Of a stretch of 64,000 nt of DNA, positions 1 to 64,000 are shown piece after piece. Origin of the DNA: Alphaproteobacteria bacterium (lineage in GTDB: Bacteria; Pseudomonadota; Alphaproteobacteria; UBA9219; RFNS01); NCBI GenBank assembly GCA_037200005.1, contig JBBCGY010000001.1:1693103-1757102 (forward strand), read 5' to 3'. The notes under the pieces were generated by a model. The model saw only the letters and a program-made list of their open reading frames with translations, was not told the origin of the DNA and did no database searches. Position 1 is the first letter of the stretch; the number at the start of each line of letters is the position of its first letter. The translations under genes and the position numbers were made by a program.

Positions 1-2106
1 CTCGACACGAGTGTCGGGATATGCGCCAAAATGAACGCCAACTGGAAGAGGCGCCAGTCCGTGAACTTCGAACCGCCATACGCTGCGAAAGCCTCGTTTG
101 TCCGAAGCCATGCTTCGTAGGGTACAGCTAGCTTTTGCAACCGCGCGCTCTCTTGGGTGTCCTTGGCAGTCTGGAGCTCTCTAGAGCTAACTTGGGCACG
201 CCTCAGAAGTTCAATTCCCGATCGAATATGTCCAGCTTCTTTTCGATATGCCGCGATATCTTTTGCATGAGCCGTACGCTCGGTGTCAGCAAGGTCTTCC
301 GGAAGAGCGGCGCCTACGTCCACGTCTGCCTGCGCCTTGATCCACGCCTCGTACGCAGTGGGCAACGCCAGCAAATCTTCCAGCGGCGTAGCTTCGGAAG
401 ACAACGCTGTATAGGACGTTGGCATGCCCGCAATACTTGTTGGATCGATACGCGGCTGATGGTATTTCGGCGTCCACGTGGTCGCCAAATGCACTACGGT
501 CTCAACAGACTCGCATTGGCGTACCCCGCAGTTCAACCCCATCGCCGGATAAGTCAGCCAATCTGCAAATCTGTATGAAGGCCGCACCCGATCCAAGTTA
601 AGTGACTTATGCAATGCCGTCGGCACTAAAGCGTCGAGTTGTACTTGAAAGATTGCATGCTCGAATGCATTGGCGTCCCGCCCAGAAGGAAGCGCTGCAT
701 CGTTCTGAATAGCCAGCCGTACGTTTGCACGACTTTCATCAACATAGTCTTCGGCAATGTCTATTATTAACTTGAGGCCGGTGAGCGTTGGCTTAACATC
801 ATCAACGACCGCCACTCGACGCGTCCTTAAGGCAGTTAGGTACCGATTCCACGATTCTTCGGTCGCGAAGTTGCTGGGCAGGACGCGCTCGTTAGGGCGA
901 TACGCGTTGTTTTGGCCGGCTTCGGATGCAAGCCATGCCACTATTTTATCTTGAACATCCGCAGCCAGTTTCTGCTCAAACTCATCCATTGCGGACTGCT
1001 GAGAATCAGGATCGCCGACATCGAATTCGATAGCTCCGAGAGAAAGCGGAATTTTACGCCACTTCTGCGGAATTTGTTGAGGCGCAGCAAAGTTGTCAGC
1101 GATGCTTCCGGCATCTTGTCTGAGTGGCATCAATGCCCCGGAAGCAGGCGGCGGTCCTTCTTCTTGTTCTGCTTGTTCCGATGGCGACGGAGTTTCGGCG
1201 GTCGCGCCAGCCTCAGCCGAGTCCTCGACGCCCAGTTCGGTCACATCGCTGTTCGGAAGGTCAACAATATCGTTCGATTCAATTGGCCTAGCAACTGCAC
1301 CCGTGCGCGCATCCACCAAATTTATTCCGAGTTCACGGAACGCCTGATCGAACGCGGCTTTGCGGATCGCGGAGATTGCTTCCACGCGGCGCTCACGCGC
1401 TTCACTGCGATCTGCTCCTTGTCGTTGATAGGCGCGAGCCGAACGATCTGCTCTCTCTAAAGCCTCAGCCGCAGCTCTGGCAATGCCCTTGCTGTCCGGC
1501 GTCTCTGCATCACCGACCTGACGGGATTCTTCGGACATATCTGCCGCTTCATGACTGACTTCGGCACGAACTATTGCCTCTCCAGCTTTTTCCAGGTCCT
1601 CATCTGCCGGAAGTGGCGGGCAGCTCGCCAATTTGCTCTTGAATGAGGTCGCGAGCACGTTGCTCCACGCGCTGTCGCGTCTCCCGCGAGAGCTGCACGG
1701 GCGGCATCATGTCGTTGTCTGGGCTTGATATCTCCTCCCATGAAGGCAACTCGCGAACGTAAATCGCGAGCTGTGGTCGCAGCTCAATCGATCCAGATTG
1801 ATTGGAGTGGACCTGCAGATCCATGCCCATTGTCGCGATATGGATATCACTGGTGTCGTCCTCACCAGCTTGATCGTATCGCGGCAGGAGGAAGCCGCTC
1901 ACCAACTTCGACGACGGGCGAGCGCCGAGCATAACATCACCTTCAGGGCTGCTTCCGACGCACTTCTGCTCGGTCAGGCCAAGGAGGCCTTCAACGATTG
2001 CTTCCTTCACTTCGGTAAAATCGGCGTCCGTTTTCTTGTGCAGCTCGCGCTCGGATGCTTCCAAATTTATCGCTCGAAGTGTCTGCGTGCTTGAATTGGT
2101 CATCAC
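1..2106 (-). pseudogene. drmA: drmA-like DISARM gene, frameshifted and cut by the window edge
   Basis: In DISARM, DrmA is a large helicase-family core subunit that acts with DrmB and DrmC against incoming phage DNA. Frame one starts at GTG 2106 (or ATG 2103) and gives 168 residues, including 'RPSSKLVSGFLLPRYD', like the start of DrmA proteins as I remember them. It stops at 1600-1602. A second minus-strand frame is then open without a stop from about 1625 to base 1 (about 530 residues), ending in 'WRLFQLAFILAHIPTL', which resembles the DrmA segment just before the helicase core. Dropping one C from the CCC at 1618-1620 joins the frames as '...GELPPLPADEDLEKAGE'. The helicase motifs would lie beyond the edge. 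The start directly follows the drmE-like stop, so the two are probably co-translated. The family call rests on remembered motifs and gene order. Confidence 0.6.
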
Positions 2107-4957
2107 TTATCTTGCCTCAATCATTTTTAGATCGCTGACCTCATCTAGGTGCTCCACGGCGCGTTTGGTAAGTTGTGCGATGCCTTCTCTAACCTCAGGG
2201 CCGAGGCCCGATGCCGTTCCGTGAGGATCAACTAGAACCGACACGAATGCCTGGCCCATGCGCAAGCCTGCACGGCGACGGTTGATCCGCAGTTGTTGAA
2301 TTCCAACTTGCCACATCTTTTCGGACAGTTGCTCAGGTACGCTTAACGCCTGCATGAAGGCGTTAAACTCGCGCAATGCCTGCGGTGCGTGAGGTTGACG
2401 CTGATCCGGCGGAAGCTGTTTGTATTCTTCTACCTTCAGCCATCCAGCAACAGCCTGTTGGCTTTGTGTGCGAGCACCAAAAGATTGAATCTTTCCGTGT
2501 ATCCATCGCGTCTTCGCAGACAGACTGTCGCCGGGCACTTGTGCAAGGCTCGCCTGCACCGTGGCGTGGTAGACGTCTAGCCAACCTTCTGCGAGCACTT
2601 TGATGGGCACAACTGCGCGCACTTCGCTTTCAAACTCGCTATCAGGCACGACTACTGTATCGCCAGCCTTTAGGTCTTTCGCCAATGCCCGCTCGAATGG
2701 GTTAAACTCAGCGTTCTTGTTGTAGCGGACCAGTACAGAGAATGGTCTAGCGCGCATTTGACGACCGCTTGTGAGCCCGATGGAGAGCTTTGTTCCTCCA
2801 TCCTCGTCTCCATCATCCTCCGTTAGATCAATGACGCTTTCGGATGTAGTTGTAATAGGTCGCTCATCAAGTTCAAGATCAAGAGTTTGCACTGCACGCG
2901 CCTCGATTTCCTTGTTAGCAGCGTCTCGAACCTGCTTTAGACGCTGAGCGAGCGCTTCAGCGCCGGACAAACTCGGATGCTCAGCAAGGCGCCCCAGTGT
3001 TTGCCCCATGCGGGACGCCAAGTTGCGCTCGCACAAGACGTAAAGTTCTTCGGGAAGCCATGCACGAACCAGAGTTGCGGAGAGCCACTCAATACTTGGG
3101 GCCACCAACATGAGGCGTTTCCATGAATTTTTATTTCCAGACGCCTCTATTTTTGAAAGCTCAAGGCCGAGATTTTGCGCACTGACCAAGGCCACTTGGC
3201 CTTTGTCGAGCCGCTTTCGCATTAGCGTCCCGTTTTCCGGATCGCTGCAGAGGCGGCGCTCACCAAGAAGCAGATCCGTCTCTGAGGCAAAGGCGACTAC
3301 GGTCCAGCTAGATTTTCGCAGAACAGAATCGATAAGGCTATCCAAGAAAGAGCCCACTGGCGTATCTTTATCGAGAACATCGAACGCTTTGTTGACCGCA
3401 TCGCGCGCAACAACCAGTCGGCTGCGTTCCGTCCCCGCAACGCCTGAATCGATTGCAATTGAGATCGGCGTAATAAAAGTTGCTCGCGAGCGACGATCAA
3501 GGAACGCTTCTGCTTGAGCTTGACCAACTGCTTCGCACAGAAAATTGTACGCATCCGCGAGTCCGCAAGGCATGCTTGATGCTCTGCGAATGCTACCGAT
3601 CTCTTTTCTAAGGAAACCAGCAAGCACTAGGTCTGAACTTCCGCGCGCCGCCTCAGACAGGGCTGCGATGGCATCGGACGTTGCTCCCGTCACGACTGCA
3701 AAACTCGCCTCTGTTTGAGAGGTGATAGCGATCGGCGGATCGACTTCGATTGGATTGTTGGTAGTTCTGATGATAACAGTTGAACGTGGGCGTGTCTTTT
3801 TGCCCTGGCGTAATATCTTTTCGAGTCTGCGCTGTATGTAGGTATCTTGTGTGACTGCGAGCACTGGCACTTCTGGATGCCGCTTGGCCAGCTCATTTAC
3901 GAAGTCCTCGACAACCTTCTCCCAGCCAAGACCCAAACGGGTCAAAGCAGGCTGTCCTAAGTCCAGCAAGCAGATGTCAGGCGCTCTGCCAGTGGCGCTC
4001 TTCATCGGCCCCGCAGCGAGCGCGCGCTTGATATTCGCTGAGCTTGAAACAGCATAAAACCCATAGGGGGCTGAGTCAGGCACACAAATGGCAGGCCGAT
4101 AATCTGTTTGAGCCTTCAAACCCCGCCCCGAACTGCACGCGCAAAAAAAGATCGTTCGCTGGTGTTTTGAAGTACGTCCCGTTTTCGCCATCGGCGATGA
4201 AGACAGGATACATCTCGCCAAGAGTCGGGTGTGCCAAATGTGGCTTTGTCCTGTCCCGGCTCTTGAGATCGTTTAGATGCCCCAGTGTTAGATGAAATTT
4301 GTCGCGCAAATCACTAAAGCTCGATTCCTCTACCTCCCTACGAGTGAGGTGATACTTGTTACGGTTCAATATCTCTGATCGGCGCACCAGCAACGAATGT
4401 TGCTGAGTTGAAGTGGCTCCGCCGCGCCAAGGGAAGTACAGTGTTCGCAGCGTTGGCGCGCGTTCGCACCAGCTAAACCCCTTAGACACTTGCGTCGGTG
4501 ACGCACATAAAAGCGCTAACATTGCCAACGGATGAAGGTAGGAAACATCTCTGGGACTGTGAGGCCACTGCAGAATAACCGAAGTCTGGCGGGTTCTTAG
4601 AACCTCAAAAAACTCTCGTAGCAATTCCATCGTAGGACGGTTCAAACTTGCCACCTCGGCGACGGCATCAACGCTCATCAAACGTAGCTCCTCAGCCGCG
4701 TGAATAACGGTTTGGACATCCAGCTGATGAAACTTTGATTGGGCCTGCTCTGGAGATTCGGCATCTGGCGCTTTCTCCTGGAGATTTGCCTGCTTTGCAC
4801 GCATGCGCTCGATCAGCACTTTGCGATTTGACATTGCTTCCAATCGTGCCTTTTGCAATTGTTGTAATGGGTCTTCGCGCTTCTTCACCTCCCCACCCCC
4901 GCTAGCAAAAACTGATCTAAGCATCGCTTCAAGCAGGTACCACCGCTCAAAGAGCAA
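2107..4957 (-). pseudogene. drmE: drmE-like DISARM gene split by one frameshift
   Basis: Two overlapping minus-strand frames (4957-4076 and 4221-2107) together make about 950 residues. The first runs to 'LFLRVQFGAGFE'. The second is clearly coding from 'AQTDYRPAICVPDSAPYGF'. Removing one G from the GG at 4113-4114 joins them, while the start of the second frame (residues before 'KAQTDY') is cysteine- and serine-rich shadow sequence. The C-terminal half has 'ATLVRAWLPEELYVLCER' and an acidic stretch (TEDDGDEDGG). I see no catalytic motif. Its position immediately upstream of a drmA-like gene, and its length, fit DrmE, the class 2 DISARM subunit of unknown biochemistry, but I cannot confirm homology from sequence alone. 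It may be inactive, or the shift may be an assembly error. Confidence 0.5.
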
Positions 4958-5047
4958 TCATATTGGTTGTTTATTTACAACTATAGCGCGAACGCCTTTT
5001 AAAGACAATAGTGTGGAATATTGAATTCCTAAAATCGATTATGAAAC

Positions 5048-5740
5048 TCATCTTCTACTACCAAACACGAACCCCGCCGCCGCTTCGCACTGACAATGGA
5101 TTGGATTGATGAGAGGTTTGGGAGCGCTGGTTTCGTTGATGGCTAGGGGAAGCTCAGTGCACGCCAGGATAATGGCGTCCACCTCGGCATAGCGTTTCAG
5201 CATCGCGGCGAAGATGCGGGGATAGGACGGGTCGAGATTGCCGAGCGCCAGTTCTGACTGAATGTCCTGGATCGACTTACGGTCTTCGGCATTGGGGATC
5301 ATGACCTTGATGCCCCTGTCCTCGAAATATTTGGCGAAGAAGCCGTCCTCCATCGTGAAAGCCGTTCCTAGCAGCAAGACGGTCTTGTGTCCCTGCCGCT
5401 GGGCTTCCTCCGCCGCCAGATGGCCGGCATGGAATACTGGGATGGTGATATTCAGGCTATCCCTTATCTGGTCGAAGGCGCGGTGCAGCGTGTTGTTACA
5501 GATGATGAGGCAGTCCGGCCCCTTGGCGAGGAAGAAGCGGACTTCCTCGGCCAGTAGCGCGGGGATTTTATCCCAGCCGTCATGATAAAGGCTTTTGATC
5601 GGGTGATAATCGATGCTGTAGAGCAGAATCCGCGCCGAATGATGCCCGCCCAGCGCCTTCTGCGCCGCGCGATTGAGCAACTCATAATAGCTGAAGGTCG
5701 AAGGCCAGCTCGTCCCGCCGAGAAGTCCTATGGTTTTCAT
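5048..5740 (-). CDS. Aspartate/glutamate racemase family protein
   Basis: PLP-independent racemase fold of about 230 residues, which would interconvert L- and D-Asp or D-Glu through two cysteines. The N-terminus 'KTIGLLGGTSWPST' is the usual glycine-rich start. The two catalytic cysteines are in 'CNNTLHRAFD' and 'ACTELPLAI'. ATG 5740 is preferred over the in-frame TTG three bases earlier because AGGTGATT sits just upstream. It is the last gene of a minus-strand operon with a VanX-like dipeptidase (54-bp gap), a D-Ala-D-Ala-type ligase, a PhzF/DapF-like protein and an oxygenase, so it probably supplies a D-amino acid to that pathway. The substrate cannot be read from sequence. The C-terminal segment after the second cysteine has a cysteine (IHCQCE) that is not usual for the family. 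Confidence 0.85.
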   Translation of the reverse strand: MKTIGLLGGTSWPSTFSYYELLNRAAQKALGGHHSARILLYSIDYHPIKSLYHDGWDKIPALLAEEVRFFLAKGPDCLIICNNTLHRAFDQIRDSLNITIPVFHAGHLAAEEAQRQGHKTVLLLGTAFTMEDGFFAKYFEDRGIKVMIPNAEDRKSIQDIQSELALGNLDPSYPRIFAAMLKRYAEVDAIILACTELPLAINETSAPKPLINPIHCQCEAAAGFVFGSRR

Positions 5741-5793
5741 CAATCACCTGGGGACGAAGTCGTACGAAGATGGTGACAGATTAAAGAGGCTTT

Positions 5794-6585
5794 TCATTTC
5801 TCAGGATTTTCCATGTATCCATACCAAGCTTCCGATGGCGCATTAACAGTCTGGAACATGCGCAGCATACGAATATACATTTCGTTCCCATAATCAAAAT
5901 GCCAGAATTCCAGAGGATAATTTGTAAATCCAACTTGTTGCATAGACAAATGGAGAAGCCGCCGATTCCAAAGGCGCGCATCATTATCTGCAATCTCACC
6001 AGCTACAAGCTTTCTCTCAAAAAAATCGCTATGACTTATAGACGACGTTTCATCAAAACGAGCACCCATATCTAACAACCTTCCTGTTTCTTTGTGACGT
6101 ATAAATAAATCAATGGCAGCACCAGTGGAATGGGTTGGCCATGTCCTGGAATCTTCGAGCGCAAACATACTCGGATCAGAAACATAGTTTAGAACGTATT
6201 GTCGACGCTCTTCTTCGGAAGAGTCAGGCATTTCGCACATTGCTTTTCTGGTAAAGAAGCTCCACAGACCACGCTGACATTCAATCGAGCGATATGCATC
6301 CAGGACGTAAACTTCGAGTCCGTAATTAGACAGAATTTGATTCACTCTTAGAAGTTTGAGCGCAACCGCTTCCCGCCCCCATACCTCTTGCATGGCCCCT
6401 TCAATTTTTTCTAGGTAAGGCCAGTTATCCCCATCAGATCGATTGTAATAACTTTCGCAAGCGATGTTTAAGTCAAGAAATTTGACCAATCGGTCTTTAG
6501 CCTCACTGTGATTTTCATTGAAATCAATATAATATACTTTGAAAAAGTCTCTTGGAATGAAAAATCTATGATGGGTACGGAGCAT
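5794..6585 (-). CDS. D-Ala-D-Ala dipeptidase, VanX/DdpX-like (M15)
   Basis: A 263-residue zinc D,D-dipeptidase. The metal-site motif SxHxxGxAxD appears as 'THSTGAAIDLFI' and the distal motif ExWH as 'EFWHFDYG', so the zinc ligands His, Asp and His and the catalytic Glu are all present. The segment 'VLDAYRSIECQRGLW' carries the arginine that binds the substrate in VanX. No signal peptide is visible, so it should act in the cytoplasm like VanX rather than as a periplasmic carboxypeptidase. It lies between a D-Ala-D-Ala-type ligase (157-bp gap) and the racemase. In glycopeptide resistance VanX removes D-Ala-D-Ala so that a modified terminus prevails; a similar editing or immunity role is an inference here. 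No strong ribosome site precedes the ATG, and the N-terminal 30 residues are weakly supported. Confidence 0.82.
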   Translation of the reverse strand: MLRTHHRFFIPRDFFKVYYIDFNENHSEAKDRLVKFLDLNIACESYYNRSDGDNWPYLEKIEGAMQEVWGREAVALKLLRVNQILSNYGLEVYVLDAYRSIECQRGLWSFFTRKAMCEMPDSSEEERRQYVLNYVSDPSMFALEDSRTWPTHSTGAAIDLFIRHKETGRLLDMGARFDETSSISHSDFFERKLVAGEIADNDARLWNRRLLHLSMQQVGFTNYPLEFWHFDYGNEMYIRMLRMFQTVNAPSEAWYGYMENPEK

Positions 6586-6742
6586 GTAAGCAGCGCCGAT
6601 GATTCATTGGGAATCTGATTCAGCCAAGGGAATACGGAATGCACCTTGTCTAGCGGCATGGGAGTTTGGGGCGCGCCTTTTGTTCTTCTACGCATGGCAT
6701 CTTCTATTCTGCATTGTGCCTAAGTTCCATCTCACATGCCTA

Positions 6743-7909
6743 TTATGTCATATCTTTTTTAACGAGACTTATTTTTCCTCCTTGTTCAGAAGGACGAGCA
6801 GGCATTGCAAACGCTGATTCTGGGGTCACGGCCAAGTTAATAATGTGATTTAACAGTTCCGTGTATTCAAGGCCTGCCTCTTTCATAAGCATGGGGAAAA
6901 CGCTAGAGGCGGTAAAGCCAGGTATTGTGTTGACCTCATTAAGATAGAGTTGAGATGTTCCTCTATCCAGAAAAAAATCTATACGGGCAAACCCGCGGCA
7001 TTCTATGGCTTGGTATACCTTTTTTGCCATATCCTGAACTTGTAATTCAATGTCCCGTGGAATGGCAGACGGGCAAATGATGGGAGGCACCGTTTCAAGA
7101 ATATATTTGTCATCATAGGAATCGAAACTATCGGATCGAGGCTGAGACATAGCAGATGGGGAAACGATCAGATTCTTGCCATTACCAACAACGCCAACCA
7201 TAAGTTCGATTTGATCTATATATTGCTCCACAAGCGCTGAACCATCATGCTTAAAGGCCAGTTGCAAGGCATCGCCAAGCTCATCAAAAGTTTTAACTCG
7301 GGAAGCTCCTATACTTGAACCACCGCATACGGGTTTTACGAAAAGGTTGTTGTGACCAAAAGAAGAAGTGATGTGATTGCAGACCTCAACAAGACTTTCT
7401 TTCGCTTCCTGCGCCGACACAATTAGGTCTTTGACAACAGGGACGTCGGCACTCCGGACAATCCTCTTGGTTGCTGCTTTATCATACGCAATCGCCGATG
7501 GCAGCACGCCACAACCGACCACAGGCTTGTGGGTCATGGATAGAAACCCCTGCAGAATTCCATCTTCACCATGTGAGCCATGGGTAATTGGAAATAGACA
7601 GTCCACGCCCGCAAAATGCTCGGCAGAAGGAAAGCCGGAAAACGTTTCGACGGGAGACGCAACAGAAGGAGGGGGCAGATTCCGTATTTTGAAAGGCAGC
7701 ATGGCGCTATCTGTCTGCATATAAAGTTGCCACCACGCGCCAGGCCCAATTAGCCAGTTTCCATCCTTCGAGATGCCGAATAATGTACCCTGTATACGGC
7801 TTGGATCGATATTTTCTAAAATGGATTTAGTGCTGGCAAGGCTAACCTCATGTTCGGCGCTCGTGCCGCCGAAAATAAATCCAACTCTTATGGGGCGATC
7901 TATAGACAT
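6743..7909 (-). CDS. D-alanine--D-alanine ligase family (ATP-grasp)
   Basis: A 388-residue ATP-grasp ligase that would join two D-amino acids using ATP. Visible motifs are 'GGTSAEHEVSL' at the N-terminus, 'HGSHGEDGILQG' and 'KPVCGGSSIGAS' for nucleotide and first-substrate binding, and 'LNEVNTIPGFTASS' for metal and second-substrate binding. The omega-loop reads 'FDSYDDKY', matching the 'FYDYEAKY' pattern of dipeptide-forming Ddl and keeping its second tyrosine, rather than the VanA depsipeptide type. A GAGGAG site precedes ATG 7909. Because it sits with racemase, epimerase-like, VanX-like and oxygenase genes rather than in a cell-division cluster, it is unlikely to be the housekeeping ddl. 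Its product could be D-Ala-D-X with a modified X; that is inference. Confidence 0.88.
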   Translation of the reverse strand: MSIDRPIRVGFIFGGTSAEHEVSLASTKSILENIDPSRIQGTLFGISKDGNWLIGPGAWWQLYMQTDSAMLPFKIRNLPPPSVASPVETFSGFPSAEHFAGVDCLFPITHGSHGEDGILQGFLSMTHKPVVGCGVLPSAIAYDKAATKRIVRSADVPVVKDLIVSAQEAKESLVEVCNHITSSFGHNNLFVKPVCGGSSIGASRVKTFDELGDALQLAFKHDGSALVEQYIDQIELMVGVVGNGKNLIVSPSAMSQPRSDSFDSYDDKYILETVPPIICPSAIPRDIELQVQDMAKKVYQAIECRGFARIDFFLDRGTSQLYLNEVNTIPGFTASSVFPMLMKEAGLEYTELLNHIINLAVTPESAFAMPARPSEQGGKISLVKKDMT

Positions 7910-7929
7910 AGCGAGCTCCTCTATCTACA

Positions 7930-8904
7930 TTATTTTTTGAACGTCAGAACAGTGTAAACCTTGTTGCGATATTCGGGTCTATTGGGCACGAGATTGTCAA
8001 GGGTAACCAGCAAGTCGCGTTCATGCCTAGCTTGTGCCGTTATAGCCACGGTTTGCTGTTCAGGAAGAAGGGCAACTTTCTGCACGCCACCTATGTGACC
8101 TTCCGGGCCCTCTGAGAAAACGGAGAGTATCCGATATGTGTTTGTGGAAGAATTGAGTCCCCTCTGCTTCCAATATGGAGCAAGCAAAGCACTGCTTGAG
8201 CCGCATGCAATGTCTTCATTGACTCCACTAATTGGAAGAAAAACGCGCACATGAAGGTCACATGCTGATTTTGGCGGAGCTAAGCAAGATGTTATCATCC
8301 CCTCATGTTTAAAAGGGCCTTTTGCTGCCATGATCTTCATGGCTTCAAAATCAGGCTTCGCATGCAGAAGCGTTTCAGCATTGTCCAATTCGACGATATA
8401 ATCTCTATGATGCGGAGAAAACGCGATAGAATTGATACTTAAAATACCTACGTTTAGAACGGAGGCCACCTTCTCATATAGCAAGAAATCGGACATATAT
8501 TTTAAAGTGTCTGCTCGCATATCGAGGCCCAGGCTTTCACCATAAATATGACCCTTGATATATCTTTCATGCCCTGCAAACTGCTCTGGATTTAAATAAA
8601 AAGTTATGTCCTTTCCATCCAAAGTTTTTGTCATTCTCTTCAATTGAGCGACTGCGGCGAGCGTCGCGTGTCCACATATATGACATTCTCGCCCATTAAG
8701 GTCGTAATATCTTATATTAAATTCGGACCGCTCATCATTGCGTGGCTCTAGAAAAGCAGTAATTGGCTGCTGTGCTTCTATTGCGATTCTCTGCATCACC
8801 CCTGCTTCCGGCATGTTCTCTAAGAGAACAACGCCAGCTGGATTGCCTAGCGCAGGAACTGCTGTACTTGTAAAGGCTCGCAAAATGTGGACGGGGCAAT
8901 CCAT
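7930..8904 (-). CDS. PhzF/DapF-fold protein with a two-cysteine active site
   Basis: Members of this fold are isomerases (PhzF) or PLP-independent epimerases (DapF). The protein has 'GNPAGVVL' (residues 20-27), 'CGHATLAA' (77-84) and 'NEDIACGSSSA' (229-239). The PhzF general base, a glutamate in 'xETAF', is replaced by Ile48 in 'PITAF'. Cysteines stand instead at Cys77, before the GH motif, and Cys234, in the ACG loop, the two positions used by diaminopimelate epimerase. I therefore infer a racemase or epimerase rather than a PhzF isomerase; O-ureidoserine racemase of D-cycloserine synthesis is a known DapF-type precedent. ATG 8904 is chosen over TTG 8910. It is 20 bp upstream of the ligase gene and 48 bp downstream of the oxygenase. 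Confidence 0.8.
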   Translation of the reverse strand: MDCPVHILRAFTSTAVPALGNPAGVVLLENMPEAGVMQRIAIEAQQPITAFLEPRNDERSEFNIRYYDLNGRECHICGHATLAAVAQLKRMTKTLDGKDITFYLNPEQFAGHERYIKGHIYGESLGLDMRADTLKYMSDFLLYEKVASVLNVGILSINSIAFSPHHRDYIVELDNAETLLHAKPDFEAMKIMAAKGPFKHEGMITSCLAPPKSACDLHVRVFLPISGVNEDIACGSSSALLAPYWKQRGLNSSTNTYRILSVFSEGPEGHIGGVQKVALLPEQQTVAITAQARHERDLLVTLDNLVPNRPEYRNKVYTVLTFKK

Positions 8905-8952
8905 ATACAATATCCATTTTTGATAAGTGAATTCGCAAAAATTCGGCGACTA

Positions 8953-9606
8953 TTATTTTGGATTAGGATCAACTGTTCCATAAAGATGCTGGTCTAAACC
9001 CGTAGGACGTTTACATGAAGGAGAGTAATAATTAAAAATAACAGCAATGCGGCAATCAGCATCTTTGTTCAATGACGTTACGTAATGCGGGTGCTCTCTT
9101 GCATCAAAGAATACAAAATTTCCTACCTTCGGATAGATTTTCACACAGTCAGAATCTATTGCCTCTGTACCTACCGCTGCAGAATTATTGGCGACAACAA
9201 GTTCGCCCCCACTTCCTGGCGGATGCCCGGTTACATAAAGAAGCCCCGCAAGCCCAGTGTCAACATGGGCTTCATAACGCATGTTCTTGCCTTTTTGCAT
9301 GTTGATGTTAACCGCAGAAGTTGGAATGGGATCACAAAACACTGACTCTGCTTGATGCCACTTCTGGACAATATCCAGCAACTCATTCTCATACAGTTTA
9401 TATAGCCACGGAACCCCTGTTTTAATTTTCTCACCAGTCACCACGTAAATATTTAGAGGCTGATTGGGATCAATTTCGCGCGACGTAACTGATGTTGGCG
9501 AGATGCGATAGTTTAACGCATTGGCTTCGGTATATTTGATAAGCTCCTCCTGCCAATCTTGTGGCAAAAGAGATGTAACGTCGCGATCATAATATCTGAA
9601 AGTCAT
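8953..9606 (-). CDS. 2-oxoglutarate/Fe(II)-dependent oxygenase
   Basis: A 217-residue double-stranded beta-helix oxygenase. The iron-binding HxD is in 'YEAHVDTGLAG', the distal histidine in 'EHPHYVTSL', and the arginine expected to bind 2-oxoglutarate in 'CRIAVIFNYYSP'. Such enzymes hydroxylate or desaturate amino acids or proteins, including prolyl-hydroxylase-like types. It is the first gene of the five-gene D-amino-acid operon; AAGGAG lies 8 bases before the ATG. In this setting it may hydroxylate the amino acid that the ligase later uses, but the substrate is unknown. Confidence 0.82.
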   Translation of the reverse strand: MTFRYYDRDVTSLLPQDWQEELIKYTEANALNYRISPTSVTSREIDPNQPLNIYVVTGEKIKTGVPWLYKLYENELLDIVQKWHQAESVFCDPIPTSAVNINMQKGKNMRYEAHVDTGLAGLLYVTGHPPGSGGELVVANNSAAVGTEAIDSDCVKIYPKVGNFVFFDAREHPHYVTSLNKDADCRIAVIFNYYSPSCKRPTGLDQHLYGTVDPNPK

Positions 9607-9708
9607 TTTATTTCTCCTTCCAAGCGGAATTTAGCGAACCCTAGCCCTATCCACAATGCTGTCTCTCAAAAGACTATTTAATACATTTAGTCCATTCTAT
9701 TTAAGGCG

Positions 9709-9894
9709 TTAATGTTGCGTCGAGATATTGGTGTCGTTCAAAGCATGAAGAGCCTGCTCAAGCCGCGCGTCTTCGTCGAGTGTCGCGATGTCGTTCTTGA
9801 TCTTGGACATCTTCTCAATCGTCAGCAGCAACCCATAGGCCATGTCCTTGCCGTAACGCGCGACGAGATCGTTATACGTCAGTCTATCCTTCAT
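9709..9894 (-). CDS. Small hypothetical protein (61 aa)
   Basis: Begins MKDRLTYNDLVARYGKDMAYG after GGGGGC, which decides ATG 9894 over a longer reading that overlaps the next gene. It is mostly helical and charged, with no family I recognise. It starts 8 bp after the stop of the 57-residue gene at 9903-10076, so the two form a pair. They diverge from the XRE regulator at 10294, which may control them. A small regulatory or toxin-antitoxin-like pair is possible but unproven. Confidence 0.5.
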   Translation of the reverse strand: MKDRLTYNDLVARYGKDMAYGLLLTIEKMSKIKNDIATLDEDARLEQALHALNDTNISTQH

Positions 9895-9902
9895 GCTGCC
9901 CC

Positions 9903-10076
9903 CTATGCCGCCACAGGCAGTAGTGAGCCGGAGGCCTGCATCAACGCATTCCAACGCTCTTCCAGGGAAGCTTCGATAGCCGGGTGGATGCCTTCACGGC
10001 GCTCCCAATTCTCGATAATTGCAGTGATGGCGGGTTCGCTATGGCGAGCCAGGAATTGGCTGAATGCATTGGGCAT
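9903..10076 (-). CDS. Small hypothetical protein (57 aa)
   Basis: Reads MPNAFSQFLARHSEPAITAI onward, with repeated helical segments and many Glu and Arg residues. ATG 10076 is chosen over an upstream TTG because AAAGAGA precedes it. No family recognised. It is followed closely by the 61-residue gene and faces away from the XRE regulator. Confidence 0.45.
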   Translation of the reverse strand: MPNAFSQFLARHSEPAITAIIENWERREGIHPAIEASLEERWNALMQASGSLLPVAA

Positions 10077-10191
10077 CGGAAATCTCTTTCGCAATATATC
10101 GGTCAATATGTCCTGGAAGCCGGTTTTCCGCCTGAAAATGCCAAGCTCCGTGCTTCCAAGGGCAATTTATACACATAACACTACAATTTGT

Positions 10192-10209
10192 CGAGTATTT
10201 TTATACTTG
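10192..10209. promoter_or_regulatory. Palindromic site in the divergent promoter region
   Basis: CGAGTATTTTTATACTTG is nearly self-complementary (arms AGTAT/ATACT). It sits in an AT-rich gap between the small-gene pair on minus and the XRE regulator on plus, 85 bases before the XRE start. It could be the regulator's operator; only the symmetry is seen. Confidence 0.35.
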
Positions 10210-10293
10210 AAAGTAATGTTTGACGTTGTATTATCTACTCTTAACACTTAAAGATAGCTTGTTATCGGATTTAGGTAGGAAACGCTTTTAGCC

Positions 10294-10974
10294 ATGTCCA
10301 TCTCAGGAAAACAGCTCACCGCCGCTCGCGCTCTCGCAGGCTGGACGGCTGCCGCACTTGCCGAACGGGCGGGGCTGTCGCGTGACGCCATCATGAAAAT
10401 CGAGGCGGGAACCGTCCAACCGCGCGAAGGGACGATTGCCGACATCACAAGCGCCTTTGCCGCCATTGGTATCGAATTCACCGACCATAACGGTGTCCGG
10501 CAAAAACCGGAAGGCATGGACAAGCTGCATGGACGGGACGGCCTACTGAAATTCCTGGATTTGGTATACCGCTATCTCTCGGAAAACGGTGGGCGTGTAT
10601 GCGTGACCGGCGTCGATGAAGAGCAATGGAATGAGGTTATGGGCGAAGCGGCGGAATCACATTTCACGCGCATGACCCAGCTTGTCGATCAGCGCCAGGA
10701 CGTGGAGTTCTCGTGTCTGTGCGAGGAAGGAACCCGTCAGACGGGAACCGAGTCCTACACGAAATATCGCTGGCAATCGCAGAAGGACTTCAAGTCAGTT
10801 CCCTTTTATGTTTTCGGGGATTATCTGGCGATCATCGTTTTCGAGGGCGATCCGTCACCGACCATTTTTCTTATCAACTCGACAATCGCCGCCGACGCAT
10901 ACCGGCAACAGTTCATGAAAATGTGGGAGACGGCGAAAGTCATGCCGCGCAAGGGTAATGTTAAATCCAGTTGA
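10294..10974 (+). CDS. XRE-family transcriptional regulator
   Basis: A 226-residue protein with an N-terminal Cro/CI-type helix-turn-helix (residues about 4-65: 'LTAARALAGWTAAALAERAG', then 'SRDAIMKIEAG') that should bind DNA as a dimer. This opening is typical of short alphaproteobacterial XRE regulators. The C-terminal 150 residues form an unassigned alpha/beta region ('YRWQSQKDFKSVPFYVFGDY') that could sense a ligand or partner. Its 3' end overlaps the EgtD-like methyltransferase by 17 bases, so the two are probably co-translated. The palindrome at 10192-10209 is a candidate operator. Confidence 0.85.
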   Translation: MSISGKQLTAARALAGWTAAALAERAGLSRDAIMKIEAGTVQPREGTIADITSAFAAIGIEFTDHNGVRQKPEGMDKLHGRDGLLKFLDLVYRYLSENGGRVCVTGVDEEQWNEVMGEAAESHFTRMTQLVDQRQDVEFSCLCEEGTRQTGTESYTKYRWQSQKDFKSVPFYVFGDYLAIIVFEGDPSPTIFLINSTIAADAYRQQFMKMWETAKVMPRKGNVKSS

Positions 10975-11971
10975 TCTTGAGCTATTGCGCGACGCGCAGG
11001 ACTTATTTGCCCGGCGCCGGGACGCGCATATGGGCGCGCATCTCTATGCCGATCATGGCGGACGCAACGGCAATCCCAGCAAGACAGGCGCGAAGTTATG
11101 GAAAAGTCTTGCGGAGGAGGAACCGGCTTACTATATCTCGCGCGATGACAACCGGCTTCTGGCCGAGAGCCTGAGCAGCCTAAGCAAAGCTATCCCGCCG
11201 CATCTCACGCTACGGGATATCGGCCCCGGCGCGGATGAGTCCGTTATCAGAAAGACGGTTTCTCTGGTCAAGGCACTGCAGCCGAGTCTTTATACCGCCG
11301 TGGATGTCGAACCGAGCTTCGCCCAAGCAGCCTGCGAACTGGTCAAGCAGGCTATTCCCGGCGTTTCGGCCAGGCCGGAAGTCGCCAATGCTCTGCAGGG
11401 GGATCAGAATTCATCAGAGCCAGCCGTTACATATTTCGGCGGCTCGACAGTTGGCAATATCGTGCATGGCCTTGATGCGCAATTCCCGGTCACGAAGCTA
11501 GCCGGAATGCTGCATGGCCTCGCCCCTCATGACGACAATTATCTTATCCTTTCATTCGATGCCAATCGTGACCCAGCATCTCTCCTTAAAGCTTATGCAA
11601 GCGAGGGAAGCGTGGAGTTTTGCACGAACGCCTTGCATCGCATCGCCCGCGAATTACCCCATCAAGGATTCGACGCGGAGAACTTCTCCTACAGGCCTTT
11701 CTGGAACGCGCAAGGGGGTCAGATCGCTCATCTATGGCAAGTGCGCAGAGATATGGATTTCACTCTCGGCGGCGAGCATTTTTCTTTGAAAGCTGGCGAA
11801 GAATTTCACGGCCTGAATTCCTACAAGCCGTCGGAAGGCAACATCGCCAAAGCAGCGAAGCTTGCAGGGCTTGAAGTCCTACAATTCTTCAGGAACGACA
11901 GCACTCTGCGGCTCGGGGTTCTCCACCGGCCCGCCGCGACGACCAGCCTGCCTAAATTGGCGGTGGGATAA
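10958..11971 (+). CDS. EgtD-like SAM-dependent methyltransferase
   Basis: A 337-residue protein resembling the histidine-specific methyltransferase (EgtD) family, which trimethylates histidine in ergothioneine synthesis. The SAM-site region is 'LRDIGPGADESVIRKTVSL', followed by 'YTAVDVEPSFAQAA', 'TYFGGSTVGNIVHGL' (the family FxGSxxGN motif), and 'NALHRIARELPHQGFD', equivalent to the LxRINRExxxxFD stretch. No EgtB or EgtC neighbour is seen, and it is coupled to an XRE regulator instead, so ergothioneine synthesis is not supported by context and the substrate is open. The start overlaps the upstream gene. Confidence 0.72.
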   Translation: MLNPVDLELLRDAQDLFARRRDAHMGAHLYADHGGRNGNPSKTGAKLWKSLAEEEPAYYISRDDNRLLAESLSSLSKAIPPHLTLRDIGPGADESVIRKTVSLVKALQPSLYTAVDVEPSFAQAACELVKQAIPGVSARPEVANALQGDQNSSEPAVTYFGGSTVGNIVHGLDAQFPVTKLAGMLHGLAPHDDNYLILSFDANRDPASLLKAYASEGSVEFCTNALHRIARELPHQGFDAENFSYRPFWNAQGGQIAHLWQVRRDMDFTLGGEHFSLKAGEEFHGLNSYKPSEGNIAKAAKLAGLEVLQFFRNDSTLRLGVLHRPAATTSLPKLAVG

Positions 11972-12041
11972 ATGTCCGCCACTCTTTATTGAATAGGGAT
12001 AGCCAGTAACATTTTATGGAAACGGTTCGCAGCAGCTTGGG

Positions 12042-12105
12042 TTGCGTCTCATATATTGATAAATGTGAGACGCAAAAGGGTTTGTCAATAATACGTGAGA
12101 CGCAA
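12042..12105. repeat. Three copies of TTGCGTCTCA / TGAGACGCAA
   Basis: TTGCGTCTCA at 12042-12051 is inverted relative to TGAGACGCAA at 12066-12075, which recurs directly at 12096-12105, 30 bp (about three helical turns) further on. The element lies between the convergent ends of the EgtD-like gene and abiEii. The words TTGATAAA and TTTGTCAATA inside it recall bases found between the AbiEi operators at 13920-14015, so it may be a relic operator of a related system. No gene is read from it. Confidence 0.5.
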
Positions 12106-12134
12106 CCGAGCGATGATAGTTCAACGTCGTAGGC

Positions 12135-13049
12135 TTAACGTCCCAACAATTCCTTCTCCAAATTTACATAAGCGTCTTGATGTTTTTGCTCTGACATCTT
12201 CTGAAGATTGAGCAGCTTCCAGCGAACCGCGGGCAAATTCTCAACATCTTGCAAGCCGAGAAGCGGCCAATCCGGCTCGCGCGACTTGAAGGACAGCAGG
12301 AAAGCTTTCTCCTGTTTGGTCAAGGAAGCGCGAAGAGTTTTGATGAACTTCTCGCGCGTTTCCTCCAGGTCGGCCACCGTGACCGGTATCGTGGTCATTC
12401 TAGCGAATTCGCCCTCGAAGATATTGCGTATGTCTTTCCGCGTCGGGGCGATCAATTCGGCGATAGGCCTGTGATGACTGATAAGGTAGACGAGGAAGGT
12501 CTTGCGTAAGTCGTCGTCGATGCCCTCGTTTTCCATGAGCAGTTTAACATCGAACAAATCCCGCGGATGCTGGCGATCCAACGCCGCGCAAAGCTTACCA
12601 GCGTACAAATCAGGCAAGGAGAGAACCAGCATCTCGCCATAGCCGAATTCCTCTTCCACAATCGGCCTGACGTCCATGGCGATAGGAGGAAACACACTTC
12701 CGCGCAACACTGGCGACAGTTCGATTTTGATGCGGGCATCCCCTTGCGTGACGAAGAGCCGCAATGCATCGGATGCTTCATGCGTGGTTAGCACCTCGCT
12801 ATCCGGCAATTCCTTTTTAATATTGGCGGCTATCCGGGATAAGGCGCTGCGCGCATTCCGAAGCGCCGTCTCGCGGTCATCAAGCGGGAGATAAACGAGG
12901 TCGATATCGACCGAAAGCCGAGGAAGATCGCGAACAAACAAATTGATCGCCGTTCCGCCCTTCAAGGCAAAGCAGCTTTCTTGCCCAATTATGGGAAAGA
13001 GCCGCACGAGCAGCCGCACCTGCCGGTAATAGAGGCTGTTCCTATCCAT
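12135..13049 (-). CDS. abiEii: AbiEii/AbiGii-family nucleotidyltransferase toxin
   Basis: Toxin of a type IV toxin-antitoxin abortive infection system. AbiEii-family proteins are nucleotidyltransferases that block growth on phage infection. The active-site region is 'ALKGGTAINLFVRD' (residues 28-41) followed by 'SVDIDLVYLPL', which gives the DxD metal ligands Asp48 and Asp50. The central 'YAGKLCAALDRQHPRDLFDV' segment is typical of the family. It is 304 residues long, so complete. The start overlaps the antitoxin gene by 8 bases, the usual coupling for abiE. The neighbouring DISARM-like and helicase/GHKL genes fit a defence island. Confidence 0.88.
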   Translation of the reverse strand: MDRNSLYYRQVRLLVRLFPIIGQESCFALKGGTAINLFVRDLPRLSVDIDLVYLPLDDRETALRNARSALSRIAANIKKELPDSEVLTTHEASDALRLFVTQGDARIKIELSPVLRGSVFPPIAMDVRPIVEEEFGYGEMLVLSLPDLYAGKLCAALDRQHPRDLFDVKLLMENEGIDDDLRKTFLVYLISHHRPIAELIAPTRKDIRNIFEGEFARMTTIPVTVADLEETREKFIKTLRASLTKQEKAFLLSFKSREPDWPLLGLQDVENLPAVRWKLLNLQKMSEQKHQDAYVNLEKELLGR

Positions 13050-13890
13050 GTGTATTCCCGGCCATTTCCTTCGGCACTGTTATCAGATATTTGGGATCAA
13101 GCTTGCCGCCTTTTACAAGCTCGCGTTTGCCCGATCCTAGTGCGCCGCTTTCCATGCTGAATTTATCGAGATCGATTTTCTTTAGCCAGGGCAATTGATT
13201 TTTTTCGGCAAGCCAAAGAAACAGGCGTTTTACTTTAACATTTTCACAGCGCGAAAGCAGCCTGTTTAGCTTGATGGGTGACAGCATAGGCAGACCTTGC
13301 ATTAGCTGATTGGCATGTTCGAGAGAAGTGTTTTCCGGGACATCCATAAGCACTTCAAACATTGCGCGTTCCGGCCCTGATATCGTGAGAGGCCATTCAT
13401 CCAAGCGCCATGCCCAGGGTATTGTATCTTCATAGGACTGGCCGTGCTTTGTGGAATAAACATGATTCTTGAGACCGGTCGAACGCAAGGCTTTCAATGG
13501 AAGATTCTTGTGGTGGATATAGGTTGTTTGCAACGGAAACTTGTTTATCCATTCCGGCATCTTTTCTTGGCTATAAAGGTGCACAGTTTTATGCGCCAAA
13601 GGAGATAGATAATGCGCGTGGCCTTGAAGAGTTAGAGCCGTCAACCCTCCCGGCATCACAACTTCATGCATTCTTTGTAACGAACAAACAACGCCTTCCC
13701 ATGTAAGTCGCGTCGTCTCCGGCAGCTTGAATACTCCACGGACTTCAGAGGTAACAGAAACCAATTGCTCGCTCTTGATCCAATTATCAAGCGTATGGCG
13801 TTCAACGCCCCCTTTATCCATCAACCAAGAGCGCGTGACGACCAGCCCATAAGGGACAAGCTCGTGAAGGTGTTTTTGTGCCTTTTTCAT
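13042..13890 (-). CDS. abiEi: AbiEi-family antitoxin and repressor
   Basis: Antitoxin partner of abiEii, about 282 residues. The N-terminal winged helix-turn-helix (roughly 1-65: 'YGLVVTRSWLMDKGGVERHT' onward) binds DNA, and the C-terminal domain, ending 'GKRELVKGGKLDPKYLITVP', is typical of AbiEi and gives the antitoxin function. ATG 13890 is preferred to an upstream TTG because family proteins begin close to the winged helix. AbiEi is known to repress its own promoter by binding two inverted repeats, and exactly two identical palindromes lie upstream at 13920-14015. Confidence 0.87.
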   Translation of the reverse strand: MKKAQKHLHELVPYGLVVTRSWLMDKGGVERHTLDNWIKSEQLVSVTSEVRGVFKLPETTRLTWEGVVCSLQRMHEVVMPGGLTALTLQGHAHYLSPLAHKTVHLYSQEKMPEWINKFPLQTTYIHHKNLPLKALRSTGLKNHVYSTKHGQSYEDTIPWAWRLDEWPLTISGPERAMFEVLMDVPENTSLEHANQLMQGLPMLSPIKLNRLLSRCENVKVKRLFLWLAEKNQLPWLKKIDLDKFSMESGALGSGKRELVKGGKLDPKYLITVPKEMAGNTHG

Positions 13891-13919
13891 GCGCACCACC
13901 AAGTTTATAAAATGCTATA

Positions 13920-14015
13920 TTTGCGGCGAAAATCGCCGCAAAATGCAGTATCAATAAACTAACACACGGGAATTGGTTTATCAATATCTAAATTTGCGGC
14001 GAAAATCGCCGCAAA
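13920..14015. promoter_or_regulatory. Two identical 23-bp palindromes, probable AbiEi operators
   Basis: Perfect inverted repeats at 13920-13942 and 13993-14015, each TTTGCGGCGA-AAA-TCGCCGCAAA, 73 bp apart start to start (about seven helical turns). They fill the divergent gap between abiEi (minus) and the SF1 helicase gene (plus). Known AbiEi proteins bind two such repeats cooperatively to repress the abiE operon. Placement between divergent genes means the helicase operon could be under the same control. Confidence 0.8.
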
Positions 14016-14108
14016 TCACACGTTTATTAAACCAAATAAAGCTTGACCAATTGGGGAATTTTTTCAGATGCTGCTATTCAGGGTAGCATTCCACATAAGG
14101 GGAGCAAT

Positions 14109-16814
14109 ATGAGCAAAGAAACCTCTCTTGCTAACGAGGCATATAAAAAGTTTGCGCACGATACACTCCAACAATTGGAGAAAATTGCATTAGCGGCTCA
14201 TAAAAAGCTTGCCGATTTTCAACCGCCCGGGCCAACCTCGATGGCGACCATCAATACCCTAACTTCTCCTTCCGCTGTAAGAAATTTAGACCAAATCGGC
14301 CAAGCAAGTCGGCAAAGTTACCAAGAATTATCAATAGAACCGGCTATAGCTAGGGTTGAAGTCATAGATGAAAATAAAAAAAGGCGGCTCTACTATATAT
14401 GCCGAGGTGCCCCCATTCCCATAAATGGGATAGTTCTAGCCAGCTACAATTCATTCATCGGTCGTCTCGCCGCCCTCCCCGTTGGCAGCGAACTTACAAT
14501 CAAAGACGATGTAACAGTAGAAATCGTAGAACAAGCTAAGCTGAAACCAAAGTATTCTAACGCGTGGGATGCATATGCTGAAATTAATGCCAAGACACGC
14601 CGTCGTGCAATAACCATTGCATCCCTCCAAGCCCTCTTACATGGATTGCAAGAGCAAGAAAAAATCGAGGACATCTTAGGACAGATACAAGCCGAAGCAA
14701 AAAGCGAAGCAATTCTTATTGAAGGTATTCGCCGCAGTATTATTTCGAAAATGGGCCTTAGAGATCAACCCATATTAGACCAATATCAAGACAAAATTTT
14801 CCGCATGCCCTTAAACAAGCAGCTGTTCTTAATGGGCCCTCCGGGAACTGGGAAAACCACGACTTTAATTCGTCGTCTAGGCCAGAAATCAGATACCTCA
14901 TATCTCGAAGAGGATGAAAGAAATATAGTCAAAGCAAGCAGCCTTCTACAAACAGAGGTTCATAATAATAGCTGGCTAATGTTCACGCCAACCGAATTAT
15001 TAAGGCAGTACCTAAAAGAAGCTTTTGCTCGTGAAAACATAGCAGCTTCAGATCGGCGCGTTAGAACATGGCAGGATTATCAGCGAGATTTAGCTAGAAG
15101 GGTTTTCAATATTTTAAAGAGCGCATCCGGAAACGGAAATTTTGTTATGAAAGATATCGACGAATCGATATCAACTGCAGCTATTCACAATTCGATTTCT
15201 TGGTATGAAGATTTCGATAACTGGCAACAAGCAGTCTTTTTCAAAGAACTTCGAACATCAGCAATGTTTCTCAAAGAAGGGAAAATCGCTCAAATAAACA
15301 AATTGGGACATAATATACATACCATTCTTGAGCGTGTCGGCGTCGACAACTTAGCCTCCGTTCTCCAGGCACTTGCCAAAGCAGCTGCCAATGCCTTGAA
15401 TATTAATAGCACCTTGAAGAAACCAATAGACACAAAAATCGATCAAATAATCCAACTTCAACTTAACACCGATAAAGAATTTTTGAACGCTCTAACACAA
15501 TATCTCAGAGATATAAAAGAACAAGTCGACGAAGAAGACGATCTGGAAGCATTAGAAGCGGATGAGGAGATCGAATTTTGGTCAGGCTCTATAATAGATA
15601 AAGATAAGGCTGTGCGCGCTTATAGACAGGCAATACGTACCCATGCATATGCAAAGTCCCTTGGAAAAACATTAAACAAAAAATCCCGCAATGGAAAAAT
15701 TATAGAATGGCTGGACCAACGCTTACCTACAGAGCAGGACCAAATAGAGATCGGCGAGAGCCTTGTTCTTCAAAGCCATATAAGAGCATTCACAAGCCCT
15801 ATTAAACTTTACATGAATAGCATGCCCAAGCGTTACCGCGCATTCAGGCGAACGCGCTTAGAGGAGAATAGTTGGTATGTTAATAAAAACCCTTCCTCGT
15901 CAAGAGAAATTCACTCGCTTGAAATTGATATAATACTGCTGTCTCTTTTGCGAACATCACATGCGCTTTTATATGCAACTAACGTCGTTCAGGATATTGG
16001 GTCTCCCATCTGGTCATGCCTGAAACCAGTCTTGGACTTATACAAGAATCAGATCATGGTTGATGAAGCTACCGACTTCTCCCCCATACAATTGGCCTGC
16101 ATGACAGCGATGACCAATCCACAAATCCGTTCCTTTTTTGCGTGCGGAGATTTCAATCAACGCTTAACCATATGGGGCACACAATCTCCTGATGATTTAG
16201 AATGGGCGCTCCCTAATGTTGAAATTCAGGAAGTTACTATTTCATATCGACAAAGTGCCCAATTAAATGATTTAGCAAGGGCGATCATCCACGCTACCGA
16301 CGGGCCTCAAAATAAGGTTACACTTGCTGAAGATGTTGATAACAACGGGGTAGAGCCTGCATTGATAGAATATACAAACGATAATGTAGCATTAGCAAAA
16401 TGGCTGGCGCAGCGCATCCACGAAATTGAAGGCAGTGTTGGCCAAATGCCCTCGACAGCCATCTTTGTAAACTCCGAAGATGAGATTGAATTATTAGTCC
16501 AGCCACTGCTTATAGCTTTAGCTGAATATAACATCCAGGTTTTTGGGTGCAAAGATGGAAGAGTCGTAGGACAGGATAGCGACATCCGCGTATTTAATAT
16601 TCAACATATTAAAGGACTGGAGTTTGAAGCAGCATTTTATATTGCGATTGATCGCCTTGCTGTTATGCAGCCAGAACTTTTCAGCAAATATTTATATGTC
16701 GGGGCAACAAGAGCCGCCACATATTTAGGCCTTACATGTGAAGGAGCTTTGCCAGAAAGCTTAGAAAAACTACGAAATAAATTCGTTCCTAATTGGGAAA
16801 GGTATAACAAATAG
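14109..16814 (+). CDS. Superfamily 1 (UvrD-like) helicase, putative defence protein
   Basis: A 901-residue helicase. ATG 14109 is chosen over one at 14043 because GGGGAGCAAT precedes it. The SF1 motifs are complete: Walker A 'GPPGTGKTT' (about 243-251), Ia 'SWLMFTPTELLRQYL', II 'MVDEATDFSP' (about 648), III 'FACGDFNQRL', IV 'VTISYRQSAQL', V 'IQHIKGLEFEAAF' and VI 'YVGATRAATYLGL' (about 861). Nearly 400 residues, rich in Asp, Glu and Lys, separate motifs Ia and II, an unusually large insertion. The N-terminal 240 residues are of unknown fold. It should translocate on nucleic acid with ATP. It is followed after 69 bp by a GHKL-ATPase/nuclease fusion, and the pair is AT-rich against the backbone, suggesting transfer. 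An anti-phage role is inferred from context. Confidence 0.85.
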   Translation: MSKETSLANEAYKKFAHDTLQQLEKIALAAHKKLADFQPPGPTSMATINTLTSPSAVRNLDQIGQASRQSYQELSIEPAIARVEVIDENKKRRLYYICRGAPIPINGIVLASYNSFIGRLAALPVGSELTIKDDVTVEIVEQAKLKPKYSNAWDAYAEINAKTRRRAITIASLQALLHGLQEQEKIEDILGQIQAEAKSEAILIEGIRRSIISKMGLRDQPILDQYQDKIFRMPLNKQLFLMGPPGTGKTTTLIRRLGQKSDTSYLEEDERNIVKASSLLQTEVHNNSWLMFTPTELLRQYLKEAFARENIAASDRRVRTWQDYQRDLARRVFNILKSASGNGNFVMKDIDESISTAAIHNSISWYEDFDNWQQAVFFKELRTSAMFLKEGKIAQINKLGHNIHTILERVGVDNLASVLQALAKAAANALNINSTLKKPIDTKIDQIIQLQLNTDKEFLNALTQYLRDIKEQVDEEDDLEALEADEEIEFWSGSIIDKDKAVRAYRQAIRTHAYAKSLGKTLNKKSRNGKIIEWLDQRLPTEQDQIEIGESLVLQSHIRAFTSPIKLYMNSMPKRYRAFRRTRLEENSWYVNKNPSSSREIHSLEIDIILLSLLRTSHALLYATNVVQDIGSPIWSCLKPVLDLYKNQIMVDEATDFSPIQLACMTAMTNPQIRSFFACGDFNQRLTIWGTQSPDDLEWALPNVEIQEVTISYRQSAQLNDLARAIIHATDGPQNKVTLAEDVDNNGVEPALIEYTNDNVALAKWLAQRIHEIEGSVGQMPSTAIFVNSEDEIELLVQPLLIALAEYNIQVFGCKDGRVVGQDSDIRVFNIQHIKGLEFEAAFYIAIDRLAVMQPELFSKYLYVGATRAATYLGLTCEGALPESLEKLRNKFVPNWERYNK

Positions 16815-16883
16815 CTTCAGCTCAGTCATGCTAATCTAAGCAAGCAATACCATACATAATACATATAAAGGTCACCCCGCCGC

Positions 16884-18887
16884 ATGAAGACTAACCTTAG
16901 AGGATTAGTAGGTCGACTCGAATTAAGTGCTTCCCGCGGGATGTTGCCTTTATTCGAGGCGATATCCAACGCCATTGATGCTATTGGAGAGCGGGGAATT
17001 AAGACCTCGGAAGGCAGCATTCGCATTCGCTTAATCGAAGCGCAGGACTTAGTCCGTCAATCCGGGGACACAGCCCTCGTGGTTGATGGATTTGAAATAT
17101 CTGATAATGGGATTGGGTTTGATGATCGCCGTTTGGCCTCCTTTGAAGAGGCATACACTCTTGCCAAAGTGACCGCGGGCGGAAAAGGAGTTGGAAGATT
17201 CACATTTCTAAAGATATTCTCGTCTGTTCAGGTTCGCAGCGTGTTTGAACGCGAAGAAAAAAGATACGCTAGAAGTTTTAATTTCTCTGTTGATAACGAA
17301 GTTGACGGTGCAGAAAACCTTGCTCCTACCAACAATCCGGTTGGAACCAACATTACTATGAGGACGATTGATCAGAAATATCGATCAGCCTGGCCCAGAG
17401 ATATAGAAACTATTGCTGAAAGAATAATTACCCATTTCTTGATTCATTTTGCAGGACGCACTTGTCCATCTATTCACTTGGAAACTCAAGGAACACCACC
17501 CATCAATTTAATTGACTTCTTTCAAACCACTATGCATCCGCACATCCAAGAAAAGTCATTCGAGATAGATGGGCATATTTTCTCATTACAAGCATTCCGT
17601 CATCGAGATGGTCGTTCGCGCCATGACTATATTCTCTGTGCCAACGGACGCGAAGTGATTAAGGCTAAATTGAAGGATTTATTGCCCGAACTCCCTGATA
17701 AATTTGTGAATGAATCACAAGAAACATATACATTAATTGCGTTGATAACAGGTGAGTATCTAGACGATCACGCCAATCAGGAACGAACCCGCGTTGCCTT
17801 TATGGAAGATGATGACGAGTTGGCAATAGATACAGCGCTGCTGCCACGCCAGTCTCTCAATAAAGCTATTGCTTCCAACCTTCGCTCCGTCCTCGCGGTC
17901 GATCTTAAAACTACAAATGAAGAGAAAATAGCCCAAATTGAAAGATTGGTTGAAAAGGCCCCCGAATATAGAATGCTCATGCATGAAAAATATAGGCTTA
18001 TTTTAGAAGAAAAGATTGCCCCTGGCCTTAGCGAAGATAAATTAGATGAAGTCTTGCTCCACATAAGGCGTGATATTGAAGATGGCGCGCGCAAAGAAGA
18101 AAAGAATATTGTTGCTCTTATCGAAAAGGGTTCGTTTGAGCAATATCAAGAACGTCTTAAAAAAATAATTGAAACGATGAACGACGTAGGCAAATCAAAA
18201 CTTGCTGACTATGTTGCTCATCGCCGAATAATACTCGATCTGATCGAGGTCAGCTTAAAACGAGTACAACAAGATACCTCCTATCCGTTGGAGAAAGTCC
18301 TTCATAATATGATTTTTCCTATGGGCCAAACATCTAAAGACATTTTCCTTGATCAACAGAATTTGTGGGTTATTGATGAACGGTTGTGCTTTCATACGCT
18401 CATCACTTCAGATAAAAAGCTTAATAGCATAGCAGGTTTAGAATCTACTTCAGGCAAAGAGCCAGATATTCTCAGCTTTTTCTATGATACTCCCATCGGT
18501 GTTGCCGAACCGGGGGACTTGGCAGGTGGGGGCGTTGTCATAATCGAATTTAAACGCCCGGGCAGAGATGATTATAACAAAGACCCTGCAGACCAAATTA
18601 TTCAGAGATTTGTCGAAATTAGCCAAGGCAATGTTACGTCCATAGATGGGCGTCCAATTAATAGCCAAGGCCTGAGGTATTTAGGATATCTTATTGCCGA
18701 TCTTACACCTTCCCTTAGACGCCACGTCAAAATGCGCTATCATGAGACGGTAGATGGAGAAGGATATTTCTATACGTTGCCCAATGGCAATGGATACATA
18801 GAGATTATGTCCTATGACAAACTTATCCAAGACTCTAAACGACGCAACCGCATTCTTTTTGACAAGCTTGGACTTCATAAGAATTAG
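16884..18887 (+). CDS. GHKL ATPase fused to a PD-(D/E)XK-like nuclease domain
   Basis: A 667-residue protein. The N-terminal Bergerat fold has the N box 'EAISNAIDAI' (25-34), G1 'DNGIGF' (74-79) and G2 'GGKGVGRF' (99-106), as in HSP90, MutL and MORC ATPases. The middle (about 330-480) is helical and charged. Near the C-terminus 'EPDILSFFYD' (about 525-534), then a glycine-rich turn and 'VVIIEFKRPG' (about 550-559), give the D...ExK pattern of PD-(D/E)XK nucleases. GHKL domains usually close like a clamp on ATP binding, so a plausible model is ATP-gated DNA capture followed by cleavage, with the upstream helicase as partner. It ends at a strong hairpin. I do not recall a named defence system with this pair. 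Confidence 0.8.
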   Translation: MKTNLRGLVGRLELSASRGMLPLFEAISNAIDAIGERGIKTSEGSIRIRLIEAQDLVRQSGDTALVVDGFEISDNGIGFDDRRLASFEEAYTLAKVTAGGKGVGRFTFLKIFSSVQVRSVFEREEKRYARSFNFSVDNEVDGAENLAPTNNPVGTNITMRTIDQKYRSAWPRDIETIAERIITHFLIHFAGRTCPSIHLETQGTPPINLIDFFQTTMHPHIQEKSFEIDGHIFSLQAFRHRDGRSRHDYILCANGREVIKAKLKDLLPELPDKFVNESQETYTLIALITGEYLDDHANQERTRVAFMEDDDELAIDTALLPRQSLNKAIASNLRSVLAVDLKTTNEEKIAQIERLVEKAPEYRMLMHEKYRLILEEKIAPGLSEDKLDEVLLHIRRDIEDGARKEEKNIVALIEKGSFEQYQERLKKIIETMNDVGKSKLADYVAHRRIILDLIEVSLKRVQQDTSYPLEKVLHNMIFPMGQTSKDIFLDQQNLWVIDERLCFHTLITSDKKLNSIAGLESTSGKEPDILSFFYDTPIGVAEPGDLAGGGVVIIEFKRPGRDDYNKDPADQIIQRFVEISQGNVTSIDGRPINSQGLRYLGYLIADLTPSLRRHVKMRYHETVDGEGYFYTLPNGNGYIEIMSYDKLIQDSKRRNRILFDKLGLHKN

Positions 18888-18910
18888 AGGCCGCCCAATG
18901 GGCGGCCTCT
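18886..18910. terminator. Strong hairpin between convergent genes
   Basis: Arms GAGGCCGCCC / GGGCGGCCTC with an AAT loop, plus one flanking A-T pair. It begins inside the stop codon of the GHKL gene and lies 18 bases before the end of the DUF927 gene on the other strand. Probably a bidirectional terminator, although the following T-run is weak (TCCTGTCTTC). Confidence 0.7.
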
Positions 18911-18928
18911 CCTGTCTTCATGCAATGG

Positions 18929-20656
18929 CTAAGATTGTAGCGGAACATCCGAAAGAATGGATGCCTTAATCGCGTAGCCCGGATCAGTCTTTTGGTTCGT
19001 ACGAACCTTTCTGTTCAGCAGGCGACGTATTTTAGGGGTGCCGTCCTTGGTTTTCCCATTGCGCTCGGTTACCAAACTCTTACCGAGAGAATCCCATAGA
19101 AGGTTAGCCTCGTATTTCCCCATAAAGCCCCGGATGAATACCTTTTCTGGTATCCAGAAACATTTCTGACCCTGCTTCTCGAAACGGAAACCAGGACAAT
19201 CATTTAATTCCTCATCACTCATGTCCTGCATATCATCCGGCAATTTAATAAACCGCTTCTTATTTTGACGTATATATTCCGCCACAGCGACCTCTGGCCG
19301 AACAGGTCTATGCTGTCTTACAAAGTTGAAGTGAAGCGTATAACAGGCCACAACAACCTTAAAGATTCTCTTCCTTGACCAAGGCAAGACACCATATTTT
19401 TTGGCAAGCATACCAGCGGCATAGACAAGCGCAAATCGGCGCTCCGGTCGGCCGCGTCCCCCTTGCCTATTCTTTTCGCACCATTTTATAAAATAGCTCA
19501 CTCTCTTGCGGAGCCATTTTAGACGCTGCGATCTTTTCTGTTTGTCTTTACATTCTTCACAGAATCTCTCCATGAATACGTCAATAGCGGTGCCATAATA
19601 ACGCCTCACTTTCTTATGGAGATAGCCATCGATATAGTGCTTATGCGAACTGTACCCATCCGGCAGGAAATCGAGAACACTCTCCCTTCCATTGTCCCCC
19701 TTATTGCCAATTGGGATTTCGAGGAAACGATCCATATGTTCGTCAGACCATATCCTCCCCGCCTCATTCAACAGATCAAAACCGGATTTGTTGCTGCTGC
19801 TTAACATCACCCCATTCCATTCGACTGGAGTGCCGCCATTTTTTCTATTTTTTCCACGACCACCTGTGTAGCAGAATATGGAGTCAACCATAGTCGTGGC
19901 CTTCTGTTGCGGCGAACCAGGAAGACAACTTATATCATCCATGCAGGCCAATATGTCATTATGCTGGCACGCGATATCCTCAATCGCGTTATCTGTTGTC
20001 CGCCACTTCTCAAGGAAGCCTCTATCATCCCCCGTAGAGCCCCATACGGAGCCAGCGATCAGTGACTTTGTTGTTTTTCCGCTCCCAGCTGCACCCGGCG
20101 TGTTAAAGCAAAAACCCCCTTCTCTCAATGGGCGCAAGAGGGGTGGCACAAAGGCGCACATAATATCAAAGGCAAGGTGAACATGTTCTCCGCACGGTTT
20201 GGCAATATGTTTCTGCCACTCCTCTAGCGTTCCCCTTACCGCCCATTTTCTTTCCAATTCGGAATCGGTTTCTCTGCTCACAACAATATGATCGTTAGTT
20301 GCCATAAAGGACGAGCGCTGCGTTATATAAACTTTATCCTTCTGCCATCCGAAGCCGCTGGCAACCGTGAAGTCACGTTCATCTGAGATGCCATGCTTAA
20401 ATTCATACTTTTCAACCATAGATAATACTGCCTCTTCCGATGATCGACGCAACATCGGATATTGAAGCTCACGCGAAAATTGGTCTTTTAGAGGCTTTCC
20501 TCTTTCTTCAAATTTATCGCGCGCTACAATTGCTTCGCGACCCGCATACTCCATCTTGTAATACAACCTGTTAGAATCCGTTATGTCGCAACCCACCCCA
20601 GAAATGCACAGTTTCTCTTTGGCATTCATGCTAGCAATTGTTATCTTGGTCTGCAT
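18929..20656 (-). CDS. DUF927-type primase/helicase-like ATPase of a mobile element
   Basis: DUF927 proteins are ATPases found in satellite phages and integrative elements, usually with replication genes. ATG 20656 follows AAGGAG by 6 bases, giving 575 residues; longer readings cross a G-rich palindrome and are less likely. Walker A is 'GAAGSGKTT' (about 190) and Walker B 'ILACMDDISCL' (about 235). The segments 'SGFGWQKDKVYIT' and 'LAFDIMCAFVPPLLRPL' are typical of DUF927. The C-terminus is lysine- and arginine-rich, suiting DNA binding. Neighbours are an HUH Rep, a small HTH protein and an integrase. Confidence 0.75.
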   Translation of the reverse strand: MQTKITIASMNAKEKLCISGVGCDITDSNRLYYKMEYAGREAIVARDKFEERGKPLKDQFSRELQYPMLRRSSEEAVLSMVEKYEFKHGISDERDFTVASGFGWQKDKVYITQRSSFMATNDHIVVSRETDSELERKWAVRGTLEEWQKHIAKPCGEHVHLAFDIMCAFVPPLLRPLREGGFCFNTPGAAGSGKTTKSLIAGSVWGSTGDDRGFLEKWRTTDNAIEDIACQHNDILACMDDISCLPGSPQQKATTMVDSIFCYTGGRGKNRKNGGTPVEWNGVMLSSSNKSGFDLLNEAGRIWSDEHMDRFLEIPIGNKGDNGRESVLDFLPDGYSSHKHYIDGYLHKKVRRYYGTAIDVFMERFCEECKDKQKRSQRLKWLRKRVSYFIKWCEKNRQGGRGRPERRFALVYAAGMLAKKYGVLPWSRKRIFKVVVACYTLHFNFVRQHRPVRPEVAVAEYIRQNKKRFIKLPDDMQDMSDEELNDCPGFRFEKQGQKCFWIPEKVFIRGFMGKYEANLLWDSLGKSLVTERNGKTKDGTPKIRRLLNRKVRTNQKTDPGYAIKASILSDVPLQS

Positions 20657-20688
20657 CTTGAACTCCTTATGCATATGTTGATTCACGA

Positions 20689-20740
20689 GTGGGGAAGAGG
20701 GGGGGGTGATGGGAACCGTTCCCTCCCCCCCCCTCCCCAC
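20689..20740. other. G-rich imperfect palindrome, candidate replication origin
   Basis: GTGGGGAAGAGGGGGGGG faces CCCCCCCCCTCCCCAC around a perfect palindromic core GGGAACCGTTCCC (20711-20723). It sits in the 270-bp gap between the HUH Rep gene and the DUF927 gene. Rolling-circle origins are often hairpins near rep, so this is a candidate nick or double-strand origin. The rest of the gap (20741-20930) shows no gene. Confidence 0.4.
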
Positions 20741-20930
20741 CAAACCCACCGTTTCGTTGACTGCATTCACCCTCAGATTTTCCCTAAGTTTAAAACCGCA
20801 GTGTGTGATTGGGTTTTGTTGAGAGACTTCATATCTCCTGATATTTTGCTGAAAAGAGCAGCTTTTCCCTGAAAAAACCCGTGTCTCACCCTCAATTTCT
20901 TAGGAAGAATTCAAGTTTATGGGATGGATG

Positions 20931-21755
20931 TTAGTATGATTTGTAGACTAACTTATCCTTCCTTCTGGATAGATTCCTCGTGATCAATCGATCATCAAAG
21001 GACATGGAATCCAGGTACAGCAGGAGCTCACACAATTCCCCTACCCTTAATTTATTTTCTTGGTCTTCTTCTGTTGGAGATTTTTCCTTTCTAATAAAAT
21101 CATTTTTGAAAATGTAAGTGAGAAGTTTCTTTCTTTTATAAACGCTTACGATTTTGCATTGAGATGAGCCCGTGCAGGTTTTTTTACCTTGATAATGCTT
21201 ACGAAGCTTATCCATTTCGCGATCCTCTCCAACCACAATGATATGTATATGTGGCTGCCAGAGCGTTTTCTCACCCCGATCATCGATATTAAAATCCATC
21301 CCACCTACGACGACTACATTAGAGGGGATACTCTCCCTCAGAATCCGCTGAATGCTCCTTTTAAGTCGAGTATGGTCGAACTTCCGCAACGTATGATATG
21401 GGACGCCTTTTTTAGGAATAATAGTCACCCATTGCAGTTGGTGTTTCTTGTACGGCTTGAGCAAAATTCTCGCCCGTCCTGCCAGCCATAAGCGATAAGC
21501 GCGAGCGCAGACGCTGCAAGCCAGTGATGCGCAAGGTGCATGCTTGTGACTATTTACAGAAAAACCCCAATGACAATCCTCGATCCTGTCGGCGAGTTCT
21601 TCTCCGGCTGATCCACCATAATTTCTTAATTGCCGGATACGCTTTTTTCTGTCTTCACAAGCTTGTCCCGGAGTTTCAAACTCATATAAATATTCAGCCA
21701 ATTTTTTGTTCTGCTCACTTCTGACATCAAATATATGAATGAAGTCATTCATCAT
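20931..21755 (-). CDS. HUH-type rolling-circle replication initiator (Rep)
   Basis: A 274-residue protein starting at ATG 21755 after GAGAGG. The HUH metal motif is 'QPHIHIIVVG' (His169, His171), and a YxxK nicking motif follows in 'LLTYIFKND' (Tyr214, Lys217). A cysteine cluster 'CASLACSVCARAY' (75-87) resembles the zinc-binding segment of plasmid and phage Reps. Such enzymes nick one strand and stay covalently attached through the tyrosine. With the DUF927 ATPase, HTH protein and integrase it suggests an integrative element or phage satellite that can replicate by rolling circle. Confidence 0.72.
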   Translation of the reverse strand: MMNDFIHIFDVRSEQNKKLAEYLYEFETPGQACEDRKKRIRQLRNYGGSAGEELADRIEDCHWGFSVNSHKHAPCASLACSVCARAYRLWLAGRARILLKPYKKHQLQWVTIIPKKGVPYHTLRKFDHTRLKRSIQRILRESIPSNVVVVGGMDFNIDDRGEKTLWQPHIHIIVVGEDREMDKLRKHYQGKKTCTGSSQCKIVSVYKRKKLLTYIFKNDFIRKEKSPTEEDQENKLRVGELCELLLYLDSMSFDDRLITRNLSRRKDKLVYKSY

Positions 21756-21902
21756 TTTGAACCTCTCTTTGGATTTTGACAAAGGACGAGCGCCCGATTT
21801 TCGGGCATGGAAAGCCCTCATCAGAAAACAGTCCTGAATGTTGATGGCGAGTGCCGGCCGTGAATGCATAAGCACCCACGACCGACACCCCTTATGTTAA
21901 GA

Positions 21903-22145
21903 TTAAGCTGCCGTTTTGTATGGCGGCAGAGCCTCTAGCCATTGCAAGAGATCGGAACGCAGAATAATCGTCCGGTCTCCCCATTTTCTGGCCTGCAGGC
22001 TTCCTGTATTCATAGCCGCATAAATACTGCCTCGGCTAAGAGAAGTCATTTTCGCTGTACCCTCAATTGTGAAGGCAACACTAGGTTGATTGTTAACGCG
22101 GTCACTCTGGGCAATTGTTTGTTGGCCTTGGTCTTCATGGAACAT
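21903..22145 (-). CDS. Excisionase/AlpA-like helix-turn-helix protein
   Basis: An 80-residue protein; ATG 22145 is chosen because GAGG lies 8 bases upstream. The C-terminal half, 'SLSRGSIYAAMNTGSLQARK', then 'GDRTIILRSDLLQWL', is the short MerR-like HTH of AlpA and excisionase proteins. It lies between rep and the integrase gene, where such proteins set the direction of recombination or repress the element. Confidence 0.78.
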   Translation of the reverse strand: MFHEDQGQQTIAQSDRVNNQPSVAFTIEGTAKMTSLSRGSIYAAMNTGSLQARKWGDRTIILRSDLLQWLEALPPYKTAA

Positions 22146-22602
22146 AGCTACGTCCTCGATAAAGGTTTTTATCAACAATAGGCCGGATAGCCTACTGCAC
22201 TCCCAATTATTTCCACTTTGCGATTTGGGGGTCACAAAGGGATGGCAGAATCTTGCCATCAGAAAGATCACATGCCTTGCAATAGCGACAAGACTAGCCC
22301 TCGCACATCGAATGATGCTCGATCACCAGTCCGGTCGCACGAACAAGGTCGTGCTGTATATGGGGATTCCTTCGAAATGAGTCTTGCTAAAATACTGACC
22401 TAAGAATTGTACACTGCAAACTTTCTGACTATCGTTTCGTCATCCAGACTCCTTCCGTTATTAAGCCCCCGATGATACCAAAAATTGATGAAAAAGTCAA
22501 GAAAAACGCGCTCGCAACACGCGAAAAATCCTAGCATTTCCGCGGCTTTGTGGCCTTTTTGACACTGAAGAAAATACGCTTATGAACGGATATAGAAACG
22601 CA
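22146..22602. other. Non-coding gap upstream of the HTH gene
   Basis: About 460 bases without a convincing gene. A small hairpin, GATGGCA/TGCCATC, is at 22241-22260. The rest is AT-rich and probably holds the promoter for the HTH/rep operon and the 3' end of the integrase transcript. Plus-strand frames here are short and lack ribosome sites. Confidence 0.4.
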
Positions 22603-23853
22603 TTATTCACTGCCGTTCACAGGCGTATTTTCAGAGTGAATTTCACCCTTGTTTTTGAGACACCAGGACGCCCAATCAGACATCATCTGACGCCGTTTTT
22701 CGAAGAAATCACTGCGAAGGTACGAGGTGAGAGTCTTGTCCTTGGAGATATGCGCCAGGGCCGCCTCTCCGATCTCGCTGGGATAGTTGGTTTGTTCGGC
22801 AGCCCAGTCACGGAACGTAGAGCGGAACCCATGAACGGTTATATCCGTTCGTTCCATGCGCTTTAACAAAGCAAGCATTGCCATGTTGGAGAGGGGTTTA
22901 TTCCTCCTGCCACTTAAGAAGACCCAGTTGAGAGTTTTCCCAGCTGGGTTCCCCTCACGTAGCTTTCTTAAAATCGCTATAGCGGGGCCGGAAAGGGGAA
23001 CACGATGCTCGCGTCCAGCTTTCATGCGGCTACCGGGGATAATCCATAGGCCCTTATCGAGATCAAATTCAGGCCATGTGGCCCCAATGACCTCCCCGGT
23101 TCTCGAAGCCGTATAAATCACCATTTCTAGGGCTCGGGCCGCCATTTCCTCCCTCGCGGCCAGGTCAGCCATAAATACGTGGACTTTGTCGTAATGTAGG
23201 GCATCGTGATGTTTAATCTTTTTAGTCTTGGACGGCTTCGATAGCAGGTTTTCCAGCCTTCCCTTCCAGACGGCCGGATTCTCTCCCCGCCGATATTCCA
23301 TCGTATAAGCCCAGTTTAATACCGACTCGATCCTTCCCCTCAATCTGGAGGCGGTCTCGGTTTTTTCCTTCCATATAGGCTTGAGAATCGCCAGCACATG
23401 CTCGACGTTGACTTCATGTACCGGCATCTTGCCGATGACAGGATAGGCATAGCCTTCCAAGGTGCTTGTCCACTGGTAAGCATGTTTCTCGTTTTTCCAG
23501 CTCGCCTCGTGCGCCTTGATATAAGCGACCGCGCAATCCTTGAAGGTAATGGCGCGCGAAGCTTCAAGTTTAGCCTTTTCCTTTCGCTCCTTTCTCACGG
23601 CTAAAGGATCGATCCCGTCGCTGATCGACCTTCTATATTCAGCAGCCCGGTGTCGTGCTTCCGCCAATGAAACGACGTGGGTTGCCCCCAAACCCATCAT
23701 GTGGGCCTTGCCATACATCATGAAACGAAATATCCATGACTTTGCACCAGTTCCACTCACTTGCAGATAAAGGTTCCCACCATCCGCATAGAACCCCTTG
23801 GTGTTCAAACTTCTAACTTGCATAGCGGTGAGTTTGCAGAACTCTCTTGCCAT
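22603..23853 (-). CDS. int: Tyrosine-type site-specific integrase (DUF4102 N-terminus)
   Basis: A 416-residue P4/CP4-like integrase. The N-terminal DUF4102 arm-binding domain reads 'LTAMQVRSLNTKGFYADGGN'. Catalytic residues are seen as Arg in 'TASRTGEVIG' (about 252), the HxxR box in 'VHGFRSTFRDW' (about 338) and the nucleophile Tyr in 'LTSYLRSDF' (about 378). It should integrate and excise the island at a tRNA-type site. It reads inward from the island's right edge, and a possible tRNA-Ser fragment lies about 200 bp upstream at 24047-24057. Confidence 0.92.
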   Translation of the reverse strand: MAREFCKLTAMQVRSLNTKGFYADGGNLYLQVSGTGAKSWIFRFMMYGKAHMMGLGATHVVSLAEARHRAAEYRRSISDGIDPLAVRKERKEKAKLEASRAITFKDCAVAYIKAHEASWKNEKHAYQWTSTLEGYAYPVIGKMPVHEVNVEHVLAILKPIWKEKTETASRLRGRIESVLNWAYTMEYRRGENPAVWKGRLENLLSKPSKTKKIKHHDALHYDKVHVFMADLAAREEMAARALEMVIYTASRTGEVIGATWPEFDLDKGLWIIPGSRMKAGREHRVPLSGPAIAILRKLREGNPAGKTLNWVFLSGRRNKPLSNMAMLALLKRMERTDITVHGFRSTFRDWAAEQTNYPSEIGEAALAHISKDKTLTSYLRSDFFEKRRQMMSDWASWCLKNKGEIHSENTPVNGSE

Positions 23854-23891
23854 TCTCTTCCTCCCAACTTTTGAGGTGGATATATACCTAC

Positions 23892-23914
23892 AAAATGACC
23901 TACAAGGTCATTTT
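23892..23914. promoter_or_regulatory. Inverted repeat upstream of the integrase
   Basis: Perfect arms AAAATGACCT / AGGTCATTTT with an ACA loop, 39 bases before the integrase start. It could be an operator for integrase control or part of the attachment region. Only the symmetry is certain. Confidence 0.5.
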
Positions 23915-24046
23915 TCGCGCGTATAAACAGTCTTGAATACCAAGACACGGGTGTTCATTATTCTCTTGATATTCAAGGAGAATCATACCATAATGGGACA
24001 TAGGTGAATAGAGGTGAATGACGCAGAAAAATGGTTAGTTAGACAT

Positions 24047-24057
24047 CCTCTCCGCCA
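24047..24057 (+). other. Candidate attachment-site fragment (tRNA-Ser 3' end)
   Basis: CCTCTCCGCCA matches the usual 3' end of bacterial tRNA-Ser, CCA included, but no T-arm precedes it. It lies between the integrase and the first backbone-like gene. Integrases of this type often duplicate a tRNA 3' end on insertion. The intact tRNA would be expected beyond the left edge of the window. An 11-base match alone is weak evidence. Confidence 0.3.
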
Positions 24058-24095
24058 TTAGCATATCATTATATGTATGCAGCAGTCTGGCGGCC

Positions 24096-25046
24096 TCAGC
24101 TAGCGCTTCGTTCACTGCGCAACTTATATAAATGCAAAATGGTCGACATGAAATCATGTGCGATTAGCCGCGCAACCGGAACTCCATAAAAATCAACGTC
24201 TGTCGCAACTCGGTAATGAGAGATGATTTCAAGCTTGGTCAAATTTTCTGAAACAGGCACAAGATTAAATGTCGTGTCATACAAATCGAAGTATTGCCCG
24301 CCGATTTTAACGTGCTCATCCATAGATCCCTCGGGGAAAGAATCAGGGGTAAATTTGTAACGCCAGGTAATTGAGCGATCTTCGATCCGTTCGGTCACGA
24401 GGGCGGAAAAATTGACTCCGCGCTCCCATTTAGAATATCGAACTTCGCCTTGTGGCGTCATGACATTAAAACCTTCGAGCGGGCGCGGCACCCCGATCCA
24501 ATGCGTGAAATTCAGAGGCAACTCCTCTCTACGAATATTCCGGGCGTTTAATATCTCTCCCCAGATTCTATGGGGACTGGCAGCCACTTCGATGAAAGCG
24601 CGGTCTTCCAGAAATTTAGACTGTTGCGGAATCGCCGGCTCGACAAGCGTCAACATTATAGGCAGCAGAAGAATGGAGTTAAGCGTCGCCTTGCCTTTGT
24701 TAGACCACCTCAAGACAAGTCCCATAATCAGGCCGCCTATGCTTGATATGATAAAAAACAAAGGCGATGCCAGGCCAATACAAATAGCCCCTTCCAGCAT
24801 AGTCACAGCAGAGCCCACCAATGCTAGCAATATGGCAAGCCACGGCGCAAAAATCATCTTGTCAATCGAGGGATTGGTGTGCCGGAGGCCGTAAACCGTA
24901 ATAGCCCCAATTGCAAAGGGCGTTCCGAGCATAAAAGCGATAGAAACAACCCTTAGACCATATGTAGCGTGTTCAAAAAGCAATCGCATTGCGAGCGCAT
25001 AGGCAACGCCAAAAACAATCCATAAAAGCGGGGATGCATTTTTCAA
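24096..25046 (-). CDS. Membrane protein with C-terminal SRPBCC-like domain
   Basis: A 316-residue protein with about five hydrophobic segments (7-24, 33-54, two within 65-112, 122-140), followed by a soluble domain from about 150 to the end. That domain ('VAASPHRIWGEILNARNI', 'YRVATDVDFYGVPVARLIAH') resembles polyketide cyclase/START-like (SRPBCC) proteins that bind hydrophobic ligands. No function assigned. It faces away from the FkbM gene. Confidence 0.6.
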   Translation of the reverse strand: MKNASPLLWIVFGVAYALAMRLLFEHATYGLRVVSIAFMLGTPFAIGAITVYGLRHTNPSIDKMIFAPWLAILLALVGSAVTMLEGAICIGLASPLFFIISSIGGLIMGLVLRWSNKGKATLNSILLLPIMLTLVEPAIPQQSKFLEDRAFIEVAASPHRIWGEILNARNIRREELPLNFTHWIGVPRPLEGFNVMTPQGEVRYSKWERGVNFSALVTERIEDRSITWRYKFTPDSFPEGSMDEHVKIGGQYFDLYDTTFNLVPVSENLTKLEIISHYRVATDVDFYGVPVARLIAHDFMSTILHLYKLRSERSAS

Positions 25047-25319
25047 GTAGCAAATTTCCGGATAAATTTTAACTGGCGCTCAACCTGCATCTTAAGGGAA
25101 GGGCCGCGAGCCTGTCCACCCAATCGTTCGGCAGATTAATAATTGCCCTCGACAGATAGTGGCAAGTAGCAGACACTTATCTAATCTTTTGTGGAGCTTC
25201 GCTCACAAACCCTCTCCGTCATTTAATTTACTTGGCAAAGCCTATAGCAAATCGAATGTCGCCTCGAAGCTTCCGAAAAGAGCGGAGATAGACGACCCCT
25301 TTCATTCATTCCCACACCC

Positions 25320-26036
25320 ATGCGCAAACTTATCTCCCTGTTCCGCCGCGAAAAGCCGCACAAGACCGTCATGGGAAAGATCGTCATGACGCTGGCGGCG
25401 CATGGCATCGATACCGTGCTCGATATCGGCGGCAATGTCGGGCAGACGGGCAAGGCGCTGCGCGAATACGGCTATCGCGGCAGGATCATCTCGTTCGAGC
25501 CGCTGCCGGAGGCCCATGCGCTGCTGCGGCGCGCGGCGCGCGGCGATCCGGGCTGGACGGTGGCGCCGCGCATGGCGATAGGCGCCGCGCCCGGCATCGC
25601 CACGCTGCGCCAGTCCGCCAGCACCGATATGAGCAGCATCCTGCCCGCGCATGACGCGCTGATGGCCGCGATTCCCGGCACGGCCATGGAGGCGAAGATC
25701 GAAGCGCCGATGCGGACGCTCGCCGACGTCATCGTCGAACATTGCGCGCCCGAGGCCAATATTTTCGTCAAGATCGACACGCAGGGCTATGAGCGCGACG
25801 TGCTGGAGGGGCTGGGACCAATGTGGGAGCGCGTCACCGGCCTGCAGATCGAGATGTCGCTGCTGCCGCTTTATAACGGCGAAACATTGTTCGACGGACT
25901 CATCGCGCTGCTCAAGGCGCGGGGCTTCGAGCCTCACTTATTGTTCGACACTTATTTCTCGCGCGAGCTCGTGCGGCAATTGCAGATCGACGGCGTTTTT
26001 TATCGCGCCGACAAAATCAAGGTGAATGGGAATTAA
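25320..26036 (+). CDS. FkbM-family SAM-dependent methyltransferase
   Basis: A 238-residue methyltransferase. The SAM motif is 'TVLDIGGNVGQTG' (about 37-49), followed by 'ISFEPLPEAHALL' and 'IFVKIDTQGYERDVLEGL', the signature of FkbM proteins. Members O-methylate sugars or polyketides. Near the polysaccharide cluster it probably caps or decorates a sugar, but it is transcribed opposite to most cluster genes. The GC-rich sequence marks the change from island to backbone. Confidence 0.86.
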   Translation: MRKLISLFRREKPHKTVMGKIVMTLAAHGIDTVLDIGGNVGQTGKALREYGYRGRIISFEPLPEAHALLRRAARGDPGWTVAPRMAIGAAPGIATLRQSASTDMSSILPAHDALMAAIPGTAMEAKIEAPMRTLADVIVEHCAPEANIFVKIDTQGYERDVLEGLGPMWERVTGLQIEMSLLPLYNGETLFDGLIALLKARGFEPHLLFDTYFSRELVRQLQIDGVFYRADKIKVNGN

Positions 26037-26138
26037 CCATAGCTCCAGGATTTTTTACTCAAAAGCCACCGGATACTTACAAAATCTTTAGAATTAAACG
26101 CCAATAATGGATCATATTATTCGACGGAGGATTTGCAA

Positions 26139-26315
26139 ATGCGCAATTTGGCGAAGAGATTCTGGCGGCAAGAAAGTGGCGCGACGGCGATCGAATACGG
26201 CCTGATTTGCGCGTTGCTGGTGACGGCCATGGCGGCGGTCTTCCCCCTGGTTGCCGGCGAGACGACGTCGATGTTCAACAAAGTCGGCGCCGCCATGCAA
26301 ACCGCGACGAAATAA
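26139..26315 (+). CDS. Flp family type IVb pilin
   Basis: A 58-residue pilin precursor: a basic leader ending 'RQESGATAIEYGLICALLVT', with the G-A-T-A-I-E-Y cleavage region of Flp/Tad pilins and one hydrophobic helix. CGGAGG precedes ATG 26139 by 8 bases. The prepilin peptidase and tad assembly genes are not in the window, so the pilin stands alone beside polysaccharide genes. Confidence 0.88.
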   Translation: MRNLAKRFWRQESGATAIEYGLICALLVTAMAAVFPLVAGETTSMFNKVGAAMQTATK

Positions 26316-26327
26316 CGATAGCGGATT

Positions 26328-27293
26328 TTATTCCGGCGAAATCGTCTGATTTTTATACCATGCCACCGTTTCGGCCAGCCCTTGCTGAAGGGAGCATGGC
26401 GGATTCCAGCCCAATTCCCGTCCGATGAGGCCGCTGTCCACGGCCAACGAGCCGGTCAGCCGGTCGATTTCCTTGCGCTTGCCGAGCATCGCGCCCACGG
26501 CCTTCAAAAGCTCCACCGGAACCGGCAGCAGCCTTGCCGGACGGCGCATCGCCGCCGCCAGAGCATCGATCAGCTCGGGCGTGGAAACATCCTGACGGTC
26601 CGAAACCAGAAATGTTTTTTGCGCCGCCGCCGGATGCGTAAGGCCGGCCGCGATCGCGTCGCTTAAATTTCCGGTATAAATCAGGCTGCGGCGATTATTC
26701 AAAGCGCCGAACGGAAACGGCAAACCGCAATCCACCGCGCGCAGCAAGCGGTAAAAATTAGCGCTTACGCCCGGCCCGTAAACCAAAGGCGAACGCAGGA
26801 TCACCACTTCCAATCCCGTGCTGGACGCGATTTCGCGCAAGCCCTGCTCGGCCTCCCATTTGGAAATAGCGTATGAGTCTTGCGGCGCGGGCCGGTCGGA
26901 TTCGGCATAGGGAATTTCCCGGCCCTCCCCCTGCACTTTCACCGTGCTGACGAAGACGAATCGCCGCACGCCCGCTTCGGCGGCCTGCCGCGCCAGATTG
27001 ATCGTACCGGCGGTGTTGACGCTTCGGTATCGTTCCAGGGAATCCGGCTCGACATCGCACATCACATGGGCGCGGGCGGCCAAATGGACGACGGCCGAGC
27101 ATCCGCTCAAGGCGGCGCGCCAATCCGTACCGCCGCCGATATCCCCTATCGCAACGCTATCATCGCCATGCACCCGATTCAAAACGCGATAGGCTTTGCG
27201 CACGTTCCATGCTTCACGCAGCCTCGGGCAAAGCGCCCGCCCCACGAAGCCGTTAGCGCCGCTGACCAGGACAAGGGGGAAGGCCTGTGTCAT
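26328..27293 (-). CDS. NAD-dependent sugar epimerase/dehydratase
   Basis: Extended short-chain dehydrogenase of about 321 residues. The Rossmann motif is 'VLVSGANGFVG', the catalytic serine region 'FVFVSTVKVQGE' and the YxxxK pair 'SYAISKWEAE'. 'NTAGTINLARQA' and the overall pattern resemble WbpV-type UDP-4-keto-sugar reductases/epimerases of O-antigen pathways. It is the last gene of the polysaccharide cluster. A GTG at 27305 overlaps the preceding stop, but ATG 27293 starts just before the fold. Confidence 0.82.
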   Translation of the reverse strand: MTQAFPLVLVSGANGFVGRALCPRLREAWNVRKAYRVLNRVHGDDSVAIGDIGGGTDWRAALSGCSAVVHLAARAHVMCDVEPDSLERYRSVNTAGTINLARQAAEAGVRRFVFVSTVKVQGEGREIPYAESDRPAPQDSYAISKWEAEQGLREIASSTGLEVVILRSPLVYGPGVSANFYRLLRAVDCGLPFPFGALNNRRSLIYTGNLSDAIAAGLTHPAAAQKTFLVSDRQDVSTPELIDALAAAMRRPARLLPVPVELLKAVGAMLGKRKEIDRLTGSLAVDSGLIGRELGWNPPCSLQQGLAETVAWYKNQTISPE

Positions 27294-27301
27294 GCGTTCT
27301 C

Positions 27302-28420
27302 TCACGAACCTTCCGCAAGCAGTTGTTTATAGAGATCGGCATAGCTCGCCGCCATGCGCTCGGCGGTGAATAATTGCGCATAACGCTCTTCGGCGCGGCG
27401 GCCCATGACGGCGGCGGTTTCGGGATTCTCCCAAAGATAACGCATCGCATTCCTGAACGCGGCGGGATCGCTGGGCGGCACGACCAGCCCGGTTTCGCCA
27501 TTAATATTGATATAGCTTGTTCCGGTGCCGATTTCGCTGGAGATCATGGGTTTGCCGTACATCGCGCCTTCCAGCAAAGAAATGCCGAACGCCTCCGAAC
27601 GCAAATGGGACGGAAAGACGACGGCGTAACACAGCGTCAGCAGCGCGACCTTATCCTCGTCGGGCAGCGCGCCCAGAAAACGCACATTCTTCAGGCCCAG
27701 GCGCGCGGCATGCTCTTTCAATTCCGCCTCGACCGGACCGGAGCCGACGATCACGACGGGATAATCCGTATTCTGAATAGCATCCAAAAGGATATGCAGT
27801 CCTTTATAGTAGCGGATCAATCCCACGAACAGGAAAAACCGCTCTCCCAATTCGGCGCGCCATTTCGCCAGCAAATCAGGGGACGGCGTCACATAGGAAG
27901 ATTTATCGAGCCCGATAGGAATCACCGCCGTCTTGTCGCGATACCGCTCGAGCACATGGCTGGTGGCGAAATAATTAGGCGACGTCGCCACGATACGATC
28001 CACGCTGGTCAGGAAACGGTGCTTGAGAGGGCGATAAAATTTGAGCAGCGTTTGCTGGCGGACGATATCCGAGTGATAGGTGACCACCGCCGGTTTTTTA
28101 AGGCGGGTGGCGAAATGCACGATATCCATGAACGGCCAGGGATAGTGATAATGCACGATGTCGGCCTGCTTCGCCAATTGCGCGAAACGCAGAAAGACCG
28201 ACGCGGAAAACGCCGTGGAGGCGATCTGAAAATTCATCCGCGCCCGATGCGCCTCGTGACCGTCGAGATGGATGGTACGATCCACGACATCGCGGCTCAG
28301 GGATAAAACCGAGCTTTGCACGCCAAGGCGGGCGGTGCCGCGGCATAATTGATAGATGACCTGCTCGACGCCGCCGACCGTGTCCGGAAAATAGGTCTTA
28401 TAGAAGTGCAAAACGCGCAT
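27302..28420 (-). CDS. GT4-family glycosyltransferase
   Basis: A 372-residue GT-B enzyme. The N-terminal acceptor domain starts 'VLHFYKTYFPDTVGGVEQVI' with the GGxE loop. The C-terminal donor domain has 'FLFVGLIRYYKGLHILLDAI' and the nucleotide-sugar motif 'EAFGISLLEGAMYGKP'. It would add one sugar from a nucleotide donor with retention at the cytoplasmic face of the inner membrane. The donor cannot be told; GDP-L-fucose or GDP-mannose are possible given the nearby Gmd-Fcl gene. Confidence 0.88.
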   Translation of the reverse strand: MRVLHFYKTYFPDTVGGVEQVIYQLCRGTARLGVQSSVLSLSRDVVDRTIHLDGHEAHRARMNFQIASTAFSASVFLRFAQLAKQADIVHYHYPWPFMDIVHFATRLKKPAVVTYHSDIVRQQTLLKFYRPLKHRFLTSVDRIVATSPNYFATSHVLERYRDKTAVIPIGLDKSSYVTPSPDLLAKWRAELGERFFLFVGLIRYYKGLHILLDAIQNTDYPVVIVGSGPVEAELKEHAARLGLKNVRFLGALPDEDKVALLTLCYAVVFPSHLRSEAFGISLLEGAMYGKPMISSEIGTGTSYININGETGLVVPPSDPAAFRNAMRYLWENPETAAVMGRRAEERYAQLFTAERMAASYADLYKQLLAEGS

Positions 28421-28517
28421 TGGCCATCCAGGATTCGCTGTTCGGTGCCGAACGCGGAACCCTACGATTAAGCGGTGAGCGATTCAAGATGGGGTATTGC
28501 ATGGAAAGCGGCGGGAA

Positions 28518-29279
28518 TCAGCTCAATTTGGCTTCCAGCGCCTTGAACCATACAGAATAGACCTGAGCCAGCCACCATTTCAGCGGCACGGAGCCATAAT
28601 GCCTGCGAACGATGTCCATCGCCTCCCGGTAATGCTGGCGGCGGTTGTTGCGCGTTTTCGTATCCCGGTGCATACGGTTGACCGCCGTGAAACGATCCAC
28701 GAATTCCAGCGCGCCGGAATGCCGGTATAGCTTCCACCACAGGTCATAATCCATCGCCATGCGCAGCTTCTCGTCGAGGCCGCCCACGGCCTCCCACGCC
28801 GATCTTCGCATCAGCGTCGCGGGCTGGGAAATGATGCAGCGCAGGGCCAGGCGGCGATTGTCGAACGGCTCCACCCATACGGGCGTCTTTTTGCCGGTGC
28901 GATCGTCCAAATTCCAGGCGCGGCCATAAACGGCGGAGAGGGAAGGCTTTGCTTCCAGCACTTCCAGAAGCGCCTTCAGGCTGCCGGGAAGCAGCATGTC
29001 GTCGCTGTTCAGCCAGCATACATACGGAGCCTTGCCCTTGGCGATGCATTCGTTGATCGCCGCCGATTGGCCGGAGTCCGGATGGCTGCGCCACCCGGCC
29101 AGCCGCGGCGCGAAAGATTCGATGATCGCGGCCGATTGATCCGAAGAGCCGCCGTCGGCGACGAAAACCTCCACGGGAACGTCTTGGGCGAAAGCCGAAT
29201 TCAGGGCGTCGGCGAGAAAGCGCCCTTGATTGAAGGACGGCACCGCAATCGTGACCATAGGGATTTCGGACGGCATCAT
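28518..29279 (-). CDS. GT2-family glycosyltransferase
   Basis: A 253-residue GT-A enzyme: '[18 protein letters not shown]' nucleotide-binding start, '[10 protein letters not shown]', metal-binding '[13 protein letters not shown]' (DD motif) and the acceptor-region 'MDYDLWWKL'. An inverting transferase for polysaccharide assembly. The start overlaps the Gmd-Fcl stop by 4 bases, so translation is coupled. It resembles the GT2 at 47473-48372 in length and motif order. Confidence 0.87.
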
Positions 29280-31390
29280 CCCGCGGATCGGCGCGGCGGC
29301 GCTGCCGCATAGCGCGACAGGAAATCTTCATAAGCCTTCGCCAGACCGTCCTGCAACGAGGTGGAGGCGCGCCAGCCCAGCCCCTGCAGCAGGCTGACAT
29401 CCATAAGCTTGCGCGGCGTGCCGTCGGGTTTGGAGGCGTCGAAAACAATCTCACCCTCGAACCCGACCGTCCGGCTGATTTCCCGCGCCAATTCCGCGAT
29501 GGTTCTGTCTTCGCCGACGCCTATATTGACCAGCGGCGGCTCGAATTTTTCGCTTGCCGCTTCGTCACCGCCCAACAGGCCATCGAATGTCTCATCCGGC
29601 AGATTCATCACAAAGACGCAAGCATCCGCCCCGTCTTCGTTGAACAAAAACTCGCGCCGGGGCGTGCCGGTTCCCCAGACAACGACTTCCCCGTCGCCGC
29701 GCTCCCTGGCTTCGTGGAACTTGCGGATCAAGGCCGGAATGACGTGGCTGTTGTTCAGATCGTAATGATCACCCGGACCGTATAAATTGGTCGGCATCAC
29801 GGCGAGATAGCGCGTCCCATATTGACGGTTATAGCTCCAGCACATCTCGATGCCCGCGATCTTCGCCAGGGCATAAGGGCGATTGGTCGGCTCCAAAGGT
29901 CCCGTCAGCAGGCAGTTTTCCTTGAGCGGCTGCGGCGCAAGCCTGGGATATACGCAACTGGACCCCAGGAACAGCAGGCGCGCCACGCCGTTCTGGTATG
30001 CGGCGCGAATGACATTGTCCTGGATCGCCAGATTGTCGCGAATGAATTCCGCGGGATACGCGCTGTTGGCGGCGATGCCCCCGACTTTGGCCGCGGCCAG
30101 AAAAACATAATCCGGCTTTTCCCGCGCGAAGAACGCATTGGTCGCGGCCTGGTTCGTCAGATCGAGCTCGGCATGAGAGCGGGTGCAAATATTGGCGTAT
30201 CCCTTCGCGCGCAGATTGCGCACGAGGGCGGAGCCGACAAGACCCCGGTGTCCGGCAACGTAAATTTTGGCGTCTTTATCCATGGCCGGCTGTTTATCCG
30301 CGCCCGCCCCGACAATCAAAGATTTCTTCATTATATCTTCCCTATGGAAATTCGAGGCCCTTCCCGCCGATTCGGCGTCCGCAGCCTCATCTTTCAGCCT
30401 CGATATTTGCGCCGCAACCATTTTTTCGACCATGTCCTCGAAACCGACGGCGGGTTCCCAGCCTAACTCCCGCCGCGCTTTCGAAGCATCGGCGACCGTT
30501 TGCCCGGACTCGACGGGCCGCATCAGCGCCGGATCGCTCACGACGTTTTCCCGCCAGTCCATGTTCACGCAGCGATAAGCCGCCTCGCATAAATCCTGCA
30601 AAGTATGCAGCCGTCCGGTTCCGATCACGAATTCATCGGGGCGCTCCTGCTGGAGCATCAGCCACATCGCGCGCACGAAATCGCCCGCATAGCCCCAATC
30701 CCTCGCGACATCCAGATTGCCCAGCGCCAGCTTGCCGCCTTCGACGACGGGCCTTCCGGCTTCGTTTACATCCGATGAATCGGAGATTCCCAGCGCGGCG
30801 CACGCGGCGCCATAAGCAATTTTTTGCGTGACGAAATGCAGCGGCCTGCGCTCGCTTTCATGATTGAACAGAATGCCGCTGGCGATATACAGGCCATGGC
30901 TTTCGCGGTAAATGCGGGCCATTTGATGGGCGTACACCTTGGCCGCCGCGTAAGGATTCACCGGATTGAACGGCGTTTGCTCATTCTGGGGCGCGCCGGA
31001 AACGCGTCCGAACATATCGGACGACGAGGCATGATAGACGCGGCTGGACGGACAGTGCCGCCGAACCGCCTCGAAAAGACGCATCGCCCCCAAAGAATTG
31101 ACCAGAAACGTCTCCGGCGCCCGCGCCCATGACTCCCCGGGGCGGGACTGAGAAGCGAGATTATAGATTTCGTCAGGCTTGGCTTCGGCGACGGCGGCGG
31201 CGATATCCGCCTCTTCGGCCATGTCGCCGAACAGGACTTCGATCTTCCCGGCCAAATGGCTGGCGTTATGTGGGCGATGCCAGCTTTCCGACCGCGCCAT
31301 CCCAACAACCCGGTAACCCTTTTCGAGCAGCATCTCCGCGAGAAACGAGCCGTCCTGCCCGGTGATGCCGGTAATCAGTGCCGTCTTCAT
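29276..31390 (-). CDS. Bifunctional GDP-mannose 4,6-dehydratase / GDP-L-fucose synthase
   Basis: A 704-residue fusion of two normally separate enzymes. Residues 1-330 are Gmd: '[16 protein letters not shown]', 'ASSSDMFG', '[13 protein letters not shown]' (YxxxK) and '[16 protein letters not shown]'. Residues about 366-704 are Fcl/WcaG: '[14 protein letters not shown]', 'GSSCVYP', '[16 protein letters not shown]' (YxxxK). Together they would turn GDP-mannose into GDP-L-fucose using NADPH. ATG 31390 overlaps the upstream stop (ATGA). In the linker a second ATG at 30331 is preceded by GGGAAGATATA, so the Fcl half may also be made alone. Confidence 0.88.
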
Positions 31391-32553
31391 GCCGCCATCT
31401 CCGCCATCCGCCTTTTGGGAGTCCTTAAAGCCTCCTCGTAAAGCTCCAGCAAACCCATCGCGCTGCGTTTCCACTCGAACCGCCCGGCCTGAACCAGCGC
31501 CGCGGCGCCAAGCCGGTTTCTCTCCTCGCGCTGCGCCGCAAGCCACAGCATCGTCTGCGCCCATGACTCCCCATCGCCCGGATCGAGCAGGATGGCGGCA
31601 TTTCCCGCCACTTCCGGGATCGAACTGGATTGCGAGGCCACCGTCGGCGCGCCGAATTGCATTCCTTCAAGAACCGGCAAGCCGAACCCCTCGAACAGCG
31701 AAGGATAGAGATTGGCATAGCAATGCCGGTAGAGCCAGACCAATTCATCGTCCGACACATAGCCCGTCATCACAATATGGCCGGCAATCCCCAGGCGATC
31801 CAGATGACCCTGGAAATCCTCCATCATCCAGCCCTTGCCGCCCGCCAGCACCAGCGGCATGGGCGCGCCCCCGAGGGCCAGATAACGGGCGTAAGCCTCG
31901 GCGAGACGGCGCTGGTTCTTCCTCGGCTCGATCGTGCCCACATTCAGCCAATAGCTTCCGGCGGGAATATTGTCCAAGCTCCTCGGCCGCTTCCCTTCCG
32001 AAGCCGGATCGGCAAATCGCGAACATGGATAGATAACGCGAATGCGATCTTCGGGGAAATGAGGGAATGTCTTCAGATAATGATCCCGCGAGGCGTTTGA
32101 GATGGCGACAATCCAGTCGGCGGCCACGGCCGCCCGGAAAACGCCGTTGAAACATCCGACGCGATTGGCCTCGGGCGTCCAGGTGGGATCGACGGCAAAA
32201 CCCATATCATAAAAAGTGTAAACCAGACGGCTCGATCTCAGTTGAACCGGGCACCAGAAATTATTGGCGTGAATGATGTCCGGCATTCCCAGCGCGTTTT
32301 CGACTTCCATCCCGTTCCAAAACGCGCGGGCGGTATCGCGCGTGAGATGCCGCGGGCCGTAATGGGCATGACGGCCGGAATAGGGGTTCATGATGGGCAT
32401 CAGCGCATCGAAATAAAAATCGCCAAAACTAGGGAAAAGCGAATAACGATGCTCCGGCGCAAGCTCCAGCATCGCCTGAATCATGGCGTGGGCGAAATAG
32501 CCGCAGCCGGCCCTGCCGGAACCGGTTTGTGAAATGTCGAAGCCGAGATGCAT
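31387..32553 (-). CDS. GT4-family glycosyltransferase
   Basis: A 388-residue GT-B transferase from ATG 32553 ('[16 protein letters not shown]'); a longer reading to 32610 lacks family support. The donor domain has '[20 protein letters not shown]' and '[20 protein letters not shown]', typical of mannosyl- or rhamnosyl-type GT4 enzymes. It is coupled to the Gmd-Fcl gene by ATGA. Probably transfers one sugar to the growing lipid-linked repeat. Confidence 0.88.
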
Positions 32554-32674
32554 AATGTCGATTCTGTTATTCGGACTTAAAGGTATAACCCCTGCCGTAG
32601 AAAAACCCAAGATTGTTGTGCGGGCTTTCGTCCGGTGCTTATATCAGCGGTGCTTTGCTCGAGAGGATGGACCC

Positions 32675-34057
32675 ATGCGCCCAACGATTTGGCAGGCCGC
32701 CGCGCTGCTTTACCTGATCCTGCCGCTGGCGATTTTTCTGCTGTTCTTCTCGAATTATTTGATGGCGGCGGCAGGACTCGCCTTCATCGGCTGGGCGCTC
32801 CGGCGATTGCTGTGCGACGGCGTTGAGCAACCTCTATTATCGCGGCCGGTAATAGGGTGCCTCTTTTTGCTCGCATTCATTATCGTTGGCGCATCCGGCA
32901 TGTTGCCGCCCCTATGGCAAAGCAGTGATTACGAGAAGCATTACGTCATCCTGCATCTTCTGATCGACAATCCCTGGCCGGTCGTCATTGATTTCGGTCA
33001 AGGGCCGGAAATGCTCCGCTATTACCTCGGCTGGTATTTGGCGCCGGCCGGAATTTGCAAGCTGTTCGGACCGCGGGCAATTGATTATGTCATGACGACA
33101 TGGTCCGCTTTAGGTTTGTGGCTGGTTTTTTTATTATTGGCAGAGGCGCTAAAAGCCAAGTCCGGCTTCAAGAAGCAATGGCTGGCCATACCCATCGCGC
33201 TTATGTTTATGTTTTTCAGCGGCGCCGATCAACTTGGCACCGCCTTGACTGGCAAGTCCATGGGACCGCCCAACCATTTTGAGTGGTGGGCCACATTTTA
33301 TGTTTTTCCCTCGACCATGACCAGCTTGGTCTGGGCGCCGCAACATGGGCTCGCGACATGGATCGCCGCTGGATTGCTTCTTAATGCCGGTTCATTGGCC
33401 CGCATTATCCGTCATGCGGGACTGTTTTTCTTCGCGGTATTTTTCTGGTCACCATTTTGCGCCATCGGAGTCGTTCCCTTTATTCTCATCACCGCAGGAG
33501 CAAAAAGCTTTCGACGGCTATTCAGCATCAGCAATGTCTTGTCGGTCGCCACGCTCGCGCCGCCGCTCCTAGGTTATCTGCTCGCGGATGCGCAAGCAAT
33601 CCCGCACGACTGGATATTTAATGTTCCCGACTGGACGATGCAAAATCTTATCGGTTTCTGGCTTTTGGAATTCGGCATCTTCGCTCTGCTGGTCATGGCC
33701 ATCGGCACGGAACGGCGAGCGATGTTCGGCACTGCGGTTTTGGTGCTTCTCATTGCTCCGATTGCCCGCATCGGGTCTGCCAACGACTTCGCCATGCGCG
33801 TCCCGGCAGTGGCTATGGCTATCCTGGCGTTTGTTGTCATTGAAATCATAATGACCAGGCCATGGCGAACGACATTTCCCCTGATTTTGGTATTCATGCT
33901 TGGTCTCGGCACACCTTATGCCGAAATATCGCGCTGCTTCCGTTTTGCCACCAATCAATTCCGGGCCAACACGCCGGAACATCTCATGAAAATGGATGCG
34001 AGCAACGTGATACGCGCCCAGTATCTTGCCGCATATCCGAATAGATTTGTACGTTAA
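32675..34057 (+). CDS. Polytopic membrane protein, glycosyltransferase-like
   Basis: A 460-residue protein starting at ATG 32675 after GAGAGGA, with about ten hydrophobic segments. A loop after the first helices, 'SSDYEKHYVILHLL', and 'SLVWAPQHGLATWIAAGLLL' resemble parts of the C-terminal half of the 1,447-residue protein next door ('FVPQHVFAVLCGLAAMF'), so the two may be related GT-C-like or ligase-like proteins. No catalytic residue can be assigned. It is the only plus-strand gene inside the cluster. Confidence 0.6.
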   Translation: MRPTIWQAAALLYLILPLAIFLLFFSNYLMAAAGLAFIGWALRRLLCDGVEQPLLSRPVIGCLFLLAFIIVGASGMLPPLWQSSDYEKHYVILHLLIDNPWPVVIDFGQGPEMLRYYLGWYLAPAGICKLFGPRAIDYVMTTWSALGLWLVFLLLAEALKAKSGFKKQWLAIPIALMFMFFSGADQLGTALTGKSMGPPNHFEWWATFYVFPSTMTSLVWAPQHGLATWIAAGLLLNAGSLARIIRHAGLFFFAVFFWSPFCAIGVVPFILITAGAKSFRRLFSISNVLSVATLAPPLLGYLLADAQAIPHDWIFNVPDWTMQNLIGFWLLEFGIFALLVMAIGTERRAMFGTAVLVLLIAPIARIGSANDFAMRVPAVAMAILAFVVIEIIMTRPWRTTFPLILVFMLGLGTPYAEISRCFRFATNQFRANTPEHLMKMDASNVIRAQYLAAYPNRFVR

Positions 34058-34077
34058 GCTTCGACCGCCGAAATAGC

Positions 34078-37000
34078 TTAGTTGACGTCCGCGACGCCAC
34101 AGGCATTGTTGATCGGGTAGATCGAATAACCGCCAACTGAACTTTTATCTTTAAACATTCCGGCAAGCATTCCATCCGCTGCCGATCCAGCAGGCGCGAC
34201 AAGGGTATCATAATGCCGATGGAGTTCCGACCACGCTTCAGAATCTTTCTGCATCAATCCGTCCCAGAAATGTTTCGCTCGAAGCCTGCCCGCAGGCGGC
34301 ATATAGGCGTCGGCGCGGATTAGAGAAAAGTCGAAATCCATCTGACGGCCGGAAAGCGCCGCGAGAACCTGTGCCGGCGAGAAAATCGCGATTCGGGAAC
34401 ATCTTGGCAGCGCACGGACATGATTAATAAAAATCTTAACCCCAGGATCAATCGGCCGCCAAGCCGATTGAATATAATATTTCGTCGTCGGAAAATTGAG
34501 AAGGGCGATACCAAGAAAAAGCACGGCGGCAGCCAGCAAGCCGAGAGTTTTGTTCCGCCGGCAGTTCATCTTGCCACTGAGGACAAGCAGACCAATCCCA
34601 GCAAGTGGAACAAGAACAATGCGCATCCATAATCCAGATTTGACACCGGCGTCAGGATAGCCGCCAAACGACAATCCGATCATGCCGACAAAAGCCAGAA
34701 TGGCCGCCCCGGCGAGAGTGCGCCGCCCCGGCGAATCAATGTCACGGCTGCCCGGACCGCGAAGCACTGGTGTCAGGCCAATAATCGCTAACGGCACCAC
34801 CGTTCCTATTGCCGCTAGCACATAAAGCCATTGACTTGAAAGTTTGGGAATAGTCGCCATGACGCCGGTTCCCCCCGACCATTGCAATATTTCGATCAGA
34901 AAAGGAAAAACGAGAATACAGGGCAGAATTAAGGCCGCCATGACCAAGGAACATTCTTTAATAGCCTTCAGGGTGCCGCGGCCAAAAGATCTCCCATGCA
35001 GAAAAAAGATTAGCGCCATTCCAACCGCCAACGAAACGGCAAGATGGGGAAGGAGAATAAAGCTCGAAAGGGCACCCACCACAGTGATGATACCGGCCAG
35101 GAATATGCGTTTATAATCACCTGGCCCGAACCGGACGTTTGCCCACAAGAACATAGCTGCCAAACCGCAAAGCACGGCGAAAACATGCTGCGGGACAAAG
35201 ATCAACGATTGAAGGGGTTCGTCTACCCAGACGGAGGTTGTAAGCAATTTCTCGGTATACAAAAAGAAGCCGATCGGCGGCGTGCCTTTCACCAATAACG
35301 GCGTTAGACCCCCGACCCACGTAGCGAGAAAAACACTCCCCAAATGCACAGATTTTGCTCGCGTCACATGGCGTGCAATATCGAGAATTGTCATAGGCAG
35401 CGCGACACCGATGGCGATGACCGCGAAAGGAAAGGTTTGAAAATTCGCCAACGGGCTGCCAATCAGCCTAGCAACAAGGGCCGGTGGAAAATAAAAAAGA
35501 AAATTGTAGGCGAATGCTTCGTTCGAGAGGAAGGGGCTTGGCGGCGGCCATCCGTTTGCTTTGTAAAGAGACATTTGCGCAAAAAGATGCTTCGGCAGAT
35601 CGAAGATATCGGGGAATTGATATAGTAGATCCTCCGCTAGCGTCGCCATCGGAAGATAAACTAATGCAACGGCAACCACCCAAGAAACTATAACGGCCAA
35701 GATCAGCATCTCCATCGGTCGACTTACGAAGCCGTCAAGATGGACGCGCACGCGCGCTTTTATCCGTGCGATATTAAACGATTGCCGCGAAATCGCGCCT
35801 GCCGTGATCTTCAAACGGATTTCCCGTCGAGCTATTGCGGCAGCCCCTATGGCAAAAATCACGGCGCCAATCGCCAGATTGCCGGTATATTTCAAGGAAA
35901 GGAGTAGCATCAAACCGAAAATTCCATATCCAAGAACGAAACTGAATCCCATGAGCGAAAGATTCGTTATTCCGCAAGCTAGAAAAAGTGAGCGGCCAAC
36001 CACCGCGCATCCAACCAACAATGTCATGGTGAAAATCAAGGCCATCGGAAACGAGGATTCTTGTTTAGGGCCGGCAGCATCTTCTCGAGCTACTATCCGC
36101 AACTGAAAAACCTCCAGGCTGGTCAATCGCAAATGTCCGCTGCCTTCTACCCAGCCACCCAAGCCAAACACCAAACGCTGCATTGAATCCTTGCCAAGCG
36201 CGGGGATAATTGCCTGAAATGACTGTGAAGATGAATATTTTCCGGGCGATAGAGTGACAACAAATTGTCTGCCGAATAGAGATAGATGCGCCGCGTGGTC
36301 GCCCGTTCCGGCAACTTCACCCTCGAAACTCGCCTTAACTAAGGTCGAGCCGTCCAACCGAAGTTCTTGGCTAACAAATCCGGCATCGACAGGACGCACG
36401 TTCTCAACCTCAGGCAATCCATTCCTAATTTTTAGCTTGGCTCCGGACGCTGCGTTCCATGTTGTCCACTGCATGCCTTTCAAATCGGCCACGGGAATTA
36501 ATTCTATTCTCGATTTGGGCAAGGCAACAACATAGTAGGCATGATTGCACACCTCATTGATGGCAATCCAATAGCCCTGTCGTTCCAAAGCGACACTGAG
36601 ATTTCTATCTAACGACTCTTTTTTCTGAATGATCGCGACGGCATCCCATCCGGGCTGCGCGGCGGTGACGAGCAACGCCGCGCCGTTGGCCACGGTTTGG
36701 ATTCTATTCTGCGCGCGGCTGCCCAGAACGGGAACCAATGACGTGTTCAGCTCATTGAGCACCAGAGCATTGAGCGGCTTCTCCGCGTCAAGGCCCAGCG
36801 TATCCACCATCGATGTCTGATAGGCCCCCTTATTGAACAAGCTCAGCCTTTTCAAAGGCGTGTCCGCTTGCTTGATCTCCATCATCATCGGACCGGGAAG
36901 AGGCGTCGGAATAACTTCGCCGGGACGCGCTGTGATCGCAAGGTTGGCTATAACCGTTAGAACAGCCGCGATGGCAAAGACGCCGCCAACACCAGCCGTC

Positions 37001-38418
37001 TCCCTGCGAATGGCTAATGCCCCAATGCCGAGAAAAAGCGCCATGATTGCCGGCGCAAAGTAACGGAAAGCCCAAGGATAGGCGTCCGATAATGTCATCG
37101 ACGCGGCAGTGGCCGCGAGGATTCCCAAGCCGGTCAAAACCAGCCATTGGGGCCTTATGGAAGAAGTCATGAGAGGATAGCGCAATGCCGGCGACATTCG
37201 GCACTGCCTGATAATAGCGGCCATCGACCATGCGGCGGCGATAGTTATTAACCATGCTGTCGCACCCATGCTGCCCGCAAGCGCCCACATTTGCCCTTTG
37301 CCCTGCAACTCTTGCCAGACTCCGAACGACATCTCTCCGGCAAGTTTGAAATTTGCGAGCATGTGCCCAAGACCGAACGTCGCCTGTTCGCCGTCAACCC
37401 GCTTCAGGGGATTTCCGTAGACAACCCAATTTGTCCAAAATCGGGATGAAAAAATCAGTAAGCCCGCAATCAAACCTAGCCCATTCCATCTCGGCGACCG
37501 CCAAAGGCCGCGGAAACCGATCCAGCCTATTGAACCGATGGCAAGAATCAGAATAGCGACGACGGGCAACGCTGCGGAAACTTTTGCTCCTACAGCCAAA
37601 GCCGCAGCTAGCATAAGCATTCCGAAAGCCAAGGGTGACCGATTGTTTCGTCTAATATAGACAAGCCAGCCGCAGGCCATGATAAATCCCGCGCAGGCGA
37701 GAAGATCGCCTTTGACGGTACTCGCCAGACCGAGCATGGCAGGCGTAGACCCCAATATCGCCGCGAGACAAAGCGCCCAGAACAGAGGAGCGCCAAGCAA
37801 AAACGCCGTCCAAGCGCTCGCGGCAAACAGCGTCAGCAGCACTTCCAGATTGCCGAAGGCAAATCCGAGATATGAGCCGGAAGCCAGCGCATAAGCTAGC
37901 GCATTAAATTCTCCATTCCATTCATTGACGAAGAGATTCAATTGCGGAGTCGGCATATGCACAAAGACGCTGCCGGCATTCAGCCAGATCACGAGGCGCG
38001 GCAGCCCGTAAGTTTGCGCATCCCATGTGTAATCATAGAGAAACATCGACCGCAGCCACATCGCCAGAAAAACGCAAGCTATGGCCATAAGCGGCAAATA
38101 AACGCGCCAAGTCGTTCGGATGGATTCAGCGCCAAATTGCAGTTTGCGCGTTCGCCAATGAATCAAGGCGGCACAGAGAACGATGCAAACCAGGAAATAA
38201 GGCCAGCGCATCAGATCGATGGCAGAAAGACCGAGAATGATCCCGGATTGCAGCACCTGGACCATCAGCCAGCCTGCGATCAAGCTGGATGTCCGGTCAA
38301 ATGCCGATTTGGCTCGTGCGAACCTGCCCGTAGAATAAACCAAAAACAATTTCAGCGCCAAATAAGCGCTTGCCATTCCGGCTTCGACAAAAAATGACAA
38401 TGGAGTGATGGAATCCAT
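34078..38418 (-). CDS. Giant polytopic membrane protein with two GT-C-like halves
   Basis: About 1,447 residues (ATG 38418; ATG 38439 is also possible). The N-terminal half (about 1-560) has roughly twelve hydrophobic segments and an early acidic loop 'DYTWDAQTYGLPR', as in lipid-linked-sugar GT39-like transferases. A soluble stretch (about 570-800), rich in beta strands ('DGSTLVKASFEGEVAGTG'), follows. The C-terminal half is a second multi-helix module with 'EDLLYQFPDIFDLPKHLF'. The arrangement suggests a fusion of two membrane modules around an extracytoplasmic domain. A role in sugar transfer or processing of exported polysaccharide is inferred. The start lies just past the preceding stop. 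Confidence 0.6.
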   Translation of the reverse strand: MDSITPLSFFVEAGMASAYLALKLFLVYSTGRFARAKSAFDRTSSLIAGWLMVQVLQSGIILGLSAIDLMRWPYFLVCIVLCAALIHWRTRKLQFGAESIRTTWRVYLPLMAIACVFLAMWLRSMFLYDYTWDAQTYGLPRLVIWLNAGSVFVHMPTPQLNLFVNEWNGEFNALAYALASGSYLGFAFGNLEVLLTLFAASAWTAFLLGAPLFWALCLAAILGSTPAMLGLASTVKGDLLACAGFIMACGWLVYIRRNNRSPLAFGMLMLAAALAVGAKVSAALPVVAILILAIGSIGWIGFRGLWRSPRWNGLGLIAGLLIFSSRFWTNWVVYGNPLKRVDGEQATFGLGHMLANFKLAGEMSFGVWQELQGKGQMWALAGSMGATAWLITIAAAWSMAAIIRQCRMSPALRYPLMTSSIRPQWLVLTGLGILAATAASMTLSDAYPWAFRYFAPAIMALFLGIGALAIRRETAGVGGVFAIAAVLTVIANLAITARPGEVIPTPLPGPMMMEIKQADTPLKRLSLFNKGAYQTSMVDTLGLDAEKPLNALVLNELNTSLVPVLGSRAQNRIQTVANGAALLVTAAQPGWDAVAIIQKKESLDRNLSVALERQGYWIAINEVCNHAYYVVALPKSRIELIPVADLKGMQWTTWNAASGAKLKIRNGLPEVENVRPVDAGFVSQELRLDGSTLVKASFEGEVAGTGDHAAHLSLFGRQFVVTLSPGKYSSSQSFQAIIPALGKDSMQRLVFGLGGWVEGSGHLRLTSLEVFQLRIVAREDAAGPKQESSFPMALIFTMTLLVGCAVVGRSLFLACGITNLSLMGFSFVLGYGIFGLMLLLSLKYTGNLAIGAVIFAIGAAAIARREIRLKITAGAISRQSFNIARIKARVRVHLDGFVSRPMEMLILAVIVSWVVAVALVYLPMATLAEDLLYQFPDIFDLPKHLFAQMSLYKANGWPPPSPFLSNEAFAYNFLFYFPPALVARLIGSPLANFQTFPFAVIAIGVALPMTILDIARHVTRAKSVHLGSVFLATWVGGLTPLLVKGTPPIGFFLYTEKLLTTSVWVDEPLQSLIFVPQHVFAVLCGLAAMFLWANVRFGPGDYKRIFLAGIITVVGALSSFILLPHLAVSLAVGMALIFFLHGRSFGRGTLKAIKECSLVMAALILPCILVFPFLIEILQWSGGTGVMATIPKLSSQWLYVLAAIGTVVPLAIIGLTPVLRGPGSRDIDSPGRRTLAGAAILAFVGMIGLSFGGYPDAGVKSGLWMRIVLVPLAGIGLLVLSGKMNCRRNKTLGLLAAAVLFLGIALLNFPTTKYYIQSAWRPIDPGVKIFINHVRALPRCSRIAIFSPAQVLAALSGRQMDFDFSLIRADAYMPPAGRLRAKHFWDGLMQKDSEAWSELHRHYDTLVAPAGSAADGMLAGMFKDKSSVGGYSIYPINNACGVADVN

Positions 38419-38419
38419 A

Positions 38420-40006
38420 TCAGGGTGAGACCGGTTCAATGGTTACATTGCGGATAATCCACGCTGCGACGCGGGGATCATTATCGCCGAGAGGCGAGGC
38501 AACGCCATCGGTTTCGAGACTGATTTCGGCAAGCTGGGCGGCCGGCACATCGACAATCCTCTCAAATACAGCACGATCGCTGCCTTTCTGCAGCGTAATT
38601 ATTTGGTTCGAGCCGTCATGCTTGACGATACGAAGCGTTAAGGCGCGGCCATTGCGCATGCCATATTCAAAACGCAATTTTGTCTGTTCCGCTCCCTTGG
38701 GAATGGAGAGAGGCTGCAGCTTAAAGTTTATTTTACGTTCCACCCAATGCCACCAGTTCTGGCCATCGCTCTCGCGACCATGCGCGCCGGTTACCGCCGC
38801 AATCCGGATTAATCCATGGGTCAGCAAGGTATTTTTCAAAACATAATCGGCGAATCCGTAGCCCCATCTCGAAACATTATAATCCGTCATCTCGAGAATA
38901 ATGATGTCGCTTGCCGCGACATCTTCCGCCAGTTCGGCGCGCACCGCGGCCTCGTCCGTCGTGACATCTTCGAAACTCTTCTTGCCGTTCATGCGATCAT
39001 CGACCAGGCGTTCGCGAAAATAGCCGGACATGACCATGCGGGAATAAATATTCGTCTCCTCGAGCGCATAGCGCATCTGGTCGGAAAAACTGTCGCCGAT
39101 GAAGACGATGCTCGGCCGCCACGCTATTTCCCGCAGCGGCACGAGGGACGGATAAATGGTAGGCCGCAGCAAACCGGCATCAGACCAGATATTGAGCAAA
39201 TTATAACCGTCAACGTCGATCATATGAGGCGCGCCAAGCTGCGGAGCGCCGCAATCAAGTTTCGGCATCGCGGGAAACTGGCGCTGCCGGCTCTGATCGA
39301 GAAGTTGGGCCGCGATCATGCAGCCGGCGTAATAATTCCAGTGAACCCCGGATGCGGAATGCGTTTCCAATCCCGACGTCTCGACGAATTTGCGCAGTTC
39401 CGGCCCGGAATCAATAACGTTGACGCCGACGGATTTGATGGCATTGCCGAAACTCGCCGCGCGATTGAAGATATCGGCGCTGCCTCCGGCAAGATAGCGG
39501 CTGCCCAGCCCATCCGGATAAACATACGGTTTGCTGCTGGCGATCACGACCGTGAAATATTTCCCCTGCCTCTCGAATACCTTCTGCAATTGAAGCAGCT
39601 TCTGCGCTTCCTCCTGGTATTTGCTTTCCAGTTCTTCCTTGTGCGCGATTTCGTTATTGAGGCTATCGAGCGGCATGCTGCTGTATAGGCCGCGCGCCCT
39701 GGTGGACAGCAAATGCAATCGGGGCGCTTCGCGGAAAATCCTGAAATTGACTTCGTTGAAGCTTCGTATGAGGGACACCCGGAAGCCCAAATGAACGTCG
39801 AAATATTTCTCGGCCCACCGCTGCAAGGATTTGTCGAAAAAACTCTCGATGATGGATGCCGGCCGATCAGGAATTTTATCTGTATAGCCATACAAGGGAG
39901 GCGCTTCGGGCGCAAACGGCGCAAGCCATTGCCCCATCGGCAAGGCCAATATGGCTACCACAAGAACGCAAAGCGCACTCTCGGCAAATTTGGAAACGCG
40001 GCTCAT
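38420..40006 (-). CDS. AlgJ/AlgX-like SGNH O-acetyltransferase protein with repeated C-terminal domain
   Basis: A 528-residue protein with an N-terminal signal anchor ('ALCVLVVAILALPMG') and a periplasmic SGNH domain: 'SIVFIGDSFSDQM' carries the GDS serine and 'ASGVHWNYYAG' the catalytic histidine. AlgJ-type proteins work with the MBOAT protein AlgI to acetylate sugars; the AlgI-like gene is 4 bp upstream. Residues about 400-528 are the recurring 129-residue domain also seen in the genes at 41494 and 45175, which ordinary AlgJ proteins lack as far as I know. That domain may bind the polysaccharide. Confidence 0.75.
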   Translation of the reverse strand: MSRVSKFAESALCVLVVAILALPMGQWLAPFAPEAPPLYGYTDKIPDRPASIIESFFDKSLQRWAEKYFDVHLGFRVSLIRSFNEVNFRIFREAPRLHLLSTRARGLYSSMPLDSLNNEIAHKEELESKYQEEAQKLLQLQKVFERQGKYFTVVIASSKPYVYPDGLGSRYLAGGSADIFNRAASFGNAIKSVGVNVIDSGPELRKFVETSGLETHSASGVHWNYYAGCMIAAQLLDQSRQRQFPAMPKLDCGAPQLGAPHMIDVDGYNLLNIWSDAGLLRPTIYPSLVPLREIAWRPSIVFIGDSFSDQMRYALEETNIYSRMVMSGYFRERLVDDRMNGKKSFEDVTTDEAAVRAELAEDVAASDIIILEMTDYNVSRWGYGFADYVLKNTLLTHGLIRIAAVTGAHGRESDGQNWWHWVERKINFKLQPLSIPKGAEQTKLRFEYGMRNGRALTLRIVKHDGSNQIITLQKGSDRAVFERIVDVPAAQLAEISLETDGVASPLGDNDPRVAAWIIRNVTIEPVSP

Positions 40007-40009
40007 CGA

Positions 40010-41485
40010 TCAAAACCGGAAATAAAGGAACGGGGTATAATCGGAACTGACGAGCGCCGCCGCCGATATGACAAGGAGCAGCAAACTGGCGACGAATTGC
40101 AATCCTGCCGCCCGCAGCCCCCCCGCCGAGGTCACGACTCCGGTCCAGGCCGCCTGTAAAGACTTGGGATACGGACGCCATGATCGGGGCAATGTGGAGC
40201 AAGCGAGAAACGACGCCGCTATCATGGTGGCGAGCGCGCGGTTGCCGAAAATCATCCCCCACGGCGGCATATCCGCCACCGCCGAAGTTTTCAGGCCGAA
40301 CATCGTCCCGATATAGCCTGTGGCATAATTCAGCGAAGGCGAGCGGAAAAACACCCAGCCCACGATTACGATCAAGAGGGTCAGAACGTGACGCAACGCG
40401 CCAGGCACAGAGATTCGCGACAAGGCGCTTGAGACAACCGCGCGTTCGAGACTGAGGAAGAAACCGTAATAAGCGCCCCAGGCTACAAAATTCCAGCTCG
40501 CGCCATGCCAAATTCCCGAGATGAGAAATACGATCCAAAGATTGGCATAGGTTCGCGCCACGGACAGCCGGTTGCCGCCCAAGGGTATGTATAAATACAG
40601 GCGCATCCAGTTTGAAAGAGATATGTGCCACCGGGTCCAGAATTCGGTGACGCTCCGGGAAATATAAGGGCGGTTGAAATTCTCCGGAAATCGGAACCCC
40701 ATCATGCGGCCCAGCCCGAGAGCCATGTCGGAATAGCCCGAAAAATCAAAATAAATCTGAAGCGTGTAGGCGATGATTCCTCCCCACGCGAACATGAAAG
40801 AAGTTTGTCCCGCCGGATAATCGAATATCTTATCGACAACAAGACCCAGCGGATCGGCGATAATCAATTTCTTGGCCAGACCGACGCTAAACCGGAAAAA
40901 CCCCGCGAGAAACCCTTCCACGGTATGCTTGCGGTCATGAATCTGCTCGCCGATATCGTGATACCGGATAATGGGCCCGGCGATCAATTGCGGAAAGAGG
41001 AAGATATACAGCGCGCAATCGAGGAAACCGCGCGGCGGCACGGCGCGGCCCTTATAGCTGTCGACCAGATAGCTGATCCTGTGGAACGTGATAAAGGAAA
41101 TGCCCAGCAGGAGCGGCATGGAGGGAGCCGACACCTTTATATGCAGCCAGGCTTCAAGGGGCGCGGCAATTTCTGTGACGATAAAATTCAGATATTTAGA
41201 AATAATGAGGGCCGTGACGTCAAAACAAACCGCCGCCGCGAGAATCAATTTTTTCCATCGCTGAATTATTCGCGATCGAGGGGCCACCGCAAGCGACACC
41301 TTGTAGTCAATGTAGGTGCCGCCAAGAAGGGCGAAAACAAAAATTGGCTCCCCCCAGGCGAAGAAAATCATGCTTCCGGCGAGCGCGACGCAGTTTTTGA
41401 AATATATGGAACGGGGAGCCAAGTAATATGCGGCCAGAAACACCGGCAGGAAAATGAACAGGAAGATCGGCGAGGTGAACAGCAT
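40010..41485 (-). CDS. AlgI-like MBOAT membrane O-acyltransferase
   Basis: A 491-residue polytopic MBOAT protein from ATG 41485. Family marks are 'LLGISFITFHRISYLVD', 'FPQLIAGPIIRYHDI', 'FDFSGYSDMALGLGRMMGF', 'FWTRWHISLSNWMR' and the catalytic histidine in 'GIWHGASWNFVAWG'. It should move acetyl groups from cytoplasmic acetyl-CoA across the inner membrane to the AlgJ-like partner just downstream, which then acetylates the polysaccharide. The start lies 9 bases past the preceding stop. Confidence 0.9.
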   Translation of the reverse strand: MLFTSPIFLFIFLPVFLAAYYLAPRSIYFKNCVALAGSMIFFAWGEPIFVFALLGGTYIDYKVSLAVAPRSRIIQRWKKLILAAAVCFDVTALIISKYLNFIVTEIAAPLEAWLHIKVSAPSMPLLLGISFITFHRISYLVDSYKGRAVPPRGFLDCALYIFLFPQLIAGPIIRYHDIGEQIHDRKHTVEGFLAGFFRFSVGLAKKLIIADPLGLVVDKIFDYPAGQTSFMFAWGGIIAYTLQIYFDFSGYSDMALGLGRMMGFRFPENFNRPYISRSVTEFWTRWHISLSNWMRLYLYIPLGGNRLSVARTYANLWIVFLISGIWHGASWNFVAWGAYYGFFLSLERAVVSSALSRISVPGALRHVLTLLIVIVGWVFFRSPSLNYATGYIGTMFGLKTSAVADMPPWGMIFGNRALATMIAASFLACSTLPRSWRPYPKSLQAAWTGVVTSAGGLRAAGLQFVASLLLLVISAAALVSSDYTPFLYFRF

Positions 41486-41493
41486 CGGATTAA

Positions 41494-44151
41494 TCAGGGT
41501 GATAGGGGACTGACGGTCACGTTCCGCACCATCCATGCCGCCAGACGCGGATCGCCGTTGCCCAGAGGCGACGCCGCGCCATCGGTCTCGATGACAAGTG
41601 CGGAAAGCTCGAGGGGCGGCACATCGACGATCTTTTCGAATATCTCCGGAACATCGCCTTGGCTTTGCATCTGCGTCTGATAGCGCGAGCCGTCGCGCCG
41701 GATCAGGCTCAACGTCAATGCTTGCTTTCCGCGCGTCGAATATTCAAAGCGCAGTTTCGTTCGAGTCGCGCCGCTCGGCATGAACAGGGGCTGCAATCTG
41801 AAATTCACCGCCCGCTCCACCCACTGCCACCAGTCGCGGCCATCGCTTTCGCGATCATGCGCCCCCGCCGCGGAGATAAGCCGAACCGTCCCTTGATGCG
41901 GCAAAATGCCGGACGGCGACGAGCCCGCCGCCACCGCTTGATCTGATTCGTCGCTCCGTTCCAGAGGCGTAATGTCCATGTCATAGATGTTCCATGCCGC
42001 CAGACGCGGATCGCCGCTGCCGAGCGGCGATGCGGCGCTATCGGTTTCGATGCTAATCTCCGCCAGATCGGCGGGGGCCGCATCGAGCACTTCGTCGAAT
42101 GTCATGGGCGCAGCGCCTTCGCTATACAGCACGCTGTCGCGGCTCAATCCATCGCGCCCGGCGATGCGCAGCGTCAGTGTCTGTTTTCCGCGCGTCAAAT
42201 ATTCGAAGCGTAGCCGCGTCCGGTTCATGCCCTCGGCAATGAACATGGGCTGCAATTTGAAGCTTACCTTGCGCTCGACCCAATGCCACCAGCGTTTTTC
42301 ATCGCCTTCCCGATTATGAGCGCCCGAGGTCGAGGCGATCCTGACGATGCTGTGAGCCAAGGAACATCTGCCGGCCACCGGACCCGGCTTGAGCCTCACG
42401 ACCGCATAATAGGGACGCTCGGTCAATTCGACGCATTGCGACGCTTTCAGCGTCTCGATAACGGGCGCAAGCGCCGCCTTGAATTTAATCGTGTACCACG
42501 GATTATCCTGTATGGCGTCGAGATATAACAATACGGCGGCATCGGCCTCCTTATATGCCAGAAGATCGAACACCCGGTCCGCAAAGCCGCCATCCACTTC
42601 ATTCATATGGAATTCGCGCATGGTCTGCGGCCAATGCCTCATGGCCTCCGCGAGATTCTTGTCGCCGCCGATATTATAGGTTCGGATGCCCAGCCGGGAC
42701 GCGAGATAATTGATCGTAAAGTCGTTCTGATACGGAAGAAACGCCACCATCTCGTCCGGCCGCAAAGAGTTTCTCATCGGCTCCACCAAATCGGAATCGA
42801 TACGGTGGAATTCATTCCTGTTGGCCATGCTCCTCCGCCATTTTTGACCCACATGAGGCAGATTGAAGAGAATCAAGACCGCCACGACGACGATGGGCAA
42901 GAAGGCGTTCGCGCGATTCTGTTTCGCGGCCGCGAGCATGACCAGCGCCCATAATCCGAGAACGCCCAGGGCGGTCCAGCGGCAGCTTGCGCGCATATTC
43001 TTGAAACCCGGGACATGCATGGATATCCAGGCCGATCCTGTGGGCGCGACGGCATATTCCCTCGACATTTGCATATCGGGCCGTCCCTCGGGCTTGACCG
43101 CGTTGATCTTCAACGATGGCCCCAGCGCCATATATAATCCGAAGAGCGCGACCAGAAGGAATCCTGCGGCCAGCGCTGCCTGCGATCTTACGCGCCACCA
43201 CGCCCATAAACCCGCGAGAATAACCGGCAGGCAGAACGTCGTTCTCCAGTCATCGACGCCGCCAAAAAATTCCTTCGTAGAACGCGGAACGCTCAGTCCC
43301 AGCCAATCAAAGAACCAATGCGAACCGCGCGTGGGAATAAGAAAAAAAACAAGATCGGCGCTAAATTCCCGAAACTCGTCTATTGACGAAGCATCGAATT
43401 GCGGTTTCCCCAGATAGGCCGAATATAGCAGATAAGCCGCCGCAAAGCCGCAAAGCCATGCCGGAAAGGCAAAACAGGCAAGATACCGGCGAAGATCGCG
43501 AACCCGGATGAAGATGGAAGCTCCCATGATGCCCGTTCCGGCCGCGAACATCACGAAACTGTACCCATCCATGAATACCGAGATAAGGCAAGCGAACATG
43601 AATAAGCCGGCATCTCCGCAGATGGCATACAGGTTTTTTTTACGCCGAAGGAAAAGCCGCAAAGCCGTCCAGGCATAAAAGGGCAGCAAGGCGAAGCCCA
43701 GCGCCAGCATCGAATAGCCGATATGGCCCCATACAACAGGCATGCTCATCCAAAGCACGGCGCCGAGGATCGCAGTAAACGGCGCGACGTCGAGCATTGT
43801 CGCGATCCTATATGCGCCGAAGAAAGCCAGAGCGCTCCAAAGAATGACCATGACGGAATAAGCGTCGGCCGCATGCAGCCCCGCCGCCATGAGCAAGGCC
43901 GCAGGCCATGCTCCCGCCAGCCCGAATGAAATCGCCGCGGGTTCTGGAACGCCGAGATTCTTCGCGTAAATCGAAAAAATGGAATCATTCAGGAACGACT
44001 GGGAAAAACCCGTCGTCCATACCGCCTGCATTAATGTCGGCGTCCCCATGAACGGAATTGCGCCGTAAAAAGACATGACGAAGCCGAACGCGAGAAGCGC
44101 GGCGGCAACTGTCGTTATGACCGATCCTGGGGACTTCCGTCGATGGTTCAT
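41494..44151 (-). CDS. Polytopic membrane protein with two copies of the repeated C-terminal domain
   Basis: An 885-residue protein. Residues about 1-430 hold ten to twelve hydrophobic segments of a GT-C or YfhO-like kind. A soluble region follows to about 590 ('MRNSLRPDEMVAFLPYQNDF'). Then come two tandem copies of the 129-residue domain (about 600-735 and 755-885), each with 'WWxWVER', 'LRFEY' and 'ETDxAASPLGxGDPR'. Likely inner-membrane, with the C-terminal domains in the periplasm. Function unknown; its place between the O-acetylation pair and a GT2 suggests a role in building or modifying the polysaccharide. Confidence 0.6.
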   Translation of the reverse strand: MNHRRKSPGSVITTVAAALLAFGFVMSFYGAIPFMGTPTLMQAVWTTGFSQSFLNDSIFSIYAKNLGVPEPAAISFGLAGAWPAALLMAAGLHAADAYSVMVILWSALAFFGAYRIATMLDVAPFTAILGAVLWMSMPVVWGHIGYSMLALGFALLPFYAWTALRLFLRRKKNLYAICGDAGLFMFACLISVFMDGYSFVMFAAGTGIMGASIFIRVRDLRRYLACFAFPAWLCGFAAAYLLYSAYLGKPQFDASSIDEFREFSADLVFFLIPTRGSHWFFDWLGLSVPRSTKEFFGGVDDWRTTFCLPVILAGLWAWWRVRSQAALAAGFLLVALFGLYMALGPSLKINAVKPEGRPDMQMSREYAVAPTGSAWISMHVPGFKNMRASCRWTALGVLGLWALVMLAAAKQNRANAFLPIVVVAVLILFNLPHVGQKWRRSMANRNEFHRIDSDLVEPMRNSLRPDEMVAFLPYQNDFTINYLASRLGIRTYNIGGDKNLAEAMRHWPQTMREFHMNEVDGGFADRVFDLLAYKEADAAVLLYLDAIQDNPWYTIKFKAALAPVIETLKASQCVELTERPYYAVVRLKPGPVAGRCSLAHSIVRIASTSGAHNREGDEKRWWHWVERKVSFKLQPMFIAEGMNRTRLRFEYLTRGKQTLTLRIAGRDGLSRDSVLYSEGAAPMTFDEVLDAAPADLAEISIETDSAASPLGSGDPRLAAWNIYDMDITPLERSDESDQAVAAGSSPSGILPHQGTVRLISAAGAHDRESDGRDWWQWVERAVNFRLQPLFMPSGATRTKLRFEYSTRGKQALTLSLIRRDGSRYQTQMQSQGDVPEIFEKIVDVPPLELSALVIETDGAASPLGNGDPRLAAWMVRNVTVSPLSP

Positions 44152-44158
44152 CGATTCC

Positions 44159-45160
44159 TCATAATATATCCGCGTCGCCGGATCGCTTCGCGAAATGGCT
44201 GATCGGGCGGTCTAAGATGACATCCGCTTCGCTGCCGGCTCTCAGCCTGAAGCGCACATCCTCCAGCAGCATGCGATTGGCCGCGAGTAGGTCGGCCAGA
44301 AAAGCGACAAGGATAGTCTGGAATCCCGCCACCAGCAGCACCGCAGCCAGAATCAGAGACTGCACATGGCCGCCGCCATAGCCATCGAGGGACAGCCATA
44401 CAAACCGCACACCGATCAAAAAGCCGAGGCCGAATAAAAATCCACCGATCATTCCAAAAAAACGGAAAGGCCGATAGATGACGAAAATACGGATAATGGT
44501 GACGATGCTGCGCTTGATATAGGACGGAATGCTTTTAATCAGCCGCGACGGTCGCAAGTCTTCATTGACCCGCACCGGCACCGAGACGATCGCCATGTTT
44601 TTCTGTCCCGCCTGGATAATGGTCTCCAGCGTGTAAGTATGGCTATTGAAGACCACCAGCCACTGCGCCGCCTTGCGCGATATGGCGCGAAATCCGCTTG
44701 GCGCGTCGGGAATATCGGTTCCGCTCGCGACGCGCACCACCCAGCTTCCAAGCCTCTGAAGCAGCTTTTTCACCGGCGAAAAATGCTCGATCGCGGCAAT
44801 CGGCCGGGCACCGACGACAATCTCCGCCCGCCGCTCCAGTATCGGGACGGTCAAGGCCGGAATGTCATCCGCGTGGTACTGGTTGTCGGCGTCGGTGTTG
44901 ACGATCACATCCGCGCCAAGGCGCAAACAGGCATTCAGCCCAGTCATGAAAGCGCGCGCGAGTCCCTGATTCCGGGGATGACGAACCACATGATGCACGC
45001 CGTTTTCTTGCGCCACGCGGACGGTGGCGTCATGGCTTCCGTCATCGACCACCAGCCATTCGACGGTCTTGAAGCCCGGAACCTGGCGAGGCAGCGCCGC
45101 AAGCGTTATGGCCAGCGTGCCGGCCTCGTTATAGCATGGTATCTGGATGATGAGTTTCAT
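44159..45160 (-). CDS. GT2-family polyprenyl-phosphate-type glycosyltransferase
   Basis: A 333-residue DPM1/ArnC-like transferase from ATG 45160. The GT-A domain shows 'KLIIQIPCYNEAGTLAITL', 'WLVVDDGSHDAT' and the DxD-type 'IVNTDADNQYHADDI'. Two hydrophobic segments near the C-terminus ('FFGMIGGFLFGLGFLIGV', 'LILAAVLLVAGFQTILV') anchor it. Such enzymes charge undecaprenyl phosphate with a single sugar, which flanking GT-C-like membrane proteins could then use outside the membrane. Confidence 0.87.
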   Translation of the reverse strand: MKLIIQIPCYNEAGTLAITLAALPRQVPGFKTVEWLVVDDGSHDATVRVAQENGVHHVVRHPRNQGLARAFMTGLNACLRLGADVIVNTDADNQYHADDIPALTVPILERRAEIVVGARPIAAIEHFSPVKKLLQRLGSWVVRVASGTDIPDAPSGFRAISRKAAQWLVVFNSHTYTLETIIQAGQKNMAIVSVPVRVNEDLRPSRLIKSIPSYIKRSIVTIIRIFVIYRPFRFFGMIGGFLFGLGFLIGVRFVWLSLDGYGGGHVQSLILAAVLLVAGFQTILVAFLADLLAANRMLLEDVRFRLRAGSEADVILDRPISHFAKRSGDADIL

Positions 45161-45174
45161 TCTGTCATGCCGGG

Positions 45175-47476
45175 CTAGGGTGAAACCGGATCGATAGAGA
45201 CATTCCGTACCGTCCACGCCGCCATGCGCGGATCGCCGCCGCCGAGCGGCGATGCGGCGCCGTCTGTCTCGATGCTCATTTCGGCAAGATCGGCGGGCGG
45301 TGTATCGAGAATGGCTTCGAAAGTCACGGACGCGCCGCCATCGCTTGGTATGATATTTTCCTTGATCGTTCCGTCACGTTGCGCGACACGCAATGTCAAA
45401 TTCTGCTTTCCGCGCGTGGCATATTCAAAACGCAGATGGGTTTTCGTCATATTTCCGGCAACAAATTCCGGCTGCAACATGAAGCTCGCCTTGCGTTCCA
45501 CCCAATGCCACCAATTTTTTCCATCGCTTTCGCGGTCATGGGCACCCGTTACCGACGTAATTTTAACGAGCCCGCGGCCATCGAAAATGCCGATCCGGAA
45601 TGGCCCGATTGGCGTAGACTGCTTTAGCCAGCTGTTGTCTCCCATCGGCTCCACCACGCAGCTTCCTGCCGCCAATTCCTGCTTTCTGCGTTTTTCCAGT
45701 AGCCTGGGATATATATACCCGTCATCAGTCCAGTCTGATGCGACCGCCCTGTCGTACAGATAAACCATCGCCATCTGCCTGAATTTGTGGTGCTCTCCGC
45801 CAAGCGCCAGATAAATCGTCGCGTCGCTCGGACATGCGGCGAGCACCGTATTCCTGAACTCGAGATAGAAGCGATCCATATTCTTCACGCCGCTGTAATA
45901 GTCCATAAACGGCCTGGTGCGCGCCACGCCGATCCAGGCGGCGCTGATCATGCCGACTGCGAAAAATGTCATGACCGCGCCATCGAACCATTTGCCGGAC
46001 AAATTTCCGCGCCGCGGCCGCAAACCCGCGGCCACCATGAGAACCAGCGCCACAGCGAACGGATGCGCCCAATCCGCCAGCTTGAATTGACTCCAGCTTT
46101 GCCCCATTCCTTTCGGAAAAGGCGACGGTACGGCATACCGGAAATAAAGAATGCCCGCCGTAAAAACGGCCAGCGCCGCAGCGGCGGGCATGAGCGGTCC
46201 GTCTATCGTGGCGCGCCACACAAGACGCATCCTGGCGAGACAAAGCCCCGCTATCAGCGCAACAAGCGCCAAGCCAGCCCCATAGGACAGAGGGCCGGTT
46301 TTCCCCCGGCGACGTCCATTGATAGCCGTCCCATGCTCCGCCATGAACGCCGAATGCGTGGGCGAGATAGCCGAGCGGACTCCAATCCACGGGCGACCCG
46401 ACGACGACACTCGCTTGTCCGCGCAGCGCGGCGTATGTTCGCGCAAGCTCCGTGTTGAGTAACACACCGGCAATCCCCGCCAGCGCAGCGCCGAAGACAA
46501 GAGTTTTCTTCCAGGCGCGGAACCGGAAAGCCATCAGGAAGCCGCTGCCGAAAACGGCGGCCAGCATGAAGGGCGCGATCTCGGAATAGGAGAAAATCAT
46601 TCCTGCGAGAAGCGCGGCACCCGGAAATGCCGTTTTCGCCATGGACGGCCATCGAAGTTCGGCCACAGCGATCCACCGATAGACCGGGCCGAGCATAAAG
46701 AGCAGGCCGGCCCCCATCGCCATGCCGACGACTTGCGGCATGAACCCCAGATTGGCGCCGAATACCAGCCCGCCGAGACTGAATGCCGGAAAAGCAAGCA
46801 GCGCCAGCCGCACACCGCGTCGCATGGAGCGCAGCGTCCGCGCCAGCGGGAAGCCTATCGCCAGACAGCAGACTGCAATGGCGGCAATGACGACTGCAGG
46901 ATACACTTCATACGACCAGCGCAAATTGAGCAGCGACTGAAAGAGAGCAAGCAGAAATGACGCGCCCATCCGAAGACCGGCCTGCTGATAGAGCGCTATC
47001 TGCGTATTTTGCGGCGTGATCTGGTCATCGGGGATGGCGTCCCCGAACGCATGATCCTGGAGCCATCTGCCGTGGGTCAGATAGGTGAACGCATCATTAT
47101 GGGAGTTGAATCCTCCGTCGACGAACAGCGGACCAAGCATGCTCGCGCCGCAGGCGATGCCGAAAACGCTGACCATAAGGACGTGATACAGCGCCTGGCC
47201 GGCATGGCGCTCGCGGATGAGCAGATAAACCAGCAGCGAGACGGTCATAAGCGGTATGGCGATCGCATTGCCCAGCGGCACGAACCGCCCGGCCAGGCTA
47301 GCGATAATCGTTAATGTAGCCAGGCCCAGCACAGGCGCGAGGTAGAAACCGGCCAGGGCTTGTAATTTGTAAGGAAACGCCCTGCTCCATGCGCGGCCGA
47401 TCAACGTCGCCAGCGAAAGAACGGCGGCGACGGCAGCAAGGCTTGTCCAAAAAATTCCCGGCCCGAAGCTGATCAT
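45175..47476 (-). pseudogene. Polytopic membrane protein gene with one frameshift and the repeated C-terminal domain
   Basis: From ATG 47476 (ATGA overlap with the GT2 upstream) the frame codes for about ten membrane segments up to 'GYQWTSPGENRP'. It then shifts. The true continuation, 'LSYGAGLALVALIAGLCLAR' onward, is in another frame and ends with the 129-residue repeated domain at 45175. Removing one base in 46290-46310 (GGG or CCCCC runs) joins the parts into about 766 residues. Downstream of the break the first frame becomes arginine-rich nonsense to 45725. The protein resembles the one at 41494 in layout. Assembly error and a real mutation are both possible. Confidence 0.68.
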
Positions 47477-48372
47477 ATGCCCCTGCGCGCAAAATATTTC
47501 GCCGCGGCGGCGCGGCTTTCCTGTATGCCCCATTGCATCAGCTTGGTCTGCATGGCGGCGGAGATTTTTCCGTTCCAGCGCCAGGCCGCGCCGATGGAAG
47601 AAGCCAGCAGCCTCATGACGAACCAGCGCGGGCGCTCACGCCTGTTAACGCCGCTCTCGACCACGGCATGCGCATAGTTGAATAGCCATCGGTCCGGCAC
47701 TTTGCCGAAATGCTTCTTGAGCATATCGTTGATTTCTTTGTGGACCTTCACCCTGGCGCCCAGAGTCTTATTGTCGGCATAGAGTCTGGAGCCGGCCAGC
47801 TTCTCCTCAAGATAGGCGAAACGCGCGCCTGCCTTGCCCAGCCGCAGCCAGAATTCGTAATCCATGCAATAATTGAGGAATTCGTCGAGCAGCCCGTGCT
47901 TTTCCACGACCCGGCGCCGGAAGAATAGTGCCGGCTGGCAAATGAAGCAGGTTTCCTTCAGCCGTTCGAAATCCCAGGGTTCGGAAGGATAGGACTCGAA
48001 AGCACGGTCTTCCAGATCGATATGATCGGCCATGCCGTACACCACGTCGATATCGGGGTGCGCGGCGAAGAAGGCGGCAACCCGGGCAAACGCGCCGGGA
48101 TAATAAATATCATCGGAATTCAGCCAGCCTATGATCTCCCCATCGGTGGCGCGGATGCCTTTATTCACCGCGTCGGTTTGCCCTTTATCCCTTGCGGACA
48201 CCCAGCGCACCGGCGGACTGAAATTCCTGAGTATGTCGACCGTGCCGTCCGTACTGCCCCCATCGAAAACCACATGCTCTATATCGGCACCCGCCTGATC
48301 GGCCACGCTTCGCAATGTGCGTTCGATGAATTGGCCTTGATTGAAAGAAGGTGTCACGACACTGATCTTCAT
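47473..48372 (-). CDS. GT2-family glycosyltransferase
   Basis: A 299-residue GT-A enzyme starting 'MKISVVTPSFNQGQFIERTL', with 'VFDGGSTDGTVDIL', the metal-binding 'GWLNSDDIYYPGAF' and 'CMDYEFWLRLGKAG'. ATG 48372 overlaps the stop of the large GT4 gene (ATGA). It would add one sugar in the cytoplasm before export by Wzm/Wzt. Confidence 0.88.
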   Translation of the reverse strand: MKISVVTPSFNQGQFIERTLRSVADQAGADIEHVVFDGGSTDGTVDILRNFSPPVRWVSARDKGQTDAVNKGIRATDGEIIGWLNSDDIYYPGAFARVAAFFAAHPDIDVVYGMADHIDLEDRAFESYPSEPWDFERLKETCFICQPALFFRRRVVEKHGLLDEFLNYCMDYEFWLRLGKAGARFAYLEEKLAGSRLYADNKTLGARVKVHKEINDMLKKHFGKVPDRWLFNYAHAVVESGVNRRERPRWFVMRLLASSIGAAWRWNGKISAAMQTKLMQWGIQESRAAAAKYFARRGI

Positions 48373-51300
48373 GCGGAAACTTTCTGAGGGAACAATTCGA
48401 TGCATTCGCCGTCGGCGCGCTCGATGCTGCATCGGTGCAGCATGCCCGAAAGCTCGCGCTGATCGTCGCCGTGTCCCGAATGAGCGGGAACGAACGTCGG
48501 CGCAAGCCTGACTTCGTAATATCCGCCTGCGAGTCTCAGCGGCATCGACCAAACCGCATTCGAGCCGCGAACCACTTCAAAGGGAACGCCCCTGGGCTTT
48601 CCGTCGAAACTGGCCTGAATTTTAAGGCTGGATTGCGGCAGCCATGCGGGAACGGAGAATTCAATTCTTAAATTTTGCTCGCTGACGGCGGGCGCGACCT
48701 GTATATTCAGGGCGGGACCAGCCCAGCCATCGGCATAAGCGCCGGTGAGCATATTCCTGTGCTCTTTGTTTGTCACGGCATACTGAAAGAGGTCCCAATA
48801 TTCCCTCGCCATGCTCTCCGAGTCTGAAAATTCGGCGGCGCGCTGCCGTCCTGCCTGGATGAATTGCGCGCGCAAGGCTTCGTCTCCCACCAGCGCAACC
48901 ATCGCTTCGGCAATTTGGGCCGGAATGCGGGGATCGAAAAATATGGCGGCGTGAGCGGCCACTTCGGGAAGCGACGTGGTATTGCTGCAAGCGGCCGGAA
49001 CGCCCGCGGCCATCGCCTCGATCACCGGCAGGCCAAATCCTTCATAAAGCGAAGGAAACACCACGCCGCCGGAATGGGCCATCAATGCCGCCAGCTCCGC
49101 ATGCGGCAGATAGCCTGGAAAAAGAATCCGGTCGGCCATATTCATCATGCGGGCCGCGCTCATCAGCCACTTTTGGCGTTCCCCCGGCGCGCCGGTGCAG
49201 ACCAGCTTGATATCCGGCGGCAGCCCCGCCCGGCAAGCCATGCCAAAGGCCGTGAGCAGAATTTCATGATTTTTATGCTTCCAGAAATTGGCGGGATAAA
49301 TGAGATACCGCTGCGGCGCGAGGCCAAGGCGGTCCAATACGTTCTTGCCATTCTCCGTCGCCGGCGCCATGCGTTGCGCCATGCGCAAATAGATGGTGCG
49401 GATGCGCGCTGGATCGAGGCCTCCATAGGCAATAGCGTCAACGCGCGAATAATCGGAAATCGCCGCCAGAGCGCTCGCCCGTCGGCAAGCCTCCATAAAC
49501 GCGCGGTCTCGATGGATGATATCCTCGGCAGGAAAGAATTCCGGATAGGCTTTATATTGCAGATCGTAAATCGTGCAAACGGTCGGAATTCCCGGCTCAT
49601 AATAAGTGGGGGCCGTGAAAGGACAGAACAGCAAATCGGCATTAATATCGCGCAATAACGTAGCCGCGCGGCCACGCTTGAGAGCCGCATTCAAGCTATA
49701 ACCCAACCGGCCCGCGGCGGCTTTCAGTCTCGCGGGCAAACGGGGCATCACGCGCAGGGCCAAAGCCACTCCGCGACGCCGAAGGGATGTCTGGGCGGGA
49801 CCGATCGCCATAAGACGCCGCATGTTGGGACGATCCAGCGTCGTTAATTCTTCGTGCGAAGCGGCCTGCGTCAGCAGCACAAACTGCGTCTGAGGCGCCA
49901 TTTCCGCCAGATGCTGCAGCAATTTGAGCACGAAAATCTTTGCGCCGCCATTCTCGCCGCCGGGGAGTATCGGGGTCAAATCCACCGCAATCGTTCGAAG
50001 AGATCTCTGAACCGCTCGATCCACGCCGTTTTGCCAGTTTTTCAGTTCGGGCCAGTCGACCAAGCGCAGCATCCAGCGCATCAGCGGGCGGGCGGATAAT
50101 GTATTCATGGCCGCTTGCATCGCCTCGATCTGCTTGGCCCGCGCCGCGCAATCGGCTTCCATCTCCCGTAATATCAGGTTCGCCGCCTCGATCTGTTCCT
50201 CCCGCGCCGCTCCATGAGATTCGGATGCTCCCAGCATGCGCATCAAACTCTCATTCTGCTCTATCCTCGCATCGCGGTCGGCCTCGGATTCCCGCAGCCT
50301 CTGCATAAGCACCCGGTCTCCCGCTTCCTTCAGCGCGCCGGCGAGCGCCTCGATTTCTTCGGCTTGCGCCACGCGGCTGGCTTCCGATTCCCGCAACATA
50401 TCGGTCAGCGCCTCTATTTGCCGCGACCTCGCCAATCGATCATCCTCCGATTCCTGCAGCATGCGGGTCAATGTCTCGATCTGCCCCGCGCGCGCCGTGC
50501 GGTCCGTTTCCGATTCCCGGAGCGTTAAAGCCAGCATTTCGGCTTGGCCCGCCCGCGCGTTCCGATCGGTTTCGGATTCCTGAAGCGCGCCGGTCAGCAC
50601 TTCGATTTGTTCCGCGCGCATCATGCGGTCCATCTCGGATTCCTTCAGCATGCGGGTTAATGTCTCGATCTGTTCCGCCCGCATTGTGCGATCATCTTCT
50701 GATTCCTGCAGCATTTTTATCAAAGGCTTGGCCTCGGATTCTTTCAATATCCTGTTCAGCGTCTCGATTTGCCCGGCCCGCGCCAATCGATCATCTTCCG
50801 ATTCCCGCAGCATGCGGGTTAAAATCTCGGTCTGCTCCGCGCGCGCCGCGCGGTCAGCCTCCGAATCCCGCAATGCCAGGGTCAGCGTTTCTATTTGTTC
50901 CGCCCGCGCCGCACGATCCGCTTCCGATTCCCGCAGCATGCGAGCCAAAGTCTCTATTTGTTCCGCGCGCGCCGTATGATCCTTCTCGGATTTCCGCAAC
51001 GCCCCGGTGAGAGAATCGATTTGCTCCGCTCGCGCCGCGCGATCGATCTCCGACTCCCGCAGCGTTTGGGCGAGAGATTCAATCTGCTCTTCCCGCACGG
51101 CGTGCCTGGCTTCCGATTCCCGCAACAGCCGCGTCAATGTCTTGATCTGCTCCGCGCGCGCCGCGCGATCTTTTTCGGATTCCTGCAATGTCTGCGTTAA
51201 CGCTTCGATTTGTTCCGTCCGCCTGAAACTAGGGAAAGCATGCTTCATCACATGGCGCAGCGTCGCGCTCAGGGGTTCGGTCCTCGGCGCTCGCATCCCG

Positions 51301-52868
51301 CGATCAGCCCCGAATTTATGCAGCATCCGCGTGAGCAGCGTGATTTGCTCCGCCCGCGCCGAACGGTCCACTTCGGAGGCTCGCAACATCCTCGTCAAGG
51401 TCTCGATCTGCCGGGAACGCGCATACCGGTCGATTTCCGTCTGCCGATGCTCCCGGACCAGATCGACATAAGCCGGCATGGCGCCATGGCTGGAAACGCT
51501 TGGATAGATAGCGTCGAAAGCAGGCCCCCGGCTTACATCCATGACCGCCCGATCGTTTCTATACGGCTTGCGAATATGCGGGCCGCCCTTGGCCGAACGC
51601 TGGAGGATCGTTTCGTAGACATTCAGGTAACGGCGGGACTGAACCGAAGGGGAAAAATTCTCGACCGCGAATTTCCGAGCGGCCATGGACCAAGCCTTCA
51701 GACGTCCGGCATCGCCCAATATATCCGTCATCGATGCGCCCAAGGCGCCGATATCGCCGGCGGGAACCAGCCAGCCGGTCTCGTTATGGCGCACGGCATC
51801 GGCAACGCCGCCGGATGAAAAAGCGAGAACCGGAATGCCGCAGGCTTGGGCCTCGAGAACGGTATTGGGCAGATTGTCTTCCAATGACGGAAGAACGAAA
51901 AGGTCGGCCGCGATATAGGCCGTGCGAAGCTTTCGCTGATCCTCGATGCGGCCCAGCGACACGATGCGGAGTCCCGTTTCGACCAATTCCCGCGCCGGTT
52001 CCCCGAAACAAAGCACCGTCGCGGCCTTTAACGCGGCAGCCGAGGCGGAGTCGTCCAGCCGCGCCTTGAGCGCCTCCATCAGGATCGAGAATCCCTTCCG
52101 GCGCTCCGCATGATTATCGGCGCCGAAGAGAATGCACGGAACGGCGGGATCGATGCCCAAGGACCGGCGCGCTTTTTCCTTGTCGCCCGGCGCGAAGATA
52201 TCGACCGGCACGGCATTGGGGATGGTGAATATCTCGGCGTCACGGAACAGCGAGCTGCGCATGGCGCTTTGCCGCATCCATTCGCTCGGCGCGATCAAGG
52301 TCAGGCCGCCGCCATTAAAAGCATGGCGCCGGTCCGCCAGGCGCGCGCCGATCAGATTGTCCGGGTCGGATTCCAGCTGCGGACAGGCCGAACATTGCGC
52401 GGTGAAGCCCTCGCAGCCCGCCGTATAATGGCAACCGCCCGTGAAAGCCCATTGATCGTGCAGGGTCCAAACGACGGGACGCTCGGCATGCAACAGCTTG
52501 CCGATGGATTCTATGGATAGAAACGACGTAACCCAATGGAGATTGATCACATCGCTTCTGACGATCAGCGGGTGGCGTCCGATATCGATGCCGGGATATC
52601 CCAGCGAGAAAAGCGTATTGCTGACCGGGGAGCGGCGCTTGTCGATATATTCCGCCTGGACGGCGCGGGCGATGATATCTTCTTGCACATCCTCGATGTC
52701 GGGAACTTCGCCTATGTAAGTATGCGGGTCGTTGCCGGATTTGAACCTCACCAGATGGCGGGACGAAACGCCCGCGGCGCGCAGCGCCTTATGCGTCCGG
52801 GTGGCGGCGATTCCCGCGCCGCCGCGAGAGTCATAGGTGCTGACATGCGTGACGGCGATGGATTTCAT
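48369..52868 (-). CDS. Double GT4 glycosyltransferase joined by a long repetitive coiled coil
   Basis: A 1,499-residue protein. Residues about 1-425 are a GT4 enzyme ('STYDSRGGAGIAATRTHKAL', donor site 'PSLEDNLPNTVLEAQACGIP'). Residues about 475-925 are some twenty repeats of 21 residues close to 'EQIETLTRMLRESEADRAARA', three heptads each, predicting a long coiled coil. Residues about 960-1380 form a second GT4 ('LIYPANFWKHKNHEILLTAF', 'PSLYEGFGLPVIEAMAAGVP'). A beta-rich tail follows. Two transferases on a rod could act as a spacer or molecular ruler, as the coiled coil of WbdD does for O-antigen length; that role is inferred. Overlaps both neighbours by ATGA. Confidence 0.85.
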   Translation of the reverse strand: MKSIAVTHVSTYDSRGGAGIAATRTHKALRAAGVSSRHLVRFKSGNDPHTYIGEVPDIEDVQEDIIARAVQAEYIDKRRSPVSNTLFSLGYPGIDIGRHPLIVRSDVINLHWVTSFLSIESIGKLLHAERPVVWTLHDQWAFTGGCHYTAGCEGFTAQCSACPQLESDPDNLIGARLADRRHAFNGGGLTLIAPSEWMRQSAMRSSLFRDAEIFTIPNAVPVDIFAPGDKEKARRSLGIDPAVPCILFGADNHAERRKGFSILMEALKARLDDSASAAALKAATVLCFGEPARELVETGLRIVSLGRIEDQRKLRTAYIAADLFVLPSLEDNLPNTVLEAQACGIPVLAFSSGGVADAVRHNETGWLVPAGDIGALGASMTDILGDAGRLKAWSMAARKFAVENFSPSVQSRRYLNVYETILQRSAKGGPHIRKPYRNDRAVMDVSRGPAFDAIYPSVSSHGAMPAYVDLVREHRQTEIDRYARSRQIETLTRMLRASEVDRSARAEQITLLTRMLHKFGADRGMRAPRTEPLSATLRHVMKHAFPSFRRTEQIEALTQTLQESEKDRAARAEQIKTLTRLLRESEARHAVREEQIESLAQTLRESEIDRAARAEQIDSLTGALRKSEKDHTARAEQIETLARMLRESEADRAARAEQIETLTLALRDSEADRAARAEQTEILTRMLRESEDDRLARAGQIETLNRILKESEAKPLIKMLQESEDDRTMRAEQIETLTRMLKESEMDRMMRAEQIEVLTGALQESETDRNARAGQAEMLALTLRESETDRTARAGQIETLTRMLQESEDDRLARSRQIEALTDMLRESEASRVAQAEEIEALAGALKEAGDRVLMQRLRESEADRDARIEQNESLMRMLGASESHGAAREEQIEAANLILREMEADCAARAKQIEAMQAAMNTLSARPLMRWMLRLVDWPELKNWQNGVDRAVQRSLRTIAVDLTPILPGGENGGAKIFVLKLLQHLAEMAPQTQFVLLTQAASHEELTTLDRPNMRRLMAIGPAQTSLRRRGVALALRVMPRLPARLKAAAGRLGYSLNAALKRGRAATLLRDINADLLFCPFTAPTYYEPGIPTVCTIYDLQYKAYPEFFPAEDIIHRDRAFMEACRRASALAAISDYSRVDAIAYGGLDPARIRTIYLRMAQRMAPATENGKNVLDRLGLAPQRYLIYPANFWKHKNHEILLTAFGMACRAGLPPDIKLVCTGAPGERQKWLMSAARMMNMADRILFPGYLPHAELAALMAHSGGVVFPSLYEGFGLPVIEAMAAGVPAACSNTTSLPEVAAHAAIFFDPRIPAQIAEAMVALVGDEALRAQFIQAGRQRAAEFSDSESMAREYWDLFQYAVTNKEHRNMLTGAYADGWAGPALNIQVAPAVSEQNLRIEFSVPAWLPQSSLKIQASFDGKPRGVPFEVVRGSNAVWSMPLRLAGGYYEVRLAPTFVPAHSGHGDDQRELSGMLHRCSIERADGECIELFPQKVSA
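50100..51460 (-). repeat. Tandem 63-bp repeats coding the coiled coil
   Basis: About twenty degenerate in-frame 63-bp units within the double-GT4 gene. Two are shortened ('SEAKPLIKML', 'AGDRVLMQRL'), and one stretch near 51220-51310 is replaced by unrelated sequence ('TLRHVMKHAFPSF'). Neighbouring units are very similar, so slippage or recombination could change copy number and hence rod length. Confidence 0.8.
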
Positions 52869-55027
52869 GGCGCGGCGCCCGCGACCGTGCCGGGCATGCT
52901 GGTAAGCGCGCCGATGCGCTCCATGGATATTTTTTCAAGGGATTGGAAATCGAAACAACGATCTTCCGTGCCGGCATCGCGCAGAAATCCGGATATCTTG
53001 CCGCCGGCGGTATAATCCACGGCAATGAACGGCGCGCCGATCGTATGGGCGAAGACGACGGAATGGAAACGCATCGACACGCAAAAAGCCGCCGTCGACA
53101 TGCGCTCGATAATCTCGCTCGGCGACATAGGTTCCATCGGGACGGCGATGCGGTCGCTGCCGATGCGCTTGGCGAGCCTGCGCGCGAAGACCCGGTCGTC
53201 ATTCCCGATCGGGAAATAATGCATCGCCAGAAGCTCGATGGCATGATCCGGATACTGCTCTAAAAGACGCTGGAGAAAAGCCGCCGTGATGTCTTCGGCC
53301 TGGGCGGAGGTCACGGCCTGCGGATATTCCGAGGTCAGCTCGCGCAAGAAGCAGCGGATGACTTTCGAATCTTTTCCCTGCCACCGGATTCCCAGGCCGC
53401 GAACATAATCGCGGGCGGGGTCGTCGCGCACGCCGATGGGCTTGGAGATTCCCCAGCCGCGAAGGCGCGCCGCGCTGTCATGATCGCGCACGGAAATCTG
53501 CGTCGCCAGGCGGGCGATGGCGATCACGTTATTTTTATATTGCTCGACATTCAGCGGGCCGATGCCGCATCCCTCGACAATGCGGGGACGGCCGCGAGCG
53601 GCAAAATAGGAAAATAGCGACGCAATCATTTCCGTCTGCGGAATATCCATGAGCGGCCCCCCCGCCATAATCAGCGCGCCAGCCTCGTCAGCCGCAAATT
53701 TCGCCTCTTCGCTGACATAATCGACGACGCTTATCCGCTTGGCAAGACCGTCGGGCAGGTCATGAATCGTCAGGGCCGTATAGCGCGGGAACAGGCTGAG
53801 CAGCGTAAATCTGGCGGCGGGATGACGATCGGCATATTGACCGACGATCCCGGCGAGGATGGCGATGTCTCCGGCGGTTTCCGTGCCGTACCAGCCGGCA
53901 AGAATAATATGGGTCAGGCTGCCGGGCGCAGCTTCCGCATGCGGCGTTTCAGCCATGGATTCCAGGGCTATCGGCCGCCCATACAATGCGGGCCGGGCCT
54001 GCTCCGCCCGGTTGCGCTTCCCGGTTTCCGGAATCGACCATTCCGCGTGATAATCGTGAATGCATGACGGGCAGTGCTTTTCGACGATCTCCGCCCTTTC
54101 ATGCTCATAGCGCATCAAATCCAGGGAAGGATTATGGCCGAGAGGATGAGGCGCGCCGCGCGGCGCGCAATGGGCAAATCGTCCCTCGCAATCGATATTG
54201 ATCGCCGTCGCGTTCTGATAGGGACAGCCGACCAGCCGTATGTCCCCGGTCAGGAGGGACAAGATCGAATGATATGTTCTGCGAATTTCTTCGGAAGTTT
54301 CATAAAAATGGATCAGATAGTGATAAAATGCGACCAGATGCTTGGTCTCCTGAACATCGAACGAGCGGATTTGCGCATTGGATGAATCGACATAGAGACG
54401 GTCGATATGCTCCGCCACCCGGAAGCGCACATGGATATTATTCTCGGCGCCCCAGTCCAACAGATCGTGAAGCCCATACACGTTTTCCTTGACGATGGTG
54501 CAGCTGGCGATAACCGGAATGCCCGCGTCGCGCAGCCCGAACAATGTCTCGGTGGCGCGCGCGAATGCGTCTTCCCGACCGCGAACGCGATCATGGACGG
54601 CTCCGATTCCGTCGATCGAAACCATGCCGCTGAAGGAAACGCCTTTCGCCGCATAGGCCGCATGCACCTTGGCGAGCATGGGTAACGCGCGCGAAGAACT
54701 GAAACCGTTGGTGATAAAACGCCCCTCCCGCAGATTGGGCAGCGCATCGAGGGCGGCTTCGTAGTAACGGTCTAAATCTTCCTTGAGCGTCGGCTCTCCG
54801 TTGGCGATGTCCAAGACCTTGACTTCAGTGAACAGGTCATCAGAGAGCATGCGCGCGAACTGTCCGGGGGTAAGTTCCGGGCCGCGCTCGCGCATCCAGA
54901 TATTGCACATCACGCAACGCGCGTCGCAGACATCATTGACCTGATAATTAATAACCCGCGGCTTCATAGGAGCCGGTAAAATAGGCGCCTTGTCACTCTG
55001 CATGTCCGACCGGGACGGCTTATTCAT
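52865..55027 (-). CDS. Radical SAM/SPASM protein fused to a polysaccharide pyruvyltransferase domain
   Basis: A 720-residue fusion. The N-terminal radical SAM domain has the 4Fe-4S motif CxxxCxxC at Cys34, Cys38 and Cys41 ('DVCDARCVMCNIW'), and further cysteines at about 275-340 ('GCPYQN', 'DCEGRFAHC', 'HCPSC') suit a SPASM cluster domain. From about 370 to 700 is a CsaB/WcaK-type domain: 'ILAGWYGTETAGDIAIL', 'IMAGGPLMDIPQTEM' and 'SMRFHSVVFAHTIGAPFIAV'. The second half would transfer pyruvate, as a ketal, to a sugar; the first would do radical chemistry on a sugar or lipid precursor. ATG 55027 is chosen over a TTG at 55042. I know of no standard protein with this architecture. Confidence 0.82.
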   Translation of the reverse strand: MNKPSRSDMQSDKAPILPAPMKPRVINYQVNDVCDARCVMCNIWMRERGPELTPGQFARMLSDDLFTEVKVLDIANGEPTLKEDLDRYYEAALDALPNLREGRFITNGFSSSRALPMLAKVHAAYAAKGVSFSGMVSIDGIGAVHDRVRGREDAFARATETLFGLRDAGIPVIASCTIVKENVYGLHDLLDWGAENNIHVRFRVAEHIDRLYVDSSNAQIRSFDVQETKHLVAFYHYLIHFYETSEEIRRTYHSILSLLTGDIRLVGCPYQNATAINIDCEGRFAHCAPRGAPHPLGHNPSLDLMRYEHERAEIVEKHCPSCIHDYHAEWSIPETGKRNRAEQARPALYGRPIALESMAETPHAEAAPGSLTHIILAGWYGTETAGDIAILAGIVGQYADRHPAARFTLLSLFPRYTALTIHDLPDGLAKRISVVDYVSEEAKFAADEAGALIMAGGPLMDIPQTEMIASLFSYFAARGRPRIVEGCGIGPLNVEQYKNNVIAIARLATQISVRDHDSAARLRGWGISKPIGVRDDPARDYVRGLGIRWQGKDSKVIRCFLRELTSEYPQAVTSAQAEDITAAFLQRLLEQYPDHAIELLAMHYFPIGNDDRVFARRLAKRIGSDRIAVPMEPMSPSEIIERMSTAAFCVSMRFHSVVFAHTIGAPFIAVDYTAGGKISGFLRDAGTEDRCFDFQSLEKISMERIGALTSMPGTVAGAAP

Positions 55028-55059
55028 TGCGAGACATCTCAATCAGCGGCCATGGAAGA

Positions 55060-56478
55060 TCAGGGCGCAAATACGTTTATCTGAATTTCAGTAGGCAAGT
55101 CCACAAGGCCATGATGCACCAGGAGCGGGCGGCTGGGATCCGGCGGCAACATCGTGAATGCCGCGACCCCGGGAACCTGCACCAGCCTGATTTTCAATTG
55201 ATCGGCCTCCGCATGGGAGACGCGCTCCATGGCCATGAAACTATCGGCATCCATGGTCGACATGCCGATATCGAAGGTATATTCCCCCTGGGCGATGGTC
55301 AGAACGACGCGATGCTCGAAGCGCACGATAGACCCTGGCGCCGCGGGCGGAACGGAGGTTCTGGTTTGAAGCGAGCTTTTGCCATGAAGGATGACCCCCT
55401 TTTCCGTGCGAATAACCACGCCGCCGGCGGGAACGCCGGCTTGACTGCCAAAATAATGCTCATGATGAAATACGGCCGTCTCTCCGAAGCGAAAGCTCCT
55501 TCGCGGCCGGCCATGAATATCGGTCAAGGCGACGCGCAGGCATCGAGCGTCGCAGGCATTGATTTGAGCTATTCCATCGAGCGGAAACAGCGCCTCGTCC
55601 GGAAAAGGCGCATGGGCCGCGTCGCGGACGGGCAAAGGCGGCGTATCGAGAGCGGGGGCGGCATCCGCCTGCGGCATCCGTTCCTGCTGCTCGATAAGAT
55701 AATATTTCTTGACGGCTTCCGCCGCCGGGCCGTTATGCAGCGCCTGCCCATGATCCAAAAGAATGGCGCGGTCGCAGTGATGCTCGATATCGCCCATCGA
55801 ATGCGAGACCAGAATAATGGCCGCGCCCTGCTCCCTGAGCTGCTCCAGGCGGCGATAGCATTTCTGCCGGAAGAAAACATCGCCGACGGCGAGCGCCTCG
55901 TCGATGATGACGATCGAAGCGTCGATATGCGCCTGCACCGCGAAGGCAAGGCGCAGGAACATGCCGCTGGAATATGTCTTGACCGGCCTATCGATGAATT
56001 CGCCGATATCGGCGAATTCGACGATGCGGTCGTAACGCGCTTCGATTTCCTTCTGATTGAGCCCCAGGATGCGGGCGTTCAGAAACACATTGTCCCGGCC
56101 GCTATATTCCGGATTGAATCCGCTGCCGAGCTCCAGCAGCGCCGCCACGCGGCCATTGACGCTGACTTCGCCGCTCGTCGGCGCGAGGGTGCCCGCGACG
56201 ATTTGCAGCAGCGTGCTTTTGCCGCTGCCGTTGCGGCCGATGATGCCCATGGTTTCGCCGCGGCGAAGCTGAAACGATACATTCTCCAAGGCCCGGAATT
56301 CGCGGTAATAACGCGGCTCGGCGCGCCCGGCGAAGAAGCCCCGCCCCCCCGCGAACCGGCGCGCGGCCCGATACAGGCGCGGGACAAGCATCTGCTTGAG
56401 CCTGTAATGCGGCGCGGCATAGATATCGTAATGCTTGCTCAGATTCCTGGCGTCGACGACGATTTCATCAGAGGACAT
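55060..56478 (-). CDS. wzt: ABC transporter ATPase for polysaccharide export, Wzt-type
   Basis: A 472-residue protein. Walker A 'GRNGSGKST' (81-89), signature 'YSSGMFLRLAFA' and Walker B 'IVIIDEALAVGD' are intact. The N-terminal extension with an amphipathic 'YRLKQMLVPRLYRAARRF' segment is typical of polysaccharide exporters. After about residue 320 a beta-sandwich-like domain ('RRSFRFGETAVFHHEHYF') matches the Wzt C-terminal carbohydrate-recognition domain. It drives export of a lipid-linked glycan finished in the cytoplasm. The start overlaps wzm by 11 bases. Confidence 0.92.
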   Translation of the reverse strand: MSSDEIVVDARNLSKHYDIYAAPHYRLKQMLVPRLYRAARRFAGGRGFFAGRAEPRYYREFRALENVSFQLRRGETMGIIGRNGSGKSTLLQIVAGTLAPTSGEVSVNGRVAALLELGSGFNPEYSGRDNVFLNARILGLNQKEIEARYDRIVEFADIGEFIDRPVKTYSSGMFLRLAFAVQAHIDASIVIIDEALAVGDVFFRQKCYRRLEQLREQGAAIILVSHSMGDIEHHCDRAILLDHGQALHNGPAAEAVKKYYLIEQQERMPQADAAPALDTPPLPVRDAAHAPFPDEALFPLDGIAQINACDARCLRVALTDIHGRPRRSFRFGETAVFHHEHYFGSQAGVPAGGVVIRTEKGVILHGKSSLQTRTSVPPAAPGSIVRFEHRVVLTIAQGEYTFDIGMSTMDADSFMAMERVSHAEADQLKIRLVQVPGVAAFTMLPPDPSRPLLVHHGLVDLPTEIQINVFAP

Positions 56479-57256
56479 CGGCGAACCCCCTGCGGGTTTT
56501 CTGGAACCACCAATAACCGAGAGAACAGACTGCCGTCCCGGCGGCCAATTGCACCGCCCATGCCTGCCATTCGACGGGATTGCCCCAGAGCATGACATCC
56601 CTCAATTGCAAAATAGGCAAAGTCAGCGGATTCCAGGCGATGAGCGCGCGATAAGATTCGGGAAGCGCGTCGATCGGATAAAAAACCGGGCTGAGAAAAA
56701 GCAGGACGGTCGTCACGATCCCCATGCCATGGGAAAGGTCGCGCAAATAGACCCCAAGCGAAGCGAACAGCCATGTAAGGCCGAGCGTCAGGAGAATTAG
56801 GGGCAAAAGGACGATGGGAATCAGGACGGCCTCGCCTTGGACGGGAACGCCTGCCATAAAACAAAAAACCAGCAGCACGCCCATACTGACCAGAAAATGC
56901 AGCAGCGCCGAGCAGAGAATCGTCCAGGGCAGAATCTCGAGGGGGAACACCACCTTCTTGACGTAATTCGGCTGGCTGGTGATCAGCGTCGGCGCGCGAT
57001 TGAGGCATTCGGCGAAAAGGCCGTGGACGATCATCCCGGAAAATAGCACGATGGCGAACGCCACCTTGCTTTCCGGCCCCGTTCCCCAGCGGGCCTTGAA
57101 CGCGACGCTGAACACGACGGTGTAAATCGCCAGCATCAGCAGCGGGTGGAACAGCGACCAGGCTACGCCCAGAAACGAGCCTTTGTAACGTCCTATGAAA
57201 TCACGTTTGACAAGATCCCAAACCAATTCCCGATGACGAATGAGTCCTTTGAACAT
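56468..57256 (-). CDS. wzm: ABC-2 type polysaccharide export permease, Wzm-type
   Basis: A 262-residue, six-helix permease. The N-terminus 'LVWDLVKRDFIGRYKGSFLG' is the hallmark of polysaccharide ABC-2 exporters, followed by 'WSLFHPLLMLAIYTVVFSV' and a late 'LSPVFYPIDALPESYRALI'. It forms the inner-membrane channel with the Wzt ATPase immediately downstream. It is the first gene of the long minus-strand cluster, so the promoter should lie within 57257-57340. Confidence 0.92.
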   Translation of the reverse strand: MFKGLIRHRELVWDLVKRDFIGRYKGSFLGVAWSLFHPLLMLAIYTVVFSVAFKARWGTGPESKVAFAIVLFSGMIVHGLFAECLNRAPTLITSQPNYVKKVVFPLEILPWTILCSALLHFLVSMGVLLVFCFMAGVPVQGEAVLIPIVLLPLILLTLGLTWLFASLGVYLRDLSHGMGIVTTVLLFLSPVFYPIDALPESYRALIAWNPLTLPILQLRDVMLWGNPVEWQAWAVQLAAGTAVCSLGYWWFQKTRRGFADVL

Positions 57257-57340
57257 GGCTGGCTGGGGTTATGGTGGAAGCAATAGAAACGTATTCGGAT
57301 CAGCCCGTCTTCGCTTCCTTCGGAAGCTTCACCGGGCACT

Positions 57341-57397
57341 GCTTCGCCCTAACGGTCTTCCGCGGGCCGCGCCACGCGTAGCCCGTAAGGGCGAAGC
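57341..57397. repeat. Structured palindromic element at the 3' end of tRNA-Ala
   Basis: Arms GCTTCGCCCT (57341-57350) and AGGGCGAAGC (57388-57397) enclose an inner GCGGGC/GCCCG stem. It ends two bases from the tRNA 3' terminus. It could end tRNA transcription or be a copy of a dispersed GC-rich palindromic repeat. A second small hairpin (GCTTCC-TTC-GGAAGC, 57313-57327) lies just beyond. Confidence 0.5.
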
Positions 57398-57398
57398 G

Positions 57399-57474
<76 letters not shown>

Positions 57475-57581
57475 CTCGACTAATCGGGGCGGTTTATAGC
57501 AGTCGTTCGGGAAAAGCGCAAATCAGGAATCGCGCGACGCGGATAAGTCGGCGAGAAAGGCGGAAAACGGCGCGTTTGGCC

Positions 57582-57902
57582 CTACCCCGAAACCTCGTCC
57601 AGCAATTTGCGCAATTGCTGGCCTACCGGCTGGGCGGGGCGGATTTCGTTGATCGCCAGCATATCCTGCCCCCGGATATGGTCGATAAAATCGGGATCGC
57701 AAGTGATCAAAACCTGCCCGAACAAGGTGACGTCGATGGCGGAAACCTCGGCTTGAAGCCCGTTTTCCGCGATCCATTCCTTGAGCATGGCGGCAAATTC
57801 GAGCGCCATGGTTCGCCGCGCCTGCCGCTGCAGCAGCGGCGAAAGCGCATGGCGGTCTCCAGGCTGCAAAACGACGAAATACCGATAATGGTCGCCATTC
57901 AT
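57582..57902 (-). CDS. Hypothetical protein (106 aa)
   Basis: Starts MNGDHYRYFVVLQPGDRHAL after GGGGGAAACTCT, which favours ATG 57902 over 57953. A small soluble alpha/beta protein with 'AIDVTLFGQVLITCDPDFID' near the centre and a charged helix before it ('MALEFAAMLKEWIAENGLQ'). No family recognised. It lies between tRNA-Ala and recX. Confidence 0.6.
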   Translation of the reverse strand: MNGDHYRYFVVLQPGDRHALSPLLQRQARRTMALEFAAMLKEWIAENGLQAEVSAIDVTLFGQVLITCDPDFIDHIRGQDMLAINEIRPAQPVGQQLRKLLDEVSG

Positions 57903-58192
57903 AGAGTTTCCCCCGGCGAGGGCGGCATTCATCATGATGGCTGTCGATGTCACGTCGCCTCGATTGGATCTGTTATTATGGACCTGTTCTCAGGGCCTGT
58001 TATTGCCTATCGCAGCTCAACAATTGGCAGGCCACCCCCGAAATCTCATGCTGCGCGACATGCCCTAAAGCCGTCTTGCCAACCGTTGACCAGCCGTTGA
58101 ATTGCGATAGAGCTAGGATGCGTGACAAGATTTAAAGTCGGGTTAAGATGACGGCGCGGCCATTAAGCATGACTTAGGCCAAGGATTTGATT

Positions 58193-58780
58193 ATGAAGGC
58201 AAAGTCTAAAACCGGCATTCACCATGCTGCGGCGCGGCAAAGGAAGATCGCGCCTCCGCCCGATGCCGCCGGATTGCGCGCCGCCGCGTTGCGTTATCTG
58301 GCGCGCTATGCCGCTTCCAGCGGCCGCCTGCGCCGCGTTTTGACGGCGCGCCTGGCGCGCGCGGCGCGGGACCATGCCGACTTCGCCGCCGATCCGGAAC
58401 AGCGGGCGATCTTGCTGCAAGCCATAGAAATCATCATCGCCGACTGCATCGACAGGAAATATATCGACGACGCGGCCTTCGCCGCCACGAAAGCGCGCCA
58501 TTTGCGCCAGGCCGGGGCCTCGCGGCGGGGACTGGCCGCCAAATTGCGGACAAAGGGCCTGACGGCGGCGCAAGTCGCCACGGTTCTGACGGAAGAAGCC
58601 GACGAGGAAGGCGAGCAGGCGGAATACCGGGCCGCGCTCCGGCTGGCGCAACGCAAGAAACTGGGGGCATTCCGGCCTGGGCCGCCCGACGCCATACAAA
58701 AGCGGCGCGATCTTGCTGCGCTTGCGAGGGCGGGATTCAGCCATGACGTCGCGCGTCGCGCCTTGAATAACGCGGAATAA
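58193..58780 (+). CDS. recX: RecX-family recombination regulator
   Basis: A 195-residue helical protein that caps RecA filaments and inhibits RecA. ATG 58193 follows AAGGA by 8 bases. Three-helix repeats are seen: 'AALRYLARYAASSGRLRRVL', then 'CIDRKYIDDAAFAATKARHL', 'GASRRGLAAKLRTKGLTAAQ', and 'RRDLAALARAGFSHDVARRA' at the end. The basic N-terminus is typical of alphaproteobacterial RecX. recA itself is not in the window. Confidence 0.88.
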   Translation: MKAKSKTGIHHAAARQRKIAPPPDAAGLRAAALRYLARYAASSGRLRRVLTARLARAARDHADFAADPEQRAILLQAIEIIIADCIDRKYIDDAAFAATKARHLRQAGASRRGLAAKLRTKGLTAAQVATVLTEEADEEGEQAEYRAALRLAQRKKLGAFRPGPPDAIQKRRDLAALARAGFSHDVARRALNNAE

Positions 58781-58857
58781 AAGCCAATCGACCGCTTTAT
58801 TTATAGGCCCCTTGCCGCTATTATGCCCGCCGCTGAGTTAGACCCATGGTCAGTCCG

Positions 58858-58948
58858 CTTGAAAACCCGGAAAAAACTCCGTCGCTATCGTTTGCAGAAA
58901 CGCACTAAACTGGTGCGGATGCGACGGAGTTTTTTCCGGGCTTTCAAG
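58858..58948. repeat. Long inverted repeat with internal hairpins
   Basis: Arms of 28 bases (58858-58885 and 58921-58948) pair with a single A-C mismatch (58865/58941). They enclose 35 bases holding CGTTT-GCAG-AAACG (58889-58902) and a short CAC/GTG hairpin (58903-58915). On RNA or extruded DNA this would be a long stem topped by a branched junction. It lies between recX and the 304-residue gene, ending 26 bases before the latter's GTG. It could be a terminator, a leader RNA structure or a small non-autonomous mobile element. Confidence 0.75.
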
Positions 58949-58974
58949 TTGACGTAATATACTAAGGCATTGCA

Positions 58975-59889
58975 GTGACTGCTACGGCTACCTATTTTCC
59001 GCGTTCGGTCCATGACTTGACCATCCGCGCCGCCGCCAACACCGGACGGCGGATCACGGCTGGACTGACCGTGGTCAACCGCGCGGGCAAGGGCGCGCGC
59101 AGCCGCGTATGGCTGCCTGGCGATGTCACCCGCGATCCGGAAAAGCTCGCCGCGCACGAGTTCAAGGCCGAATGGGTCGCCGTGCGCGAAATCGACATCG
59201 CCCGCCAGTACGGCAACGACATGATCTACGACATGGATGTCGAATCGCAGAACCACCTGAAATGGGCGCTGTACGACCATTCCAAGATGACCGACGACGG
59301 CTATCGCATGGTGGTCGTGACGATGGGCCTGTACGAATCCTCGGCAATGCTGCGCGGCGGCGGCGACGAGCTGCAGATTTTCGACCGCGCCTTGCGCGAC
59401 CGGGTGCAGCAGATCGTCAATATCCTGTGGGACATGGATCGCGGCACCAAGCTGAGCGACGCGCTCAACCGTCAATTATGGTTCAAGGGCTGGGACGAAA
59501 AACTTATGCTGCCGGATATCGGCATCAATCTGGCCGGCCTCGATCTGCTCTACCGCCAGAAAAGCTGGCATACGCCGAATCCGGTGAAGAAAATGAATTA
59601 CACGCTGACGCGCAAATTTCTCGATCTGGTCGGACAATTGCGCCGCGATAATTTCCACAGCGACCAGGTGATGTTCGGCATTCATATTCCCGAATTCGAC
59701 AAGAGCCACGAATGGATTTATCTCGCCGACGGCGACCAGAAAATCTGGGAATTCAACAGCGTCATATCAAGCATCTACAGCAAATTCGACATGTGGTCCG
59801 TGGGCAGCGGCTATGGCGTGCAGCCGACGGTCATGCATCTGCCCTCCTACCGCCACCGCCAGTCGGTTCAGTCCATGCGGGCGGCGTAG
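58975..59889 (+). CDS. Conserved-looking hypothetical protein (304 aa)
   Basis: Starts at GTG 58975 with AAGG 8 bases upstream. No signal peptide or membrane segment. The first 150 residues read as a mixed alpha/beta domain ('RVWLPGDVTRDPEKLAAHEF', 'RMVVVTMGLYESSAMLRGGG') and the rest contains 'QVMFGIHIPEFDKSHEWIYL'. Codon use matches the backbone, so it is a real gene, but I recognise no family. The unusual inverted repeat lies just upstream. Confidence 0.7.
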   Translation: MTATATYFPRSVHDLTIRAAANTGRRITAGLTVVNRAGKGARSRVWLPGDVTRDPEKLAAHEFKAEWVAVREIDIARQYGNDMIYDMDVESQNHLKWALYDHSKMTDDGYRMVVVTMGLYESSAMLRGGGDELQIFDRALRDRVQQIVNILWDMDRGTKLSDALNRQLWFKGWDEKLMLPDIGINLAGLDLLYRQKSWHTPNPVKKMNYTLTRKFLDLVGQLRRDNFHSDQVMFGIHIPEFDKSHEWIYLADGDQKIWEFNSVISSIYSKFDMWSVGSGYGVQPTVMHLPSYRHRQSVQSMRAA

Positions 59890-60113
59890 GCATTCCGTTA
59901 CTTGATGGGTAGGGAAACCGCGCGCACGAGCGCCGAGATTCGCTGCGCCGGTTTTTCTGGAATATCGCCCTGGCAATATATTCGCCGTCAAATATAACAC
60001 GGAAAAGGTGAAACTATTTTGAAATCAGGCGCAACCCTTGCGGGCAGGGAATGGGTAAGCTATAAGGATTCCATTCATTTTTCGACTATTGCCCCCATTT
60101 CCACCAGGACCTC

Positions 60114-61073
60114 ATGAGCATCCTGTTCGCCGCTCTCAACCGTGCAGCCCACGCGCATCGCGACGCGGCGACAGCAGCCGCGACGCCGCGGCTGGGATCG
60201 GGAATGACGGCGGCGGCGTCCGGAATGCCCTGGTGGCTGGCGATGCTCGGCGGGCTGATGCTTGGCATTGGCGGGGCCGGTTTATGGATGTGGCAGACGG
60301 CACCGATAACCAACAGCCAGCCTATCGCTATATCGCCGCCGTTCGGCAAAGAGGAAATGCCCGCCGCATCTTCCTCGGCCCTAATGCCCGCCGTCAAAGC
60401 GGGCATTTCGCTCGACGCCCAGGCACTCGCCATTCCAGCGCCGCTGCTCGATGAAGTGACGGCGAAAATCGATCCCGTCCTCAATCCCCCCGGCTCCCCA
60501 TCCAGCCTGCGCCTCGACGCGGCCTCCCTCGAACAACCGGCGCTCGAAGTTCAGATCACGGACGGCATGACGCCCGCCGACAAAGCCGACGCGCTGCAGC
60601 AAAGCGGCAATATCTATGACGCCGCCGCTCTATGGCGCAAGCTGCAGAAAGAATCCCCTGCCGATCCCGCGATCCGCGCCGGTTTCGCCGCCGCGCTGGC
60701 CGCCGTGAACACGCCGGAAGCGCGCGCCGAACTCGACGGCCTGATCGCCGCCTGGCCGCAATTCGCGCCCGCCTATGCGGCGAAAGCGGCGGCGCGGGCG
60801 AAGCTGGGCGATCTCGACGCCGCGCAGAATCTGCTCGAACAGGCTTTCGCGCTGAACCGCAATCCGGATTACCGCCTCAATCTCGCGATCATCGCCGACC
60901 GCCGGGGCAATGCGCAGCAAGCGCTGGCGCTTTACCGCGAAGCCCTTGCCGAACGCGCGCAAGGCGCGGCGGCGGCTCCGGTAAACTGGCCGATGATTCA
61001 GGCGAGGATTGATTATCTTGAGGGCAAGGGCCTTGAGCGGAAGGGTCCGGCGGGCAAAGGCAGCCGGAAATGA
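60114..61073 (+). CDS. TPR-containing membrane-anchored protein, MshN-like
   Basis: A 319-residue protein with one membrane segment (about 41-61, 'WWLAMLGGLMLGIGGAGLWM'), a proline/alanine-rich stretch, and a helical TPR region from about 150 ('ALQQSGNIYDAAALWRKLQ', 'PAYAAKAAARAKLGDLDAAQ', 'RRGNAQQALALYREALAER'). TPR proteins of this layout (MshN) sit beside the ATPase MshM in MSHA pilus operons, as here (7-bp gap). It probably helps assemble the pilus secretin or inner-membrane complex. Confidence 0.68.
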   Translation: MSILFAALNRAAHAHRDAATAAATPRLGSGMTAAASGMPWWLAMLGGLMLGIGGAGLWMWQTAPITNSQPIAISPPFGKEEMPAASSSALMPAVKAGISLDAQALAIPAPLLDEVTAKIDPVLNPPGSPSSLRLDAASLEQPALEVQITDGMTPADKADALQQSGNIYDAAALWRKLQKESPADPAIRAGFAAALAAVNTPEARAELDGLIAAWPQFAPAYAAKAAARAKLGDLDAAQNLLEQAFALNRNPDYRLNLAIIADRRGNAQQALALYREALAERAQGAAAAPVNWPMIQARIDYLEGKGLERKGPAGKGSRK

Positions 61074-61080
61074 TCCACGG

Positions 61081-61947
61081 ATGACGCCGATCCTGAATCA
61101 CTTCTCGCTCCGCGATCATCCTTTCGCCCTGACGCCCAATCCGCATCTGTTCTTTCCCTCCGAGCATCCGCAGGCGATGCTGGCGGGACTGGAATTCGCG
61201 CTGATGCGGGGCGACGGACTGTTGAAAATCACCGGCGCGATCGGCAGCGGCAAGACTTTGCTGTGCCGCCTGCTGCTCGACCGGCTGGAAGCGCTTGCCG
61301 TCAACACGGCTTACCTGAACGCGCCGGTGACCGATCCCAAATATCTGCCGCTGATCGTGGCGCGCGAATTCGGCGTCGAGCCGAGCGACCATTGCGAACC
61401 ATACCGCGACCTGCGCGAATTCCTGCTGCGCGAATTCGCGCATGGGCGGCGCAACGTGCTGGTGATCGACGAGGCCCAGGCTTTGGGCGCGCAAGGGCTT
61501 GAGCTGGTGCGGCTGTTGTCGAATCTCGAAACCGAGACGCACAAGCTGCTGCAGATCGTGCTGTTCGGGCAGAAGGAGCTCGACGGGCTGCTGGCGCGGC
61601 ATGATATGCGCCAAGTGGCGCAGCGCATCACTTTCAGTTTCTCGACCCGTCCCCTGCCCCGCGACCAGGTCGCCGCCTATGTGCGCTACCGGCTGCAACG
61701 CTGCGCCGAGGGCTATCACGGCCCGGATTTATTCTCGCCCGCCGCCGTGAAGCTTCTCACCGCCGCCAGCAGGGGCTGGCCGCGCCCGATCAATATCCTG
61801 GCCGACAAAGCGCTGATCGCCGCTTATGGCGCCGGCGGCAAGCGGGTCGAACGCGCCCATATCCGCGCCGCCATCGGCGATACGCGGCATCTGCCGCTGC
61901 CGGTGCCATTTCTCGACCGACTCATTTGGCGGCGGAACTCGGCGTAG
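61081..61947 (+). CDS. ExeA/MshM-like AAA ATPase
   Basis: A 288-residue ATPase starting at ATG 61081: 'LRDHPFALTPNPHLFF' is the usual ExeA-family start. Walker A 'GAIGSGKTLLCRLLL', Walker B 'NVLVIDEAQALG' and sensor region 'LLQIVLFGQKELDGLL' are intact. ExeA and MshM use ATP to help place the secretin in the envelope. No C-terminal peptidoglycan-binding domain is present, as in MshM. Its last 26 bases overlap the end of the convergent gene on minus. Confidence 0.85.
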   Translation: MTPILNHFSLRDHPFALTPNPHLFFPSEHPQAMLAGLEFALMRGDGLLKITGAIGSGKTLLCRLLLDRLEALAVNTAYLNAPVTDPKYLPLIVAREFGVEPSDHCEPYRDLREFLLREFAHGRRNVLVIDEAQALGAQGLELVRLLSNLETETHKLLQIVLFGQKELDGLLARHDMRQVAQRITFSFSTRPLPRDQVAAYVRYRLQRCAEGYHGPDLFSPAAVKLLTAASRGWPRPINILADKALIAAYGAGGKRVERAHIRAAIGDTRHLPLPVPFLDRLIWRRNSA

Positions 61948-62281
61948 TGCCCTCGACCACTTTATCCTCGTTCCACAAATAGCTCTGATGCGGCGCGAGG
62001 GTGATGGTGCGTTCCTTATCGCCGATATGCTGCACGAAACGCGCGCCGTCGGCCGTCACGTCGATGATGTCGAATTCCGGATCGCGCGCGGCGGGCGTCA
62101 AAACACGGCCATTGAGGCGCACTTGCCATTGATCCTGGCCGTAATAGACGAGGGAATCCAATGTCGTCATGCCTTGCCATGTATTTTGGGCGGCGCTTTC
62201 CTGCGGCGTCAGGAACAAGGACGGCGGATTGCCGGCATGAGCCGGAATGGCCCATAAAAGCAGCAGCAATAGGACGATCAT
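61922..62281 (-). CDS. Small exported protein, MshK-like
   Basis: A 119-residue protein with a clear signal peptide ('MIVLLLLLLWAIPAHAGN') and a short beta-rich mature part ('WQVRLNGRVLTPAARDPEFD'), like the PilP/MshK/GspC-type proteins that link the inner-membrane platform to the secretin. ATG 62281 overlaps the PilO/MshJ-like stop (ATGA). Assignment rests on gene order and layout. Confidence 0.62.
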   Translation of the reverse strand: MIVLLLLLLWAIPAHAGNPPSLFLTPQESAAQNTWQGMTTLDSLVYYGQDQWQVRLNGRVLTPAARDPEFDIIDVTADGARFVQHIGDKERTITLAPHQSYLWNEDKVVEGTTPSSAAK

Positions 62282-62880
62282 GGCTTGGCCCTCGCCATCA
62301 GCCTGTCCTCGGCGAAAGCCAGCCATTTGAATTCCATTTCCGCCGCGATCAAAGACGGATTGGGCGCGTCATCCGGCAGATGGTCCGCGTCGCGCCGCAC
62401 AGCGAATTTTTCGAGGCGGATATAACCCGGTGCCTGGCGGCTCGCCTTTTCGGCGAAGGCGAAGATTTGCCGGTCGGTGGCGGCGGTCGCCTTGACCGTG
62501 AGCGCGCTCGAGGTCAGCGGCCATGATTCAGGCGCGGCGGGAAGCGCCTGCACGGACGCGGCGCTGCCAAGCTTAAGTTCGAAATCGTTCAATCCGGCCT
62601 CGATTCCGATCTGGCGCAGCGCGGCGACGATCTGCGCACGCGGCGGCGGCGCGACCAGATTGCGCCAGGCGGCTTCGCCCATGTCGGCGCGCAGCTTCAG
62701 CCCTTCCGCCCTGTCATTTTGCAAGGCCCGGTATTCGTCGCGCCAATGCGCGGTCTTCAACTGCTGCTGCTCCTGTTCCGCGCGCGCGGCAACCAGCATG
62801 TCTTCGCCATAGGACGAACCCACGGCGAAAATGAGAGCCAGCGTCCCGGCGGCAATCCACGGCATGAGATATTTTTTCAT
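62278..62880 (-). CDS. PilO/MshJ-like pilus biogenesis protein
   Basis: A 200-residue bitopic protein: one N-terminal membrane helix ('WIAAGTLALIFAVGSSYG'), a coiled-coil stretch ('AARAEQEQQQLKTAHWRDEY') and a ferredoxin-like periplasmic domain. This is the PilO/GspM/MshJ pattern. It pairs with the PilN-like protein encoded just upstream (4-base overlap). Confidence 0.72.
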   Translation of the reverse strand: MKKYLMPWIAAGTLALIFAVGSSYGEDMLVAARAEQEQQQLKTAHWRDEYRALQNDRAEGLKLRADMGEAAWRNLVAPPPRAQIVAALRQIGIEAGLNDFELKLGSAASVQALPAAPESWPLTSSALTVKATAATDRQIFAFAEKASRQAPGYIRLEKFAVRRDADHLPDDAPNPSLIAAEMEFKWLAFAEDRLMARAKP

Positions 62881-64000
62881 GGCTCGCGTATCTCCAGCGT
62901 CGCGGTGGAAGGAGCCGCGGCCTGCGCGCTCAGCATCGCCGGATCGGAGAAGGGATGCGCCGAGTCCAATGCATACGGCGCCTGGGTTTCCTTGATTTCG
63001 GCGGCGGGCATCGCCTTACGCGCGGCATCGGCGAAGTCGCGATAGAGCTGCAAAGCCTCCTTCTGCGCCGGATCTTTCTCCGTCGCCTCGAGCGCGAGGC
63101 GCATCGTCATGCCGGTCAGCGCACCGTGCCCCGGCTGCGCCTGCCATGTCAATTCGCGCAGGCGGATGGCGGGCGGAAGAATGTCGCCCAGCTTGCTCAA
63201 TAAAACCCACGGCGCGGGAGCCGAGGCGGCGTCGCGCAGCATCTGCGCATGGCGCATGCGGGTTCGGGCCATGACATCGCCGCCCATGCTTTGCTCGACA
63301 TGATCAATCGCGGCCTGGATTTCCGTTTGCTCGGTTTTCTGCGCTTCGGTCAGGCGGCGCGTCTCGTACAAATCATAGGCCGCGCTTCCCGCGGTCAGGA
63401 CGCAAGCCAGCAAAATCGTAGCCGCCACCGCCCAGCCGCCGCGCGCGATAATATTCTCCCGATTGGCCGCCGCCGCTTCGGGCGACCACAGCGGATGCAG
63501 GCGGCGGCGAAAATGTTTCTGCGCGGCGATCAGCAGCCCCACCCCGTCGGCGCAGCCATAAGGCAGCTTGAGCCACGCGGCGGCGTCTTGCGGCGACAGC
63601 AGCAGCGCGTCGGCGGGCAATCCCGGCGCGGCGTCGGCCAGCGCCGCTTTCGGGGCCACCGCCACGATCTCTTCTTCGGCATCGAAGCGCCAGCCATGGC
63701 GAGCAAGATAATTCCGGGCATCGCGCAAGGCTTGCTGAATAGCCTCGCCCGGCTGCTCGCCGTCATCGTCCATGGCGATCATGCGCGTCAAGACCGGCTG
63801 GCCGTCATGCAGCGTGACCTGCCGCGCACCGCCCGGCATGGCGATAAAGATATGCATCCAGGCGGCAATGTCTTTCCCGGCCAGATCGCGCGCCATGCAG
63901 GCGATGATGTCGCCGCTCAGGATCGTGCCGCGCCGCGGGTTAGGTAGCGCCGCGAGCCAGCGCAGCCACGCATAAGAGGGCGAGGTTTCGGGAAGATAGG
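62877..64000 (-). CDS. PilN/GspL/MshI-like pilus biogenesis protein (5' end outside window)
   Basis: The frame is open to the right edge, with coding-like 'YLPETSPSYAWLRWLAALPN' before the first internal ATG at 63896, so the true start lies beyond 64000. An N-terminal cytoplasmic actin-like (GspL/PilM-type) part is followed by one membrane helix ('WAVAATILLACVLTAGSAAY') and a periplasmic domain with coiled coil ('TEAQKTEQTEIQAAIDHVEQ'), as in MshI or a PilM-PilN fusion. First visible gene of the minus-strand pilus set. Confidence 0.72.
   Translation of the reverse strand, partial: YLPETSPSYAWLRWLAALPNPRRGTILSGDIIACMARDLAGKDIAAWMHIFIAMPGGARQVTLHDGQPVLTRMIAMDDDGEQPGEAIQQALRDARNYLARHGWRFDAEEEIVAVAPKAALADAAPGLPADALLLSPQDAAAWLKLPYGCADGVGLLIAAQKHFRRRLHPLWSPEAAAANRENIIARGGWAVAATILLACVLTAGSAAYDLYETRRLTEAQKTEQTEIQAAIDHVEQSMGGDVMARTRMRHAQMLRDAASAPAPWVLLSKLGDILPPAIRLRELTWQAQPGHGALTGMTMRLALEATEKDPAQKEALQLYRDFADAARKAMPAAEIKETQAPYALDSAHPFSDPAMLSAQAAAPSTATLEIREP

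Follow-up and report, generated by a model that had tools for sequence, protein, structure and literature searches.

Layout of the locus and its surroundings

The window, i.e. the whole stretch of 64,000 nucleotides that was analysed, harbours two plus-strand genes (14109-16814 and 16884-18887) that are separated by a gap of 69 bp, as the earlier note had described. The first, referred to here as gene 1, encodes a superfamily 1 (SF1) motor, and the second, gene 2, a GHKL ATPase joined to a nuclease. An AbiE pair is located on one side and genes of a mobile element on the other. The features are as follows.

12135-13049, minus strand: AbiEii toxin, a neighbour and separate system (PADLOC AbiEii, 1.8e-122)
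13042-13902, minus strand: AbiEi antitoxin, a neighbour and part of the same separate system (PADLOC AbiEi, 8.6e-73)
13920-13942, no strand assigned: first copy of the 23-bp near-palindrome TTTGCGGCGAAAATCGCCGCAAA, between the divergent AbiEi and motor genes
13993-14015, no strand assigned: second copy of TTTGCGGCGAAAATCGCCGCAAA, in the same intergenic region
14109-16814, plus strand: gene 1 (P0001, 901 aa), HelD/UvrD-like SF1 motor, from the open reading frame and its motifs
14835-14858, plus strand: Walker A motif GPPGTGKT of gene 1 (residues 243-250), from the alignment of gene 1 homologues
15003-16058, plus strand: 352-residue insert from motif Ia to motif II, with low conservation compared to the motifs on either side
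16059-16076, plus strand: motif II VDEATD (residues 651-656), from the same alignment
16884-18887, plus strand: gene 2 (P0002, 667 aa), GHKL ATPase-nuclease of the paraMORC3/VcSduA type
16956-17195, plus strand: Bergerat ATP site of gene 2 (E25/N29, DNGIGF 74-79, G102/G104), from invariant residues and fold
18246-18884, plus strand: C-terminal PD-(D/E)xK nuclease domain, residues 455-667 (E470, D528, E555, K557), from invariant residues, hhalign and an AlphaFold2 fold match
18886-18910, no strand assigned: hairpin between convergent genes, a probable terminator that possibly works in both directions
18929-20770, minus strand: DUF927 primase/helicase-like gene of a mobile element (Pfam, 8.3e-31; PHROG DNA primase, 3.4e-25)
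21903-22271, minus strand: HTH_17 (AlpA/excisionase-like) gene (Pfam, 1.3e-6)
22603-23853, minus strand: P4-like tyrosine integrase (Pfam; PHROG integrase, 3.5e-50)

The AbiE genes and the integrase had been recognised before as neighbours, and both assignments were corroborated by the profile matches listed above. The DISARM-like neighbour proposed alongside them was not recovered: no DISARM model matched any of the 20 ORFs scanned, the pair included. The G+C content is mostly 40-52% between 6 and 25 kb and 40-43% in the pair, compared to 58-61% to the right. Together with the P4-like integrase, HTH_17 and DUF927 genes, this low G+C content makes a mobile island likely, and the minus-strand genes at 18929-23853 likely represent a satellite-like integrative element carrying defence cargo. 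A search for direct repeats marking the island ends revealed nothing convincing, with one 14-bp match. Judged by eye, the 16S gene fragments suggest an alphaproteobacterium. Additionally, we observed an EgtD-like histidine methyltransferase gene at 10958-11971 on the plus strand, which an HTH gene immediately precedes, and a cluster of D-Ala-D-Ala ligase, dipeptidase and racemase genes at 5048-7909 on the minus strand.

Both copies of TTTGCGGCGAAAATCGCCGCAAA, for which shuffled sequences gave an expectation of 0 by chance, lie within a 60-nt direct repeat at 13903-14035. They resemble AbiEi operator pairs and could put the motor gene under AbiEi control. Gene 1 itself might also start further upstream, at a TTG codon at 14043. 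No promoter-like site was found in the 69-bp gap between gene 1 and gene 2. Their spacing on the same strand is compatible with co-transcription, as would be expected if they were functionally linked, and the two genes are possibly expressed from one transcript. The hairpin that had been thought to end the pair is indeed present 3' of gene 2 (11-bp stem, -23.6 kcal/mol, z -4.7). However, the genes on its two sides converge and the minus strand provides the better T-rich tail, so that it may equally serve the DUF927 gene.

Gene 1 and its relatives

Every SF1 helicase motif that the earlier note had claimed for gene 1 could be located. In addition to Walker A and motif II, these are motif Ia (FTPTELL, 292-298), motif III (GDFNQR, 680-685), motif IV (YRQ, 713-715), motif V (HIKGLEFEA, 833-841) and motif VI (YVGATRAA, 863-870), and they are nearly or fully invariant across 11 homologues. 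Ten homologues, at 34-50% identity, have all of these motifs. The large insertion reported for this gene exists as well, although it comprises 352 residues from motif Ia to motif II and reaches about 400 residues only when counted from Walker A.

HelD and HelR are RNA polymerase recycling motors. When the gene 1 profile was compared with solved structures, HelD was the best match (B. subtilis 6wvk, E 1.2e-11; M. smegmatis, 6yxu), followed by UvrD. The NCBIfam HelD/HelR/UvrD models matched most members of the gene 1 family far under their equivalog cut-offs; gene 1 reached 43 bits compared to a curated HelD/HelR cut-off of 1100 bits, and the aligned part was the motor only. These matches, far below the cut-offs, indicate that gene 1 encodes a HelD/UvrD-related motor whose identity as HelD is unproven. 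Homology of its N-terminal part to HelD was suggested by eye only and was discarded, as the profile comparison aligned just the motor.

After removal of duplicates, relatives of gene 1 were found at 19 loci, including that in the window. The other 18 are associated with R-M-like operons, McrBC or nucleases, or have no companion. In Raoultella, Aeromonas and E. coli, the relative shares its operon with a type III restriction subunit and a methylase, an SNF2-like helicase and DUF4391, together with a regulator or DUF262 gene. Elsewhere, relatives adjoin McrBC, HNH or PLD nucleases, or are solitary on conjugative plasmids. The motor is dispensable in the type III R-M-like operon of E. coli and is often lost there: in 44 of the 52 genomes with a match, about 18% of the length of the motor gene aligns, and the gene ends alone remain. 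Two E. coli loci (L134, 7123-21053; L135, 4123-14688) illustrate this operon type with an extra SNF2-like helicase, DUF4391 and the optional HelD-like motor. Literature searches for DUF4391 and for HelD in a defence context yielded nothing useful.

Among 398 genomes of the phylum, one other genome encodes a full-length relative of gene 1. In viral contigs, a single-sequence search gave no match and a profile search identified two full-length relatives. Gene 1 most likely encodes an SF1 motor of HelD/UvrD kin that moves on its own and joins restriction systems and plasmids as an optional accessory; acting by itself, it may unwind DNA or strip it of proteins. The motor is less well explained than the rest of the locus; its family is conserved, is carried on plasmids, prophages and islands, and occupies several restriction operons in which it has no known role.

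Gene 2 and its relatives

The residues of gene 2 were examined first in an alignment of 20 sequences and then across 70 loci, and both catalytic sites recognised in the earlier note, the Bergerat ATP site and the C-terminal D...ExK nuclease signature, were confirmed. The ATP-site residues E25, N29, D74, G76, G78, G102 and G104 are kept in 68/68 readable sequences, and the nuclease residues E470, D528 and E555xK557 in 69/69. R301, a conserved basic residue of the S5-type middle domain, is present in 69 of 70 and may have a catalytic role. The AlphaFold2 model (mean pLDDT 83) agrees with this assignment of the ATP site, as its residues 1-338, spanning the GHKL and S5-type parts, match Hsp90, MORC2/3/4, SMCHD1 and topoisomerase VI-B with Z scores of 16-18. 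A long helical region lies between this part and the nuclease. Modelled alone (mean pLDDT 75), the nuclease domain has its best PDB match in Shedu (8ti9), albeit a modest one (Z 7.0, rmsd 4.4 over 144 residues), with EndoMS, nicking enzymes and McrBC close behind; the comparison to E. coli SduA (8ps5) gave a Z score of 5.4. An hhalign comparison of the nuclease profile with five SduA_C proteins also resulted in a match (prob 91, E 1.2e-6). The Pfam SduA_C (DUF4263) model matched neither P0002 nor its 19 aligned relatives, and the gene 2 profile, when searched against PDB sequences, returned chance-like matches only.

The order of predicted domains points to two descriptions in the literature. 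ParaMORC3 proteins, defined by Iyer, Abhiman and Aravind in 2008, combine GHKL and S5 domains with a C-terminal E-D-ExK nuclease of the RE fold, and some of them stand alone while others accompany R-M genes (PMC2292703). VcSduA, described in 2025 from V. cholerae VSP-II WASA and proposed as Shedu type I-D, is a single-gene anti-phage nuclease that acts against Drexlerviridae in E. coli and against phage X29 in V. cholerae and that needs its GHKL glutamate E27 and its nuclease lysine K557 (PMC12137116). Two relatives of gene 2 (L108 and L116) have E27 and K557 exactly as VcSduA does. By its architecture, gene 2 is a member of this VcSduA/paraMORC3 kind; the view that it belongs to a type without a named match thus had to be given up (PMC12137116, PMC2292703). 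The 2023 PADLOC models do not match gene 2, so that genes of this kind can readily be mistaken for new systems.

The 70 gene 2 loci, counted after removal of duplicates and including the window, are patchily distributed, with 9 other genomes among the 398 of the phylum. Relatives occur on plasmids, in phages and beside recombinases, and some are solitary. Across 63 independent groups with 515 neighbours, named from sequences and annotated records, the recurrent ones are serine/tyrosine recombinases, HsdM, HsdS and type III-like methylases; beyond recombinases and R-M genes, no conserved partner was found in these groups, and the motor never recurs. This recurrence characterises gene 2 as mobile cargo that is often placed in restriction loci. 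Defence genes are frequent at annotated plasmid loci, and a comparison of PADLOC defence matches around gene 2 with matched random regions, a small sample, showed no difference.

Individual loci exemplify these settings. HsdS directly abuts the gene 2 relative in three cases (L005, 6799-9974; L012, 6868-9248; L079, 7587-10984), where the VcSduA/paraMORC3-type gene meets the end of an HsdS-like gene and is nested in a type I R-M-like operon. On a Vibrio fluvialis plasmid (L025, 5619-9013), two genes with a 4-bp overlap, one of classical Shedu and one of the VcSduA type, follow a type I R-M operon. In phage vB_RanS_PJN03 (L030, 2485-4509), a VcSduA-type gene adjoins an integrase and is annotated, probably wrongly, as N-acetylmuramoyl-L-alanine amidase.

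Relation of the two genes and comparison with known systems

Relatives of gene 1 and gene 2 were found together in the window only. With none at the 69 other gene 2 loci and none at the 18 other gene 1 loci, a conserved motor-nuclease pair is rejected, and the new two-gene system that the earlier note had proposed does not stand (1/70 and 1/19 loci). Likewise, the window genome aside, none of the 398 genomes of the phylum combines a gene 2 relative with a full-length gene 1 relative. No PADLOC system, including Gabija and DISARM, matched the pair. Since gene 2 belongs to a described nuclease family and the pair occurs in the window alone, the locus is best seen as a defence gene of an ordinary kind whose neighbour is of interest. 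Of the suggested phage-defence module, a likely defence role for gene 2 survives, whereas its status as new, unnamed and paired does not.

In this lineage, the two genes might nevertheless act as a single defence system, with the motor opening DNA for the GHKL nuclease or feeding DNA to it in the manner of Gabija-type nuclease-helicase pairs. Such an arrangement would fit the same-strand layout with 69 bp and no promoter-like site between the genes, the one hairpin after gene 2, and a G+C content of the pair below that of all its surroundings. Some motor homologues closely precede a nuclease gene (PLD, HNH). There is also precedent, as MutL cooperates with the helicase UvrD, and helicases are partners of MORC-type ATPases in R-M operons (PMC2292703). 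Joint action may thus occur, given that co-transcription is possible and MutL-UvrD provides a model. However, the pair is absent from all the other loci of either gene, both genes have solitary relatives and VcSduA works alone, so that we regard this reading as unlikely. In the genomes compared here, comparative genomics offers nothing in favour of joint motor-nuclease action. A more far-reaching version, improbable in our estimation, would have a HelD-like motor recruited upstream of a VcSduA-type nuclease as a two-component Gabija-like system, the motor supplying or remodelling DNA for an ATP-gated clamp nuclease, and, on a wider view, gene 1 as a member of an undescribed, mobile family of motors that can join several unrelated restriction systems.

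Alternatively, both genes could be remnants of an R-M locus that has lost its methylase and restriction subunits and no longer restricts. Relatives of both are found within R-M operons of type I or III, and no DNA methylase was identified near the pair in the window; yet both frames are intact with all catalytic residues kept, and most gene 2 relatives lack a methylase among their recurrent neighbours, which makes decay very unlikely. Least probable of all is that gene 2 encodes a MutL-like repair or mismatch-processing enzyme outside defence, as suggested by its MutL-type ATPase architecture, the nuclease match to EndoMS and the repair roles that Iyer 2008 proposed for some stand-alone members (PMC2292703), because its relatives are patchy, lie on plasmids, in phages and beside recombinases, and VcSduA restricts phages.

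Overall, we consider it probable that gene 2 encodes a VcSduA/paraMORC3-type nuclease that acts against phages by itself and gene 1 an independent HelD/UvrD-related motor, both carried together with the AbiE pair on a P4-like island. By analogy to VcSduA, MutL and topoisomerase VI, two gene 2 subunits would form an ATP-gated GHKL clamp that closes upon binding some feature of the invading DNA; ATP turnover might then license the C-terminal PD-(D/E)xK domains to cut phage DNA, allowing the cell to survive. Gene 2 would extend, as a distant new member from an apparent alphaproteobacterium, a family whose anti-phage activity was demonstrated only in 2025.

Compared to known systems, the locus resembles Gabija (GajAB) in combining a nuclease with an SF1 helicase. 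GajA, however, is an ABC-ATPase/TOPRIM nuclease, in contrast to the GHKL/PD-(D/E)xK composition of gene 2; Gabija was rejected on these grounds, as gene 2 has no PADLOC match and GajB models match gene 1 weakly and partly. Gene 1 shares with HelD, HelR and UvrD the SF1 motor core and a large insert in the first motor domain; its likeness to HelD is that of the motor core, to which the profile alignment was confined. The nuclease domain of gene 2 resembles that of classical Shedu (SduA of B. cereus and E. coli) by profile and, modestly, by fold, but the N-terminal part of gene 2 is a GHKL ATPase and its nuclease is missed by Pfam SduA_C. The paraMORC3 proteins agree with gene 2 in GHKL, S5 and C-terminal E-D-ExK nuclease, whereas the helicases linked to MORCs and paraMORCs are of superfamily II and gene 1 is of SF1 (PMC2292703). 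The closest counterpart, likened by architecture and residue positions, is VcSduA: one gene with an N-terminal GHKL ATPase, a middle domain and a C-terminal PD-(D/E)xK nuclease, carried on a mobile island. Its catalytic Glu and Lys (E27/K557) are spaced by 530 residues compared to 532 in gene 2 (E25/K557), and what sets the window apart is the SF1 motor gene, unrelated to VcSduA, that sits 69 bp upstream.
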